A program made the position numbers and the translations under genes. A stretch of DNA of 64,000 bases, taken from positions 25,482,991 through 25,546,990 of the forward strand of contig CP136061.1 of NCBI GenBank assembly GCA_032622095.1, read 5' to 3'. Position 1 is the first letter of the stretch; every line of letters starts with the position of its first letter. The notes under the pieces are model-generated. The model made no database searches. It was not told where the DNA came from and was given only the letters and a program-made list of their open reading frames with translations. The stretch is from Siphonodentalium dalli (lineage: Eukaryota; Mollusca; Scaphopoda; Gadilida; Siphonodentaliidae). Shown here in pieces: positions 1 through 64,000 of the stretch.

Positions 1-660
1 CAAGGAAGGCATTACCATGTTTAACACAGTCAATGTGCCAGTTAATAACACATTCTGGTCAGCAGTGACTCTAATTTCCTTCATTGAAGGAATCGGTCCA
101 AAATTGGTGGAAGTCAATATCACATTCCACGATACCATCAGTGATGGTATAATTCCCTCCATAGAATGGAAGTGCTACAATTATACAACCGTAAATTTAA
201 TGGCATGCACAGCCATGACCTTCGGGGAATGTGTCGTAGTAGCGTACTGGCACAGCCAGCGTGCCCAGTTAATAACACATACCATTAGTGATGGCATAAT
301 GTCCTTCACAGAAGGGAGCGGTCCAGCATTGGAACCCTGTCGCCATGTTATAAATACAATGACAGTAAACAACTACACATAACCATAGTCTTCCAGGAAG
401 GCAATACGGTCCAACCAGTGGGTCCAGTCAACATATATCATCAGTGATGGTATAATTACGTATAATTCGGTCCAAACACAAACTTGAAACAGACAAGCAC
501 TGTCTGATGACTTGGTCTGGAAACCTCCATGGACTGAAAAGTACTATGTGGGCATCCCTATAAGGAAGCGGCTACCAGCATCCTGCTTATCGTTATAGAA
601 GAAATGAGCCTCTGGCACTGATAGCAGGTCCCTTCATCGAAGGGATATACAGTAATGGGC
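1..660. repeat. Degenerate repeat built of short palindromes
   Basis: A short near-palindrome of the type ACCATCAGTGATGGT recurs about every 150 bp (near 134, 284 and 437). It alternates with a second palindromic word of the type TCCTTCATTGAAGGA (near 77, 300 and 632). Phrases such as GGTCCA...ATTGG follow in similar order, so this looks like a decayed repeat unit. A 121-codon open frame (17-382) runs through it but matches no family I recognise and is probably incidental. The class of element is unknown. Confidence 0.35.
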
Positions 661-670
661 GCAGCCGCAC

Positions 671-872
671 TTGATAAAAACGCAGAAAATGGAGACGAGA
701 ACCAATAGAGGATGGCCTTCTAGAGAATACCTTGATGGATCCTCCAGGAAACGAAGTGATACTCCCGAAGATGGCCTTCTAGAAAATACCTTGATACAGG
801 AAACACCCCCCATTTATTTTGGATGCCAAGATTCCACCGTGGAAGGAAACGGAAAGAGAAAGTGGGGAGGAG
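671..872 (+). mobile_element. 3' end of LTR-retroelement internal region
   Basis: A 26-bp phrase beginning GATGGCCTTCTAGA occurs twice (711-736 and 770-795) with one difference. The stretch ends in a purine-rich run (about 854-872, GAAAGTGGGGAGGAG) immediately before a TGT-starting sequence, as a polypurine tract precedes a 3' LTR. A 68-codon open frame covers most of it (671-877) without a recognisable domain. I read it as the last internal piece of an LTR retroelement whose coding part is missing. The alternative is a chance purine run. Confidence 0.4.
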
Positions 873-1141
873 TGTAGTAGATTTTGGGGAATTCCTGACT
901 TAGCGCGCATGCGCAGGAATAGACAGAGAGAATACCACCACGCCGACCTAAGATCACAACGACCTGCTTGCATCGATAATCCATCTGCATCAGCCGGCCT
1001 GTGATAACCACCGACGTGATATCTCGACCACGACTTGCGGGGACGTCTGCACCTTATAGGGTGTAAGTTTACTTCAGCCCATTGCCTGTAAATTTTTTTT
1101 TTTTTTAATCTCAATAAAGTTCACATTTTGTATTTCTAACA
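873..1141 (+). mobile_element. Probable LTR (TGT...ACA) with poly(A) signal
   Basis: The sequence begins TGTAGTAG directly after the purine tract and ends TTTCTAACA, giving TG...CA-type termini over 269 bp. An AATAAA poly(A) signal lies at 1113-1118 after a long T run, about 23 bp before the proposed end, which is normal for an LTR R region. No second LTR copy is seen in the window, so it could be the right-hand LTR of an element whose remainder lies outside or is deleted. Confidence 0.6.
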
Positions 1142-1264
1142 TAATCCACCATGAAGTATACTCTCAAAATGTTTCGTCAATGGGCATGGTTTCTGTTATT
1201 GCTAATATACATGTACAGAATCCTTTCTTTGGACTCTATAACATTTTGGGAAAATTGGGTCCAC

Positions 1265-1330
1265 AAAGCCCTTAAGCGCAACGCAATTAATTGCGCTTTA
1301 ATTAATTATTAAATGTGAATTTGGCCTCCC
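1265..1330. repeat. End of a TTAAGCGC-family element
   Basis: CTTAAGCGCAA words are followed by a phrase of the type ATTAAATGTGAATTTGGCC. The same phrase forms the inner part of the terminal inverted repeat of the element at 25817-26309. Only this end is recognisable here. The flanks (1142-1264 and 1331-1690) hold no gene that I can see. Confidence 0.45.
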
Positions 1331-1704
1331 GAGTCCCATAAATTAATAATTATGTAGATCAGTTTTAATAGTCTCCTATGATTGTGCTTGGGTGAAGACT
1401 AAATTATGTGTAAAGAACTCACAGTTACCCACTTGTGCAATCGCCAGTCATGAACTTCCTGGGGCTCGGCAATGGCATGTCCTCTGATTCTGTAAAAGTT
1501 GAAATAAAGAATTCAATTTCGTGGTGACAACATAAACAAATTTGGTCACCAATGACGGGACTCTTTATTGGGCGAAATAACATCATGTACAAATGGTTTT
1601 AATCTAATTTCTAATTGGTCTCCGCTCTCAGTGAACGCTCAGACGAACACGATTCAATCGGGCCCGACGAAATCGTGGATAGTTTGTTCACATGATTTGG
1701 GGTC

Positions 1705-2008
1705 ACCAAACTTTTGAAAGATGTGAAGACAGGGAAAGCATCAGGGCCGAACGGAATCCCCAACACCGTTCTTAAAAACTGCGCATATATGCGATATCAC
1801 CAGGACTGACAGCGATATTAAAAAAATCATTAGCAACAGGACAGCTACTATCTGACTGGGTAATTGCAAACATCGCACCCGTCTACAAAAAAGGAGATGT
1901 CCATCTTGCTGAAAACTACAGACCTGTCTCTCTAACATCTGTATGTTGCAAAATGCTGGAACACTTGTATGTCGACACATAATGAACCATCTAGAAAAGC
2001 ATAACATC
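1705..2008 (+). pseudogene. Non-LTR retrotransposon RT, N-terminal part (LINE-a)
   Basis: Translation gives the front of a reverse-transcriptase domain: a KASGPNGIPN-type motif near 1735, then DWVIANIAPVYKKGD and NYRPVSLTSV at about 1850-1945. These are the finger-region motifs of CR1/L2/Rex1/Jockey-type LINE reverse transcriptases. The frame is broken near 1790 and again near 1968. The domain stops at AACATC (2003-2008), where the 1.1-kb foldback element is inserted, and resumes in phase at 3126. It is a dead copy with no endonuclease part visible upstream. Confidence 0.8.
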
Positions 2009-3125
2009 TATGGCAAGCCGTTTTCACATTTTTGATTGATTTAGACTTAAGTCCAATTATTTGGACTTAAGTCCAATTATTTGGACTTAAGTCCAATTAT
2101 GGAACTTAAGTCCAAATAATTGGACTTAAGTCCAAATGAATTGGACTTAAGTCCAAATGAATTGGACTTAAGTCCAATTAGCGAATTGATTTGGACTTAA
2201 GTCCAAATCAATTGGACTTATGTCCAATAATTGGACTTAAGTCCAATTATTTGGACTTAAGTCCAATTAGTGAATTGATTTGGACTTAAGTCCAATTCAT
2301 TTGGACTTAAGTCCAATTCATCTGGTTTGAAACGATAGTCCCCTTCTTTGTAATGGTATATTCCTGCAAGTTTTGATTGACAGTCAAACTTCGTACTAAC
2401 CAGGGCATTCCTGACTCCAAGACTAACTCCGTACGTCCCCTTTGCCACGTGGCTTGTTTTCGGCATGCCGAGATTGAAAATGTTTCGAATCCGAATTGGC
2501 ATCTTAATAAATGCTAACTGCATGCATGAATGAAGTAAAATTAATTCACGACTTGATTCAATTGTTATTTGACAGCATGTAGTGTAGGCTACACGCAGTT
2601 TCGTTTATTGCATTTACTAAGTGTCTTATATTTGATCTGGTCCACATCGAGCTGATTCATTATATATGTTGAGAAAGGTAACAATTAACAAGATCAACAA
2701 GAATTAGACCCAAATGTAAACGGCCATTTTCCCACAACTCCGCCCTATGAGCAAAACCAGACCTGCTTAATATCTGATGGGGGTGTTTCTTATACAGATG
2801 AATTGGACTTAAGTCCAAATGAATTGTACTTAAGTCCAAATACCACATAATTGTGAATTCGGCGAGGAATTGGACTTAAGTCCAAATAGATGAAAATATC
2901 GGTATTTGGACTTAAGTCCAAATCAATTGGACTTAAGTCCAAATCAATTGGACTTAAGTCCAATTCCTCGCCGAATTCACAATTATGTGGTATTTGGACT
3001 TAAGTCCAATTCGCTATTTGGACTTAAGTCCAATTATTTGGACTTAAGTCCAATTATTTGGACTTAAGTCCAAATAATTGGACTTAAGTCTAAATCAATC
3101 GAAAATGTGAAAACGGCTTGCCATA
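2009..3125. mobile_element. Foldback element of TTGGACTTAAGTCCAA palindromes
   Basis: This 1117-bp insertion begins TATGGCAAGCC and ends GGCTTGCCATA. The terminal inverted repeats are about 45 bp with one mismatch, and the insert is flanked by the direct repeat AACATC (2003-2008 and 3126-3131). Both arms are arrays of a 16-bp perfect palindrome TTGGACTTAAGTCCAA, about 13 copies at 2041-2320 and about 11 at 2798-3095. A nested inverted repeat (about 2836-2884 against 2953-2998) lies in the right arm. The centre (about 2325-2795) is unique and has no convincing coding capacity, so the element is non-autonomous. Its superfamily is not identifiable. Confidence 0.88.
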
Positions 3126-4390
3126 AACATCTTGACGTCACTAAATCATAGATTTAGGAAAGGACACTCATGCGTCACACAGCTATTGACCACCAACACA
3201 GATTTCCTAACAACATTTGACGAGAAAATTCAAACTGACGCCGCAATATTAGACTTTTCCAAAGCATTTGACACCGCACCACACAGAAAACTGCTGGCCA
3301 AAGTAAGCAACTGTGGTATCAAAAGGAAAGCTTCACACCTGGCTTGAAAACTTCCTGACAGAGAGGTAAATGAGAGTCGTCGTTGAAGGGCAAGCTTCAT
3401 CCAGCGTCTCCGTCGACTCTGGCGTGCCACAGGGAGTGGTGCTTGGACCTCTACTTTTCCTGTGCCACATCAATGGCCTACCATATTGTGTCTCCTCGCA
3501 GGTGAGGTTAATCGCGGACGACTGTTTACTATATCTCCAAATAAAAACATACAACGACCATGTCACTCTACATAAAGACCGAGATAAGCTTGAGGTATGG
3601 GCAGAAAGGTGAGGCATGCGATTCAACGCTAAGAAGTGCTATATCATGTCCACGAGCAAAACAACATCTTTCACATACCAGCTAAACAACTGCCAACTGG
3701 AAGAAATAGATGAAAACCCATACATGGGGGTGACACTCTCCAAGGACATGAAATGGTCATCTCACATCACCAAAATCACACAGAAGGCGAATAGTACGCT
3801 AGGCTTCATTAGAAGAAACCTAAAGAAGGATTCAGCAAAAAGCAAGCTGATTGCATACGAAACCTTAGTGCGACCAAAGTTGGAATATGCATCAGTTGTC
3901 TGCATGGAACCCACACCTGATAGGAGACAGTCATAAATAGAGAGGTTTCAGAAGAGAGCAGCGAGATTCCTAACAGGGGACTATACATCACAAGAGGCAG
4001 AAACAATTACCAACATGCTGCGTGAATTACAACTTCAAACACTAGAAGGCCGAAGGTATGACCACCGACTCCAGTTGTTTGGCAAGTTAGTGAACGGGCT
4101 GGTCCCGGCTATCGACACCAAAAAAAGACCTGTTGAGACCAAAACAAAAAGTGGGTCGAAAAATCAAAGCTCGGAAGTTCGAGGGGTACGTACCAAAGAA
4201 CTTTGTTTCTACCCAGGAGTGTAACAACTCAAAACCCTATGAACTAATCGACGCGCAGACTCCAGAATTCAAAAACTCATTCTTCCCTAAAACAATCAAG
4301 GACTGGAATACTCTGGAAGTAGACAGCATGCGATCCATCCAAATGACAATGGACGGAGAACCAGCTGAAAACAACAAAACGTCCTAATCA
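3126..4390 (+). pseudogene. Non-LTR retrotransposon RT, C-terminal part (LINE-a)
   Basis: This continues the RT interrupted at 2008. Visible in order are: RKGHSCVTQLL, DFSKAFDTAPH (catalytic region A, about 3250-3285), GVPQGVVLGPLLF (about 3420-3460), IADD at 3511-3522 in the place of the usual F/Y-ADD, then the thumb and C-terminal region (AKKCYIMS, PYMGVTLSKDMKWSSH, a VRPKLEYASVV-type phrase and RAARFLTGDYTS). The frame is broken near 3320, there is a stop at 3610-3612 in place of Trp, another near 3934, and a further shift near 4130. Together with 1705-2008 it is one inactive element of the Jockey/CR1/Rex1 assemblage. The exact clade needs a phylogeny. Confidence 0.85.
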
Positions 4391-5480
4391 TCCCATCCCA
4401 CGCGCTTATACATCCGAACGGATCCTGTGCGCATACCAATACAGATACAGATTGCGATGTCGTCGCAGATGAGTATATCGTGGGTTGTTCGTAAGCCATG
4501 GTTAATCACGTGATTGACTATACCCAACGATCTTTCCATCTACGATGTTTACGTACACACGACAGCGATTGCGTCGCAAGTGAAGGTTGCACCACGATTT
4601 CGAAAATCAAACAATGCTTGAGCATGCGCAGTCCAATTAGAGGTTACTACTTATGGCGGAATTTTTTTCACTTACGATTGAATCGACGTTCACTAATAGT
4701 GATACCATTTAGATCCATTACAACTGTCCAGTAGTGTTGTGTGTTGATTCACTCGATTGTGAAGATACATGTACACGTTACCCATCTTATATGCAAATAT
4801 ACAATATAAAATGAAAATAACGGGCCAATAATGTGAAATTACTCCAAGTAAGGACTATGCGCCACGTGACCTTTCACCTCACGACGTTTATGTCTTGGTG
4901 ACGTATCAACAAAAAATCTCGCCTCGAAATTGGGTCACATCTAATTTAGCGTCTCGGATGGTTTAAACGAATAAATTAATGCATACAAGTAGAATAAAAC
5001 AGTAATATAGCTAAATATTCGATGAAACATGATTAAATGTCCCTAAATTTTAACTTTCACTGTTCTGTTCCGATTTTTTTGAACGGATTGCACCGCACAC
5101 AATTTGCAAAATTTACGATGTACACTTTTCTCAGAATTTGCGTGGGCTATTTTCAATGCAGCGAATTCTGAACTATAGCAGTTTGAAATAATTTGCTTTT
5201 TGTTTAAAACAGGAGACATTTGATTGAAAGAATTTCACAGTTCCGATTTCTGAACATGGATTAATATTAAATCATGACTTATATCTTGTTTATTGCTGAC
5301 AAATCACCCAAGTGTTCCATAAATCCGCGACCTCATCACAATACTGTAACTGCATATTCATGCGTAACAGGAATTGCTCTTCGAAATTACCAAAATGTAG
5401 GTTGTTTTTGTCTCAAAACTGACTTAAATTTGGCTTAATTTGACAAACAATAGTAGTGTGGATTGGCATAAGATAAATAC
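4391..5480. other. Intergenic, nothing recognised
   Basis: No open frame with family resemblance was found. A phrase of the type TTACGATTGAATCG (about 4671) also occurs near 33865 and, in inverse sense, near 1650 and 28590, which suggests scattered pieces of a small unrecognised repeat. Confidence 0.4.
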
Positions 5481-5483
5481 AAC

Positions 5484-5584
5484 AATAGCATAGTGTGTTT
5501 TGAGATGTGTTTTATCTCAAATCGTTAGAAGTATGATTTTTCGCGAGGATCTATAAAACACATCTCAAAACACACTATGCTATT
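5484..5584. repeat. Perfect 31-bp inverted repeat (hairpin)
   Basis: Arms at 5484-5514 and 5554-5584 are exact reverse complements (AATAGCATAGTGTG... and its partner) around a 39-bp loop. The right arm runs straight into the 47-bp minisatellite. The sequence following the arm (GCTATTATCGTATATAACT) reappears at the start of the second minisatellite block near 6663. Confidence 0.85.
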
Positions 5585-5604
5585 ATCGTATATAACTACA
5601 ATAC

Positions 5605-6592
5605 AATATCACATACAAGTTACCGGTACCAGCGTTACCTAACTGTACTCGAATATTACATACAAGTTATCGGTACCAGCGTTACCTAACTGTACTATAA
5701 TATCACATACAAGTTACCGGTACCAGCGTTACATAACTGTACTATAATATCACATACAAGTTATCGGTACCAGCGTTACCTAACTGTACTAAAATATCAC
5801 ATACAAGTTATCGGTACCAGCGTTACCTAACTGTACTATAATATCACATACAAGTTACCGGTACCAGCGTTACCTAACTGTACTAGAATATCACATACAA
5901 GTTACCGGTACCAGCGTTACCTAACTGTACTAGAATGTCACATACAAGTTACCGCTACCAGCGTTACCTAACTGTACTATAATATCACATACAAGTTACC
6001 GGTGCCAGCGTTACCTAACTGTACTCGAATATCACATACAAGTTACCGGTACCAGCGTTACCTAACTGTACTAGAATATCACATACAAGTTATCGGTACC
6101 AGCGTTACCTAACTGTACTATAATATCACATACAAGTTACCGGTACCAGCGTTACCTAACTGTACTAGAATATCACATACAAGTTACCGGTACCAGCGTT
6201 ACCTAACTGTACTAGAATATCACATACAAGTTATCGGTACCAGCGTTACCTAACTGTACTATAATATCACATACAAGTTACCGGTACCAGCGTTACCTAA
6301 CTGTACTATAATATCACATACAAGTTACCGGTACCAGCGTTACCTAACTGTACTATTATATCACATACAAGTTACCGGTACCAGCGTTACCTAACTGTAC
6401 TAGAACATCACATTCAAGTTACCGATACCGGCGTTACCTAACTGTACTATAATATCACATACAAGTTATCGGTACCAGCGTTACCTAACTCTACTAGAAT
6501 ATCACATGCAAGTGATCGGTACCCGCGGTAGCGAACTGTACTACAATATCACATGCAAGTTACAGATAACCGCGGTACCTAACTGTAATGAG
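5605..6592. repeat. Minisatellite block 1, 47-bp unit, about 21 copies
   Basis: Successive units start at 5605, 5652 and 5699, giving a 47-bp period. The consensus contains AATATCACATACAAGTTACC then GGTACCAGCGTTACCTAACT and GTACTAT. Common variants are T/C in the ACCGG/ATCGG position and the last bases of the unit. The final two units diverge (CCCGCGGTAGCG) and lead into a unique sequence, 6593-6660. Confidence 0.95.
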
Positions 6593-6662
6593 TGCTTGTA
6601 CTATACATGTAGTATAATTTAATATCGATTTAAACTCACTTATCTCATTTTGTTTCACACAT

Positions 6663-6970
6663 GCTATTATCGTATATAACTACAATACAATATCACATAC
6701 AAGTTACCGGTACCAGCGTTACCTAACTGAACTACAATATCACATGCAAGTTACCGCTACCTGCGGTAGCGAACTGTACTAGAATATCACATACAAGTTA
6801 TCGGTACCCGCGGTAGCGAACTGTACTACAATATCACATGCAAGTTACCGGTACCAGCGTTACCTAACTGTGCTAGAATATCACATACAAGTTATCGGTA
6901 CCCGCGGTAGCGAACTGTACTATAATATCACATGCAAGTTACAGATAACCGCGGTACCTAACTGTAATGA
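6663..6970. repeat. Minisatellite block 2, same 47-bp unit, about 6 copies
   Basis: The block begins with the same leader as block 1 (GCTATTATCGTATATAACT), contains about six 47-bp units including the divergent CCCGCGGTAGCG type, and ends with the same exit sequence as block 1 (GTAATGAGTGCTTGTAC). Leader, array and exit were therefore duplicated together, and the copies afterwards differ in unit number. Confidence 0.9.
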
Positions 6971-6996
6971 GTGCTTGTACTTGTACTTGTAACATG

Positions 6997-7453
6997 TGTA
7001 ACGGGAGAAGGGTGGAATGCGGGAGTCGCACCGAAAGTTGGCAGCACCCGAAATCTCAGGCCACCGGTCACCCATCCAAGTGCTAACCGGGCTCGACGTT
7101 GCTTAACTTCGGTGACGAGACAAGGCGTCTTAACCACTGGACCAAAGAAGCATGCTCCGTTGGATCTGTTGATTAATCGGCCTTCTATATTTACAACGCG
7201 ACCGCTACATTCCTCCCTTCCTCGTTTTGAGGTTCGGACGAGCCCCCAGTGTAACGGGAGAAGGGTGGAATGCGGGAGTCGCACCGAAAGTTGGCAACAC
7301 CCGAAATCTCAGGCCACCGGTCACCCATCCAAGTGCTAACCGTTGCTTAACTTCGGTGACGAGACAAGGCGTCTTAACCACTGGACCAAAGAAGCATGCT
7401 CCGTTGGTGCTGTTGATTAATCGGCCTTCTATATTTACAACGCGACCGCTACA
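6997..7453 (-). mobile_element. TRIM-type LTR element with 5S rRNA-like LTRs
   Basis: Two near-identical repeats, 6997-7209 (213 bp) and 7250-7453 (204 bp), enclose only 40 bp. On the minus strand each LTR starts TGTAGCGG and ends GTTACA. The 40-bp interior then reads, one base after the 5' LTR, TGGGGGCTCGTCCG, identical to the first 14 bases of a tRNA-Pro primer-binding site. It ends in a purine tract GAGGAAGGGAGGAA abutting the 3' LTR. CATG flanks both ends (6993-6996 and 7454-7457). There is no coding capacity, so this is a terminal-repeat retrotransposon in miniature. The right LTR lacks 9 bp (GGGCTCGAC) that are present in the left. The known comparison is Cassandra TRIMs of plants, which carry 5S sequence in their LTRs. 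Confidence 0.85.
7042..7120 (-). ncRNA. 5S rRNA-derived segment inside TRIM LTR
   Basis: The minus strand reads GAAGTTAAGCAACGTCGAGC, then CCGGTTAGCACTTGGATGGG and TGACC. These are the box A/intermediate element/box C region of 5S rRNA (compare GGAAGCTAAGC...GGTTAGTACTTGGATGGG), followed by a GGTGCT phrase near the 5S 3' end. Upstream in the same sense (about 7126-7143) is GGTCCAGTGGTTAAGACG, which resembles a tRNA box A region. The canonical 5S 5' strand is absent, so this is a derived promoter region and not a functional 5S gene. The other LTR has the same segment with the 9-bp deletion. Confidence 0.8.
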
Positions 7454-7615
7454 CATGTAGTATAATTTAATATCGATTTAAACTCACTTATCTCATTTTG
7501 TTTCACACAAAGAGCCAGTCTGTGTTAACTTAAACTGAGATTTTTTGAGCATGTCAATTGACCGAAGTACGGATCTGTATATACTTTTAGTCACCAATAT
7601 CCACTTCTTCCCATA

Positions 7616-7886
7616 GACTTTAATCGAGGGCTGATTGGCGGTTTATATTTTTTCGTGAACTATGTATTGTGCCATTGCTCTATTCCGTTCACCACTGCTT
7701 ACGACCACTTTTTGAAACGCTTGTTTCGTGACCATTCCATGGTTTTTTTTTATTAACTTAACTGTGTCGACAGTCATTTCGATATCTTTATATGACGGTT
7801 TGTAAAACCCGGTATTTAATACCAGCATTAGGTTATGTAAGGCGTCACTAAATATATATATATATATATATACGTCACAAACACGC
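7616..7886 (+). promoter_or_regulatory. Upstream region of ZNF1, conserved among ZNF copies
   Basis: From ATCGAGGGCTGATTGG onward this matches 42907-43280 and 60355-60640 through phrases such as AACTATGTATTGTG and CTATTCCG...CACCACT. A conserved block before the start codon (GTCACAAACACGCATGGATT) is shared with ZNF2. In ZNF1 an (AT)n run (7852-7872) occupies the place of about 80 bp present upstream of the corresponding ATG in ZNF2. No clear TATA box can be told from the AT repeat. Confidence 0.5.
7852..7872. repeat. (AT)n microsatellite
   Basis: About ten AT dinucleotides, ending 14 bp before the ZNF1 start codon, just upstream of the conserved ACGTCACAAACACGC leader. Confidence 0.95.
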
Positions 7887-8909
7887 ATGGATTCGTTAAG
7901 CAGTTTGTACAATGCGACAAAGCAAAAGGATGTTTGTTCATATCAGTGCGATATATGCTCGAAATCATGCAGCACATCTTCAAATTTGCAGGCACATAAG
8001 AGAATCCACGCGGGTGATCGGCGGTATCAATGTGATGTGTGCGAGAAATCATTTGTTCAATCGAGTAGCCTGGCGAAACATAAGATGGTTCACTCAGGGG
8101 ATCGCCCATATAAATGTGATCTGTGCAATAAATCATTTATTCAGTCGTATAACATGACCATCCATAAGATGATCCACACGGGTGCTCGTCCGTACCAATG
8201 TGATGTGTGCGAGAAATCATTTACCAATTTGGGTACCCTGACGACGCATGCAAAGATCCACACGGGGGGTCGCCCGTATCAATGTGATGTGTGCGACAAA
8301 TCATTTACTCACTCGAGTGGCTTGACTACACATAAGAGGATTCACACCGGGGATCGCCCATATCAATGTGATGTGTGCGAGAAATCCTTTACTCACACGA
8401 GTAGCTTGGCGGCGCACAAGAGAATACACATGGGTGGTCGTTCGTATCAATGTGATGTGTGTGAGAAATCATATTCGGAGTCGAGTAACCTGATGCGACA
8501 TAAGAGAACACACACCGCGAGTCATCCGTATCAATGTGATGTGTGTGATAAATCGTTTACTCAGTCGAGTACTCTGACGAGTCATAAGAGAATTCACACG
8601 GGAAATCGCCCATACCAATGTGATGTGTGCGATAAATCATTTAATCAGTCATGTAACCTGACTGCCCATAAGAGGATCCACACCGGGGTTCGTCCGTACA
8701 AATGCGATGTATGCGATAAATCATTTACTCATTTCGCCAGCTTGACGAGGCACACAAGGATCCACACGGGGGATCGCCCGTACCAATGTGATCTGTGTGA
8801 GAAATCATTTATTCAGTCGAGTGAACTGACGACACATAAGAGGATTCACAGCGAGGAATCGCCCGTAGCAATGCGATGTGTGCAAGAAGTCATTTACTCA
8901 GTTATCTAA
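7887..8909 (+). CDS. C2H2 zinc-finger protein, 11 fingers (ZNF1)
   Basis: This 340-residue intronless frame has eleven C2H2 fingers, each 28 residues (C-x2-C-x12-H-x3-H with TGxRP-type linkers), from residue 19 to about 321. Such arrays normally bind DNA in the nucleus through helix positions -1, 2, 3 and 6, which vary here (for example Q/S/N, H/S/G and Q/S/E triplets), while the framework is nearly constant (YQCDVCDKSF). No KRAB, ZAD, BTB or SCAN domain precedes the fingers. The start MDSLSSL is shared with the second Met of ZNF2. After finger 11 the frame shifts and ends with SPVAMRCVQE plus a short tail, and the shifted DNA still encodes finger remnants. The linker after finger 7 (TASHP) is atypical. 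Target and function are unknown. Confidence 0.8.
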   Translation: MDSLSSLYNATKQKDVCSYQCDICSKSCSTSSNLQAHKRIHAGDRRYQCDVCEKSFVQSSSLAKHKMVHSGDRPYKCDLCNKSFIQSYNMTIHKMIHTGARPYQCDVCEKSFTNLGTLTTHAKIHTGGRPYQCDVCDKSFTHSSGLTTHKRIHTGDRPYQCDVCEKSFTHTSSLAAHKRIHMGGRSYQCDVCEKSYSESSNLMRHKRTHTASHPYQCDVCDKSFTQSSTLTSHKRIHTGNRPYQCDVCDKSFNQSCNLTAHKRIHTGVRPYKCDVCDKSFTHFASLTRHTRIHTGDRPYQCDLCEKSFIQSSELTTHKRIHSEESPVAMRCVQEVIYSVI

Positions 8910-9128
8910 CCTGATTACCTATACAAGGATCTACACTGGAGATTAGCCGTTATGATGGGAGCTGTGTGTGAAATTGTTCAAGGAAATGAGTAGCCTGGCG
9001 AGACATGAGTATATTACACAATGTAGGAGATTGTCCCCATACCTGTGGTATATACATGTACGTGCATGAACGCATTGATCACGTCGAACCACCTGGTGGA
9101 ACATTCGAGAATCCACCCAGGAACATCC
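8870..9128 (+). pseudogene. Decayed fingers 12-14 after the ZNF1 stop
   Basis: In the frame shifted from the ZNF1 end, a finger reads QCDVCKKSFTQLSNL with a TAG where the preceding Tyr codon should be. It is followed by a TAG after TYTRIYTGD and by a half-finger (CVKLFKEMSSLARHEY). A further [11 protein letters not shown]-type remnant lies at about 9085-9125. The same order (MSSLARHEYITQCRR-type tail) recurs in the ψZNF at 24480-24640, so these belong to the ancestral gene end. Confidence 0.75.
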
Positions 9129-9129
9129 G

Positions 9130-9712
9130 CATCTTCTTCTTCTCTTTATCTATGCATCCATTTAGGATAACCTCTTTCGAGTAAAAACATTGTAGTACAT
9201 GTATGTACATATGTACAGTAGCTAAATTGATAAAAAATTAGATAAAAGATTCGGAAACGTGCAGGTCTGACTATCAGTCTATACATAGTTTCGAGTGTGA
9301 ACATCTTCAGACAAGAGAGAGAGAACGGTATCTTGCACAGTGTAGATGGTAGCACAATATGGTTGAGTAGTGATAGGCATCACAGACATCAGTCGAAGCC
9401 ACAGATGAGGAGAAGTCGTCGAACATTGATGGATCTAGAATGTACTGTAGCTTGACTCCCGTTGGTATTGAGAAGAAATCAGTGTCAAATATACATTTGT
9501 AGCTTTCAGCTAACTTCGGCATAACACGATCACGGACTGGTTGTAGGTATGAACAGGTTAACAGAATATGTTGAATAGACTCTTCACCATCATTACATAG
9601 CTGACACACAGGAGATGAGTTTGAGTATCGATGTCTATTTACTTCCAAAGAATATGTGTTGGTCAGAAGACGAAGCTTAGTGGAAAGTTTAAATATACAG
9701 CGATGTTGATCA
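9130..9712 (-). pseudogene. 5'-truncated LINE C-terminus inserted in ZNF tail (LINE-b)
   Basis: The minus strand encodes TNTYSLEVNRHRYSNSSP followed by a zinc-knuckle motif CQLC...HILLTC (C-x2-C-x8-H-x4-C) near 9545-9605. This is the signature at the C-terminus of several LINE ORF2 proteins. The frame stays open over 113 codons (9307-9648) and is decayed beyond. ZNF-like sequence lies on both sides, so a truncated LINE 3' end jumped into the finger region. The clade is not determined. Confidence 0.65.
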
Positions 9713-9734
9713 ATACGACATGTGCTTTAAATCT

Positions 9735-9990
9735 TTCACACAGACCAGTGATCTTATAGTGTTCATAAGAGAGTCGACACCAGGTGATCTTCTGTATCAA
9801 TGCGATTTTTGTGGGAAATAATTCTCTCGTTCGGGAGTTTATTAGTCTTTCTGTATATGCTACAACCATGCATTTCTCGTGATACACTAAACTAATGATT
9901 TCATGCATGTTGTCCGTATAAGGATGTTTTGCCAATTAAACTTATTTGCTATCTGTAGTTATGTTGGATATATAAATTGTGGCCTGACAT
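9735..9990 (+). pseudogene. ZNF1 last-finger remnant and 3' region
   Basis: The sequence SVHKRVDTR*SSVSM, then GTGGGAAATAATTCTCTCG, then a region with GTCTTTCTGTATATGC and TTCTCGTGATACACTAAAC, is parallel to 10880-11060 and 24640-24775. It is the end of a ZNF copy. It is cut at 9819 by the left edge of the 3.98-kb duplication unit, so most of it is also found at 13797-13970. Confidence 0.6.
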
Positions 9991-10026
9991 AAGAGGATCA
10001 TCCCTATATGTCTGGTATGTGCATGA

Positions 10027-10919
10027 AATAATTTATAAGGTCGAGTCACTTGGTGGAACATTCGAGAATCCACACAGGAGAACGCTCGATCAATGCGACG
10101 TGTGCTTGAACTAATTTATAAGGTCGAGTCACTTGGTGGAACATTCAAGAATCCACACAGGAGAACGCCCGTATCAATGCGACGTGTGCTTGAAATAATT
10201 TATAAGGTCGAGTCACTTGGTGGAACATTCAAGAATCCACACAGGAGAACGCCCGTATCAATGCGACGTGTGCTTGAAATAATTTATAAGGTCGAGTCAC
10301 TTGGTGGAACATTCGAGAATCCACAAAGGAGAACGCCCGTATCAATGCGACGTGCTTGAAATAATTTGTAAGGTCGAGTTACTTGGTGGAACATTCAATA
10401 ATCCACACAGGAGAACGCCCGTATCAATGCGACGTGTGCTTGAAATAATTTATAAGGTCGAGTCACTTGGTGGAACATTCGAGAATCCACACAGGAGAAC
10501 GTCCGTATCAATGCGACGTTTGCTTGAAATAATTTATAAGGTCGAGTCACTTGGTGGAACATTCGAGAATCCACACAGGAGAACGCCCGTATCAATGCGA
10601 CGTGTGCTTGAAATAATTTATAAGGTCGAGTCACTTGGTGGAACATTCGAGAATCCACACAGGAGAACGCCCGTATCAATGCGACGTGTGCTTGAAATAA
10701 TTTATAAGGTCGAGTCACTTGGTGGAACATTCGAGAATCCACACAGGAGAACGTCCGTATCAATGCGACGTTTGCTTGAAATTATTTATAAGGTCGCGTC
10801 ACTTGGTGGAACATTCGAGAATCCACACAGGAGAACGCCCGTATCAATGCGACGTGTGCTTGAAATATTTCACGCAGTACAGTGTTCTTAGTGTACGTAA
10901 GCGAATCGACACCAGGTGA
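10027..10919 (+). pseudogene. ψZNF array A: 84-bp finger units sharing a stop codon
   Basis: About ten tandem 84-bp units each encode one C2H2 finger in the frame [27 protein letters not shown]. In almost all units the codon after Lys is TAA where relatives have TCA (Ser). Only the final units escape (TTA and TAT), leaving two intact fingers at 10719-10919. Because 84 is divisible by three, other frames are also open, giving a meaningless 28-residue repeat ([16 protein letters not shown]...). A 2-bp deletion near 10351 shifts that frame here but not in array B. The array is a duplicated relic and not a working transcription factor. Confidence 0.85.
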
Positions 10920-10929
10920 TCTTCCGTAT

Positions 10930-11160
10930 CAATGTGATTTTTGTGGGAAATAATTCTCTGGTCAGGAATGTGTTAGTTCTATTTAAACATGGCTTTCTAC
11001 ACAAGCGGGTCTTTCTATATATGCCACAACCATACAGTTCTCGTGATGCAATAAACTAATGACTGTATCGTGTTTATGTTCTAGCACCAATTTTTCAAAA
11101 TTAAAATCGCTTTTAAGACCATTGCAAAAAAGTCAGCGTCCAAAGACGAAAACATTAGAT
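10930..11160 (+). other. 3' region of ψZNF A with poly(A) signal
   Basis: The stretch from AATAATTCTCTGG to GTCCAAAGACGAAAACATTAG matches the 3' regions at 9819 onward (partly), 14910-15140 and 24660-24865. An AATAAA lies at 11050-11055 within TGATGCAATAAACTAATG. It is probably the ancestral 3' UTR of this ZNF family. Confidence 0.55.
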
Positions 11161-12708
11161 TTTATTTGATAACAATAACAGTTATTGCTCAGGAGCAGCA
11201 TGGCCATAGTTGGTCGTCTTTTTTTGTCATATTTTAAAAATAGTAAGCATTCCTGTTCCATCAATTTACCCTCAACATAACAGTTTCCGCTAATATATAT
11301 ATATATATGTTCTGAGCTGATAAATGTTGAAAGCTCGTTGAAACTTCATGTTGCTCGACAATCGTAAATTTGGTTTATAACCGATATAGAATCTTGCGAG
11401 AAGACCACTTGGGCAATGTAAAGGCACATGCCTTGAAATGTTATGCGCGTTGCGTTGTTGTAGATCAACCATCAACTATGTTTTGTCCAGCTTGGTAGAT
11501 ATAACTCGCAGATGTAAGTATATATGTCGGATACAATATGCTTCATACTAAGTCTTCTCGTCTCCAAAAGTGGATGTTATGTGTATATTTATGTTACCTT
11601 TTCCTTGCACGTGTTCAATGTCGATACCGCTAGCCACTCAGTCTTTGCAAACACAATATTGGAGGTTGTGGTTGTCATCGTTAACACAGTTTAGCGCATA
11701 TAATAATACGATCACGTACGTAATGTATTGTCATGACATTATTATATATCAGAACAGACGTCTTATTAACAAAACTGCAAAAATGGAAATTTTCACATTT
11801 TAGGGGAGAGGGTTATATATATATTTTATTGAAGGCAATATATTTAGTTATTTTCTGGCAATATTAATTCCCATGTCAGTGTAACAAATTATTACGCTTT
11901 AACCCTAGCAATTTATCTGGGAAATTGCAAACCGGGTGCTATCAATTAAAAACAATAATTGAAACGAAAGCAAATTTTTGCCCAAGAAAACAAACTTAAA
12001 GCAAATTTTTCAAAAATAATATAAATTTTCGAAAAGCCTGTTTGACGATGTCGAATGATATATTTATTGCTAAGAAGTTAAATGAAAATAATTCCAATTT
12101 GTCATCTGTAGTTAGATTGTTCGTGGTTTTTTCCACTATTTTAAGCTTTATTCATTTAAAAACTATGAATAAAAAAATTGAAACACTTTCGTCGACTGCA
12201 TCCACCCTAGCATGGACCACAACGTAGTCCTCCACAATAGGAACCTCGTGGAAATTTTCTTGGTGACCGGTTGAACTAACTTCTAAAATAGAGCCCTATT
12301 CAGACTTGGCATCTGGACTAATAGTATTTTTGAGACGTAGTGTACAAGCCGGAAGTCAAAGGTCACCTGGCACTAGTTCCTATTCAACGAATTATGCATA
12401 TCACATACTGGGTTTGTTGAATGGAATAAGAGTAGGATCATGTAATAAAATTGTACAATTTGTATTATTTGTTTTGTGTTATTTCCAGTTGAGTTTTGAG
12501 ACAAACATGGATGATAACGGTGGTTGAACAATGTTGTCAACACGAAAAGACACATTTAAAATAGAACTATATTTTTTCTTGAACGTGTCTTAACTTCCTT
12601 TTTGGTTGTGATAAGGAAATCAATATTAACTAGTTTAATTACAGCCGTTTCGTGATAGGTTTTCATTGCTAACATATAATTATGTGATAAAATGGATATC
12701 AAATTCGT
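11161..12708. other. Unit A interior, mostly unassigned
   Basis: The part at about 11220-11525 recurs inverted at 18180-18480. A short AT run lies at 11292-11308. Short open frames (11570-11803, 12042-12227, 12306-12527) show no family resemblance. The same content is in unit B at 15141-16688. Confidence 0.5.
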
Positions 12709-12826
12709 CGCAATTATGTACGAAATTTATTAACCTCGTCCACTAAATTCGATTTGAGCCTCGCAAATGCTCGATTCGAATCGAATTTATTTCACTCGGT
12801 TAATAAATGTGGTATAGAATTGCGAC
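12709..12826. repeat. Imperfect palindrome, AACCTCGTCCACTAAATTC family
   Basis: Arms beginning TCGCAATTATGTACG and ending with its partner GGTATAGAATTGCGA enclose AACCTCGTCCACTAAATTCG...TTTCACTCGGTTAATAA. The same inner sequence forms the palindrome at 59081-59212. The second copy in the segmental duplication is at about 16689-16806. Confidence 0.7.
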
Positions 12827-12839
12827 TTGATAGAGATAC

Positions 12840-13152
12840 CCATTATATACGACTAAATATTATGTATGATTGGACGCGTAACGATCTGCCAAGATCGTTC
12901 ACTAATTCATACGATTATCTCAACTATGCTAATAGACAACGGGCTAATAGCATAAGAATGCAAACACCAAGAACCAGTTTTTCTTCAGCACTCCCAAAAA
13001 AACATCGCTTTCCAGAAATTTGGAATGCACTAGAGCAACAATTTAAAGACTGTAAATACAGGCATTGTATTAGTTTAGTAATATCTCTTCCTAACAGGAG
13101 TTATATGGCCACGGTAACACCTGCATACATATCACATTGCCCTTATTGCTAA
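12840..13152 (+). pseudogene. Possible LINE C-terminal fragment
   Basis: The open frame up to 13152 contains NDLPRSFTNSYDYL, then NRQRANSIRMQTPRTSF and KKHRFPEIWNALEQQFKDCK. The order NLP..F.N..., R......PRT..., FP.IWN.L resembles the extreme C-terminus of CR1/L2-like reverse-transcriptase proteins. No RT core lies upstream. The first residues of the frame come from the palindrome at 12709-12826. A small unknown gene is the alternative. An identical copy is at 16820-17132. Confidence 0.4.
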
Positions 13153-13303
13153 TCATAGATAATTGTACAATCTTATCAACATCCGCCTATTACTCAAGTC
13201 TGGAACAGAATTTATTCTTCATTCGTTCATATTCGTAAATCCGTCATCCGTCATCTTTTGTATTAGTAAGTGTTATACTAGGGGCAGCATCCGACATATA
13301 TAG

Positions 13304-13443
13304 AATACACCCATAGTAGCCGAGAATAACAAATTTTCACCACGAGTGGTATTGTGGTTTTAACCACGAGCCTTTGGCGAGTGGTTAAAACCACAATTCC
13401 ACGAGTGGTGAAAATTTTGTATTCTCGGCTACTATGGGTGTAT
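13304..13443. repeat. 140-bp near-perfect palindrome
   Basis: AATACACCCATAGTAGCCGA at the left pairs with TCGGCTACTATGGGTGTATT at the right. The inner arms (TTTTCACCACGAGTGGT and GTGGTTTTAACCACGAG) also pair around a short CCTTTGG loop. The stem is about 66 bp. Short related phrases (TACTATGGGTATAA and similar) recur at 18020-18180. Confidence 0.85.
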
Positions 13444-14005
13444 TTTGTTTATACCATAATTATTATTCTTCGGTCGCTTTGTAAATGTATTGCTACTATG
13501 TTGGTGACTGTTAACATGTATGTGCACCGAGTGACCCAAATATGTTAAGCTATCAATGAATGTGGGTCACGCGTAGTAATACATATTTCTAGGAAATTCG
13601 GTGATTCGCCACTTTCTTGGGCATCAGTCAGCTGATGTGAACACACATTCAGATTTCCCACATTGCAGATACCATTAACAATCTATACGTTGTTGTCAAA
13701 ATGTAGAGCCGTCGTTCGCTTCACACACGGAAAGGCAGACGAACACGTGCGTTTGTTTGTTTACATTTCCAACAGCTATCGCCGACCTGTATAAAATAAT
13801 TCTCTCGTTCGGGAGTTTATTAGTCTTTCTGTATATGCTACAACCATGCATTTCTCGTGATACACTAAACTAATGATTTCATGCATGTTGTCCGTATAAG
13901 GATGTTTTGCCAATTAAACTTATTTGCTATCTGTAGTTATGTTGGATATATAAATTGTGGCCTGACATAAGAGGATCATCCCTATATGTCTGGTATGTGC
14001 ATGAA

Positions 14006-14899
14006 ATAATTTATAAGGTCGAGTCACTTGGTGGAACATTCGAGAATCCACACAGGAGAACGCTCGATCAATGCGACGTGTGCTTGAACTAATTTATAAG
14101 GTCGAGTCACTTGGTGGAACATTCAAGAATCCACACAGGAGAACGCCCGTATCAATGCGACGTGTGCTTGAAATAATTTATAAGGTCGAGTCACTTGGTG
14201 GAACATTCAAGAGTCCACACAGGAGAACGCCCGTATCAATGCGACGTGTGCTTGAAATAATTTATAAGGTCGAGTCACTTGGTGGAACATTCGAGAATCC
14301 ACAAAGGAGAACGCCCGTATCAATGCGACGTGTGCTTGAAATAATTTGTAAGGTCGAGTTACTTGGTGGAACATTCAATAATCCACACAGGAGAACGCCC
14401 GTATCAATGCGACGTGTGCTTGAAATAATTTATAAGGTCGAGTCACTTGGTGGAACATTCGAGAATCCACACAGGAGAACGTCCGTATCAATGCGACGTT
14501 TGCTTGAAATAAATTATAAGGTCGAGTCACTTGGTGGAACATTCGAGAATCCACACAGGAGAACGCCCGTATCAATGCGACGTGTGCTTGAAATAATTTA
14601 TAAGGTCGAGTCACTTGGTGGAACATTCGAGAATCCACACAGGAGAACGCCCGTATCAATGCGACGTGTGCTTGAAATAATTTATAAGGTCGAGTCACTT
14701 GGTGGAACATTCGAGAATCCACACAGGAGAACGTCCGTATCAATGCGACGTTTGCTTGAAATTATTTATAAGGTCGCGTCACTTGGTGGAACATTCGAGA
14801 ATCCACACAGGAGAACGCCCGTATCAATGCGACGTGTGCTTGAAATATTTCACGCAGTACAGTGTTCTTAGTGTACGTAAGCGAATCGACACCAGGTGA
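14006..14899 (+). pseudogene. ψZNF array B: 84-bp finger units sharing a stop codon
   Basis: Copy of array A in the second duplication unit. The same TAA interrupts each finger except the last two (14699-14899). The alternative frame here runs unbroken for 266 codons (14071-14871) because unit B keeps the TG that array A lost. One unit reads AAATAAATTATAAGG (near 14508) and another has AGAGTCC (near 14211), which are private substitutions that distinguish it from array A. Confidence 0.85.
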
Positions 14900-16819
14900 T
14901 CTTCCGTATCAATGTGATTTTTGTGGGAAATAATTCTCTGGTCAGGAATGTGTTAGTTCTATTTAAACATGGCTTTCTACACAAGCGGGTCTTTCTATAT
15001 ATGCTACAACCATACAGTTCTCGTGATGCAATAAACTAATGACTGTATCGTGTTTATGTTCTAGCACCAATTTTTCAAAATGAAAATCGCTTTTAAGACC
15101 ATTGCAAAAAAGTCAGCGTCCAAAGACGAAAACATTAGATTTTATTTGATAACAATAACAGTTATTGCTCAGGAGCAGCATGGCCATAGTTGGTCGTCTT
15201 TTTTTGTCATATTTTAAAAATAGTAAGCATTCCTGTTCCATCAATTTACCCTCAACATAACAGTTTCCGCTAATATATATATATATATGTTCTGAGCTGA
15301 TAAATGTTGAAAGCTCGTTGAAACTTCATGTTGCTCGACAATCGTAAATTTGGTTTATAACCGATATAGAATCTTGCAAGAAGACCACTTGGGCAATGTA
15401 AAGGCACATGCCTTGAAATGTTATGCGCGTTGCGTTGTTGTAGATCAACCATCAACTATGTTTTGTCCAGCTTGGTAGATATAACTCGCAGATGTAAGTA
15501 TATATGTCGGATACAATATGCTTCATACTAAGTCTTCTCGTCTCCAAAAGTGGATGTTATGTGTATATTTATGTTACCTTTTCCTTGCACGTGTTCAATG
15601 TCGATACCGCTAGCCACTCAGTCTTTGCAAACACAATATTGGAGGTTGTGGTTGTCATCGTTAACACAGTTTAGCGCATATAATAATACGATCACGTACG
15701 TAATGTATTGTCATGACATTATTATATATCAGAACAGACGTCTTATTAACAAAACTGCAAAAATGGAAATTTTCACATTTTAGGGGAGAGGGTTATATAT
15801 ATATTTTATTGAAGGCAATATATTTAGTTATTTTCTGGCAATATTAATTCCCATGTCAGTGTAACAAATTATTACGCTTTAACCCTAGCAATTTATCTGG
15901 GAAATTGCAAACCGGGTGCTATCAATTAAAAACAATAATTGAAACGAAAGCAAATTTTTGCCCAAGAAAACAAACTTAAAGCAAATTTTTCAAAAATAAT
16001 ATAAATTTTCGAAAAGCCTGTTTGACGATGTCGAATGATATATTTATTGCTAAGAAGTTAAATGAAAATAATTCCAATTTGTCATCTGTAGTTAGATTGT
16101 TCGTGGTTTTTTCCAATATTTTAAGCTTTATTCATTTAAAAACTATAAATAAAAAAATTGAAACACTTTCGTCGACTGCATCCACCCTAGCATGGACCAC
16201 AACGTAGTCCTCCACAATAGGAACCTCGTGGAAATTTTCTTGGTGACCGGTTGAACTAACTTCTAAAATAGAGCCCTATTCAGACTTGGCATCTGGACTA
16301 ATAGTATTTTTGAGACGTAGTGTACAAGCCGGAAGTCAAAGGTCACCTGGCACTAGTTCCTATTCAACGAATTATGCATATCACATACTGGGTTTGTTGA
16401 ATGGAATAAGAGTAGGATCATGTAATAAAATTGTACAATTTGTATTATTTGTTTTGTGTTATTTCCAGTTGAGTTTTGAGACAAACATGGATGATAACGG
16501 TGGTTGAACAATGTTGTCAACACGAAAAGACACATTTAAAATAGAACTATATTTTTTCTTGAACGTGTCTTAACTTCCTTTTTGGTTGTGATAAGGAAAT
16601 CAATATTAACTAGTTTAATTACAGCCGTTTCGTGATAGTATTTCATTGCTAACATATAATTATGTGATAAAATGGATATCAAATTCGTCGCAATTATGTA
16701 CGAAATTTATTAACCTCGTCCACTAAATTCGATTTGAGCCTCGCAAATGCTCGATTCGAATCGAATTTATTTCACTCGGTTAATAAATGTGGTATAGAAT
16801 TGCGACTTGATAGAGATAC

Positions 16820-17132
16820 CCATTATATACGACTAAATATTATGTATGATTGGACGCGTAACGATCTGCCAAGATCGTTCACTAATTCATACGATTATCT
16901 CAACTATGCTAATAGACAACGGGCTAATAGCATAAGAATGCAAACACCAAGAACCAGTTTTTCTTCAGCACTCCCAAAAAAACATCGCTTTCCAGAAATT
17001 TGGAATGCACTAGAGCAACAATTTAAAGACTGTAAATACAGGCATTGTATTAGTTTAGTAATATCTCTTCCTAACAGGAGTTATATGGCCACGGTAACAC
17101 CTGCATACATATCACATTGCCCTTATTGCTAA
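16820..17132 (+). pseudogene. Possible LINE C-terminal fragment (duplicate)
   Basis: Second copy of 12840-13152 within unit B, with the same predicted residues through the PRTSF and FPEIWN phrases. The palindrome that precedes it (16689-16806) and the one that follows (17284-17423) are duplicated as well. Confidence 0.4.
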
Positions 17133-17283
17133 TCATAGATAATTGTACAATCTTATCAACATCCGCCTATTACTCAAGTCTGGAACAGAATTTATTCTTC
17201 ATTCGTTCATATTCGTAAATCCGTCATCCGTCATCTTTTGTATTAGTAAGTGTTATACTAGGGGCAGCATCCGACATATATAG

Positions 17284-17423
17284 AATACACCCATAGTAGC
17301 CGGGAATAACAAATTTTCACCACGAGTGGTATTGTGGTTTTAACCACGAGCCTTTGGCGAGTGGTTAAAACCACAATTCCACGAGTGGTGAAAATTTTGT
17401 ATTCTCGGCTACTATGGGTGTAT
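17284..17423. repeat. 140-bp near-perfect palindrome (duplicate)
   Basis: Second copy of 13304-13443. It differs by one base seen in the left arm (CCGGGAATA instead of CCGAGAATA), which unpairs one position of the stem. Confidence 0.85.
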
Positions 17424-17776
17424 TTTGTTTATACCATAATTATTATTCTTCGGTCGCTTTGTAAATGTATTGCTACTATGTTGGGGACTGTTAACATGTA
17501 TGTGCACCGAGTGACCCAAATATGTTAAGCTATCAATGAATGTGGATCACGCGTAGTAATACATATTTCTAGGAAATTCGGTGATTCGCCACTTTCTTGG
17601 GCATCAGTCAGCTGATGTGAACACACATTCAGATTTCCCACATTGCAGATACCATTAACAATCTATACGTTGTTGTCAAAATGTAGAGCCGTCGTTCGCT
17701 TCACACACGGAAAGGCAGACGAACACGTGCGTTTGTTTGTTTACATTTCCAACAGCTATCGCCGACCTGTATAAAA

Positions 17777-18179
17777 CGTGTACTTTGTCGGTGCATGCAC
17801 CTATCATAAAACATCATTAAACTAACTTTGTGTGTCATTTTTTGACAAGTAAACCCAGTAAATGGAATTGGATAGTATATATCTCTGTGTTTAGAACACT
17901 TATCGCATTTCAGTGTGTTTTGAGTCGGAAAAATTGTGTATTTACTTCGCGAAGCGAGCGTGACGAAAAATTGGGCTAAATTTCGACAGCGAGGTCACCA
18001 GAGGTCAAATGACGGGTCGTTCTACTATGGGTATAAACTTTTAACACATAAAGTGCCGTTGAATCATTTACACAACAGTAGAAATTTATACCAATAGTAG
18101 GAATCGTTATACCCACAGTAGGGTGTAAAGATGAAATTTACAAAACAGGTGTTATACACACAGTAGCCAATTATGGTAT
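17777..18179. other. Unique junction sequence after duplication
   Basis: No gene seen. Several phrases around ACTATGGGTATAA and ATACCCACAGTAGG (about 18020-18175) are reminiscent of the ends of the 140-bp palindrome and may be a decayed relative. Confidence 0.35.
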
Positions 18180-18480
18180 AAATATACTTACATCCGCGAG
18201 TATTAGCTGGACAAAACATAGTGGATGGTTGATCGACAACAACGCAACGTGCATAACATTTCAAGCTATTACATGACTTTACATTGCCCAAGTGGTCTTC
18301 TCACAAGATTCTATATCGGGTATAAACCAAATTTACGATTGTCGAGCAACATGAAGTTTCAACAAGCTTTCAACATTTATCAGTTCAGAACATATATATA
18401 GTAGCGGAAAATGTATGTTGCGGGTAAAAAACAGGAATGCTTACTATTCTAAAAATATCACAACATCTTAAATGAACAGA
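18180..18480. repeat. Inverted copy of 11220-11525 / 15200-15505
   Basis: Reverse complement of the duplicated unit's internal segment, carrying ATTGCCCAAGTGGTCTTCTC, ATTTACGATTGTCGAGCAAC and AACAGGAATGCTTACTATT in matching order. It is about 90% similar by eye. With the unit B copy it makes a 0.3-kb inverted repeat about 2.7 kb apart. This is either an older repeat family or an inversion-associated duplicate. Confidence 0.85.
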
Positions 18481-18567
18481 TATCTTTTAGGGCACTAAAG
18501 TTGAAAATGTCCAACATCAGAACTCTTGCTCAAATTAGTTAGTGCCACATGAACAAATCGGAGGACA

Positions 18568-19178
18568 ATTATAATCAGCATGCCCATCCGTTATTATAAT
18601 CAGCATGCCCATCCGTTATTATAATCAGCATGCCCATCCGTTATTATAATCAGCATGCCCATCCGTTATTATAATCAGCATGCCCATCCATTATTATAAT
18701 CAGCATGCCCATCCGTTATTATAATCAGCATGCCCATCCGTTATTATAATCAGCATGCCCATCCATTATTATAATCAGCATGCCCATCCGTTATTATAAT
18801 CAGCATGCCCATCCGTTATTATAATCGGCATGCCCATCCGTTATTATAATCAGCATGCCCATCCGTTATTATAATCAGCATGCCCATCCGTTATTATAAT
18901 CAGCATGCCCATCCGTTATTATAATCAGCATGCACATCCGTTATTATAATCAGCATGCCCATCCGTTATTATAATCAGCATGCCCATCCATTATTATAAT
19001 CAGCATGCCCATCCATTATTATAATCAGCATGCCCATCCGTTATTATAATCAGCATGCCCATCCATTATTATAATCAGCATGCCCATCCGTTATTATAAT
19101 CAGCATGCCCATCCGTTATTATAATCAGCATGCCCATCCATTATTATAATCAGCATGCCCATCCGTTATTATAATCAG
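18568..19178. repeat. Minisatellite, 25-bp unit, about 24 copies
   Basis: Units of ATTATAATCAGCATGCCCAT plus CCGTT repeat head to tail almost without change. The main variant is G/A in CCG/CCA, and there are single changes near 18827 (CGGCATG) and 18933 (GCACATC). GCATGC in each unit is self-complementary. Confidence 0.97.
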
Positions 19179-19204
19179 TTGTCCGTATCATAACTTCAAC
19201 ATTA

Positions 19205-19765
19205 TTAAAGATGGAATATCTCTTTAAATAACAAATTTGAAATAGTTGCGTGGGTATAAAATAATAGATATGAATTGAAGACTCCTGTCCAGAAAGGCTT
19301 CTATCAATTGATATTGATTTTATTTCGAATATTTTATTATGAAACGAGATGATTAATTGGGACACTTTATTTGTCTATTTTTAGAACATACCATTCGACG
19401 ATACATATACATGTAGCGATAGAGAGCATTAGGCTGTTCCTATAGCTACGTACCGAACGTCTAATGTCGAAGATTGATTGATTCTATTGTTTTATGCCAT
19501 AGCGATAAGCAATAATTAGTCTAATTTACGTTTATTTGTGACAAAATTATGCAATAAAATTTCTGGTCTCGTTAACAGTAACCACTATTGTTCGTTAGCT
19601 AAACAATCACACCTTTTTAGACCAGAACATATTTGAAATAAAATCAATATTAAAAGATAGAATCATTTCCGGACAGGATCGAGTCTTCGATTCATATTTA
19701 AAATTTTATACACCGGTAACTATATACATGTAATACATGTTTACAAAGAGATAATCCACCTTTAA
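19205..19765. mobile_element. MITE family A, copy 1
   Basis: The termini read TTAAAGATGGAATATCTC at the left and GAGATAATCCACCTTTAA at the right, which is an inverted repeat. Inside are subterminal mirrored phrases (GGGTATAAAATA and TATTTTATA type; CTTCTATCAATTGATATTGA against TCAATATTAAAAGATAG). There is no coding capacity. Full-length-type copies are here and at 57763-58290, with a shorter one at 39279-39626. The ends contain TTAA, which is compatible with a TTAA- or TA-target element. Confidence 0.8.
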
Positions 19766-20157
19766 TTAGAATCCATGTCATGGGATTTGGATTAAGTTGA
19801 TATTTTGGAACGCGCAGGTCAAGTTCGAATTTGGCCACAGTGTAATTATTTCACCCACTGACCAACGCGACAAAGCCGCGTGCAGTGGGTGTACTATAAT
19901 AGTAGGACTCAATGCGTTTCTGCTGAACTGAATGTAGCGATTGCCGGTCATCATTATTTCCTATTTTCGTTGTACTAAATATTTCTATCATAACAGTCCG
20001 TAATTCATCTCAAAGTCATTATTTATCAGTTACGCATAAATACCTAATTATAAGGAGTAATTCCTATACGTATTCTACTAGTCATCACTTCGTATTATTT
20101 CGCGTTTTATATTATTACGCAACTTCATTCGTAGCACATTGTTTGTAAACAAATCCT

Positions 20158-20886
20158 TGTGTACCGCGGGAAATCCCACGTGCACGTGTGAGTTACCATT
20201 GGTTCAGCGACCCTAACGATTGGTGGCGCCACCACCCCGGCTATAAATACGAGCCAACCATTGGAGCCGTTGCCCTGTTGCCACTCGCATGCACGTGTTT
20301 ACGTGATTACGTTTACTCCAACTACCATAACGTAAACAGTAATCAGCTGTGGTTAATTTATATAGTAGTTCGTAGTATTTTGTCGTTGGACTTTTAATAC
20401 TATATCTAGTATTCTTGGGTATTTCCTTTCGTGAAATTGGTTCTTTAAGGTGATTAACTATTCCGATTACGCTTTCCGTACTTTGATGGAATATTTAGCG
20501 TATTTTTATGCAGTTTTAGCCTAATTTAGGGACTTTTTGGACTTAGTCTATTTGGCGGAATGTTTTTACCTGTAGTTACCTGTGAGGAATTAGGGGTATT
20601 TCAGCTATTCCGGACCATCCAGCAAGGAGCCTAGCCATACCTATCTATACTACTGCGAGGAGATGTGGCAAAGCTGGATAACATCAGGACATCTATTGTA
20701 CCCTCTATACTCAGACCAATGGTGGTTCTTTGCTAGGGGAACAGATATCGACTATGCCGATAAATATGGGGTTGGCATGACACGACTATACTACTCAGGA
20801 CTGGGAAAGTCAATGTGTATCTAATATGTCCAATATGTCTGCTAAGTAAAAGGTTATGACTCTTAGACTGTGTAATAAACACAACA
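20158..20886 (+). promoter_or_regulatory. LTR-like promoter region with TATA and CCAAT boxes
   Basis: A TATA box (TATAAATA, 20242-20249) sits in GGCTATAAATACGAGCC, about 25-45 bp downstream of two CCAAT-type words (CCATTGG near 20197, GATTGG near 20219) and a GGTGGCGCCACC palindrome. An AATAAA follows at 20873-20878. The arrangement of promoter, roughly 600 bp of sequence and poly(A) signal resembles a solo LTR starting TGTACCGCGGG. No partner LTR is in the window and no start codon context stands out, so a host promoter cannot be excluded. Confidence 0.35.
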
Positions 20887-21843
20887 CCCAATTCACTCGG
20901 AGTTGACCAGCTTAACTAGAGCCGAGACCGATATAGAACACAAGATGGATTTATTCACAATTAGTCAACAAGAAAATACATGTATAACAAACAAACTTGT
21001 AACAAAATCTATGACTACTTGGATCCTTAGTGTACAACTTGCGGAAAAGTAATAGGTGTAATTAACTCAGGTCTTATATCCGCTATAATCTGCACTGACG
21101 TTTGATCGCAAAATAAATTTATAATCATTATCAAATCACACGTTTGGATAACACCACCATAAACAGTTTCATATTATGATCATATTGCCAATAAAATTAT
21201 AGTTATAACTGATAAAACTAAAAGGTACTGCTAAAGTATTTCTGTCAATTGGGTAACTAGATTCAAGTTGAGCTGGAACTTGAGAAATTTTTAATTTCAA
21301 CCAATTGAAATGCCGTTGAAACTCGAAAGGGTTGGGGAGCAACGCAAATGACGTCATCGTAAACAAGGCGCCCTCAAATCGTACGGTCACCGCAATGATA
21401 ATTGAAGCGAAGGCAATGGAGATTTTAATTCATTCATTTCGACTGTTTCTGCGTCCTAACCTATTAAAACTTTGTGGGATATCTTGGAAGGTGTTTAAGA
21501 AGGGTTGTTTTGATATATAATTATTGGATTTACCTTCCAAAAAGGTGAGTTTGAGGCCTGCAATTGTTGTCATGAAATTGACGAATATTATTAATCAGCT
21601 CGCGCTTGTCTGCAAGTACAGTGATGGCCGAATTCGCGAGTTTGATGCAAAAGTTACAAAGATTTATCCACTCGATTCTCTTAAAATGCATCCTAATCGG
21701 TCAAATTCTTCCGATAGTTCCATCTAAATACATCTTAGCTATTATTCGGATCAGTTCTCCCCGTCCAAAACTCGATATTTTGACCAAAACGACACTTGAG
21801 AAAATGTTTGTTTACATTTTCAACGCCCAGCCCACAATGGAAT
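20887..21843. other. Unassigned region
   Basis: Short open frames at 21332-21520 and 21606-21887 show no recognisable family. The stretch near 21345-21410 (ATGACGTCATCG, GGCGCCCTCAAATCG) is richer in CpG than its surroundings and contains a CRE-like TGACGTCA, but I cannot tie it to a gene. Confidence 0.3.
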
Positions 21844-22376
21844 TTTATCATCGAAATAAAAATTCATTTCTTCCATCTAAAACATAATTACGTGTTGTAC
21901 TCTGTCATTTTATAAATATATAAGTATTTCACGCAGACACACCAAGTCTCAGCTTAAAATTTTGAAAAATAAGAGTTTTATCGACATAAATGGATTTGAA
22001 TGGGAAATCCCATGTTAAAATTTATCATCGAAACAAAATAATTTCTTCCATCTAAAACATAATTACGTGTTTGACCCTGTCATTTTAAGAATATATAAGT
22101 ATTCCACGCAGACACACCAAGTATCAGCTTAAAATTTTGAAAAATAAGAGTTTTATCGACATAAATAAATTTGAATGAGAAATCCCATTTAAACATTTAT
22201 CATCGAAAACAATTCATTTCTTCCTTCTAAAACATAATTACATGTTGGACCCTGTCATTTTAGGAATATAAAAGTATGACACGCAGACGCACCAAGTCTC
22301 AGAATAAAATTTTGAAATATAAGAGTTTTATCAACATAAATCGATTTGAATGGGAAATCTCATGTTAAATAAATTT
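21844..22376. repeat. Three tandem copies of a 176-bp unit
   Basis: Units begin TTTATCATCGAAA at 21844, 22021 and 22196. Each carries CATAATTACGTG, CTGTCATTTTA, CACGCAGACACACCAAGT and AAGAGTTTTATCGACATAAA in the same order. Identity is about 90% by eye. Confidence 0.9.
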
Positions 22377-23630
22377 TAGGGTCATGCCAGGGGGGGGGGG
22401 CGTAAAAAAGTTGCGAGACATGGGGGTCTTTTTTTTACATTTCCATTTTTTTACACCCACCCACCCTGTCTTGCATTTTTTTATATAAAATGTTAGACAC
22501 CCACCCCAAAACAACAACGCTTTATGTTGGTCCCCTCTGTAAAAATGACCAACCGCTCTGTATTAGTACCTTCTTTGAAAGACCAAATTAAATGTTACTT
22601 CCTGTTAACAAACATGTGCAAAATTGAACTCTAAGCAAAGGTAGAATATTATGTGATTATATTGGTAAATTTATAACCCAGCCTATTCATCTGTGTGAGT
22701 ACAGCTGGTGTGAGTAAGTGAAAAATATGTTGAATCCCCTGGAATGACAACACAAAATAACTAGGGTCAGTGTTAGGGCCTATAGTAGAATAAAAAATTA
22801 CACAAAATTAAATTTATCTTTTTTTCAGACATCAACCAGCATCAACTAGTAGGCATAGAGCCTATAGTAATACCAAAAAGGAAAATGTGCATATGAACCA
22901 GTGTACGAATTAGCTTTTATGTATGCCTGCATGACCACCGACCCGACTCGCATTACGACTTAGAACTAGTCCTAAAATAATGCTTAACCCTTTGAGTTTG
23001 AACGTTGATGGTCAATTTAGTGCCAAATCCATATACACGGATGTATATTACTGAGATTAATTTGGACAACCAGAGCTGAACTTCGGCTATATACTGGATG
23101 GAGTTCATGTGCAATAAGAAATTCACTCACATTCTGTACATGACCTTTATGTGTGCCTTCAAACTAGACCACCTTGCATGCACATCATCTTATAAATATA
23201 CAATAATTTTGAGTAAATTAATTTTTCCTTCTTTGATAATTTTCAAATTAGCCTGAATTAGACATTAAGTGTCATTTAAATACTAGAATATGCAGGTAAT
23301 TATGGGATATAATAATTACAATGTGAACAAAACTGCAATGTGTCCTGGCCCCTCTTCTCATCTATTTAAATAATATTTTTATACTTTTCAGAAGACGATC
23401 CAAGGAAGGTTATATTTTTGTTTCTTTCAATAAATGTTATTAAAACTTTATTTCATGTCTACTTATTTACTTATTGATGGTTGTCAACAACACTGAAACA
23501 AATAATTTGACAATTCAAATATTTATTTGACAAAAGTATATTTTAAAATCAATTTAGTATACAAACACTGATACAAATATTTAGTTCATACATTACACTC
23601 ATGCATCAACTAACTGTACGAGTAAAGAGA
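22377..23630. other. Intergenic, low-complexity start, nothing recognised
   Basis: A G run (22391-22400) and C-rich CACCCACCCACC/CACCCACCCC phrases lie at 22454-22510. The rest is AT-rich with no family resemblance in any frame. Confidence 0.4.
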
Positions 23631-23639
23631 CGAATTATT

Positions 23640-24650
<1,011 letters not shown>

Positions 24651-24870
24651 TCTGTATCAATGCGATTTTCTCGGTCGGGAATTTATTAGTTCCGTTTAAA
24701 CATGATTTTCTACCCAACCGGGTCTTTCTATATATGTAACAACCATACATTTCTCGTGACACACTAAACAAATGACTTTCAGTTCGAGCACCAATTTAAA
24801 AAAAAATGAAAAATTGCTTTTAAAACCATTGAACAAAAGTCAGCGACCAAAGGCGAAAACATTCAGTTTT
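24651..24870 (+). other. 3' region of the ψZNF
   Basis: Matches 10930-11160 through TTTATTAGTTC, GGGTCTTTCTATATATG, ACCATACATTTCTCGTGA and AAAGTCAGCGACCAAAG. The AATAAA of the other copies is changed here to CTAAACAAATG. Confidence 0.6.
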
Positions 24871-25027
24871 CTTCAGTGTAATTCACAGTATAGAATAGTA
24901 CAGTATATACTACAGTATAGTATAGTGAAGTATATCAGAGTATATACTGCTCAATGCAGAGTGTACATTTATGTGTCATATTTGTATGCATATTGTCAGT
25001 ACACTGACAATATATTCGGTTTTTGTT

Positions 25028-25130
25028 GGTATTGATCAATACCAAATCTGATTCCCTTGGTTTTGATCAAAACCAAATCTGAATCCCTTGGTTTTGAGGA
25101 CATGTTCAATACCATATATTGGTTTTGACC
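25028..25130. repeat. GGTTTTGATCAAAACC palindrome cluster 1
   Basis: Perfect 16-bp palindromes GGTATTGATCAATACC (25028-25043) and GGTTTTGATCAAAACC (25059-25074) are joined by AAATCTGATTCCCTT. Half-sites follow (GGTTTTGAGGACAT, GGTTTTGACC). The same 16-mer recurs twice at 39887-39936. The AT-rich stretch before it (24880-25020) is a run of AGTATA/GTATATAC words. Confidence 0.8.
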
Positions 25131-25509
25131 GATAGTCTTCAAGAGTTATCGTTACTGTTTCCGTTTAGCACATGGCCAGATTGGAGATCGCCATTTTATT
25201 TCGAAGCGACTGAAACACATAGTGTTAAAATCACAGCAAATAACTTAGACTGGTTCAATGGGCGATCACAGATATGTTTCCTGATGGCCGGACAATCTTA
25301 TCTTCGGGAATCTTGACATGTATGTATCAACTAACTATTAATTATAGGATGCTTTCGGTTTCGACTTCAACTTTACACGAAATCTTCACACGTATTTTGT
25401 ATCAGCACACGAGCTCATATATGGGCACCAACACGATAGAGAATACGAAATAAATCTTATTGAATCTGAATCTGAAGAACATTTCAAACTCAACAAATAA
25501 GATTATGCC

Positions 25510-26560
25510 TTTGTCAATGGATAAGACATAACAAATTTTCACCAAAAAGACTTCAAGTTGAAAAAGAAATTTCTCAGTATATTTGATAAAAATTTGTCAA
25601 ACTGTTTGAAATTGGTCATGTCCACAGCAATTTATCGGGTTTAGAACTTTAGGTCATGTGTATGGAATGGCATGTACTTTTACATTTATTCCATATTTGC
25701 GCTTAAGCCTAAATCACTTACACGTAAATGCAAATTATTTATGCTTAAGCACAAAAGGATCATAATTTTCATATTTATGCTTAAGTGCAAATAAGAAGTA
25801 AATATTAAAACCATGTCCCATATTGTATGAGAGTTCAAATTCACATTTAATAGCCAATTACTTTTAAGCGTAATGCATTAAGCCATTATGCTTGAGCGTA
25901 ATTCAGATTTCCATTATGCTTTTCAAAGTATAATCTATTACGATTAAGCGTAAAGCCATTACACTTAAGCGTAATGTCGTTATGCTTAAACGTAATGTCA
26001 TTACGCTTAAGCGTAATTCATATTCCATATGTGAAAACTCCCCTGAAGCAGAAATGGATGCAGCCAATTCCTGATGCTAGTAACTTTTGACAAATATCTA
26101 GCTTAGATGACATCATTATATGTAAGGTAATAAGGCTATGAAAATCTATTATGCTTAAGCGTAATCGCAGTGCGCTTAAGTGTACTTTTCAATTTTCAGT
26201 GCTTTATGACAAATTGGATTCTCTCTATATTAAATATATTTTGAGCCCTGAATATGCTTAAGCATAATTAGCTATTAAATGTGAATTTAGCCTCCCATAC
26301 CAATATGGGTGAACCACAAATCAATCTTTATTTAGACCGATCTGTCTAAATTTGTTGGCCAATCAGTCTAAACAGATTGAATGTTGACAATTTGCCAATA
26401 TATAAGACATAAAATTTTCATATAAAAAATTCTTAAAGTTGAAAAAGACATTTGACAGTTTATTTGATAAAAAGTTGTCATTCCGTTTGAAAATTATCAT
26501 GATTCATGGCAATTTATCAGGTCTAGGTTAATAGGTGTATGGGAGGCCATGCACAAATTA
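25510..26560. repeat. Direct repeat pair flanking the CTTAAG element
   Basis: The segment at 25510-25690 (TAAGACATAACAAATTTTCA, GTTGAAAAAGAAATTT, TTTGATAAAAATTTGTCA, GCAATTTATC.GGT) recurs at about 26395-26560 in the same orientation, with the foldback element between. The two copies could be long subterminal repeats of one larger element or a target-region duplication. Confidence 0.7.
25817..26309. mobile_element. Foldback element of ATTACGCTTAAGCGTAAT palindromes
   Basis: The left end CCCATATTGTATG...TTCACATTTAATAGC pairs with the right end GCTATTAAATGTGAATTTAG...CCAATATGGG. Both arms carry the 18-bp palindrome ATTACGCTTAAGCGTAAT and variants (about 25868-26012 and 26150-26270). The centre has no coding capacity. 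Structurally it parallels the 2009-3125 element but with a different palindromic word. Further single CTTAAGCGCAA words extend to about 26935. Confidence 0.75.
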
Positions 26561-26673
26561 CTTATACTTTAGAAGCGAAAAATTATGGATCATATTTATG
26601 CTCAAGCGCAAATAAGGTACAAATGTTAAAATCGCATCCCATATGGGTGAACCACCGAAAGTTTTTTTTAGAC

Positions 26674-26689
26674 TAGACCGATCGGTCTA
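26674..26689. repeat. TAGACCGATCGGTCTA palindrome
   Basis: A perfect 16-bp palindrome with imperfect relatives close by (TAGACCGATCTGTCTA near 26333, CTAGACCAATCTGTCTA near 26697). It is another short palindromic word repeated inside the same repeat-rich block. Confidence 0.7.
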
Positions 26690-26935
26690 AATAGTCTAGA
26701 CCAATCTGTCTAAATTCTTCCTGTCAGTACCTTCTCTGACACTGGTCTAACTAAATTGTAAGAGAAGGAACTCCCAAATGTACGGTAGGTGTGCGAGAGG
26801 AAAACATTTTCACATTTATTCCTTATTTGCGCAAAAGTGCAAATTAATTACTCTTAAGCACAAATTATTTACGCTTAAGTGCAAATTATTTACAAATGAG
26901 CACAAATCATTATCATTTAGATATCTTAAGCACAA

Positions 26936-27436
26936 ATGGATCACCCAGACCTGTTTTATAATATTTCATTAATTAATCATTTAATCAAAATGAAGATAAT
27001 TATGTCACAACATAGACATACAAAAATGATGGGCTTACTAAGGCTAAGGGGTTACTTATACCACCCCCACCCACTGAATAATTATTGTTTTAAATATAAA
27101 AACTTCATGGTAACAACAGTATATGAACATATAAACTATGCATCGTTCAATAAATGGACCCGATATTTACGACCTATTTTAATCATGCAACAAATTGCAA
27201 AACAAAAAATTATTTACATGTATTCGTATTTTAGAATTATTGATAATTATGAAATTAGCACATGCTACAAGCCCACTGGGCCTCAAGTGTGTCTACTTAA
27301 TGCCCACGGACGCAAACAGGTAAGGTCATATAGGCAGAAAATTACGGCATACAAACCACAGGAGTTTGTCAGAATGATAGTAAATAAAAAATATAAGAGA
27401 TATATAGATATATATAGATATATAAGTAATAAATAA
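26936..27436 (+). other. 166-codon open frame, unrecognised
   Basis: The open frame starts MDHPDLFYNISLINHL and contains GPQVCLLNAHGRKQVRSYRQ, with a Lys/Tyr/Ile-rich end through a TATAGATA run. I recognise no domain, signal peptide or membrane segment. It begins inside the CTTAAG-repeat block and its composition is that of AT-rich noncoding DNA, so it is probably not a gene. Confidence 0.12.
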
Positions 27437-27548
27437 AGAATAGGATTGCAACTAGGGGATTATCGATTTACATCATTTTTTTTTTTTTTTAGTATCACGA
27501 AATTTAGAAACGTGAAAAAACGTTCCGCTCGTGGCACTCTCCATATTC

Positions 27549-28066
27549 ATTGCTATTATGACTGTTATACATCAACGTGACCGCTGTGATTTACATTTAG
27601 CATGCCATTGACAATATCACCTTATGTTCTCTTTATATCACCGCAACGCCAGGTTTCATTTTCGAACCGTCCGCTGATTTCGTGGACACGCGACCATGTA
27701 CATCCGTTGTAATTAGTTGGCGGTGTCGGGCAAAAATGTACACATATAATAAAAGGGCCGAGGAATCTGTGCCGTTTGCATCATGCTGTCCGAATATTTC
27801 CTGGGCATGTTAATGTTAGTAACGATGTAACATTTAACAGATTTAGGTCGAAATATTCGGACCACTGCTGCAAACAACTTTGTCCAAGAGTTGATCAAGT
27901 TTTACAGGACACCGTACCCAGCAGCGTGTCATCGAGGGCAGCCAACACTTCGAAAATGAAACTTGCCGTTGCGGTGATTTAAAGAGAAAATAGGTGATGT
28001 AGTCAATGCGAAATTAAATTTCAGCCACATGCGGTCATATTGATGTATAATAGTCATAATAGCAAT
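27549..28066. mobile_element. 518-bp long imperfect palindrome (foldback/MITE)
   Basis: ATTGCTATTATGACTGTTAT at the left pairs with the right end ATAGTCATAATAGCAAT. Along the whole length the halves pair: CACCGCAACG...TTTCATTTTCGA with TCGAAAATGAAAC...CGTTGCGGTG, and GAATATTTC with GAAATATTC near the centre (about 27808). It has no coding capacity. The flanks differ, and no clear target-site duplication was seen. Confidence 0.8.
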
Positions 28067-28169
28067 CTGTCTGAAGATCGCTACAATCGATAACGTTTTG
28101 GCTTTCCTATTTTCGAGGCAAAATATTTATAAATAAACATTTGTAGGTCAAATCACTAATCCCCTTGAT

Positions 28170-28256
28170 TCATTCCTATACTCTTATTACTATTTATTAT
28201 TACTACTATTTATTATTATTTGTATATATTTATTATTATTATTATTTATTATCATT
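28170..28256. repeat. (ATT)n microsatellite
   Basis: Interrupted ATT/TTA trinucleotide run. Confidence 0.9.
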
Positions 28257-28689
28257 CTGACAAACTCCTGTGTACAAACTGATTACCGGTATAAGTTTCT
28301 TAAAAAATAGTGATGAAATAAATTACCTCGAACATAGTCAGCTTTTAGATTCCCTCATGGTCTGTCGGCAGACATATATTCTCAAAATATTTGTCTCCAC
28401 ATTGAGATTAATGACCACTATCCATGCGGTTCTACCAGTGTCTACTATTAACACAATGAAGTCACATTGAATGTCATTTCAATGCCGTTGCAATTATTTC
28501 AACATGCCGAAAATAACCATCAGTGCAACATTGCAGTGGAGTTCATCGTAAATGGAATGATGCATTTGTGATTTTTCGACAACCACTATTCAATCGTAAG
28601 TGGAAAGATTTCAATCGTAGGAAGTAACCGGTACCGTACCTGTTACCTGTTACCTGTTACCTATCTGGAGATTCTGCCTTCAAAGGCAC

Positions 28690-31240
28690 ACCGACGGTCT
28701 GTCGTGTCTTGCGATACAAGAAAGTAAAAAGGCCCATTATCAATGGAAAACGGCAGGTATGCCAGTTGACACAAATAATCCACTTAAAATGGCAAAAATG
28801 GCCACTAAAAAGAAGTTAAGATGTACACAAAGGCAACAAATAGCTGCAGAGAGAACCCAGCTATATGATGAAATCTCTCAAGCCAATACATCTAATGATC
28901 AAGTACTATTCTATAAACTTATAAACAAACAAAGGCTCACCAAGAGTGTAGTCACTGAGTATATTGAAATAGATGGACACCAATATGGTGCCGAACAGAT
29001 GATGGATGGGTGGTTTAAACACTTCAAAAAACTGTCAGAACCAAAAACTGCCGATAGATTTGATGATACATTCCACAAACAAGTATCGGGTTATATTGAA
29101 GCTATTGAACAAATATGTCGTGCTAATACACCATCTTTAGAACCAGTCACACTGCATGAAATTAAAACAATTGTCAATAAGCTCAAACTAAATAAAGCAG
29201 CTGACTATGCTGGAATTACGGCTGAACACCTCAAATATAGCATAGAAGAAACTGCCCCAATAATCATGAACATCATAAACACTATATACGAAAAACGAGA
29301 AGTGCCAAAAGAAATAAAAATCGGCATATTAACACCTGTACCAAAAAAGGACAAAGACCCAACAAAACCAGGGAATTACAGGGGCATAACTATCAGCTCC
29401 ATAATATGTAAAATCCTAGAAGCAACCCTGCAAGACAAACTAGACAACATACTATTACCATCGCAAAATAAAATGCAACGTGGCTTCACTCAAGGCACAT
29501 CACCTCTAGTTGCTGGGCTTATGATAACTGAAGCATACAATGAAAGTAAAGACTTAAATGAGACATTAATATTAGAAACCCTGGATGCTGAAAAAGCATT
29601 TGACGTTGTATGGCATAAAAGCCTACTGAGAAAACTTTTCATTGATGGGATCCACAGCGACCTATGGCTACTTGTAAATTCATTACATCATGAGGCGAAT
29701 ACAAAGGTAAAATGGGGTGGATCATACTCCTCAGATATACTACTTCATCAAGGAATAAGACAAGGGGCTAAATTATCAGCAATGCTCTATAAAAGATTTA
29801 ACAACGACATGCTAAATCAGCTAAGTAATAATGCAGCTGGGTTTAAAATTGGCACAATTGATATAACAGCCCCCACCTGCGCAGATGATGTAGCCATCTT
29901 AGCAAAAACAACATCTGATTTACAAACTCTCACAAGTATTGTATACAACAACTCATGTAAAGATCGATTCGCAATGAACGCAACTAAATGCGAAATTGTC
30001 CAAATGAAAACATCTACACAAAAAATGAATGGTGAAATAAAAACTGTCCTAGGTGGAACTCCTGTTAATATCGTAGGCTCCACCAAACACCTAGGTGTAG
30101 AGCGTAATCCAACAAATACCCCAGATATCCCAAAACGAATAACAATGGGCAGACGAACCCTATACTCCTTGATGGGTACAGGGCTACATGGAACAAACGG
30201 TATATCACCAGTAATAGCATACCAAATGTGGAACACTTTTGTCATTCCTAGAATGGTGCATTGTATAGAAATCCTACATATGAAAAAAAAGACATAGATG
30301 AACTCGAACGTTTCCAACGAAAAACCATGAGACAATTGCAGAGTTTATCAACACGCACAGCAAATGCTGCTACAAATGCACTTATTGGAACTATTCCCAT
30401 CCAAGGCACTATAGATCTCAAAATTACAACATTCTATATTAATATAGCCAAAACACACAACTCTGCAGAGCGAGATCTTGCAATAAGACAACTTATCATG
30501 AAAAATGACAACAGCCATAGCTGATTTATACATGTCAGAGACATACTTTCCAAATATACCCTTCCTGACCCACTGCATATCATAAACACCATCCACAGTA
30601 AGGAAGATGACAACAAATGGAAAACAATATGTAAAAAAGCTATATACCAATATTGGCATGATATTAATGACAAAGAGTTCTCAAGTAAAACAACATTAGC
30701 AATGATCAAACTGCAAAAAAATTCCAGCAGCAAATGTCATCTTGTATGGGATTCATCAAAATACTCGCCCGCTGCCACAAAAAAGGCTATTATAAAAACA
30801 TGGTTGATGACAGACACTTATTTACTACAAATAAATAGAAAAAGATTCAGACAAAACCTGACCTCTGCCATATGTCCACTATGCAAACTAGCTGATGAGG
30901 ACAGAATACACTTCATTTCACAATGTACGAACACTAGTAACCAACGACATCGTTACATACAAAAACTCAAATTATGTCTCTCAAAAACTACCATTGACAA
31001 ATACATTATTGATCAACCAGAACTCTTAACTCAATTAACCTTAGACTGTACAAAACTAGAAACCTGGAACCTTACCGATATAGAAAAAGAACAAATTGAA
31101 AAACTGGCAAGAAATTTCTTATACTCAATTCATGTGCATAGAGTAAACACTTTGAAAACAGAAGCAGACAAGCACATATAAAATGACAAACTAGCCGAGC
31201 TGTACAGGCAAAACAACTACCTGTAAATATTCTTGTCAAT
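28690..31240 (+). pseudogene. Non-LTR retrotransposon ORF2, nearly complete RT (LINE-c)
   Basis: A 512-codon frame (28759-30297, open a little further upstream) carries an EN-RT linker, then RT motifs: LKLNKAADYAGITAEHL, ILTPVPKKDKDPTKPGNYRG, FTQGTSPLVAGLM, TLDAEKAFDVVWH (catalytic Asp), GIRQGAKLSAMLY and PTCADDVAIL with the catalytic CADD at 29878-29889. An extra A in the run near 30282 shifts the frame. The rest continues at 30261-30524, has a TGA at 30522-30524, and continues to 31181 with a zinc knuckle CPLC...H...C near 30885-30930. The endonuclease is missing, so this is a 5'-truncated, lightly mutated copy. The CADD form also occurs in LINE-d opposite, so both belong to one clade. Confidence 0.88.
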
Positions 31241-31515
31241 ACGACAATTTTAACTATACCAATCTTAAAAACAAAACAAAAATATACATGTACATATGTA
31301 CATATGAAAGCTCAACTTAAAAGTTTTTAAGTGCAACTTACGCACACACAAATCTTTTAACTCACTAGTACCACAATTTTACCAACTATTTTATCATTAC
31401 TATAGTTTTACCTGGTTTTATTTGACTTATTTTTACTTCCATTATTTTATATACCCAATATAATGGGGTGCTCCTCACTTAAAGGAGGGAAATCCACAAC
31501 AACAACAACAACGTG
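31241..31515 (+). other. 3' UTR and (CAA)n tail of LINE-c
   Basis: Noncoding sequence after the ORF ends in GGGGTGCTCCTCACTTAAAG, GAGGGAAATCC and then ACAACAACAACAACAAC. A short tandem trinucleotide tail is typical of the 3' end of several LINE clades and fixes the orientation and end of LINE-c. Confidence 0.65.
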
Positions 31516-31662
31516 GTTATTCGTACAGTTGAATATTCATAAAAACCATCACCATTGTGTATATACATAACATGTGTATATGTACATTTAAGATTGGCAG
31601 CATGCCGGTATATCAGTTCTAAGAAAACTTCTGGATAAAATATCAGTTAAAATCTGGGGGTG

Positions 31663-33201
31663 TCACTTCGTCTTTGAAAACAGTTGAAGCTTATTATATC
31701 TCTCTCTATGTAGATTATATGTCAGTCTCCGTGAGTGGAAGTGTAAATCAGTAAGACCAGCTTTTGAAATATCGTTGGTAGCTGCACTGGGATCAATAAT
31801 CAGCTGCAATAGACTGTGTTTAGTTATGGGGTTTCCAAGCTGGTGTTCTTTTAGTACTGCATCCTCAAGTTTCGAACGGGCAGCGCTGCGTGCTCCATAT
31901 AATGCATTACAGTTAATAAGGAAGTGTTCCAATGTCTCAGGTGCTTTTCGACAGAGCTGACAAGTAGGGTCTACTTCATTCTTGTTGTACTTGGCACGGT
32001 TTGACTGGAGCGTGTAGGTACCGGTAACAATTTTTGCTTTGACAGGTATTCGTGTATAATCACGGCTACTGAGCTGACAAGTCTGAATAACTGGATGACA
32101 GGTTCCAGGGTGATAGATCTTAGAGATATGGTTGAGTGAGGGATACAGGATAGCTTCATTGAGAATAAGTTGTCGCCAATGCTTGTTCACCGCTTTATTG
32201 ATTATCATCTTCGTATGTAATTTTGGTGAAGGATTATGGGGCATATATAGAGGTTCTGGTAGGTTGTACATAAGAAGCAATTCTTTGATGGCGATAAACC
32301 AGCTATGACTGGTTGATGATTTACTGTCAAGTTGTCTTTGTGCCAACTGTCGTTCGCAGGATTTCTCAGGAAGTCGGCATATGTTGGTGAATAATCCAAT
32401 TGCTTCCTTGTGAATGATAGCTTCGATAGGTAGTAGTCCTGATAAAATGTAGATAGCTGATTTTGCAGCATTGTTCGGTAGAGATAGCAGTTGTCGTGCG
32501 AGTCGTCTCTGATGTAACTCCAGTTTCTCCAGCTGTGTACCCGATGATAATATAACCTCAAGTCCATAAGAATAGAGTGGGGATATGTATGTGTTGAACA
32601 GAGCAAATGCTGTTATTGGATCGACACCATTTTCACCATGGAGACCTGCTCCCATCAGTGCATATGCAGCTTTTGTAGCCCTCTTTATATTCTCATCCAC
32701 TGCTGTCTGGGATTGATTATTCCATGTTCTTGTGATACCCATATGCGAAGTGCTCTCAACTGTTGGCATGTCAGCACCGTTAATGTTAAGTGGTGGATAA
32801 ATTATTTCAGGCTGATTGGAGGTCTTTACTTGAAGGATGACACTCTTTTTCTTTTGAAGTAGGTAGCCTTCCTTACGGCTATAATCGTAGCAGATGTCGA
32901 CCAGATGTTGAAGTTTCAGTGGACAGTTACTGAGAAGAGTTACATCATCTGCACATGTTGGGGAGGTAACGTTGGATGGACCAATATATGTTGTGCAATC
33001 CGAAAGAGATAGACGGTACAGAAGGTCATTTATATATACTTTGTAGAGGTCAGCACTCAACACTCCACCTTGACGTACCCCTTGGTGATTGATGAAGCGT
33101 TGTGAAAGTTGGTTCTGCCATTTAACAGCTGTAGTTGCATTATCATACAGTTTCTTAACCGTAGTGAAACTGCGCAAGCTCACGTCAATATCACAAGTCA
33201 A
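31663..33201 (-). CDS. 5'-truncated LINE ORF2 with open RT C-terminal half (LINE-d)
   Basis: This is an unbroken 512-codon frame on the minus strand. It begins inside the RT palm (DNATTAVKWQNQLSQRFINH), then GVRQGGVLSADLYKVYINDL and SPTCADDVTLL (catalytic CADD at 32944-32955), the thumb, a long C-terminal region with RLARQLLSLPNN and RIPVKAKIVTGTYTLQSNRA, and a zinc knuckle CQLC...HFLINC near residues 430-445. Everything before the palm (endonuclease, RT fingers, first catalytic Asp) is missing at 33201, the usual result of 5' truncation on insertion. The lack of stops points to a young insertion. It lies tail to tail with LINE-c but is clearly divergent from it in sequence. Confidence 0.8.
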   Translation of the reverse strand: MTCDIDVSLRSFTTVKKLYDNATTAVKWQNQLSQRFINHQGVRQGGVLSADLYKVYINDLLYRLSLSDCTTYIGPSNVTSPTCADDVTLLSNCPLKLQHLVDICYDYSRKEGYLLQKKKSVILQVKTSNQPEIIYPPLNINGADMPTVESTSHMGITRTWNNQSQTAVDENIKRATKAAYALMGAGLHGENGVDPITAFALFNTYISPLYSYGLEVILSSGTQLEKLELHQRRLARQLLSLPNNAAKSAIYILSGLLPIEAIIHKEAIGLFTNICRLPEKSCERQLAQRQLDSKSSTSHSWFIAIKELLLMYNLPEPLYMPHNPSPKLHTKMIINKAVNKHWRQLILNEAILYPSLNHISKIYHPGTCHPVIQTCQLSSRDYTRIPVKAKIVTGTYTLQSNRAKYNKNEVDPTCQLCRKAPETLEHFLINCNALYGARSAARSKLEDAVLKEHQLGNPITKHSLLQLIIDPSAATNDISKAGLTDLHFHSRRLTYNLHRERYNKLQLFSKTK

Positions 33202-33308
33202 AAAATAATATCAAACACTGATTGATTTCAGATGCGAAATCGTGGCGTATCATTGACTAACTCGACTTGTGATGTACGTAAAAATGATACCGGTAGCTGG
33301 AATGATAG

Positions 33309-33750
33309 TACTCTTGGGCTCCAAATAAAAGTGCAGACCCAAATAATAGTGCAGGGGGTAAAATTCTATTGAAAGTTAATAAACGTGCAGACCCAAATAA
33401 TAGTGCAGGGGGGAACTCTGAGCAAAACATCAACACATTAACTGTGGTTAAACCAAGTATTTGTATTGTACTAAGGTCAAGTATAGGAATCAAGACAGTA
33501 TGTGTCATGTGGTGTTTTATTCAATATTTAAATGTTCACATGTATGCCATATACATGTACATGCATAAAGTAATACCGGTAAGCTCAACATTTTGATATC
33601 TGAATCATAGAAATCTTGAGTTTGTGTTAATTTCAATTTTCATAGCATCAAAATTAATAAACATGCAGACCCAAATAAGCACTGTGCAGGGGGGAAATTA
33701 CCCAATAAAATAATAAACGTGCATGCATGTTTATTTGGAGCCCAAGAGTA
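33309..33750. mobile_element. TIR element with GTGCAGACCCAAATAATAG repeats
   Basis: The 21-bp ends are perfect inverted repeats (TACTCTTGGGCTCCAAATAA and its complement, 33309-33329 and 33730-33750). Inside, the phrase GTGCAGACCCAAATAATAG followed by GTGCAGGGGG occurs at 33331, 33384 and, varied, near 33664. It has no transposase, so I take it as a non-autonomous DNA element of unknown superfamily. Confidence 0.8.
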
Positions 33751-33759
33751 GGGTAGTCA

Positions 33760-34090
33760 ATCACATGCTTATATAATGAACAGCCCACGATATCATCATC
33801 TATGACAACATCGCAATCGTGTGAACAAACAATCCATTATTTTTGTCAGGCCCGATTCCTCCACTTACGATTGAATCGTGGTCGTCTGAACGTTTCACCA
33901 GTGGAACGCCCAGACATATTTGTGCCGGCCTGACATGCCTGTCAACCGATATGATGGCCAGATATATTGTCATAAATAATAAGATATAATAGCAATTTTT
34001 TTACCTGTCTTGTTGACTTATAAAATAAATTAAGAATTTCCTCACGTGAAAATTTATGTTAGAGTACGAACATGTAGTCGGTCATGTCAC
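33760..34090. other. Unassigned spacer
   Basis: Contains CCACTTACGATTGAATCGTG, shared in part with sequences near 1650, 4671 and 28590. No gene seen. Confidence 0.35.
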
Positions 34091-34614
34091 TTAGGGGCTT
34101 GTTACATGAGCCGGGACAACTCGGTTAGCCGAGACAACCCGGTCTGCCGGGACAAATCAATCATGCTGTTATGTGAGCCGAGACAACTCGGTTAGCTGGG
34201 ATAACTCGATTGACGTTCACGCAACTAGATATTCGTCTAGTTGTCTTTGAATCACGCATCACAACGTCGGTCCATAATGTCAGCACGCCCATAACTGAGT
34301 GGCTTTGGTAGTGATTAAACGTCACTCACACGATGCGAGCATTTTATTGGCGAACGTCATATCAAGTTACAATGAATGGTGTTACGTTCCAGACTTTCAT
34401 CCCGGCTAGTTGGGATGACTCGCTGTTACGCAAGCCAAGCTGTCCCGGCTAACCCAGTTGTCCCGGTTAGGCAGGATGGGGAAACTTGGTTTGCCGAGTT
34501 GCCCCGGCTCATGTAACAGCACACCATTATTTTAGTGAGAAAGGACCGAGGCACCCGGCAGACCGGGTTGTCCCGGCTAACCGAGTTGTCCCGGCTCATG
34601 TAACAAGCCCCTAA
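34091..34614. mobile_element. TIR element, TTAGGGGCTTGTTACATGAG ends
   Basis: The termini are inverted repeats of about 60 bp (TTAGGGGCTTG...CCGGGACAACTCGGTTAGCC at the left, the complement at the right). Each end carries a second internal copy of the same motif (CATGTAACA/TGTTATGTGAG then CCGGGACAACTC near 34155 and 34440-34510). The GC content of the ends stands out from the AT-rich neighbourhood. There is no coding capacity. Confidence 0.85.
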
Positions 34615-35137
34615 ATACATAGGCCTACAGGGCACTCAAAGAATTCTTGGAAAAATGACCACATCATGCTTGATTCTAGTTCACATTTACGCATTCGTCA
34701 ATATTTAACACATTTACAATGATTTTTCAAAAGCAAATTCTTGTTAAATATATAACAATTAAACAGTGATTTATTTACAAACATCAATTCAATGGAAAAC
34801 TACATTACTTCTGAATGGACACTCGGAACTATCGGATCGTTCAATGAAAATGTTGCATTGCGCTGTGGAAGTCGAAGATAAAATTATTGCCGCAATCAAT
34901 AATCGCATTGAAATCACACCAAATTTTATTGTAATCGACCCACTCTACCCGCTGTCAGTTCATAATCCAGCTAATCCACATTACTTCATGATATTTCTCA
35001 ATCCAGTCGGCGGTGGGATTTTTTTCAGGGCACGTATGCCAGGGTGGGTGTGTTGTCGATGGGACCAACACATTTTTTCCGCAACTCAATTTTTTTTTTC
35101 CTGCATGTTTTTTGACTGTTTTTGCAATGAGTTTGAC
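34615..35137. other. Unassigned spacer
   Basis: An open frame of 134 codons (34766-35170) crosses into the neighbouring MITE and shows no domain, so it is unlikely to be a gene. Confidence 0.3.
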
Positions 35138-35410
35138 TTAAAGGTACTCAATCCGATCAGACGTTCCTAAATTACCATTTCTTTGGCTTCGGGGTTATTA
35201 AGTGGTTTAAACAGAAAACTCGAGTGGTAATTTTTCTGTTTAAACTCTAGTTTCTGGCCCAGAAACAATTATATAACTAACTTGAAAAATCTATATCTGA
35301 TCACGCTGAGCTTTGACAGGTAGGTTCCTTGACTCGATTCAAATATATTTTAACCCCGAAGCCAAAGAAATAGTAATTTAGGAGCGTCTGATCGGATTGA
35401 GTACCTTTAA
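35138..35410. mobile_element. MITE family B, copy 1
   Basis: The ends TTAAAGGTACTCAATCCG and CGGATTGAGTACCTTTAA are inverted. The repeat extends about 55 bp with few mismatches through CCTAAATTAC and TTTGGCTTCGGGG. The centre holds a GTTTAAACAGAAAAC...GTTTAAAC mirrored pair. Diverged relatives lie at 36797-37142 and 46155-46585. The first bases, TTAAAGGT, are the same as in MITE family A. Confidence 0.85.
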
Positions 35411-36369
35411 AACACCTTAGAATAAGAGAAATAATGTAATTCTAACTGCTAAACTGGCTGCAGGCAGTTGTCGTGTTGTATTTTGTTGCAAATTTTGAAA
35501 TCCAAGATGGCCGCTGGCGCCTGGCAGCCATATTTGTTTGGCCGAATAACCCCAAAATGACACATTCCTATTTACATGTTATGTTAACATCCATGAATGC
35601 ACAGAAATTCATATACAGCTGTTTACAGTGAATTCCCCCTTCCCCCTTGCAAATCTCTGTTTTAGTGTTAAAAGGGGGGGGGGGTTGGGTGTCCAAAAAT
35701 GGTCGGAAAAAACTGCCGAAAACAGAAAAAAAATTTGGATGTGGGGGTGAGTGAGTCCCAACTAGGGTCGAAAAGTTAAAATCAGCATACATGTACGTGC
35801 CTGAATTTTTTTCCGACCTCCCCCCTTATCCAGTTAGGATTCTCTCTTAACCAAAATATGGTAATACATACCAAATAAGGAATTTACTATGATAGTATTG
35901 TGAGTTGTAAGTTGTAGACACACCAAACGCAAATCTAAATATAAGGAAACAACGCATTATCGTGACTGCTTATAAACATTCACTGCTCTTTTTGCTCGAC
36001 TTGCATTTTCTCTGACACAAAGCATGTTTTGTGAATAATATCACATTCATATACTAATTATGCTATACTATATAATAGTATCTTCTTGAGGAAATTATCA
36101 TAATTTGATAAATGTTATTTCTAAACTGTAACCTAAATGAAGGCCGCCAGTCCCGAAGTCATGAAGAATGTGATTACTCACACCCCACCCATGCTGGGTA
36201 TTTCATTTGTCATCAAACCATGCTATTAACATGCCTGCAATAATGTTTTCTTTGTTTGAAATCCTATATGTCGTGGCCGGTACATTGAAAAGATTTATAT
36301 ACAGAACAATATGTGATATTTTAAGTAAATCTATAGATGTACATGTCATATCATATACTAGTGCATGTC
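35411..36369. other. Intergenic with G/C homopolymers
   Basis: A phrase CCAAGATGGCCGC (35501) resembles the reverse complement of the 54.5-54.9 kb repeat. A G run lies at about 35675-35685. No gene seen. Confidence 0.35.
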
Positions 36370-36624
36370 CAAGCCTTAAAATAGTGTGCTTGTCATTTGC
36401 AGAATGAGGTCCCCAGAAGGTGAATTTAGTGATGCTATCCCGCACAGTGGGCTAGCATCACAAAATTCACCCTCTGGCGAGCTCATCCTGCTTACACCTT
36501 AGCAGAAGGAGGTTCACTGAGGGTGAATTTGGTGATGCTAGCCCACTATGCGGGGGTAGCGTCTCTAAATTCTTCCTCTGGGGACCTCATTCTGCAAATG
36601 ACAGACACACTATTTCAAGGCTTG
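36370..36624. mobile_element. 255-bp palindromic element
   Basis: CAAGCC...ATAGTGTG...GTCATTTGCAGAATGAGG at the left pairs with CCTCATTCTGCAAATGAC...CACACTAT...GGCTTG at the right. The inner arms (GGTGAATTTAGTGATGCTA and TAGCATCAC...TTCACC) pair again, giving two nested hairpins. It has no coding capacity. Confidence 0.8.
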
Positions 36625-36796
36625 TGGGTATCATTTTATAAGACCTGTATGTTATATTTTATAGAGGACGGTCCAGGACGGTCAGCTAGAAGTCTTGCTG
36701 TGGAAGTAAATTGACTGGAAGACGTACACTGGACCAAAGTTGGAACTTGGATGTATTCAATTTACAACTGTAAGTTTTTATATAGATACTGATCAC

Positions 36797-37142
36797 TTAG
36801 AAGATGTATAATCTGATTTGACGGGCCCTAAATTACTATTTCTTCAGCTTCGAGTTTAAATAATATTTGATTTGAGTTGAGGAACCTATCCCTCAAAGCT
36901 CTGAGTTATCAAATCTGTTAATTTTATCCACCTCGATTATTTGTCAGCCAACCAAACATTCCACTGACTTCTTCTAGAAATATGCAGATATACAAAATAT
37001 TGAGAGGTCTCGCAAATCAATTTCAGAAGATAACATGATGAAAAGTAATGTTGGAAGACTGTTGGCTTTTGGTGTAAATTTCCGTTGTTCATGTTGTAAC
37101 TGGATGATCCGGGGACAATCAGATCGGATTGTGCATCTTTAA
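36797..37142. mobile_element. MITE family B, copy 2 (diverged)
   Basis: The order CCCTAAATTACTATTTCTTC, GCTTCGAG, TTGATTTGAGTTGAGGAACC and the end CAGATCGGATTGTGCATC TTTAA follows copy 1, with much mutation and extra internal sequence. Confidence 0.55.
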
Positions 37143-39278
37143 CAAAAAGCCTTATGTTGTATGTTTGTTGAATTTATGTCTAAATTCCCTTCCTATGGAA
37201 AAGAGTCCAAACAAATAATCTCTAGCAGATTGGGTGCTTCTAAGTGTCAAGGTATGGAATAAGACTAAATAAAATAATGCCTGTGAAGGGTAACTGGAGA
37301 TAAAAAAAACAGGGCAATTTGGGGGGGGGGGTGAATAATCACCGCATTTTGCACTTTAATTCACAGAATACTGATGACAATATATTAACCATAACCAGGA
37401 TGGCCTTATAAATGGCCTTATAAATATCCAATGACCTGATGTGCTTTTAAAGACAAATTAAAGTGATGTGAAACAATCCAGTGAGGTGTTCCCGGACCTG
37501 CTGATGGAATAATAAATAATCATGCCAAAATAAGTTATACAAATAGTCAGAAAACTACGTCATTGTTATAAACAAATTAAACTCAGTGATTAGTATTGGG
37601 ACAATCATTTCATTTAATGTTTATACTCAATAAGGTGCCCTGAATAAAGTAGTAAATGTTCACATTTGTGCGTGGTTCAATCGTTGTGTTCTCTGAAATG
37701 TTACAGTGGATATGGTTGGAATTTTAGTTCTTAATCTCAGGTTTTTGCTACATAATTCCAGTGGGGATAGTGATTGGATACTTACTGATTGTTTATATGC
37801 ACCCATACCGGTATATGCCTGTTTAAAAAAAGAGGGGATGTATTATGCTGCGTGTATGTCTGTTAGTTCGCTTTTGGATTCCAGATGTCAGATGATAACT
37901 TTAGACAGTCTCAACTGAATTGAATGAAATTTGAAATATGTGTGTTTTATTTGTACAAAATACAGGTCAAGTTTGAGTTTTGGTTCAGCACGTCAATTTC
38001 ACCAGAGTTAAAGGCCTTTTGTTGGAATTGCCATGGGCATATTTTGCCATGCCCTAACAATGCTTTTAATATTCAATGAAATAAGTCTGCAATATATGTC
38101 TTTAAATCTGACTTTTCCTAAACATAGTATTTTATGCATTTCTTTTCAGAGTATGTTTGTTCACTGGCATTGGAAACTTTAGTACCAGAATGTGTGTTAT
38201 CTGTGCAGATATTTGTCAACTTTTCATACATAAATATTGTACCACAATATACAAGTGTGGTGCAGCCTGTGGGAAGTTAGTAACATGCTATGCTGTCAAG
38301 TGCTACTATATTCATCAGATGCCAATATAAAGGAGTTTGCTGATCTTTAAATTTCTACTGCATGACAGGTGTACAAACAGATGAGCTCCTGCTGTCATTC
38401 TTGGGAATATAAGAAGGGTGTGATGAACTATATATTAAGTGTTAATTCATTGCAATTGTTGCAATGGTGAGGTGTGCACAGACATCAGGAATATACACTG
38501 CTGTGGAAGAATGGCTAGGATGACAATTATTCCTGCTGGATAAGTTTGAATTAAAGTTTAATTTCCAAAATCTCACTGTGTCTTCATTGATGTTTATCTT
38601 AAAACTTCATTCAACATAGATGCAACCAATTATGTCATTTGGACAATTTACTTCATCTTCGACTCTTAATTTTGGTTGCTTATGATATGATTCGTGAATG
38701 GGGTGGCCCTCACATGTGCAGGCAAATTACATGCCTCAATTTAAGGTTACTGACAGCAATTAAATGGTAGAATAGTCCTCAGGAGTTTGTGATTTCAGGA
38801 AATTTTACATGTAATTTGCCACATCTTGCAACACCTTGTGGAACTTAGTTATATGCCAGCAAGCACTCTTGAAAAAGTAATCACAAAATTATGTGAGAAA
38901 CATTTGACTGTTTGAGGACCAACTGTTTCTATCATAATAATTTCAGGACTGTGTAAACAGTAAATAAGTGATAACCATAAATTTTTTTTTTACATGGTCA
39001 CCGTTTATTTTCTGTTTACTTGGCAACCATAATTATTATGGTAGAAACCGTCACAAATAATGGGTTTTCGTATAATATAAGATTTTACCAATAGACAAAA
39101 AGAACCCATATACATGTACATGTATGTTTGTGGGAGGGTATGAAAGCCATAATATAGAAATTTGATAGCCTGTAGTATGCAAGTGATCAGCTGAATTTCT
39201 GTTCTGGAAATGGAATCTGGTGGCATCTGTTTCAGACTGTATAGCATCCTGAGTCTGAAGCCTTTTATAATTAGCCCT
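37143..39278. other. Intergenic, nothing recognised
   Basis: A G run lies at about 37321-37330. Short frames (for example 37706-37918, 70 codons) show no family resemblance. This is one of the less repetitive parts of the window, and an intron or non-coding transcript could lie here unseen. Confidence 0.35.
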
Positions 39279-39626
39279 TTAAAGATGGATTATCTCTTTA
39301 AATAACAAATTTTAAATAGTTGCGTGGGTATAAAATAATAGATATGAACTGAAGACCTATGTCCGGAAAAGCTTCTATCAATTAATATTGATTTTATTTC
39401 GAATATTAAATCGGGCCCATTTATGTTACTATTTTTAGAACCGACCATTCGGATGAGACCGTATTGCGATATAGAGCACTGGGCTGTTCCTACCAGAAAA
39501 TATTCGAAATAAAATTAATATTAATCGATAGAAGCATTTCCGGACAGGAGTCTTCGATTCAAATCTAATATTTTATACCCCGGTAACTATATAATACCTG
39601 TTTACAAAGAGATAATCCACCTTTAA
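39279..39626. mobile_element. MITE family A, copy 2 (internally deleted)
   Basis: The ends TTAAAGATGGATTATCTC and GAGATAATCCACCTTTAA are intact. The central part present in copies 1 and 3 (the GTGTTTGTT/GTTCGTTAGC stretch) is missing, and CGGGCCCATTTATGTTAC with ACCGACCATTCGGATGAGAC is kept. The orientation is the same as copy 1. Confidence 0.85.
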
Positions 39627-39644
39627 TATATAAATGGATTGGTA

Positions 39645-39699
39645 ATTATAAATGAAAATCAATTTATGACTCGAGTCATAAATTAATTTTCATTATAAT
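39645..39699. repeat. 55-bp palindrome centred on ACTCGAGT
   Basis: ATTATAAATGAAAATCAATT...ATGACTCGAGTCAT...AATTTTCATTATAAT, a near-perfect palindrome with almost no loop, directly after MITE A copy 2. Confidence 0.8.
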
Positions 39700-39859
39700 T
39701 TTACATGTCGAACTTGGAAAACCAAATTCATTCATGTGTTGCATATATTTTGTTAAGTATGGATATGGTACAATAAATGGGTGGATTTAGTGTACAGTAC
39801 CCCTTAAAGGTTGCATAAGTATGTTGTATGGCACATTTATCAATAAATTGTGCAAAAAA

Positions 39860-40000
39860 GGAACTTTTTGGTCAAAACCAAAATTGGGTTTTGATCAAAA
39901 CCAGTTGGCGCTTGGTATTTGGTTTTGATCAAAACCTAATTTGGTTACATATATGGGACAAAGTTCAAAACCAAATTTGGTATTTTAAAAAACCAAAATG
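39860..40000. repeat. GGTTTTGATCAAAACC palindrome cluster 2
   Basis: Two perfect copies of the 16-mer (39887-39902 and 39921-39936), with half-sites GGTCAAAACC, TTCAAAACC and AAAAAACC around them. The same word is at 25028-25130. Confidence 0.85.
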
Positions 40001-40010
40001 TTTAAGAGTG

Positions 40011-40078
40011 TATAAGGATGTTTTGCCAATTAAACTTATTTGCCATCTGTAATTATGTTGGATATATAAATTGTGGCC
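40011..40078. repeat. 68-bp segment shared with ZNF 3' regions
   Basis: TATAAGGATGTTTTGCCAAT through ATATATAAATTGTGGCC matches 9917-9984 and the copy near 13895-13963 with two differences seen. It has sharp ends and lacks any ZNF sequence beside it here, so the ZNF spacer and this site may share a small insertion. Confidence 0.8.
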
Positions 40079-40079
40079 A

Positions 40080-41700
40080 AACGAGCACTTAGTTTCTAAC
40101 GGCTCGCTTGAGATTGACGAAATAGATGACGAACAGTTGGACCCAATTCCACGCCCATGCGCATTTGTGTTAAATTCTAGCGCATTTCCGCACGATACCT
40201 CGCACAAATGGACGTAAACCACGCCGATGCACACCTCTTTTTCGAAGCGCTTTTATGATATCAGACACGATAGTCCGCACTGCGCTTTTGTGAAAATCTA
40301 TATGACATTTGCGCAGTCCAAATAGTTTGCTCGTTTTTGCTTTCAATCACACAATTCCGCAGTGCGCCTTTGTGTCATATCTGCACACTTACATTTATGT
40401 CATATTCCACATGTGACATGTCTGGGAAAAGTGACAATTCGTCTGCCATACTAATAATTATTCTAGCTGAATTCAGCTATAGACCATGGTAGGGATAGCG
40501 ATAATTATGCATTTTGGGAACAAACGTTTTCAAACATCGCCACGTGTTGGAAATATCATGCATTTATTTGGGAGATTTAGAGTCCATGGGTCTTTAATAA
40601 AACTAATTATAAATTTTTGTTCATATGCTATCTGAATTTGTGACGTAAAGATTTTTTTCAGATACGAAAACTTTTTTCGCATAGTAGAACGGTGGGCTTA
40701 CATCATTAATGTCGTAAGTCAAGGGGCCAACCCACATCAGTCGATGTGCAAACTCTCATGACCATCAGAAACAGCCATCGTCGCCACAACTATCTTAACA
40801 ACATTCTCCTATTTATATAAACGTCGACTACTCACGCTTCTGGATTAAATTCTCGGTCAGAGGTGGAACGTTTTGGATACTTTTCAGTTGAATAACGTAT
40901 CTAAGATGTTTTAGTTTTCACCACAAATAAGTTATGCCCCACATAAATGGTTATTTGATATGAACTAAAACAACTTGACCCATATTTCTACCATATAGCC
41001 CTATACTTGATGCTATAGTCAGACTTGGTTAAGCCTTATTTTTGCACCGGTGCGAGATGCATCATCGTGACAGCCACATCACGATCTACGTTTACGGCTA
41101 AGCTTTATTTCCCAACTATGCTGCACAGAAGATGATAATGCATGGTACTGTAGAGACTGATGTGCGAAAGGAAATAACATAATATCTAACATGTAATTAA
41201 GTGTTGTCATATGTCTGTAAATATGTGCATCTGATAATCCATATATATCCTACTATTTTCTTGAATATAATTAAAGCACATAATTATGAACATAGCAGAA
41301 GATATATATTCAAGTTAACGCGAATTCGGTAAATGGGAAAGTTACAGGACGACGTTGTTCGTCGACTTTCATTGAAATCGACATGATGACATCTTATATA
41401 TGAATGAAATGGACATTATGAAATGGAACGCTTCTCCGTCTAGCCTGAGTATCTCAAGTGGAGAGCGCCAATTAAACAAAATGGTTAGTTCAGTTCCACT
41501 CTCGACAACGTAGAACTATGTTCACGTTTGAGTACTTTGATGTTAGTAGTGTTATTTGGGGGTTAAACACATGAGGTGGTGAACCCGTTTGTTTACGTCT
41601 TGGATTTCTCAGATACCCGGATATACGGTTGGTATAATTTATTAACGAAATTACGATTAGGGTCTATATATAATTATTATCCCACGACATAAGCCTTATG
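40080..41700. other. Intergenic, nothing recognised
   Basis: Repeated words around GCGCTTTTGTG/CGCAGT (about 40150-40390) hint at an old repeat. No gene seen. Confidence 0.35.
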
Positions 41701-41739
41701 TAAATCTTATTTGGTGGGAATCTATAAAATTATAAATTA

Positions 41740-42066
41740 TAAGAATTGTTTTAAACACCATATATACCCTCATGTAAGTGGTTTAGCTTTTGATTCGTTA
41801 ATTAATTTAGCGTATGTTCATATTAACCTTATCTTTTCATAGTTTTTGCGTGTTATTTTAAACATATATCGCGATAAGTAGGCACATGATTGTACTCCTT
41901 CCAAAATGTAAAAAAAAAAATAATTCAATTGCTCATCGTATTTTGATTGATTTTATGCGACAAAATAGTCGAAACATTGAGAAAACTGGGCTAACTAGGC
42001 CTACTTAATGTGTTTCGCTGTTAGAAAACGCCTGATAAAGTAGTTCTCAATGGATAGAGTACCGTA
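41740..42066 (+). promoter_or_regulatory. Distal upstream region shared by ZNF2 and the 60-kb copy
   Basis: Matches 59990-60310 through ATACCCTCATGT, CTTTTCATAGTTTTTGC, ACTCCTTCCAAAATGT, TGCTCATCGTATTTT and CCGTAGGGGAGACCCGGG. The similarity is about 85% by eye. The two loci therefore share at least 1.2 kb of duplicated upstream DNA, interrupted here by the 42067-42906 element. Confidence 0.6.
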
Positions 42067-42906
42067 GGGGAGACCCGGGCAAAGCGGATCTCCTAAGGTT
42101 TTCTTGTACAACCGTGCAAGTGCAACCGGCAATCAGAAATATTAGCACTGTCCGCTTCTAATCACAACGGCATAACATTTGACGCGTAGAATGCATTCAG
42201 ATGCATCTATTGGGTTGGTTGCTATGGTGATTTTAAATTTTTTGACCCGCTTTGCCCGGCCGTCGGGCAAATCGGATCACCACATCGGACAAGGCGGATC
42301 AGCAAATGAATCCTTCTGAAAATGCAATGCTACTCAACTAGTTATATACTTTTCAGTTTTATTTATGACAATTATAATACATATTTATTGCACATAATTA
42401 AAATCGCGTTTTTTTCAAACGTTCAATGTTTTCAATTATGGGCATGCTCCGACAAGGCACGAGTTTTGTCGCCATCTTATTAAAATTGTCCAAATTCACT
42501 TAATCTACGCATGTGTCCCGGAAGTTAGTCATGTTATGAATGATCCGCTTTGCCCACAACACATCTTTTTTACAGTCCGGGGTATTACGCGGGTGTCCTA
42601 TCGAATTTAGCAAATTGACATATTGTCTTATTCCACACATGTATTGCCTATATAAGACACCGACAACATTTATTCGGGTAGATGGGTATGTGATCTTCGA
42701 CCTGCACAATATATATATGCGCAAACGCACAATAATTATAAATTTGCTAAAATCGTAAAATGTCGACGAAAATGTTCTACTGGGCTACAAGCCTACAACA
42801 TTTTAGAATACCTTGTTTTATGTGGGAATGTATAAAAACTAACCCAACACGAAACGACCTTATTCTAAAATACGGACAGATAATGATCCGCTTTGCCCGG
42901 TTCTCC
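42067..42906. mobile_element. TIR element with GGGCAAAGCGGATC ends
   Basis: The left end GGGGAGACCCGGGCAAAGCG and right end CGCTTTGCCCGGTTCTCC are inverted repeats of about 22 bp. The same core recurs internally (CCGCTTTGCCCGGCC and GGGCAAATCGGATC, about 42244-42275; GATCCGCTTTGCCCACA at 42541). It has no transposase. In the homologous upstream region at 60 kb only GTAGGGGAGACCCGGG of this end remains, so the element appears to have been present in the ancestor and deleted there. Confidence 0.7.
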
Positions 42907-43202
42907 ACTACTTGACCGAGGGCTGATTGGTGTGTTATAATTTTTAGTGGACTATGTATTGTTTCATTGTTCTATTCCGCCCACCACTACTTAAGACCAC
43001 TTTTTGAAACGCCTGTTTCGTGATAGAATTTTGTTTTATTTTGTGTGGCGCTTACCATCACAGAGTTTATGAACCGTATCGGTCGTCTTTTCGATAACTG
43101 TACACGAAGGTTTGTTATACCCGGAATTTAATCCTGTCAATGCCAGCATTGAGTTCTGTACGGTGACACTACATAGTTGTATACAGTTATAATTATCAGA
43201 TT
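42907..43202 (+). promoter_or_regulatory. Proximal upstream region of ZNF2
   Basis: Homologous to 7616-7886 and 60355-60640 (GAGGGCTGATTGG, CTATGTATTG, TTCTATTCCGCCCACCACTA, GAAACGCCTGTTTCGTGATA). A segment just before and after the ATG (about 43180-43230) is absent from the other two copies. Confidence 0.5.
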
Positions 43203-45152
43203 ATGTATGAAGCGGTGGTGCCACCAATAATGGAGTCTGGCGATGACAAACGCATACCGGAAAATACGTCACAAACACGCATGGATTCGTTAAGCAGTTT
43301 ACACAAGGCGAGACATAAGAGAATGCACACAGCGGTTCACCCGTATCTGTGTGATGTGTGCGATAAATCATTTAATCGGTTAAGTCACCTGACAAAACAT
43401 AAGAGGATCCACACGGGAGATCGTCCATATCAATGCGATATGTGCGAGAAATCATTTATTCAGTCGAGTGACCTGACGAAACATAAGAGGAACCACGCGG
43501 GGGATCTACTCTGTCAATGTGATATGTGCGAGAAATCATTTACTCACCCGAATGACCTGACGAAACATACGAGGATCCACGCAGGGGATCGCCCGTATGA
43601 ATGTGATGTGTGCGATAAATCATTTACTCACAAGAGTAAAATGGCGAGACATAAGAGGATCCACGCAGGGGATCGCCCGTATCAATGTGATGTGTGCGAT
43701 AAATCATTTACTCACAAGAGTAACATGGCGAGACATAAGAGGATTCATACCGGGTGTCGCCCGTATCAATGTGATGTGTGCGATAAATCATTTGCTCAGC
43801 CGAGTAGCCTGGTGGGCCATAAGAGGATCCACACAGGGGATCGCCCGTATCAATGTGATGTGTGCGATAAATCATTTACTCAGCCGAGTACCCTGACGAA
43901 ACATATGAGGATCCACACAGGGGTTCGCCCGTATCAATGTGACGTGTGCGATAAAGCATTTAATCGGTCGAGTATCTTGGAGAATCATAAGAGGATCCAC
44001 ACGGGAGATCGCCCATATAAATGTGATGTGTGCGGGAAATCATATACTCAGTCATGTAATCTGACTACTCACAAGAGGATCCACACGGGGGCTCGCCCAT
44101 ACCAATGTGATGTGTGCGATAAATCTTTTTCTCATTTGGCCAGCATGACGAGACATACAAGGCTCCACACGGGCGATCGCCCGTACCAATGCAATATGTG
44201 CGAGAAATCATTTATTCAGTCGAGTGACCTGACGAAACATAAGAGGAACCACGCGGGGGACCTACTCTGTCAATGTGATATGTGCGAAAAATCATTTACT
44301 CACCCGAATGACCTGACGAAACATAAGAGGATCCACGCAGGGGATCGCCCGTATCAATGTGATGTGTGCGATAAATCATTTACTCAGGTGAGTAGCCTGG
44401 TGGGTCATAAGAGGATCCACTCAGGGGATCGCCCGTATCAATGTGATGTGTGCGATAAATCATTTACTCACAAGAGTAACATGGCGAGACATAAGAGGAT
44501 CCACGCAGGAGATCGCCCGTATCAATGTGATGTGTGCCATAAATCATTTACTCACAAGAGTAACATGGCGAGACATAAGAGGATTCATACCGGGGGTCGC
44601 CCATATCAATGTGATGTGTGCGATAAATCATTTACTCAGCCGAATAGCCTGGTGGATCATAAGAAGATCCACACAGGGGATCGCCCGTATCAATGTGATG
44701 TGTGCGATAAATCATTTACTCAATCGAGTACCCTGGCGAAACATATGATGATCCACGCAGGGGTTCGGCCGTATCAATGTGACGTGTGCGATAAATCATT
44801 TAATCGGTCGAGTCACCTGACGAAACATAAGAGGATCCACACGGGAGATCGCCCATATAAATGTGATGTGTGCGAGAAATCATATACTCAGTCCTGTAAC
44901 CTGACTACCCATAAGAGAATCCACACGGGTGCACGTCCGTACCAATGTGATGTGTGCGAAAAATCATTTACTCATTTGGCCAGCCTGACGAGGCACACAA
45001 GGATCCACACGGGGGATCTCCCGTACCAATGTGATCTGTGCGAGAAATCATTTATTCAGTCGAGTGACCTGACGACACATACGAGGATTCACACCGGGGG
45101 ATCGCCCGTAGCAATGCGATGTGTTCAAGAAATCGTTTGCAAAGTCGAGTGA
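43203..45152 (+). CDS. C2H2 zinc-finger protein, 21 fingers (ZNF2)
   Basis: This 649-residue intronless frame has 21 C2H2 fingers of 28 residues each, from residue 48 to about 630, preceded by a half-finger (HKARHKRMHT) and an acidic/polar 33-residue leader without a known domain. Poly-C2H2 proteins of this kind bind DNA in the nucleus. Fingers 2-10 and 11-20 are a duplicated block: the helices IQSSDLTK, THPNDLTK, THKSNMAR, LVGH/LVDH, STLTK/STLAK, NRSS, TQSCNLTT and HLAS recur in order, with finger 13 additional. Two linkers are unusual (AGDLLCQC after fingers 2 and 11). The start could be residue 1 or the Met at residue 27 (43281), which is the one shared with ZNF1. The tail SPVAMRCVQE after finger 21 is the same frame-shifted end as in ZNF1. 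Confidence 0.85.
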   Translation: MYEAVVPPIMESGDDKRIPENTSQTRMDSLSSLHKARHKRMHTAVHPYLCDVCDKSFNRLSHLTKHKRIHTGDRPYQCDMCEKSFIQSSDLTKHKRNHAGDLLCQCDMCEKSFTHPNDLTKHTRIHAGDRPYECDVCDKSFTHKSKMARHKRIHAGDRPYQCDVCDKSFTHKSNMARHKRIHTGCRPYQCDVCDKSFAQPSSLVGHKRIHTGDRPYQCDVCDKSFTQPSTLTKHMRIHTGVRPYQCDVCDKAFNRSSILENHKRIHTGDRPYKCDVCGKSYTQSCNLTTHKRIHTGARPYQCDVCDKSFSHLASMTRHTRLHTGDRPYQCNMCEKSFIQSSDLTKHKRNHAGDLLCQCDMCEKSFTHPNDLTKHKRIHAGDRPYQCDVCDKSFTQVSSLVGHKRIHSGDRPYQCDVCDKSFTHKSNMARHKRIHAGDRPYQCDVCHKSFTHKSNMARHKRIHTGGRPYQCDVCDKSFTQPNSLVDHKKIHTGDRPYQCDVCDKSFTQSSTLAKHMMIHAGVRPYQCDVCDKSFNRSSHLTKHKRIHTGDRPYKCDVCEKSYTQSCNLTTHKRIHTGARPYQCDVCEKSFTHLASLTRHTRIHTGDLPYQCDLCEKSFIQSSDLTTHTRIHTGGSPVAMRCVQEIVCKVE

Positions 45153-45200
45153 CCTGACGCAACATAAGATGATCCACACGGGAGGTCGCCCGTACCAATC
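45105..45200 (+). pseudogene. Finger 22 remnant beyond ZNF2 stop
   Basis: In the frame shifted by one base, FKKSFAKSSDLTQHKMIHTG GRPYQ continues the finger series. It is then cut within the next Tyr-Gln codons by the CCAACGTTGG repeat array at about 45200. The second Cys of the remnant is Phe (CDVF). Confidence 0.8.
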
Positions 45201-46150
45201 CCAGATAGCAATAGTATGTTGGCAAAATGTTGGCACCGTTGGCAAAAGCTGCCAACGTTGGGCCAACTTTGGCCCGACGTTCATATTCCAACCGTGGTTT
45301 TCTAACAGATTACCAACGTTTTGCAAACCGTGGTTTGCCAACGTTCTGCCAACGTAATGCCAACTATAATGCTACAATAGTTGATATTGGGGATCCCCTT
45401 ATGGTTCAAGTCCATGTCTATGTTTTTCAAGTGTCCCACATGTTATCAGCATATTGGTATAGCTTTCACCATTGATCATATGATTAACTCTCACAATTTT
45501 CAAACTTTTCAGTAGAGGCTGTTAGTGTTGGCAGATGGTTGGCAAAACAATGTTGGGCCAACGTTGGAATGCCAACGATTTGCCAACCGTGGTTTTTACA
45601 ATGCTTTGCCAACGCAATGCCAACTAAATTGCTAAAAAAAAAAAAAATTTTTTTTTTTTTGTGATTCAAGTCGATTTATATGTTTTTCAAGCATCCTATA
45701 TATCTCTCATGTTGTCAACGTATTGATACGAATTTTTTTTTTCAAATGATCACATATAAACTTTCAAACATTTCAGGGGATTGAGTTAACGTTGGCAGAT
45801 GGTTGGCAAAGCGACGTTGAGCCAACGTTGGAATGCCAACGTTTTGCCAACCGTGGTTTTTCCAACGGTTCGCCAACTATAATGCTTAAATTATTATTTT
45901 CTTATGATTCAAGTTAATTTCTATGTTTTTTTAAGTATCTCATTTTATCAACGTAATGGTATAGCTTTTACCCATTATCACATATATAAATTCTAAAAGT
46001 TTCCAGGGGATGGAATTATAACGTTGGCAGATGGTTGGCAAAGCAACATTGGGCCAACGTTAGCGTACACATTTTTTCAACCGTTGTTTTCCAATGCTTC
46101 GCCAACTAAAATGCTAAACCAATTTCTTTTTTTCTGTTTTTTCTTCTGAT
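45201..46150. repeat. Tandem array of a GTTGGCAGATGGTTGGCAAA unit
   Basis: Four units of about 230-320 bp start near 45205 (partial), 45525, 45790 and 46022. Each has a 90-120-bp core made of TTGGCAAA, GCCAACGTTGG and CCAACCGTGGTTTT words, which are mutually inverted and able to fold. A spacer follows with GATTCAAGT, TATGTTTTTCAAG and CATATAAA. The array replaces the expected 3' end of ZNF2. Confidence 0.9.
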
Positions 46151-46154
46151 TCAA

Positions 46155-46585
46155 TTAAAGATGCATTATCCGAATGAACGCTCCTAAATTACTATTATTT
46201 GGGCTTCGGGGATAACAATTATTTGATTCGAGTCAAGGAACCCACCAATCATAGAGTGATCAGATCTCGATTTTTGAAGTTTGTTCAATTATTTGTGGCC
46301 CAGAAACACGCCGTCAAATGGACGGTTTCTGTAAAAATTGTGGATGAAGATGGATAGCTCTAAAAACAAGTGGTAATACGGCCAAATTTGGTGAATACTC
46401 AAGTTATAATACGGCCATAATTATTTCGTTGAACAAAATGTTGGGAAATTTTATATCACATAGTTGACAGTCGTTAGCATTATTTTGTTGCAATTAATAG
46501 ATTCTGATAACTAAAGCGTATTTTGAAGAAATGTTGTTGTATCTTGATGATATGAGTACCCTCTCATCGGATTGAATACCATTAA
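46155..46585. mobile_element. MITE family B, copy 3 (diverged)
   Basis: TTAAAGATGCATTATCCGAA, CGCTCCTAAATTACTATTAT, GGGCTTCGGGG, GATTCGAGTCAAGGAACCCA and GTGATCAGATCTCG follow copy 1 in order. The right end is ATCGGATTGAATACCATTAA. An extra roughly 150 bp lies in the right half. Confidence 0.65.
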
Positions 46586-48300
46586 ATTTCTATATTCAAG
46601 TATTTGTCGGCATATATCATCAACATACATACATATTATGTGAAGCCAAATTGACACATAATAAATTATTGAGCTTAGGCACAATAGCGACACTAATAAA
46701 GGAAGATATAATTGCGCTTAAGTACAATAAGGAACTAGAATGCACTCAGAGAGATGCCAACGTGCGCAAAAATGTGATAAACAATAATTTAAAAAATAAT
46801 TTTACTTAATTTATTTAATTAATTTAATGTTAGCAAAAAAAGACAATTACCATTTCTCATTTCATCACAGATAAAAGGCAAATTACTATATTAATCATTT
46901 AAGTAATTAAAACCAATTCCATGTTGCCGAAAGGATGAGACTTTAATATCGATTACATTTGTTTCAGCGGCATATTTTGATTTTGATTTTCCGATAGTCA
47001 AAGTTGACCAAAGGAGCAATTATAAGAAATAATTAATATTATTTGTGTAAATATTGATACCAGCCAATATGCAACAATAAATATCAATAATTAATCAATA
47101 ATTAATCAATAACGATCATTTTATGTAATAATAAACTCTTCAAACGGTGTTTGTGTCAACTAATGCATTTTGTTTTGTGTTACGTCATTCGTCGTATTTG
47201 ACCAGGAACTCGGCTGAAGGTTAGGCTATTCAGCATATTGCGTCGAATTACGAAATCGCGTTTTGAATGTCTCTCTTTTCCCGCACGATCCAAAAATGAT
47301 AAAACTTCCTAATTATAAGTAAAAATACCCAAATGAATGAGTCTATGTAGGTCCCGAAGGAGTCTATATACTCTTTGATGTAGAGTTCTGATGGAGAAAA
47401 TGTAGGTCGATCTATTTTTGTCAAAACTCTGATGTATTTTGACCTGGGAACAAAATCGAAATCGAGGCTCACTACGAGCATGCCAGTTTTAAATATAGAA
47501 ACAGGGAATCCCGACAAATGGCGATATCGGCGACAAACAAATAATCGAAAACAACACATAAAATAAACATAGCAAAAACGCGGCACAGTAACAATGTCAG
47601 AACGCCACGAGGTTTTACGTCGTTTTTGGTGACGTCATGGAGTGAAACGGAGTAGGGTGACACCAACGTACGAATCTGTCTGATCGCCATACTGTTTCGC
47701 GAGCGCACGTAAATATCTAATTGTGCTTAAATGCAATAAGGAATATATAATTGCGCCTTTATAAGGATTATCTAATTGTATTTAAGAGAAATTAAGGAAG
47801 GCTTCAAGCTCAAATTGCACTTAAGCTTAATAGTGGAAGATCTAATAGCGTTTATATATGGGGAGAGCTTTCCGAGGAATGGCAACAAGCCATATTTCCG
47901 ACTAAATCCTGAAAAGTTACCCATAATTCTGATAAGCACATTAAGAAATGCTCAAACAGGAATATATTGAGCTTAAGCGTAATAAGGATAATCTACTTAC
48001 GCTTAAGTGCAATAAAGGAAGGCTTCAAGCTCCCAAATGCGCATAAATGCAATAAGAGCTAATTGTACTTAAACGCAATTAGCCACATCACATAAACTCC
48101 CTGTAATTCAAATGGTGTAGTCCACAGCGCTTGCAATGTGTGGAGTTTATTGGTGACATGCATGATTGTTCACATGTATAGCCCTATTCGGATTATCACA
48201 TATATTTCTACTATTCGCAGATACGATAATTTAATAAGTAAAATTTAATTGCGCAATAAGGAATCCCTGATTGCGCTTTTAAAATCTCAATAATGAAAGA
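46586..48300. repeat. Scattered CTTAAGCGCAAT-type words
   Basis: Words of the type TTGCGCTTAAGTACAATAAGG recur, broken here as ATTGCGCTTAAG + TACAATAAGGA (about 46710), TTGTGCTTAAATGCAATAAGG (47723), GCACTTAAGCTTAA (47817) and GTGCAATAAAGGAAGG (48007), among others. They form two clusters, 46660-46750 and 47705-48270. The stretch between (46750-47700) has no recognised feature; the minus-strand frames at 47248-47708 lack family resemblance. Confidence 0.55.
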
Positions 48301-48354
48301 TCTAATTTTGTGATATAGGACCCGCCCATATCGTTTCCGGGAACAAAGCAGGCC

Positions 48355-48515
48355 TATATACATACATGTACAAATTTGAGTCGGATTGGTCTAGCAGTTT
48401 TCGAGTCTATAACACATACATACATACACACACGCACGTACACCCTCTCCATCATACACACACACCCTTACATACATACACACATACATACATAGGCCCA
48501 CATACATACACCCAG
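48355..48515. repeat. (CATA)n/(CA)n microsatellite behind a TE-like 3' end
   Basis: A long run of ACATACATACACAC words follows AAATTTGAGTCGGATTGGTC and TAGCAGTTTTCGAGTCTATAAC. A conserved phrase of that kind running into a simple repeat is how some LINE 3' tails end. No coding part precedes it. Confidence 0.6.
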
Positions 48516-48553
48516 ATTATTATGATCCGAACTGTTAACATTTTGACCAGGAT

Positions 48554-48630
48554 CGGGTGAGACCAGGGGCGTGGCCAGATGGATACTATTCTACCTTGAA
48601 ATTTACAACTGGACCCCCCCCCCCCCCCCC
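48554..48630. other. Possible hAT-type end and C run
   Basis: CAGGGGCGTGGCCAG resembles the CAGGGGCG-type end of some hAT elements and is followed by a CCCCCCCCCCCCCCCCCC run (48605-48630). No matching CTGGCCACGCCCCTG end was found downstream, so its link to the transposase at 50588 is only a possibility. Confidence 0.2.
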
Positions 48631-48730
48631 ACTGAACCAAGTGCATCAAACTCCGAAGCTCACAGCTAATCCATTTGCACCCTCTTAGTACACTCTTAGG
48701 TTGGAACTTATCAACTGGTACTCTCAAGCT

Positions 48731-50587
48731 TTCTAACTGATGGCAATTTCAGATTAAAGTTTGCTATTGTTTTTTTTCTTAATCCCTTCGCAGTTAAAAC
48801 TGCATTTTCCATCATAAAATCCACGGAAGCGAAAATAAAGATTAATTGCAAAAAGGCCTCCAATTTTTCAACTGAACTGATGACCATTTCGCGGAAAATT
48901 TATATAAATCAACATATGTATTTGTCTACGCCCCCCCCCCCCGCAAAATGGCTATAAGAGTAGGAAAATATTCACATTTATACGTTTGGTCTGAAAACAA
49001 TAAATTTCCCACTACATTTGAATAAGTCTATTACTTCGTAAATCAAAACTACAATTTCAAGTTTTCAACCTATTTTGGTGTGACATTCCAAACTAATTTG
49101 TCAAGCATGGAGTATCCATTACATCATACAACCCTCACTCGGTAAAACAAATCGTAAGACACACGAGATCTCGATCGCTACCTATGTCGCAAGTGACTTC
49201 CCTGGATCATCATACATACGTGTAGATACGCTCACAGCTCACACACATGGTAATTTAACGAATTGGGGACTTCGAAATACGCTACCGGTAAATATAGCAT
49301 AACATTTTTGCGTGCACCTGCACGTTGCAATATGACATTTTGACGTACCGCTAATGTACGTCGCACGCGACAATTTTGACGTCATAGCGTGCGTTTTTCT
49401 TTGGACAAGCATTTCGTACGCCATTTTCTTTTCGGAAATCGGTGTTTGGCCACGGTTTACAGTTTATTATTGGTGAGTATTTATTTATTTACCCGTTTTC
49501 AACACAATCGATTGATAATATAAGGACTCGTTTCATGAATTATTTCGCTCACCACTTTTGAAAGAACCTGACAGATGTAAATTGTGGAATCTTCCGAAAG
49601 ACGAATTGCCAGCGCGGGTCGAAAATTCGAAATAAAGACTATTATAGTTGAGGTTCACTGACGCTGTTCAATTTAGCCTGGTAATTTTAGAATGTACGGA
49701 CAATTTATACTTACAGGTTCCGCGTTTAACTAGAATTGTGGAATATTCCTCAGTAAATTCATGCAAAATGTATTTTGAGAGCTGAATTTGTGCACACAAA
49801 AAAAAAATTAAAAATTGGCAAATAAAAAAAATTGCTTTTCTTTCTGAAGTTGGACGGGCAGTTTTTGGCAAATCCATCACTAACTGAAAACTAACACAAT
49901 GTGATCTGGATGTTACCTGGATATTACATGTATCTGGGCATGGTAAAAACATAAATAAAACAGATTATAATTTATATTTAAATGATAAATCAGATAATTA
50001 TTACAGTATTTCCACTTGTTTATGTCAACTTGTTAACAAAATGTCCTGTTTCCTGAACTTTTACTATATACGAACGGTCCGTTCAAATTATGATATCAAA
50101 GAAAATATCTTTATTTTGTTCAAATTTTATATCACAATTATCATAGTAAGTATGACTTCATTTACATATACTAAAGTTTAGATGTTTAGTCACGTTTCCT
50201 CTAATGTCCGAATGCTACAGTTAACTGTTAGTATAGCTGAATGGGTCATTCTCACCAAAAAAAGTGCTGAAGGGTACACACTACTATATACAGGGTTTGA
50301 AAATGTGCTGAAGGGTACACAGGATTTGTGACCGGCACGATCAGTGACCAGAGCCATGGCCGGACCAATAATTTTCCAATAAGTGAGTTTCAACATTGTC
50401 AAAATTATAAATATCTGTTGAATTATGAACATGTCAACTACTTCTTTACGGCACTATCATAAACGTAACGTCAAACTTTACATATTTTATGGTATTAATA
50501 AATAAATAATTGTTATTACCGTTGTTTCCCTTTATAAGGGGAGACAAATAATAAATAGTGTTTGCTTCGTGCGCAATTTTTGAAAAT
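48731..50587. other. Unassigned region upstream of hAT transposase
   Basis: A second C run lies at about 48930. A CpG-richer patch (49250-49450) contains several ACGT words (TTGACGTACCGC, ATGTACGTCGCACGCG, TTGACGTCATAGCGTGCG) and a GGTGAGTA donor-like word at 49471. These could be the transposon's own promoter/5' exon, which is an inference only. Confidence 0.3.
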
Positions 50588-52908
50588 ATGTCTATTTTAA
50601 ATTTTTCAAAAGAAAACGTTCTGAAAGCGACCACGAAGATGTTGAAGAATCTGTTGATTCTTCCACAATTCACACCAGCGCTGCCGGTGCAGAAGATGAA
50701 CATATTAACATTGCACCGAGACTGACGCCCTTGCAAATCATGAGTCAAATGAATTCTTATAAGTCTCCGAACCAACCAACGAACTTTCCATTCCCAATGA
50801 GACAATTCGGAAAAAAGAAAGTAGTTAAGCGAAAATTTCAACCAGAGTGGTTTGGTTTGTGGTCGTGGCTAAGCTACGTTGAAGCAAATGACATGGTGGT
50901 GTGTGCTACGTGCATTCAAGCTAAGGACGAGAACAAACTTAATAATACCAAAACTGATTCTGCTTTCATGACCCGCGGTTACTATAACTGGAAAGATGCA
51001 TGCATTTCGTTCAAAACTCACGAACAATCGAATAGTCACAAGGAAGCTGAGGAGCGACTGATAACGCTCCCAAAAACTACCCACGATATCGGCATGACAA
51101 TGTCCACAAGCTACAATTATAGACACAATTTTCGAAAATATAAAGTTTTGTGGTCGGCCAGGTTTAGCTTTGAGGGGTGACGGCAAGGAGGAGGATTCCA
51201 ATTTTATGCAACTTATTACACCTCCGTGCTAATGATAATCCAGATATAATAAATTGGCTCGCCAAAAAAAAAACGGACAAATATACGTCAAAAGATATAC
51301 AGAATGAAATACTTAAAGTTCTGGCGGCAGAGGTGATCGATGATGTTTCATCGGATATACGTAATGCGCAATTCTTATAATGAACAGTATCATGACGGAT
51401 CTGGCCAATAATCCACAGGCTGTATTCGTCATGCGATGGGTAGACAACATTATCCAACCACACGAGGACTTTGTGGGCCTCTATCAGCTCGACAACATCA
51501 AATCCGCAACAATAGTCGCAGCAATGCAGGATGTACTTGTTAGATTGAGGATCCCAATAAATCGGTGTCGTGGGCAATGTTACGGTGGTGCAAACAATGT
51601 GTCGGGTATAAGGGACGGTGTGAAGACCACGATCCAAACGTTGGAGAAACGCGCTCTGTATACGCATTGTTATGGACACAGTTTGAACATGGCAGCCAAT
51701 GATGCACTGAAATTAGTTAAAAGTGTTTCGGACAGCTTGGACACCACCAACGAAATCTGCAAACTTGTGAAAAACTCACCAAAACGCGAAGCAATGTTTG
51801 CCAAAATCAAGAATGAAATCTCGCCTGGTACGCCAGGTATTCGCGTCCTGTGTCCAACACAATGGACAGTACGTGCTGACAGCCTGTGTAGCATTCTGGA
51901 TAATTATAACACATTGCTTGACTTATGGGAGGTAAGTCTGAATGATTGCACTGACTCTGAATTGAAGGCTAAAATTCGAGGCGTTCAGACACATATAAGC
52001 ATGTTCAGCATTTACCGGGGTGCCCAGCTCGGTGTACTGTCACCGAAGCATGCTGACAACTTAAGCAGATCACTACAAGACCCAACTCTATCTGCAGCAA
52101 TGGGACAGGAAATCGCGAAGAAAACTGTTAAGACCTTGCGAAGCATCCGCAATGATCGTGATTTTGATTTATTTTATGCAAAAGTTATCATCGTGAAGAA
52201 GGGTCTGGGACATAATGTCATAGACGAACCCGCTATGCCGAGAGCTAGACGAGTTCCGATCAGATATGAAGTAGGAACGACACGGGGTGACGACCCTAAA
52301 ACCCCCACGGATATATACAGGAGGGAATATTTCGACGGAATCGACTACTTAACTTCCACTATAAACGATCGCTTCGATCAGGCTGATATTGTTATGTACA
52401 GAAAGTTACAGAATATGTTATTATCCGCGGCCAATGGATTGATTGAGTTCGGTGGACCTCAAATTGTCCTCAATCTCCAAAATATTATGCCATCGTTGAG
52501 GAAGTTGTGTCCTTCTACGGCGATGATTTGGACATATCGAGACTATGCACCCAGCTACACAGTTTGGCAACACACTTCAAAGATGAGAGGCCAGTTGAGT
52601 TCGACGACATTAGTCAATATTTCAGTAAAGCAAATAAAGCCGTCAGATTACACAGTTCCGAGGTTGTAAATGTACTAAAACTCATAACTGTTATGCCTGC
52701 CACAAATGCTTCAAGTGAACGTTCATTTTCTACACTGCGATGGATAAAATCATATCTCAGATCAACCATGAGCCAAGCACGTCTAAATCATTTGATGGCG
52801 TTGAATGTCCACAAGACCAAAATGGACAATATAAACTTGACTGAAGCTATCAATCGGTTCATTGGAAACCACGACCATCGCAGCAATATTTTTGGTTCAG
52901 CATCATGA
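50588..52908 (+). pseudogene. hAT-superfamily transposase, ZMYM1-like (broken)
   Basis: The domains of a cut-and-paste hAT transposase are in order: start MSILNF...KRKRSESD, acidic leader, TTF-type zinc finger (WFGLWSWL...VVCATC...W..A..SF..H..S..H, about 50845-51060), a DUF4371-like core (RWVDN, CRGQCYGGANN, YTHCYGHSLN, LCPTQWTVR) and the C-terminal hAT dimerisation region (VMPATNASSERSFSTLR, then MSQARLNHLMAL, about 52690-52800). The frame is broken near 50602, 51160, 51215, 51378 (where the expected ADET..D motif is shortened) and 52507. The usual YDGA motif reads YGGA (codon 51584-51586), removing a presumed catalytic Asp. It is therefore inactive. No clear TIRs were found. Confidence 0.9.
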
Positions 52909-52939
52909 CCAGACAACATTATATGAGATATAATCGCTA

Positions 52940-53172
52940 AGTCGCGGCCATATTGGATTTATACAGGCACCATTGTGCGGTTTAAGTGCTACATGCAGGT
53001 CAAAGTTCTGGATGTGCATTCCATACATGGAATCGAAGAATATTCAAAAGCTTCATATATGGAATTCATGAATATTCAAATGCCCATATGGAAGGCACCT
53101 CCAGAATGTTGGCATGCGTGTAGCACATAAACCATGGAGTGGGAGCTGTATGAATCCGATATGGTCGCGACT
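52940..53172. mobile_element. 233-bp palindromic element after the hAT
   Basis: AGTCGCGGCCATATTGGATT at the left pairs with ATCCGATATGGTCGCGACT at the right. The inner arms (GTGCTACATGCA against GCGTGTAGCAC, TTCTGGATGTGCATTCCATA against ATGGAAGGCACCTCCAGAA) pair over the whole length. It starts 31 bp after the transposase stop and could be an independent MITE or part of the hAT end. Confidence 0.75.
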
Positions 53173-54490
53173 CAGTGAAAGAACTTATTCTGCAGACATA
53201 AATTGTGGGCTACATAATATATATGTATGTATCTGTCTCCTGTGAGTAGAATTTAAATTAAAACTGCCAGATACATTTCTATTCCCATCTGATTTGAATG
53301 ATAAAATATACACGCGTCAATCTGATTAGAACACATGTTTGTTTGATTGAAATTGAAAGTTACCGTATTATCACTTTTCTGCAATTAATGCACATTACAA
53401 TATTTACAGTGTTTCTGTTAACGTTATGAATGATTTGTCAGTTTCTCTTTTCCAATGCAATTTATTATTAGGGCCATGGTAGTATACGATGCCGTAACGA
53501 TGTCAGTTCATATATCGTATATCAGTACTTATCGATCATTTAACGTTCCACCGTGGCCTAAATCATTTCTTAAGTAAAATGCTACAATCACACCAAATTC
53601 AATTCTTTGAAACCAAAATACCTTGTTTGCTGTCCTTTGAGTTTAAATATAAGTAGTGAACATTTGTTTCTTGCATTTCGTGGGGGTATGGAAACATATC
53701 TGATATGCGCCCATAGACAATGGAAATGTAAACAACAAACGTCCATTTCTTAAATGGGTGTAAAATGTAATTTATAATAATTTATGTCAAATAATTTATA
53801 TGACATGGTTTAAAATACGTAGAGTAGAAATACAGATCAATCCAATGTGCCCTGTTTTGGCAGGATAATCAACAATTAAAAAAAACAATTTCATAATAAA
53901 TAACTCAAATACAGTCGTTTTAGTATCAGTATCTTCTTGACATCGAATAGCTCCAAAACCTTGGAAAAACCTGTGTACCCTTCTGGAAGTATAGGAAGAT
54001 GGTTGCTCTATCGGGGGGAGGGACCTGCATTTTTGTTCCGAACACTAGGCGGGGTGGGTGGGTGGTTCAACAGCCTGGCTAACACAATTTTCCCTGGCTC
54101 CTTAAATTGTTTCCTGTAGTCATTTCTCTTCAAAATAATGTGACAAAATGTTTTAAGAATGCTTCTATCGTGTAATAGGTCCTATTAAATAGGTATGAAC
54201 TTAACTGTTGGTACTTGGTAGGGGGTTTGAGTCCACCATCAGTTAATAATGAGGGATGACAGCAATGGGTAATAAAAAAGGTCAGCTTACATGCTAAATG
54301 TTTTAATCAAGGATCTATCAATGCACGTTGACATGGAAAGGCTCAGGTTTAAATATTTTATATTAAAATCATTTATTCAACCTGATATAAACGAAAACAT
54401 AACACAATAATAGATTCTTCAAATAAATGTAAACTCTACAAATAAAAATGGACTGTTCAAAAAACCATAATAAAATAAAACATAAAGGTG
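53173..54490. other. Intergenic, nothing recognised
   Basis: Only AT-rich sequence and short frames without family resemblance. Confidence 0.35.
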
Positions 54491-54497
54491 TTAAAAT

Positions 54498-54960
54498 GAA
54501 CTTTAACCGATTTCAACGTTATTCGGTACATTGGTCTAGGATCACCTCTTGATGGCAACTGTCATATTTGAACGATTTTCGATGAAAAACATGGCCGCCG
54601 GCAGCCATCTTGGATTTTACTCTTTGCACTTTAACCGATTTCAATATTATTCAGTACATTGGTCTAGGATCACCTCTGGGTGGGAACTGTCAAATTTGAA
54701 CGACTTTCGATTAAAAACATGGCCACCGGCAACCATCTTGGATTTTACTCTTTGCAGCACCAAATCCTTTAGCACACCCAACTAGTACAGAGCTTATCCC
54801 TCATCCAATCATCACCAAACTTTATATGAATCCTTGGTGTGACCTCTCTATGGGTGCCTACCATTTTTTCCGAATTCTGTTAAAAACATGGATGCCAGTG
54901 GCCATCTTGGATTTTACTCTTTGTATGACTAAATCCTTTAGCACATTTTACAGGTCACAA
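54498..54960. repeat. Repeats with CCATCTTGGATTTTACTCTT core
   Basis: Two tandem units of about 131 bp (from 54498 and 54628) share ACTTTAACCGATTTCAA, GTACATTGGTCTAGGATCAC, AAAAACATGGCC and CCATCTTGGATTTTACTCTT. A third, diverged unit ends with the same core near 54900-54925. Inverse-sense relatives occur near 35495. Confidence 0.85.
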
Positions 54961-55844
54961 TTTTAAACTAAACTTTACATTGATACACATATCATTTTAT
55001 CATCCTACGTACCTTGAGATCAAATACAATTTTCAATGTCCAAGTATTTCAGAAAAATATTTTTTTTTTAAATATCTACCTACTTATTCTAATTCTCAGA
55101 GGGTGGGACTCCAAAAACAGGTATAATTTTGTTTGGCCTAAAGGGATTTTTCTGTGTTTTAAATTTTAGCTTGATAAAAAAATAAGTTGTCTACTAGTAC
55201 CAAAGAATTTCTTGAAATTGTTTGCATATTTGACATAATTTATTATAAAATTAATTAGCTTGTATTTTTTGCAGCTTGGAAATCTTATGGTCTTGGTGGT
55301 CCCTTAGCTATGATGCCATTTATATCAGTTAGATATCACCATCAATAATTTTTTGCATACTAGTACTAATAACAGTACACATAATATGATCTGACTTGGG
55401 GATCCATATTCCATAATGGTCATTTGGCTTCAGTGTGATGATCCAGTTATGTAAATCAGGTAAGTTAACAGTAACAGCCCTAACTTCATTTAAAGTCTCT
55501 CCTGCATATGTTCACAAAAAGGCATGCACATTTGCATTTTGTGAGGGGCATATAAACTGGCATTTGCCATGGTTAGGAATCATATTGTTATATTGCTTTA
55601 AGTTTAATAATAGAGCCTTGGATAAGCACTATACTGGTACACTGTTGTATTTGTGACATCATTGTTTGAAATTTTGATTTTAATTGTTTAAAATCCTGGA
55701 TGCATCACGCTTTTGAAGCAGTAACCTTAACATTGTGTTGCTCGTTTCCATGGTATGTGACCTGACCGCATTATTACCAGTGTTACACCACGTTATAGGT
55801 GGTCAATTACTTTAAGGATAGCTGTATGGTGTAATTCATGCATG
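54961..55844. other. Intergenic, nothing recognised
   Basis: No coding or structured repeat was identified. Confidence 0.35.
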
Positions 55845-56825
55845 TTAACCCTTTCATGACTGGAGCTTCCTTAAATTTTGTGAAAACCCTGTGCCAATGC
55901 ATTCTCTTAGTATCGCGAATTGTATCGCGAATTTGCGATACATATCGCATCATGTATTTTGTGCATCACCGCATCCATAATGAGAATACAATGTTCATTT
56001 ATGCTCTTAAATATACAGCACTGATCATTATCAACAGGTAAACCTGTACAATTGTGAGACCAAACCCCAACAAAAGTAAATATAACATTAAATGACACAT
56101 GATCCAGGGGGGGTCGGTCAAAAGTAAAAACATATCACGCTGAAAATGTCCTTAGTTACCCTTGGACTACACAAAAAACCAAAAAGAATGGAAAAAGATA
56201 TTTGGAATTTATTTTTGCAATTTTTTTCCATTTTTAGGTGCCACGCCCACTAAAATGAAAACAGAAATAATTAGTTTCAAAGCAAATAAAACCAATAACT
56301 GGTACCTATTATGTTCTTAAGTGGCCATTGAAGACATAGCAAAACTCAAATTTCTTGTATCGGTGAACAAAATGACAAAAAGTGGATTTTAAAACAATGG
56401 TCCGGCCGCGGGGACATAGACCAAGTCTTCTCGGTCTACAACAGCTTGGAATATTGGTTGGGTCCGTTGGGTGATGCTGTTTAGGACTGAGTCCAGTCTT
56501 GTTACTTTTATATAACAGACTTTCATTGTGGAGCCCAGGCATTCACATGGACCCCTGAATGTGATTAATCATCTGACATGTCCGCGATTAATCTCTCTTA
56601 AATGATATATCATTTACCATTATAGAAAAAAGGTAATGTGACGATAGGATCGAATAATCATTCCATTACTGGAGCTTCCTGAAGTTTTGCGAAAACCCTC
56701 TGCCAATGCATTATCTTATATATTAAAGAGTAACAGGGTGTGACTTGGTCCAAAACAGCATTAACCCAACAAATATCACAAGTAGACCGAGAAGACTTGG
56801 TCTACTATTTGCTGGAACTTGTTGT
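55845..56825. repeat. Paired direct and inverted repeats (composite)
   Basis: CTGGAGCTTCCT...TTTTG.GAAAACCCT.TGCCAATGCATT occurs at about 55858-55910 and 56660-56715 in direct orientation. AGACCAAGTCTTCTCGGTCTAC (broken as AGACCAAGTCTTC + TCGGTCTAC) at about 56410-56431 is inverted at about 56782-56804, with extended pairing of the next 60 bp (TTGTTGGGTT...ATGCTGTTT). The pattern suggests a decayed TIR element with a duplicated subterminal part. Confidence 0.55.
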
Positions 56826-57054
56826 CTATCACAACTCAACAGATATTGAAACTTGCAATTTGGCAGGATTAAATAAATATGTATAGTTCCAACCATGCTG
56901 TGGTACCAGTGCCAGTGCTACTAGCATCAAATACATATACCGGTACTTTAATTATTAATATATTTCTTTTCAGCAGCTTGAAGTCCTATTGCCCTGAACA
57001 TGCCTGATGGTCCCACGACACTGGTATATATGATTGCATAAAAACATATCAGAC

Positions 57055-57762
57055 ATGACTAGTCAGATCCACAGCCTTTACGACCACATCACCCCCAAGG
57101 ATCAGTACTCAGTCCTCTGCTATTTTTAATATACGTTAATGACATACCTAATGACCCTACATCAAGTGTTCAAATCTCTCAATTTGCTGATGACATTGGG
57201 CTGTGGACGTCGGGTAAATCAGTGAAATATCTAGAATATACACTTCAGAAACAGCTTCATCGACTAGAAAAATGGTGCTGCAAATGGAGAATCAAGTTAA
57301 ATCCACAGAAAAGGCAATTAATCGTATTTGGGAATAAACGTAATTACTTCAAACCCATTATCTCTTTGACACACCATCACGCAATCTAACGAAGCCACTT
57401 TCCTGTGATTCACTCTAGACTCACGCCTTAAACTTAAAAAAGCACCTAACCAATATCTCCACCAAAGCTAGACAAAGAACAACCATTTTAACCATATTTC
57501 GTGGCACGGGGTAGGGGTCAATCAATCCACTCTAACCAAAGTATACAAACAATTTATCAGACCAGTCATGGAATATGGGGCAATTAGCACAACATCTTGC
57601 AAACCTGCCCTACTAACTAAAGTACAAGTCGCACAGAACATGGTCATCAGAAAGTCACTTCAAGCGTCATATAGCACCCCTATAACGGCACTCCACCTGA
57701 CTGCAGACATTCCCCTTATAAAAGATAGGTTAAACTACCTAGCTGAAGAAACATTGAATATA
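57055..57762 (+). pseudogene. Jockey-like RT fragment (LINE-e)
   Basis: In one frame: SSVLCYF (decayed PQGSVLSPLLF), YVNDIPNDPTSSVQISQFAD with the catalytic FADD at 57183-57194, then LEYTLQKQLHRLEKWCCKWR and IKLNPQKRQLIVFGN. After frameshifts near 57360-57540 the C-terminal part (QFIRPVMEYGAI, ITALHLTADIPLIKDRLNYL AEE) continues to 57762. FADDIGLW and the KWRIKLNP.K motif are those of Jockey-type LINEs. It is truncated at the 5' end, mutated, and interrupted by MITE A copy 3. Confidence 0.8.
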
Positions 57763-58290
57763 TTAAAGGTGGATTATCTCTTTGTAAACAGGTATTATAT
57801 AGTTACCGGGGTATAAAATATTAGATTTGAATCGAAGACTCCTGTCCGGAAATGCTTCTATCGATTAATATTAATTTTATTTCGAATATTTTCTGGTCTA
57901 AAAAGGTGTGTTTGTTCAGCTAACGAACAATAGTGGTTACTGTTATCATAGACCAGAAATTATATTGTGCAATTTTGTCACAAATAAACGTTAATTATAC
58001 TCATTATCGCTTATATCTGTGGAACAAAACAATACAAACAATCAATCTGTGACATTTGACATTCGTTGCGTAGCCGTAGGAACAGCCCAGTGCTCTATAT
58101 CGCAATACGGTCTCATCCGAATGGTCGGTTCTAAAAATAGTAACATAAATGGGCCCGATTTAATATTCGAAATAAAATCAATATTAATTGATATAAGCTT
58201 TTCCGGACATATGGCTTCATTTCACATCTATTATTTTATACCCACGCAACTATTTAAAATTTGTTATTTAAAGAGATAATCCATCTTTAA
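57763..58290. mobile_element. MITE family A, copy 3 (inverted orientation)
   Basis: The ends are TTAAAGGTGGATTATCTC and GAGATAATCCATCTTTAA. Relative to copy 1 the element lies the other way round (its left end has GTTACCGGGGTATAAAAT, which is at the right of copies 1 and 2). It sits within LINE-e just after the codons for ETLNI. Sequence after 58290 (GTGGTACGAGCC) may be the LINE continuing. Confidence 0.88.
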
Positions 58291-58421
58291 GTGGTACGAG
58301 CCTCATGTATGAACTTAGCATTAGGAAGACCATCCTCACTAAATGCTAATCTATGAGCTCAGATAACCCCAAACAGAATGATGAGGAAAACATTTTCATT
58401 ATTAATAACCGACATCATTAC

Positions 58422-58600
58422 TAACACCAAAATAAAATCTAGGTTAGCAGGCTCACGCCCTTGATAGCTCCTTGTGTGCTGATGTTATCTCACCTAAATG
58501 TTGAAAACATGCTTATTATTACAAATTGACTAACACCAAAACTAAAACATAGGTTAGCGGGCTCACGCCCTAGATGGCTCTTTGTGCGCTGATGAATGTC
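58422..58600. repeat. Direct repeat, two copies 116 bp apart
   Basis: AACACCAAAA...AGGTTAGC.GGCTCACGCCC and T.GCTC.TTGTG.GCTGATG occur at about 58422-58480 and 58538-58595 with few differences. Confidence 0.8.
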
Positions 58601-59080
58601 CTCGGGCGGTGTAGATACGCATGTCGTGGTCGTAGTACAAGCCATCGAGTAATTATCTCCTTCAAACAAACTAACAAACTGCTTATCTTGTAATATTCCT
58701 TTGCAGAAACTACCGCTCGTGTCTAACTCATTCCACTCAACCGAAAACACCTACCGGGGTGCAAGGATTTTCAGACCCACAAGTGGTCATTAAAGCTCTC
58801 ATCGAGTTTAGGCCGGACATATACCTACATATGTTCGGCCCGCTTGCAGCTCTGTGTTTTCTTCGGGAGGCGAGGAACGGCCCACCAAGAACACATTTTA
58901 TCACATAATTTGCCCATAAAAGCAGTTTCATAATTATCGATAAACGACACGTTTAATATTAGCGCGTGCGATGACGTCACATCGTTCTTCAAATGACTTG
59001 CGATCGCTGCGGTTTTTATCGTTGTTTTCGATGGATATTTCGCATTGATTCGCGTTTATTTTATCATGTGATAAAAAGTA

Positions 59081-59212
59081 TCTCACACTCGTCCTATTTT
59101 ATACGTGATTTATCAACCTCGTCCACTAAATTCTATTTGAGCCTCGGTAAACCTCGGCTCAAATCGAATTTAGTGAACTCGGTTGATAAATTCCGTATAA
59201 ACTCATGTGAGA
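59081..59212. repeat. 132-bp palindrome, AACCTCGTCCACTAAATTC family
   Basis: TCTCACACTCGTCC...ATACGTGATTTATCAACC pairs with GGTTGATAAATTCCGTATAA...TGTGAGA. The centre is GAGCCTCGGTAAACCTCGGCTC. Related to the palindromes at 12709-12826 and 16689-16806. Confidence 0.8.
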
Positions 59213-59273
59213 TCCTCTATGTAATTATCCAATCTGTACAAAAAAACCATATAAACCAAAAATATATATTTGA

Positions 59274-59274
<1 letters not shown>

Positions 59275-59309
<35 letters not shown>
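59275..59309. repeat. (TA)n microsatellite
   Basis: About 17 TA dinucleotides. Confidence 0.95.
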
Positions 59310-59313
<4 letters not shown>

Positions 59314-59959
59314 CATCTCTTGTTCTTTATCGTTCAGATTTATTTCAGCTTATTAAAGTATATATAACATTGGTATATGAGGTAGGGCGGGACAGAAAAA
59401 TGCAACAACATGCCACAGGTAATGTAAACTCTCTCAGTGCAATTGGTGGGCCCATTCTGCATAGCTATTGTTTTTCTGCTTGAGTTGATACATTTACATA
59501 CTTTTAACGGGGGCCCCGTTCTCTATTTCAGCGCTCACTCCAGGCTCGCTCAGCATCATCATCAACAACATCAACCTAATCAGGGACACCCTCCACCCCT
59601 TATTAAAGTTCGTGGGCTCTTTCCAATCAACACTTTGCCACGGACGGACATGTTAGATATTTGATGGGCTTTTGTTAAGCAAGATAACATCAAAACAACA
59701 AATTGAGGATGAAGGAGAAGATCTCTCGATCTTTTCGACCGTCCTGGGGCTTCGCGCCCTACTACAACTTCTACTATATTGTGACAGTTTGGCATTGATT
59801 GGTATAAAGAATGGTATTGATTGATCAGTATTTTTCAAATTTCTTGAGGAATTAAAAAGTGACTTGCCAAAATTTTTGTGAATTATTTTTACCATTGGCT
59901 AATTTGGCAAGTGGCAGCGCGAACCCTGACCAAATTCTGATAAACCATTGTTACATATT
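59310..59959. other. Unassigned region
   Basis: A GC-richer patch lies at 59440-59600 (GGTGGGCCCATT, GGGGGCCCCG) with short open frames on both strands. No family recognised. Confidence 0.3.
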
Positions 59960-60640
59960 CTGCATATTTATTTAGTTGGAATAATAAAAGATGTTTACTT
60001 CAGATACCCTCATGTGTGTGATTTAGCTTTGGTTCGTCAGTTAATTTAGCTTATGGTCATATTAACTTTTCATAGTTTTTGCATGGAATTTTAAACATAG
60101 GCCTATATCGGGATTATCGGGCACATAATTATACTCCTTCCAAAATGTTAAAAAAAACATTTTCATTTGCTCATCGTATTTTTATTGATTTTATTCGACA
60201 AAATAGTCGGAATATTGAGAAAACTGCGGTAAATAGGCTTGCTTAATGTGTTACGATGTTAGAAGACGCCTGAAAAAATAGTTCCCAATAGATAGGTTAC
60301 CGTAGGGGAGACCCGGGAAAAAAATAGTTCTCATTGGATAGCTTACCGTACTTAATCGAGGGCTGATTGGCGTGTTATAATTTTTTAGTGAACTATGTAT
60401 TGTGCCATTGTTCTATTCCGCCCACCACTAATTAAGACCACTATTCGAAACGCCTGTTTCATGATAGAAATTTGTTTTATTTTGTATAGGGTTTGTTAAC
60501 TGTATGATCGTCTTTTCGATAACATTACACGAAGGGTTGTTGTTCCCGGTATTCAATCCAGTTAATGCCAGCATTGGATTCTGTACGGTGACACTACACA
60601 TATATAGTCTGCCGATGACAAACGAATACCGGTAAATTAG
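59960..60640 (+). pseudogene. Upstream fragment of a ZNF copy lacking the finger body
   Basis: Parallel to 41740-43270 (minus the 42067-42906 element) and, in its second half, to 7616-7886. It reaches the coding leader equivalent GATGACAAACG.ATACCGG.AAAT and then stops matching at about 60640, exactly where the conserved ACAAACACGCATGG start would follow. No fingers lie downstream, so this is a truncated duplicate. Confidence 0.7.
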
Positions 60641-60649
60641 CGACAACAC

Positions 60650-63360
60650 AAGTTTTTGAAAAAAATCAAGTGGTGATCAAATTTTCAATGTTTTTCATAG
60701 CCAGAGACATCTACCATCATATAGAAAGCAACAAAAAAAATTCCTATGAATATATTTTTTTTGCCAATTTTTTTTAATTCGGACTTCAGAAACAAAATTC
60801 TGTCAACTCATTATGTCACCCAGAAGTTGCCAAATAATGTCTGTAGACACTGCTAATGTGCTTTCCACTCTTAATTCAGTGTAGTTATATCTCTCCTACA
60901 TTAGTCTGTTGTTCGTGGTGGTGTATTAAGGGACAAAAAGCTTGTAAGATCAATTGTCTTTTTTCAGTTAGGATATGTGAAGATTGTATGTTATATATTT
61001 GGTTTCCAGCAATAACACTAATACATGTAGAATGATTTGTTGAAAACTTGTATATGCCTGAGAAATCATCAGCACATGTGGTTAAATTTAACCCGGAGGT
61101 TGATTGACATGAGAAAACAACGAAGACAATGGCCAGGTATATAAGTAACAGATCTTGGGCAAGACCAATGGTTAATTTTTATTACAGAATACAAAACTAT
61201 CCTGTAATGCAACTTCATGTGCCCAAGCATCCAGACTACAATAAATAAAACTGGCGTCGGATGAATACATTATAAGGTGATCTTGAGAAGTTGAGTTGTA
61301 CAGTTCCGGTAGTATAGAAGGACATGATAGACTCCAGTTATTATCGCATAACCATTTTTACATGTACTGAATGGAAGTTCCCACTCAGTTATAAAAGTGC
61401 ATTGGAATGGTCTATAATCATTTGGTGGGTTTTCAGGAAAATATAAGCAGACGACAGATGCAAGTATAACACAAATAAAAGTACATTTTAGGGAAGTGTT
61501 CAGATAATAAGTTCAACAATTACAAGCTATCGTTTGATTTGTTAAACTTGAATATTATCTGAGCATTCCCTTATGGGTCACTACTCATCAATGAGTATTT
61601 GCTAGAATAGTTTTAAGAAAATACCACATACTTTCTTTTCATAAATGAAAATTGACTAACATTTGAGTTAGATGTGTTATTTGTTTCGATAAAAAAGGGA
61701 CTACTCCTGCCGAACAATCAACATTGAATTTGATGTTGATATCGGTATATGTGGAGGGGGGTCCTGGTAACTAATCACATGGTACAGTTAACCTAAATAA
61801 AGTTGATGTGTATCTTGTACCTAAATCATAGAATACATGTAGTACCTCAATCTTGGGCTTTCTTTGACCCGCAGATTTACATGAACAGGCTCAAACAATG
61901 TAAACAGGAAGTTGTCTAGCCTAAAATGTTGTTCACAATATATTATTAATGAATTGATTTCATATTATCAATTATTTTCTTCAAATTCTTGAGGCAAATG
62001 TTAATGTCTTTGAGAAGGATATGAGAAGAATGTCAACAGCATTGATTTTTGAAGGACATCAGCATTAACTAAGTCATATCACGATTAAAATGCCTACAAA
62101 AATAAAGTTATGACTCTGTGGTAGAGCACAGGGGTGGGTCTTAAGTGAACCATGTCGCTATCACAAACATTTATGGGCTCTGAGTCTTAACATCTGGCAG
62201 GGTCTATAGAAAGCTGAGCCTACCTTTAAAAGTCTTCATCATGCATTTATTCGATACTTATCATCATGCAATACTAAACGGAACACAATCCAAACATCAC
62301 AAGACACATGGATGACATCACATAACATCTACACAGACAGCTTGACTTCCAAGTTCCAACAACATCAAACATCAGACATCAATCCAGAGATCCAACGAAA
62401 TAAAGGACCCTGGTGAACAAATACATAGGTTGTAGTTGCTGCCGAATAAATATCCAGTATGGATATTAATAAATATGTGAAATGTGATTGTGTCAAAAAC
62501 CAACTTCCCTATTGTCGATATAAACAACTATTTTGACACAATCCTAACTGTGACGAACAGTTAGAAATAAAACCTACATGCTAGTATAAAAGGTAGATTA
62601 TGAACGCAGCGTGCGATTTCCAACATCCATACATTATGGGGCAAATATATTTATGCAAATGTGACAACACTAAAGTTTCAAAACCGAAGACAATATTATT
62701 AAAATACAAGCTATAATAACGGGTGACAACATATAACAAATATTACATACCATCCTTTGGAAAGCATAGGTCAGATGTCATAACATAGTATTACTTCTTA
62801 AACTTATTAAACATTCTTCGAGCATGAAGAAATTAGGATAACACTGAGAGTGTTATACGATGTAGCGATGTTTACACCTTGGTGACGAAATACGGACTGA
62901 GAAAGCGCGGTAAATAAGCCTACCTGTAATTGGCTAAAACACCTCAGTGTTCGATAGTTAGATCTCAGATTGGGCGGTAAATAAAAGGTAGAGAATAGAG
63001 TGGATGAGATATTGGGCGAAAGTAGAAATAGGAAATAGCAAAATACAGATCAGCGATAAGACTAGAAAACGGGGAATGTGCAGAACGGAATAGCGCGACA
63101 TGGAATGAACCAAGTACGCGGAATGAAATGATTACAATGCGGCTATAAAATGTATATTAGTGAGTTAGGTTTAATAACTTAGTTAGTATACATGTGTAGC
63201 ATGTAATAAAGGCATATACTGATTTGGTATATAAAATAGCACGGTCACAACTCCATAGCGAATTGGATTACCAATTACATGGCATGAAAGTTATTGAATA
63301 TTTGTTCATTTTTTTATGCATGAAAATAGGTTATCTATTCAGCTGATTATTACATACAAG
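60650..63360. other. Intergenic, nothing recognised
   Basis: AT-rich, with no open frame above about 60 codons after 60650 and no repeat identified by eye. It could contain intron or unique noncoding DNA. Confidence 0.35.
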
Positions 63361-63440
63361 TTTGGAATTTGACCATGTCTATGATTAATATGAATACATA
63401 AGCTTGGAATTTGACCATGTCTATGATTAATATGAATGTT
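63361..63440. repeat. Two tandem copies of a 45-bp unit
   Basis: TTGGAATTTGACCATGTCTA plus TGATTAATATGAAT occurs at about 63362 and 63407 with no difference seen in the core. Confidence 0.9.
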
Positions 63441-63785
63441 CGTTGTGCACTATTACTTATTATTCCCCCAACATTTTAATTATTTAAATGGTTATATACA
63501 TAATTAAATAATTATTTGGTCATTCGTCAAAATGACAGCCACCATGTAAACACTATTAAGTTAAACTAAATTTGTTTCAATATATTATCGTTGACAAAAT
63601 TGCACCTCAAACTTAATTACAATTGTCTGGTTCACATCCCGGTGTGTTGCTTGATCAACGCTTTATTTAATACTTTTGTTATACTCTTTAAATCGCTACA
63701 AAAACTACAAGTTTGCTCAGTGACAGGTCTGACCAGACTTCTGTTGTCGCCAACACGTGTAGGCCTACTATATGTACTAGCATTG

Positions 63786-63938
63786 TCGTTTCCCCGAGAA
63801 TTTGGGCAGAACTTCCGCTGGAGGCGCTTGCCAGATCCTTAACACCACCCGTATCCAATCAAATTAAAATTTGGGCAGAACTTCCCCTAGAGGCGCGAGC
63901 CAGATCATTATAATCAATCAAATGGATAATTTGGGCAG
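63786..63938. repeat. AATTTGGGCAGAACTTCC direct repeats
   Basis: AATTTGGGCAGAACTTCC followed by GAGGCGC..GCCAGATC occurs near 63800 and 63868, about 68 bp apart. A third partial copy (AATTTGGGCAG) is near 63928. Confidence 0.85.
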
Positions 63939-64000
63939 TTAATGCACATTGAAGAATACTACTGTGGCTAGAGAACTTAATTCATAGTCATGCGGGCAGA

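Follow-up and report, generated by a model that had tools for sequence, protein, structure and literature searches.

TRIMs, which are non-autonomous LTR retrotransposons, can carry promoters derived from small-RNA genes, and TRIMp3 has been proposed as a group name (PMC10886601). The same paper (Kojima 2024) describes the closest known system, Ajax (Ajax-1_NGe and Ajax-1_LiLo), a 5S-TRIM of 421−434 bp in two nemerteans with a tRNA-Leu primer and 5-bp target site duplications (TSDs), and gives box A, IE and box C as the 5S promoter motifs. In land plants, Cassandra has a methionine primer binding site (PBS; PMC10853983); according to PMC10886601, its 5S sequence contains conserved terminators and its RNA ends carry 18-bp duplications. 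Helenus, present in animals, fungi and Selaginella, is a TRIM with a tRNA promoter; its animal members have 4-bp TSDs and Gypsy-like PBS regions, with some tRNA-Pro primers in bivalves, and the SINE3 elements treated in the same source are LINE-dependent, without LTRs, PBS and polypurine tract (PPT) (PMC10886601). The passages of PMC12859917 on this subject only cite Ajax and Helenus. No animal 5S-TRIM other than Ajax was named in the titles and abstract openings listed by searches of the open literature. In the passages of two animal papers that matched "Cassandra", the word proved to belong to the first name of an author (PMC4244043) and to a cited reference (PMC5437419); it was absent from the main text of PMC3503869. 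Since Ajax is already published, the family described below is not the first animal 5S-TRIM.

The DNA analyzed here, a stretch of 64,000 nucleotides referred to as the window, contains an element at 6997−7453 on the minus strand, which we consider, with good confidence, to be a TRIM using a captured 5S rRNA-gene promoter. The original prediction had described two LTRs of 204−213 bp, a 40-bp interior with a tRNA-Pro-type primer site and a purine tract, and CATG flanks, and all of these parts were found in place. In the sense orientation, the order is CATG (7454−7457), a 204-bp 5′ LTR (7453−7250), the interior (7249−7210), a 213-bp 3′ LTR with TG...CA ends (7209−6997) and the second CATG (6993−6996), and the two LTRs are 98.5% identical over the ungapped columns. 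One base past the LTR, the interior opens with TGGGGGCTCGTCCG, whose complement is the 3′ end of tRNA-Pro plus CCA (a 14-nt PBS at 7235−7248), and it is closed by the PPT AGGAAGGGAGGAA (7210−7222). No stop-to-stop open reading frame of 150 a.a. or more overlapped the element in an ORF scan of the window. With paired LTRs, a PBS, a PPT, a length below 1000 bp, no coding capacity and a short integrase-type duplication, the element is a TRIM.

The window copy is not a typical member of its family. Its length is 457 bp, as compared with ~535 bp for the usual element, and its interior lacks ~69 bp relative to the common length of 109 bp; the interiors of 36 other copies measured 92−113 bp (one of them, L040_2, being unrelated sequence). 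The full-length LTRs of its subfamily are 213 bp long in 50 of 70 rows. The 40-bp interior and the 204-bp LTR thus reflect an internal deletion of ~69 bp and a 9-bp deletion within the 5S-derived segment of the 5′ LTR. The copy is probably dead, with a 5′ LTR that has probably lost the ability to initiate Pol III transcription; our argument concerns the family as a whole and does not depend on this copy. A stretch at 6500−6661 on the plus strand, tandemly duplicated upstream of the element in the same window, aligned with the joined flanks and carries a single CATG (6606−6609) with no element. This paralogous empty site, which has the same flanks except for 8 nt of the left one, reads as a pre-insertion site. 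The element lies at the edge of a 47-bp minisatellite array (window ~5590−6980; the spacing was computed for 6631−7006 and the remainder judged by eye). C2H2 zinc-finger ORFs and frame-shifted zinc-finger-like repeats were also seen by eye at 7806−8909, 10283−10891, 14017−14871 and 43167−45152.

The expectation of multiple genomic copies with paired LTRs and their own target duplications held: such copies, with 4-bp duplications, are scattered across the genome. A whole-element search yielded at least 79 matches (the best 40 of 1611 candidates scored). The window copy belongs to a subfamily that we designate A, and at least two further subfamilies, B and C, are present in the genome; a search from L059, by which B was reached, yielded at least 62 matches (the best 40 of 2000 candidates scored). 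The LTR/5S junction of subfamily A occurs at 143 genome sites (up to 3 mismatches) and the PPT−LTR junction at 58 (up to 2 mismatches), with no sites in the control searches, which for the former used the reversed pattern. Perfect 4-bp duplications flank 30 of the 36 A/C loci with both outer ends, against 15 of 1260 when flanks were paired across loci. Counted by distinct flank pairs, the figure is 27 of 33, and L042 and L057 likewise appear to be a single site that was duplicated. The 36 loci comprise 28 of the 39 first-fetched copies, the window copy, L057, L061, L062 and L071−L074; left out, with an outer LTR end truncated or missing, were L016, L018, L021, L023, L025, L026, L028, L033, L035, L037 and L040. 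An earlier count, in which L025 and L028 were scored as misses, gave a perfect 4-bp repeat in 25 of 31 and a perfect 5-bp repeat in 1 of 31, and L078 and L079 stand outside all counts. Of the 20 subfamily B loci fetched, 9 have 4-bp duplications; both ends are complete at 11 loci, which include all 9. At three of the 36 A/C loci, the 813-bp stretch retrieved contained just one LTR, and a perfect duplication was present at two of these. The LTR pairs within a copy are 94.0−100% identical (24 pairs), so some insertions are recent. Four other loci fetched (L060, L066, L069 and L070) contain no TRIM LTR. LTR−interior−LTR arrays with three or four LTRs were observed at L031 (A), L097 and L099 (B), and tandem arrays are also described for the zebrafish Helenus family LTR-11_DR (PMC10886601).

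Each LTR was predicted to contain a 5S segment on the same strand, and an alignment with real 5S genes had been set beforehand as the test; the similarity persisted. The reference genes came from a genome search with the Rfam 5S model RF00001, which gave at least 47 matches (47 of 95498 first-look candidates scored). The 5S-derived stretch of the 3′ LTR (7046−7124, minus strand) is identical to the host 5S gene L007 at 67 of 75 positions, and that of the 5′ LTR (7299−7368, minus strand) at 58 of 66 with a 9-nt gap, the deletion lying inside the internal control region. The match covers approximately nucleotides 34−109 of the host 5S, counted from the first G, in the sense orientation. When the 5S gene L001 was used, none of 1000 dinucleotide shuffles reached the score of either LTR; the opposite orientation gave no signal (969 and 480 of 1000 shuffles reached the score). 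Within the stretch lies a 49-nt control region (host 5S 44−92; 7066−7114 in the 3′ LTR), which we take to cover box A, IE and box C, the exact box coordinates being assumed, and which leaves out the 5′ half of 5S.

For a comparison among subfamilies, we aligned the LTR rows of A (70 rows of 200−225 bp), B (44 rows of 180 bp or more) and C (5 rows) with L001 as the reference. In the control region, the column majorities match the host 5S at 48/49 positions in A and 49/49 in both B and C. Outside it, the majorities differ by 9−29%, agreeing at 121/160 columns between A and B, 111/157 between B and C, and 143/158 between A and C. The difference between inside and outside gave Fisher p values of 1.4e-4 (A−B), 7.7e-7 (B−C) and 0.13 (A−C, not significant by itself; the two are close, with 48/49 agreement inside the region), to be read with the rows being related, with columns rather than events treated as independent, and with C represented by 5 rows. 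Within subfamilies, identity inside and outside the segment was 97.7 and 98.7% in A and 94.4 and 97.2% in B, after CpG columns were removed. Since copies of one subfamily are no more alike in the segment than elsewhere in the LTR, a mutation cold spot is excluded; as the segment does not decay more slowly after insertion, the source elements were probably selected for it. Selection on source elements for the 5S promoter is the simplest reading, and we regard its conservation between subfamilies as strong sequence evidence of use. The nearly unchanged control region suggests that the TRIM is copied by Pol III, by analogy with Cassandra and Ajax, and Pol III transcription is likely.

The first 30 nt of the LTR, which contain the TATA-like stretch TTGTAAATATAGAA (7183−7196 of the 3′ LTR, minus strand; putative in function), are also identical among the three subfamily majorities (30/30). 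These 30 nt and the 5S promoter are what the three subfamilies in one genome keep best. Downstream of the control region, columns 147−183 agree between A and B at 31/35 positions, whereas C agrees with the two at 22/32 and 21/32. The TATA-like stretch sits ~26−39 nt upstream of the equivalent of the 5S +1, and an AT-rich stretch near −30 was seen by eye in two of the three host 5S gene types. Measured from the TATAGAA-type word, the distance at which the control region follows is 79 nt in 10 of 20 LTR rows, 80 in L075 and 78 in L076; among the eight older rows it is 77−78 in five and 61, 67 and 73 in the other three. In B elements, it is 77−80 in seven of eight, and the word is absent from L088.

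The conserved 5′ end of the LTR is compatible with a Pol II TATA box as well, and the family might be an ordinary Pol II TRIM, in which this stretch drives transcription and the 5S segment is a passenger. The 30 invariant nucleotides around the TATA-like stretch are in its favor, as is the scarcity of Pol III terminators: TTTT runs occur in only 5 of 70 A and 4 of 44 B LTR rows. They are absent from 8/8 B elements and 9/13 A/C elements, where shuffles average 1.4−2.6, but the chance of zero TTTT in a B element is 5−12%, making the scarcity weak evidence when taken alone. The first TTTT in the 3′ flank lies 14−110 nt away in six of seven copies and was not found in one; in the window copy it lies at 1203 nt. 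With TTTT rare, the LTRs have no regular terminator, which counts against a tidy Pol III transcript end in the 3′ LTR; the same scarcity fits an unbroken Pol III transcript. A passenger, however, should drift like the remainder of the LTR. This segment is identical to host 5S at 49/49 positions in both B and C, although the two differ at 46 of the other 157 columns compared. Moreover, neither AATAAA nor ATTAAA occurs in any of 114 LTR rows (70 A, 44 B), and AATAAA is absent from 37 interiors. We thus regard the passenger explanation as improbable.

Similarly doubtful is membership in the published Ajax group, by the same origin and a changed helper. Ajax (421−434 bp, against 457 to ~540 bp here) is a TRIM of the same kind in an animal host (PMC10886601), with a 5S segment (box A, IE and box C, the promoter part only) in both LTRs, a PBS, a PPT and no proteins. 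The tRNA-Leu primer and 5-bp TSD nevertheless set Ajax apart from the tRNA-Pro primer and 4-bp TSD found here, and the two are apparently separate lineages of the same kind. The predicted independent or related 5S-TRIM lineage therefore stands, with a primer that differs from those of Cassandra and Ajax and a TSD length that differs from that of Ajax. The invertebrate host of the prediction is presumed: searches for two phylum markers, a molluscan haemocyanin domain (PF14830) and an arthropod cuticle domain (PF00379), gave 0 matches and, having no positive control, support no conclusion, and the 5S type may be lophotrochozoan. Like Cassandra, the family is a TRIM with a 5S promoter in both LTRs and a highly conserved promoter part; Cassandra itself is ruled out by the tRNA-Pro PBS, since its PBS is of the methionine type, and its conserved terminators contrast with the rare TTTT in the LTRs here. 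Helenus is likewise a TRIM with a small-RNA-gene promoter, and its animal members share 4-bp TSDs and, in bivalves, some tRNA-Pro primers, but it carries tRNA boxes A and B rather than 5S, and no conserved box A/B pair was seen here. ARAGORN called no tRNA in the window, and no tRNA family was among the cmscan matches in the window and five other loci. We also considered whether the part of the LTR that precedes the control region might represent tRNA boxes A and B, and dropped this reading because a box-A-like word present in A rows is missing from older rows in an alignment judged by eye. SINE3 elements share a 5S-derived promoter in a short non-autonomous element; they depend on LINEs and lack LTRs, a PBS and a PPT, and SINE3 identity is excluded here by the LTRs, PBS, PPT and 4-bp TSD. 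By its sequence, the family fits TRIMp3, as a small-RNA-gene-derived promoter is present in the LTR majorities of all three subfamilies.

We also examined how much of the 5S gene is recognizable beyond the control region. The 5′ half of 5S has no detectable similarity in 8/8 rows (599−956 of 1000 shuffles reach the score), and a 5S origin for the LTR part upstream of the control region found no support in any of the eight. The tail 3′ of the control region is recognizable in 5/8 rows, including both A-type rows (0−2 of 1000 shuffles), and is lost in the C row tested (208/1000). At gathering thresholds, Rfam gave no match in the window; below them, cmscan with RF00001 scored 20.6 bits in the 3′ LTR segment, with many non-standard pairs, against a gathering score of 38, and five other TRIM loci gave one match, at L030 (21.9 bits). 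Given this score and these pairs, the LTR segment is not a 5S RNA gene. An alternative in which the segment functions not as a promoter but as RNA, through a 5S-like fold used in export or packaging, is very improbable, because although the recognizable tail would suit it, helices needing the absent 5′ half are unlikely to form, both Rfam scores fall below gathering with none in the other four loci, and the tail is gone from the C row. Scattered 5S-like matches in such genomes may be LTRs.

We then return to the primer of the presumed 5S-promoter TRIM. The predicted tRNA-Pro-type site was confirmed, and tRNA-Pro genes exist in the genome: ARAGORN called them in two of the loci fetched (L050 and L051), and the tRNA-Pro 3′ end occurs at 295 genome sites (up to 1 mismatch). 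The PBS complementarity extends to 18 nt in some related copies (L042, L053, L054, L057 and L061). The 4-bp duplications and the tRNA-Pro primer fit a Gypsy-type helper, by analogy with animal Helenus. L052 shares with the TRIM the LTR terminus, the 1-nt spacer and the full 18-nt PBS, and an ORF at this locus has a weak gag match (PF03732, E 0.0061, 17.2 bits versus a cut-off of 24.1). The 407 bp preceding its PBS have 14 matches genome-wide, only one of them on C1, so no second LTR was found near L052. L077, with two LTRs ~3 kb apart, is read as a TRIM copy into which an inverted-repeat element has inserted; inspection of its ORFs recognized no helper gene. A search for exact 18-nt PBS sequences, in which the terminus was not demanded and a non-G was required eight bases upstream, gave 27 places, 15 with the TRIM terminus type (some with one change) and 12 with others, such as TTACAAAA and CTACATTT. 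A complete helper element was not found at L052, among the L077 ORFs or in the PBS search; the shared primer site and LTR terminus suggest one.

In the proposed mechanism, TFIIIA, TFIIIC and TFIIIB would assemble on the internal control region of the 5S segment in the 5′ LTR. Pol III would initiate ~43 nt upstream of that region, at a predicted start near LTR position 53, and read through the interior into the 3′ LTR. The RNA would be copied with the tRNA-Pro primer and integrated with a 4-bp duplication, using proteins supplied in trans, most likely by a putative tRNA-Pro-primed Gypsy-type element. We lean, by a modest degree, toward a fuller reading: an animal TRIM would have captured the 5S promoter once more, independently of Ajax, with a control region that is letter-for-letter host 5S across subfamilies and apparently a TATA-like element at −30 whose spacing is almost constant. 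A complete 5S-type promoter would then feed Pol III RNA into Gypsy-type, tRNA-Pro-primed copying without a regular LTR terminator. The family suggests that miniature LTR elements have captured 5S sequence repeatedly, beyond plants and ribbon worms, and it makes it possible to test whether Pol III RNA can feed LTR retrotransposons.

Several other structures were noted in the genome. Beside an old TRIM copy, L053 997−1242 is a strongly palindromic, repeated stretch that matches mir-2513 on both strands, below the Rfam gathering score. At L056 1140−1947 (G000:C2 near 216065100; related to L060), two 367-bp direct repeats, 97% identical and with GTTACA at the end, flank a palindrome of ~75 bp built from the 3′ half of tRNA-Pro with its CCA, present in either orientation. 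This looks like a short LTR element with its primer tRNA copied into DNA. Finally, large arrays of the tRNA-Pro 3′ end, with a period often of ~1413 bp, occupy G000:C3 244762463−247378668, and tRNA-Pro and tRNA-Gly genes are interspersed in the two loci scanned.
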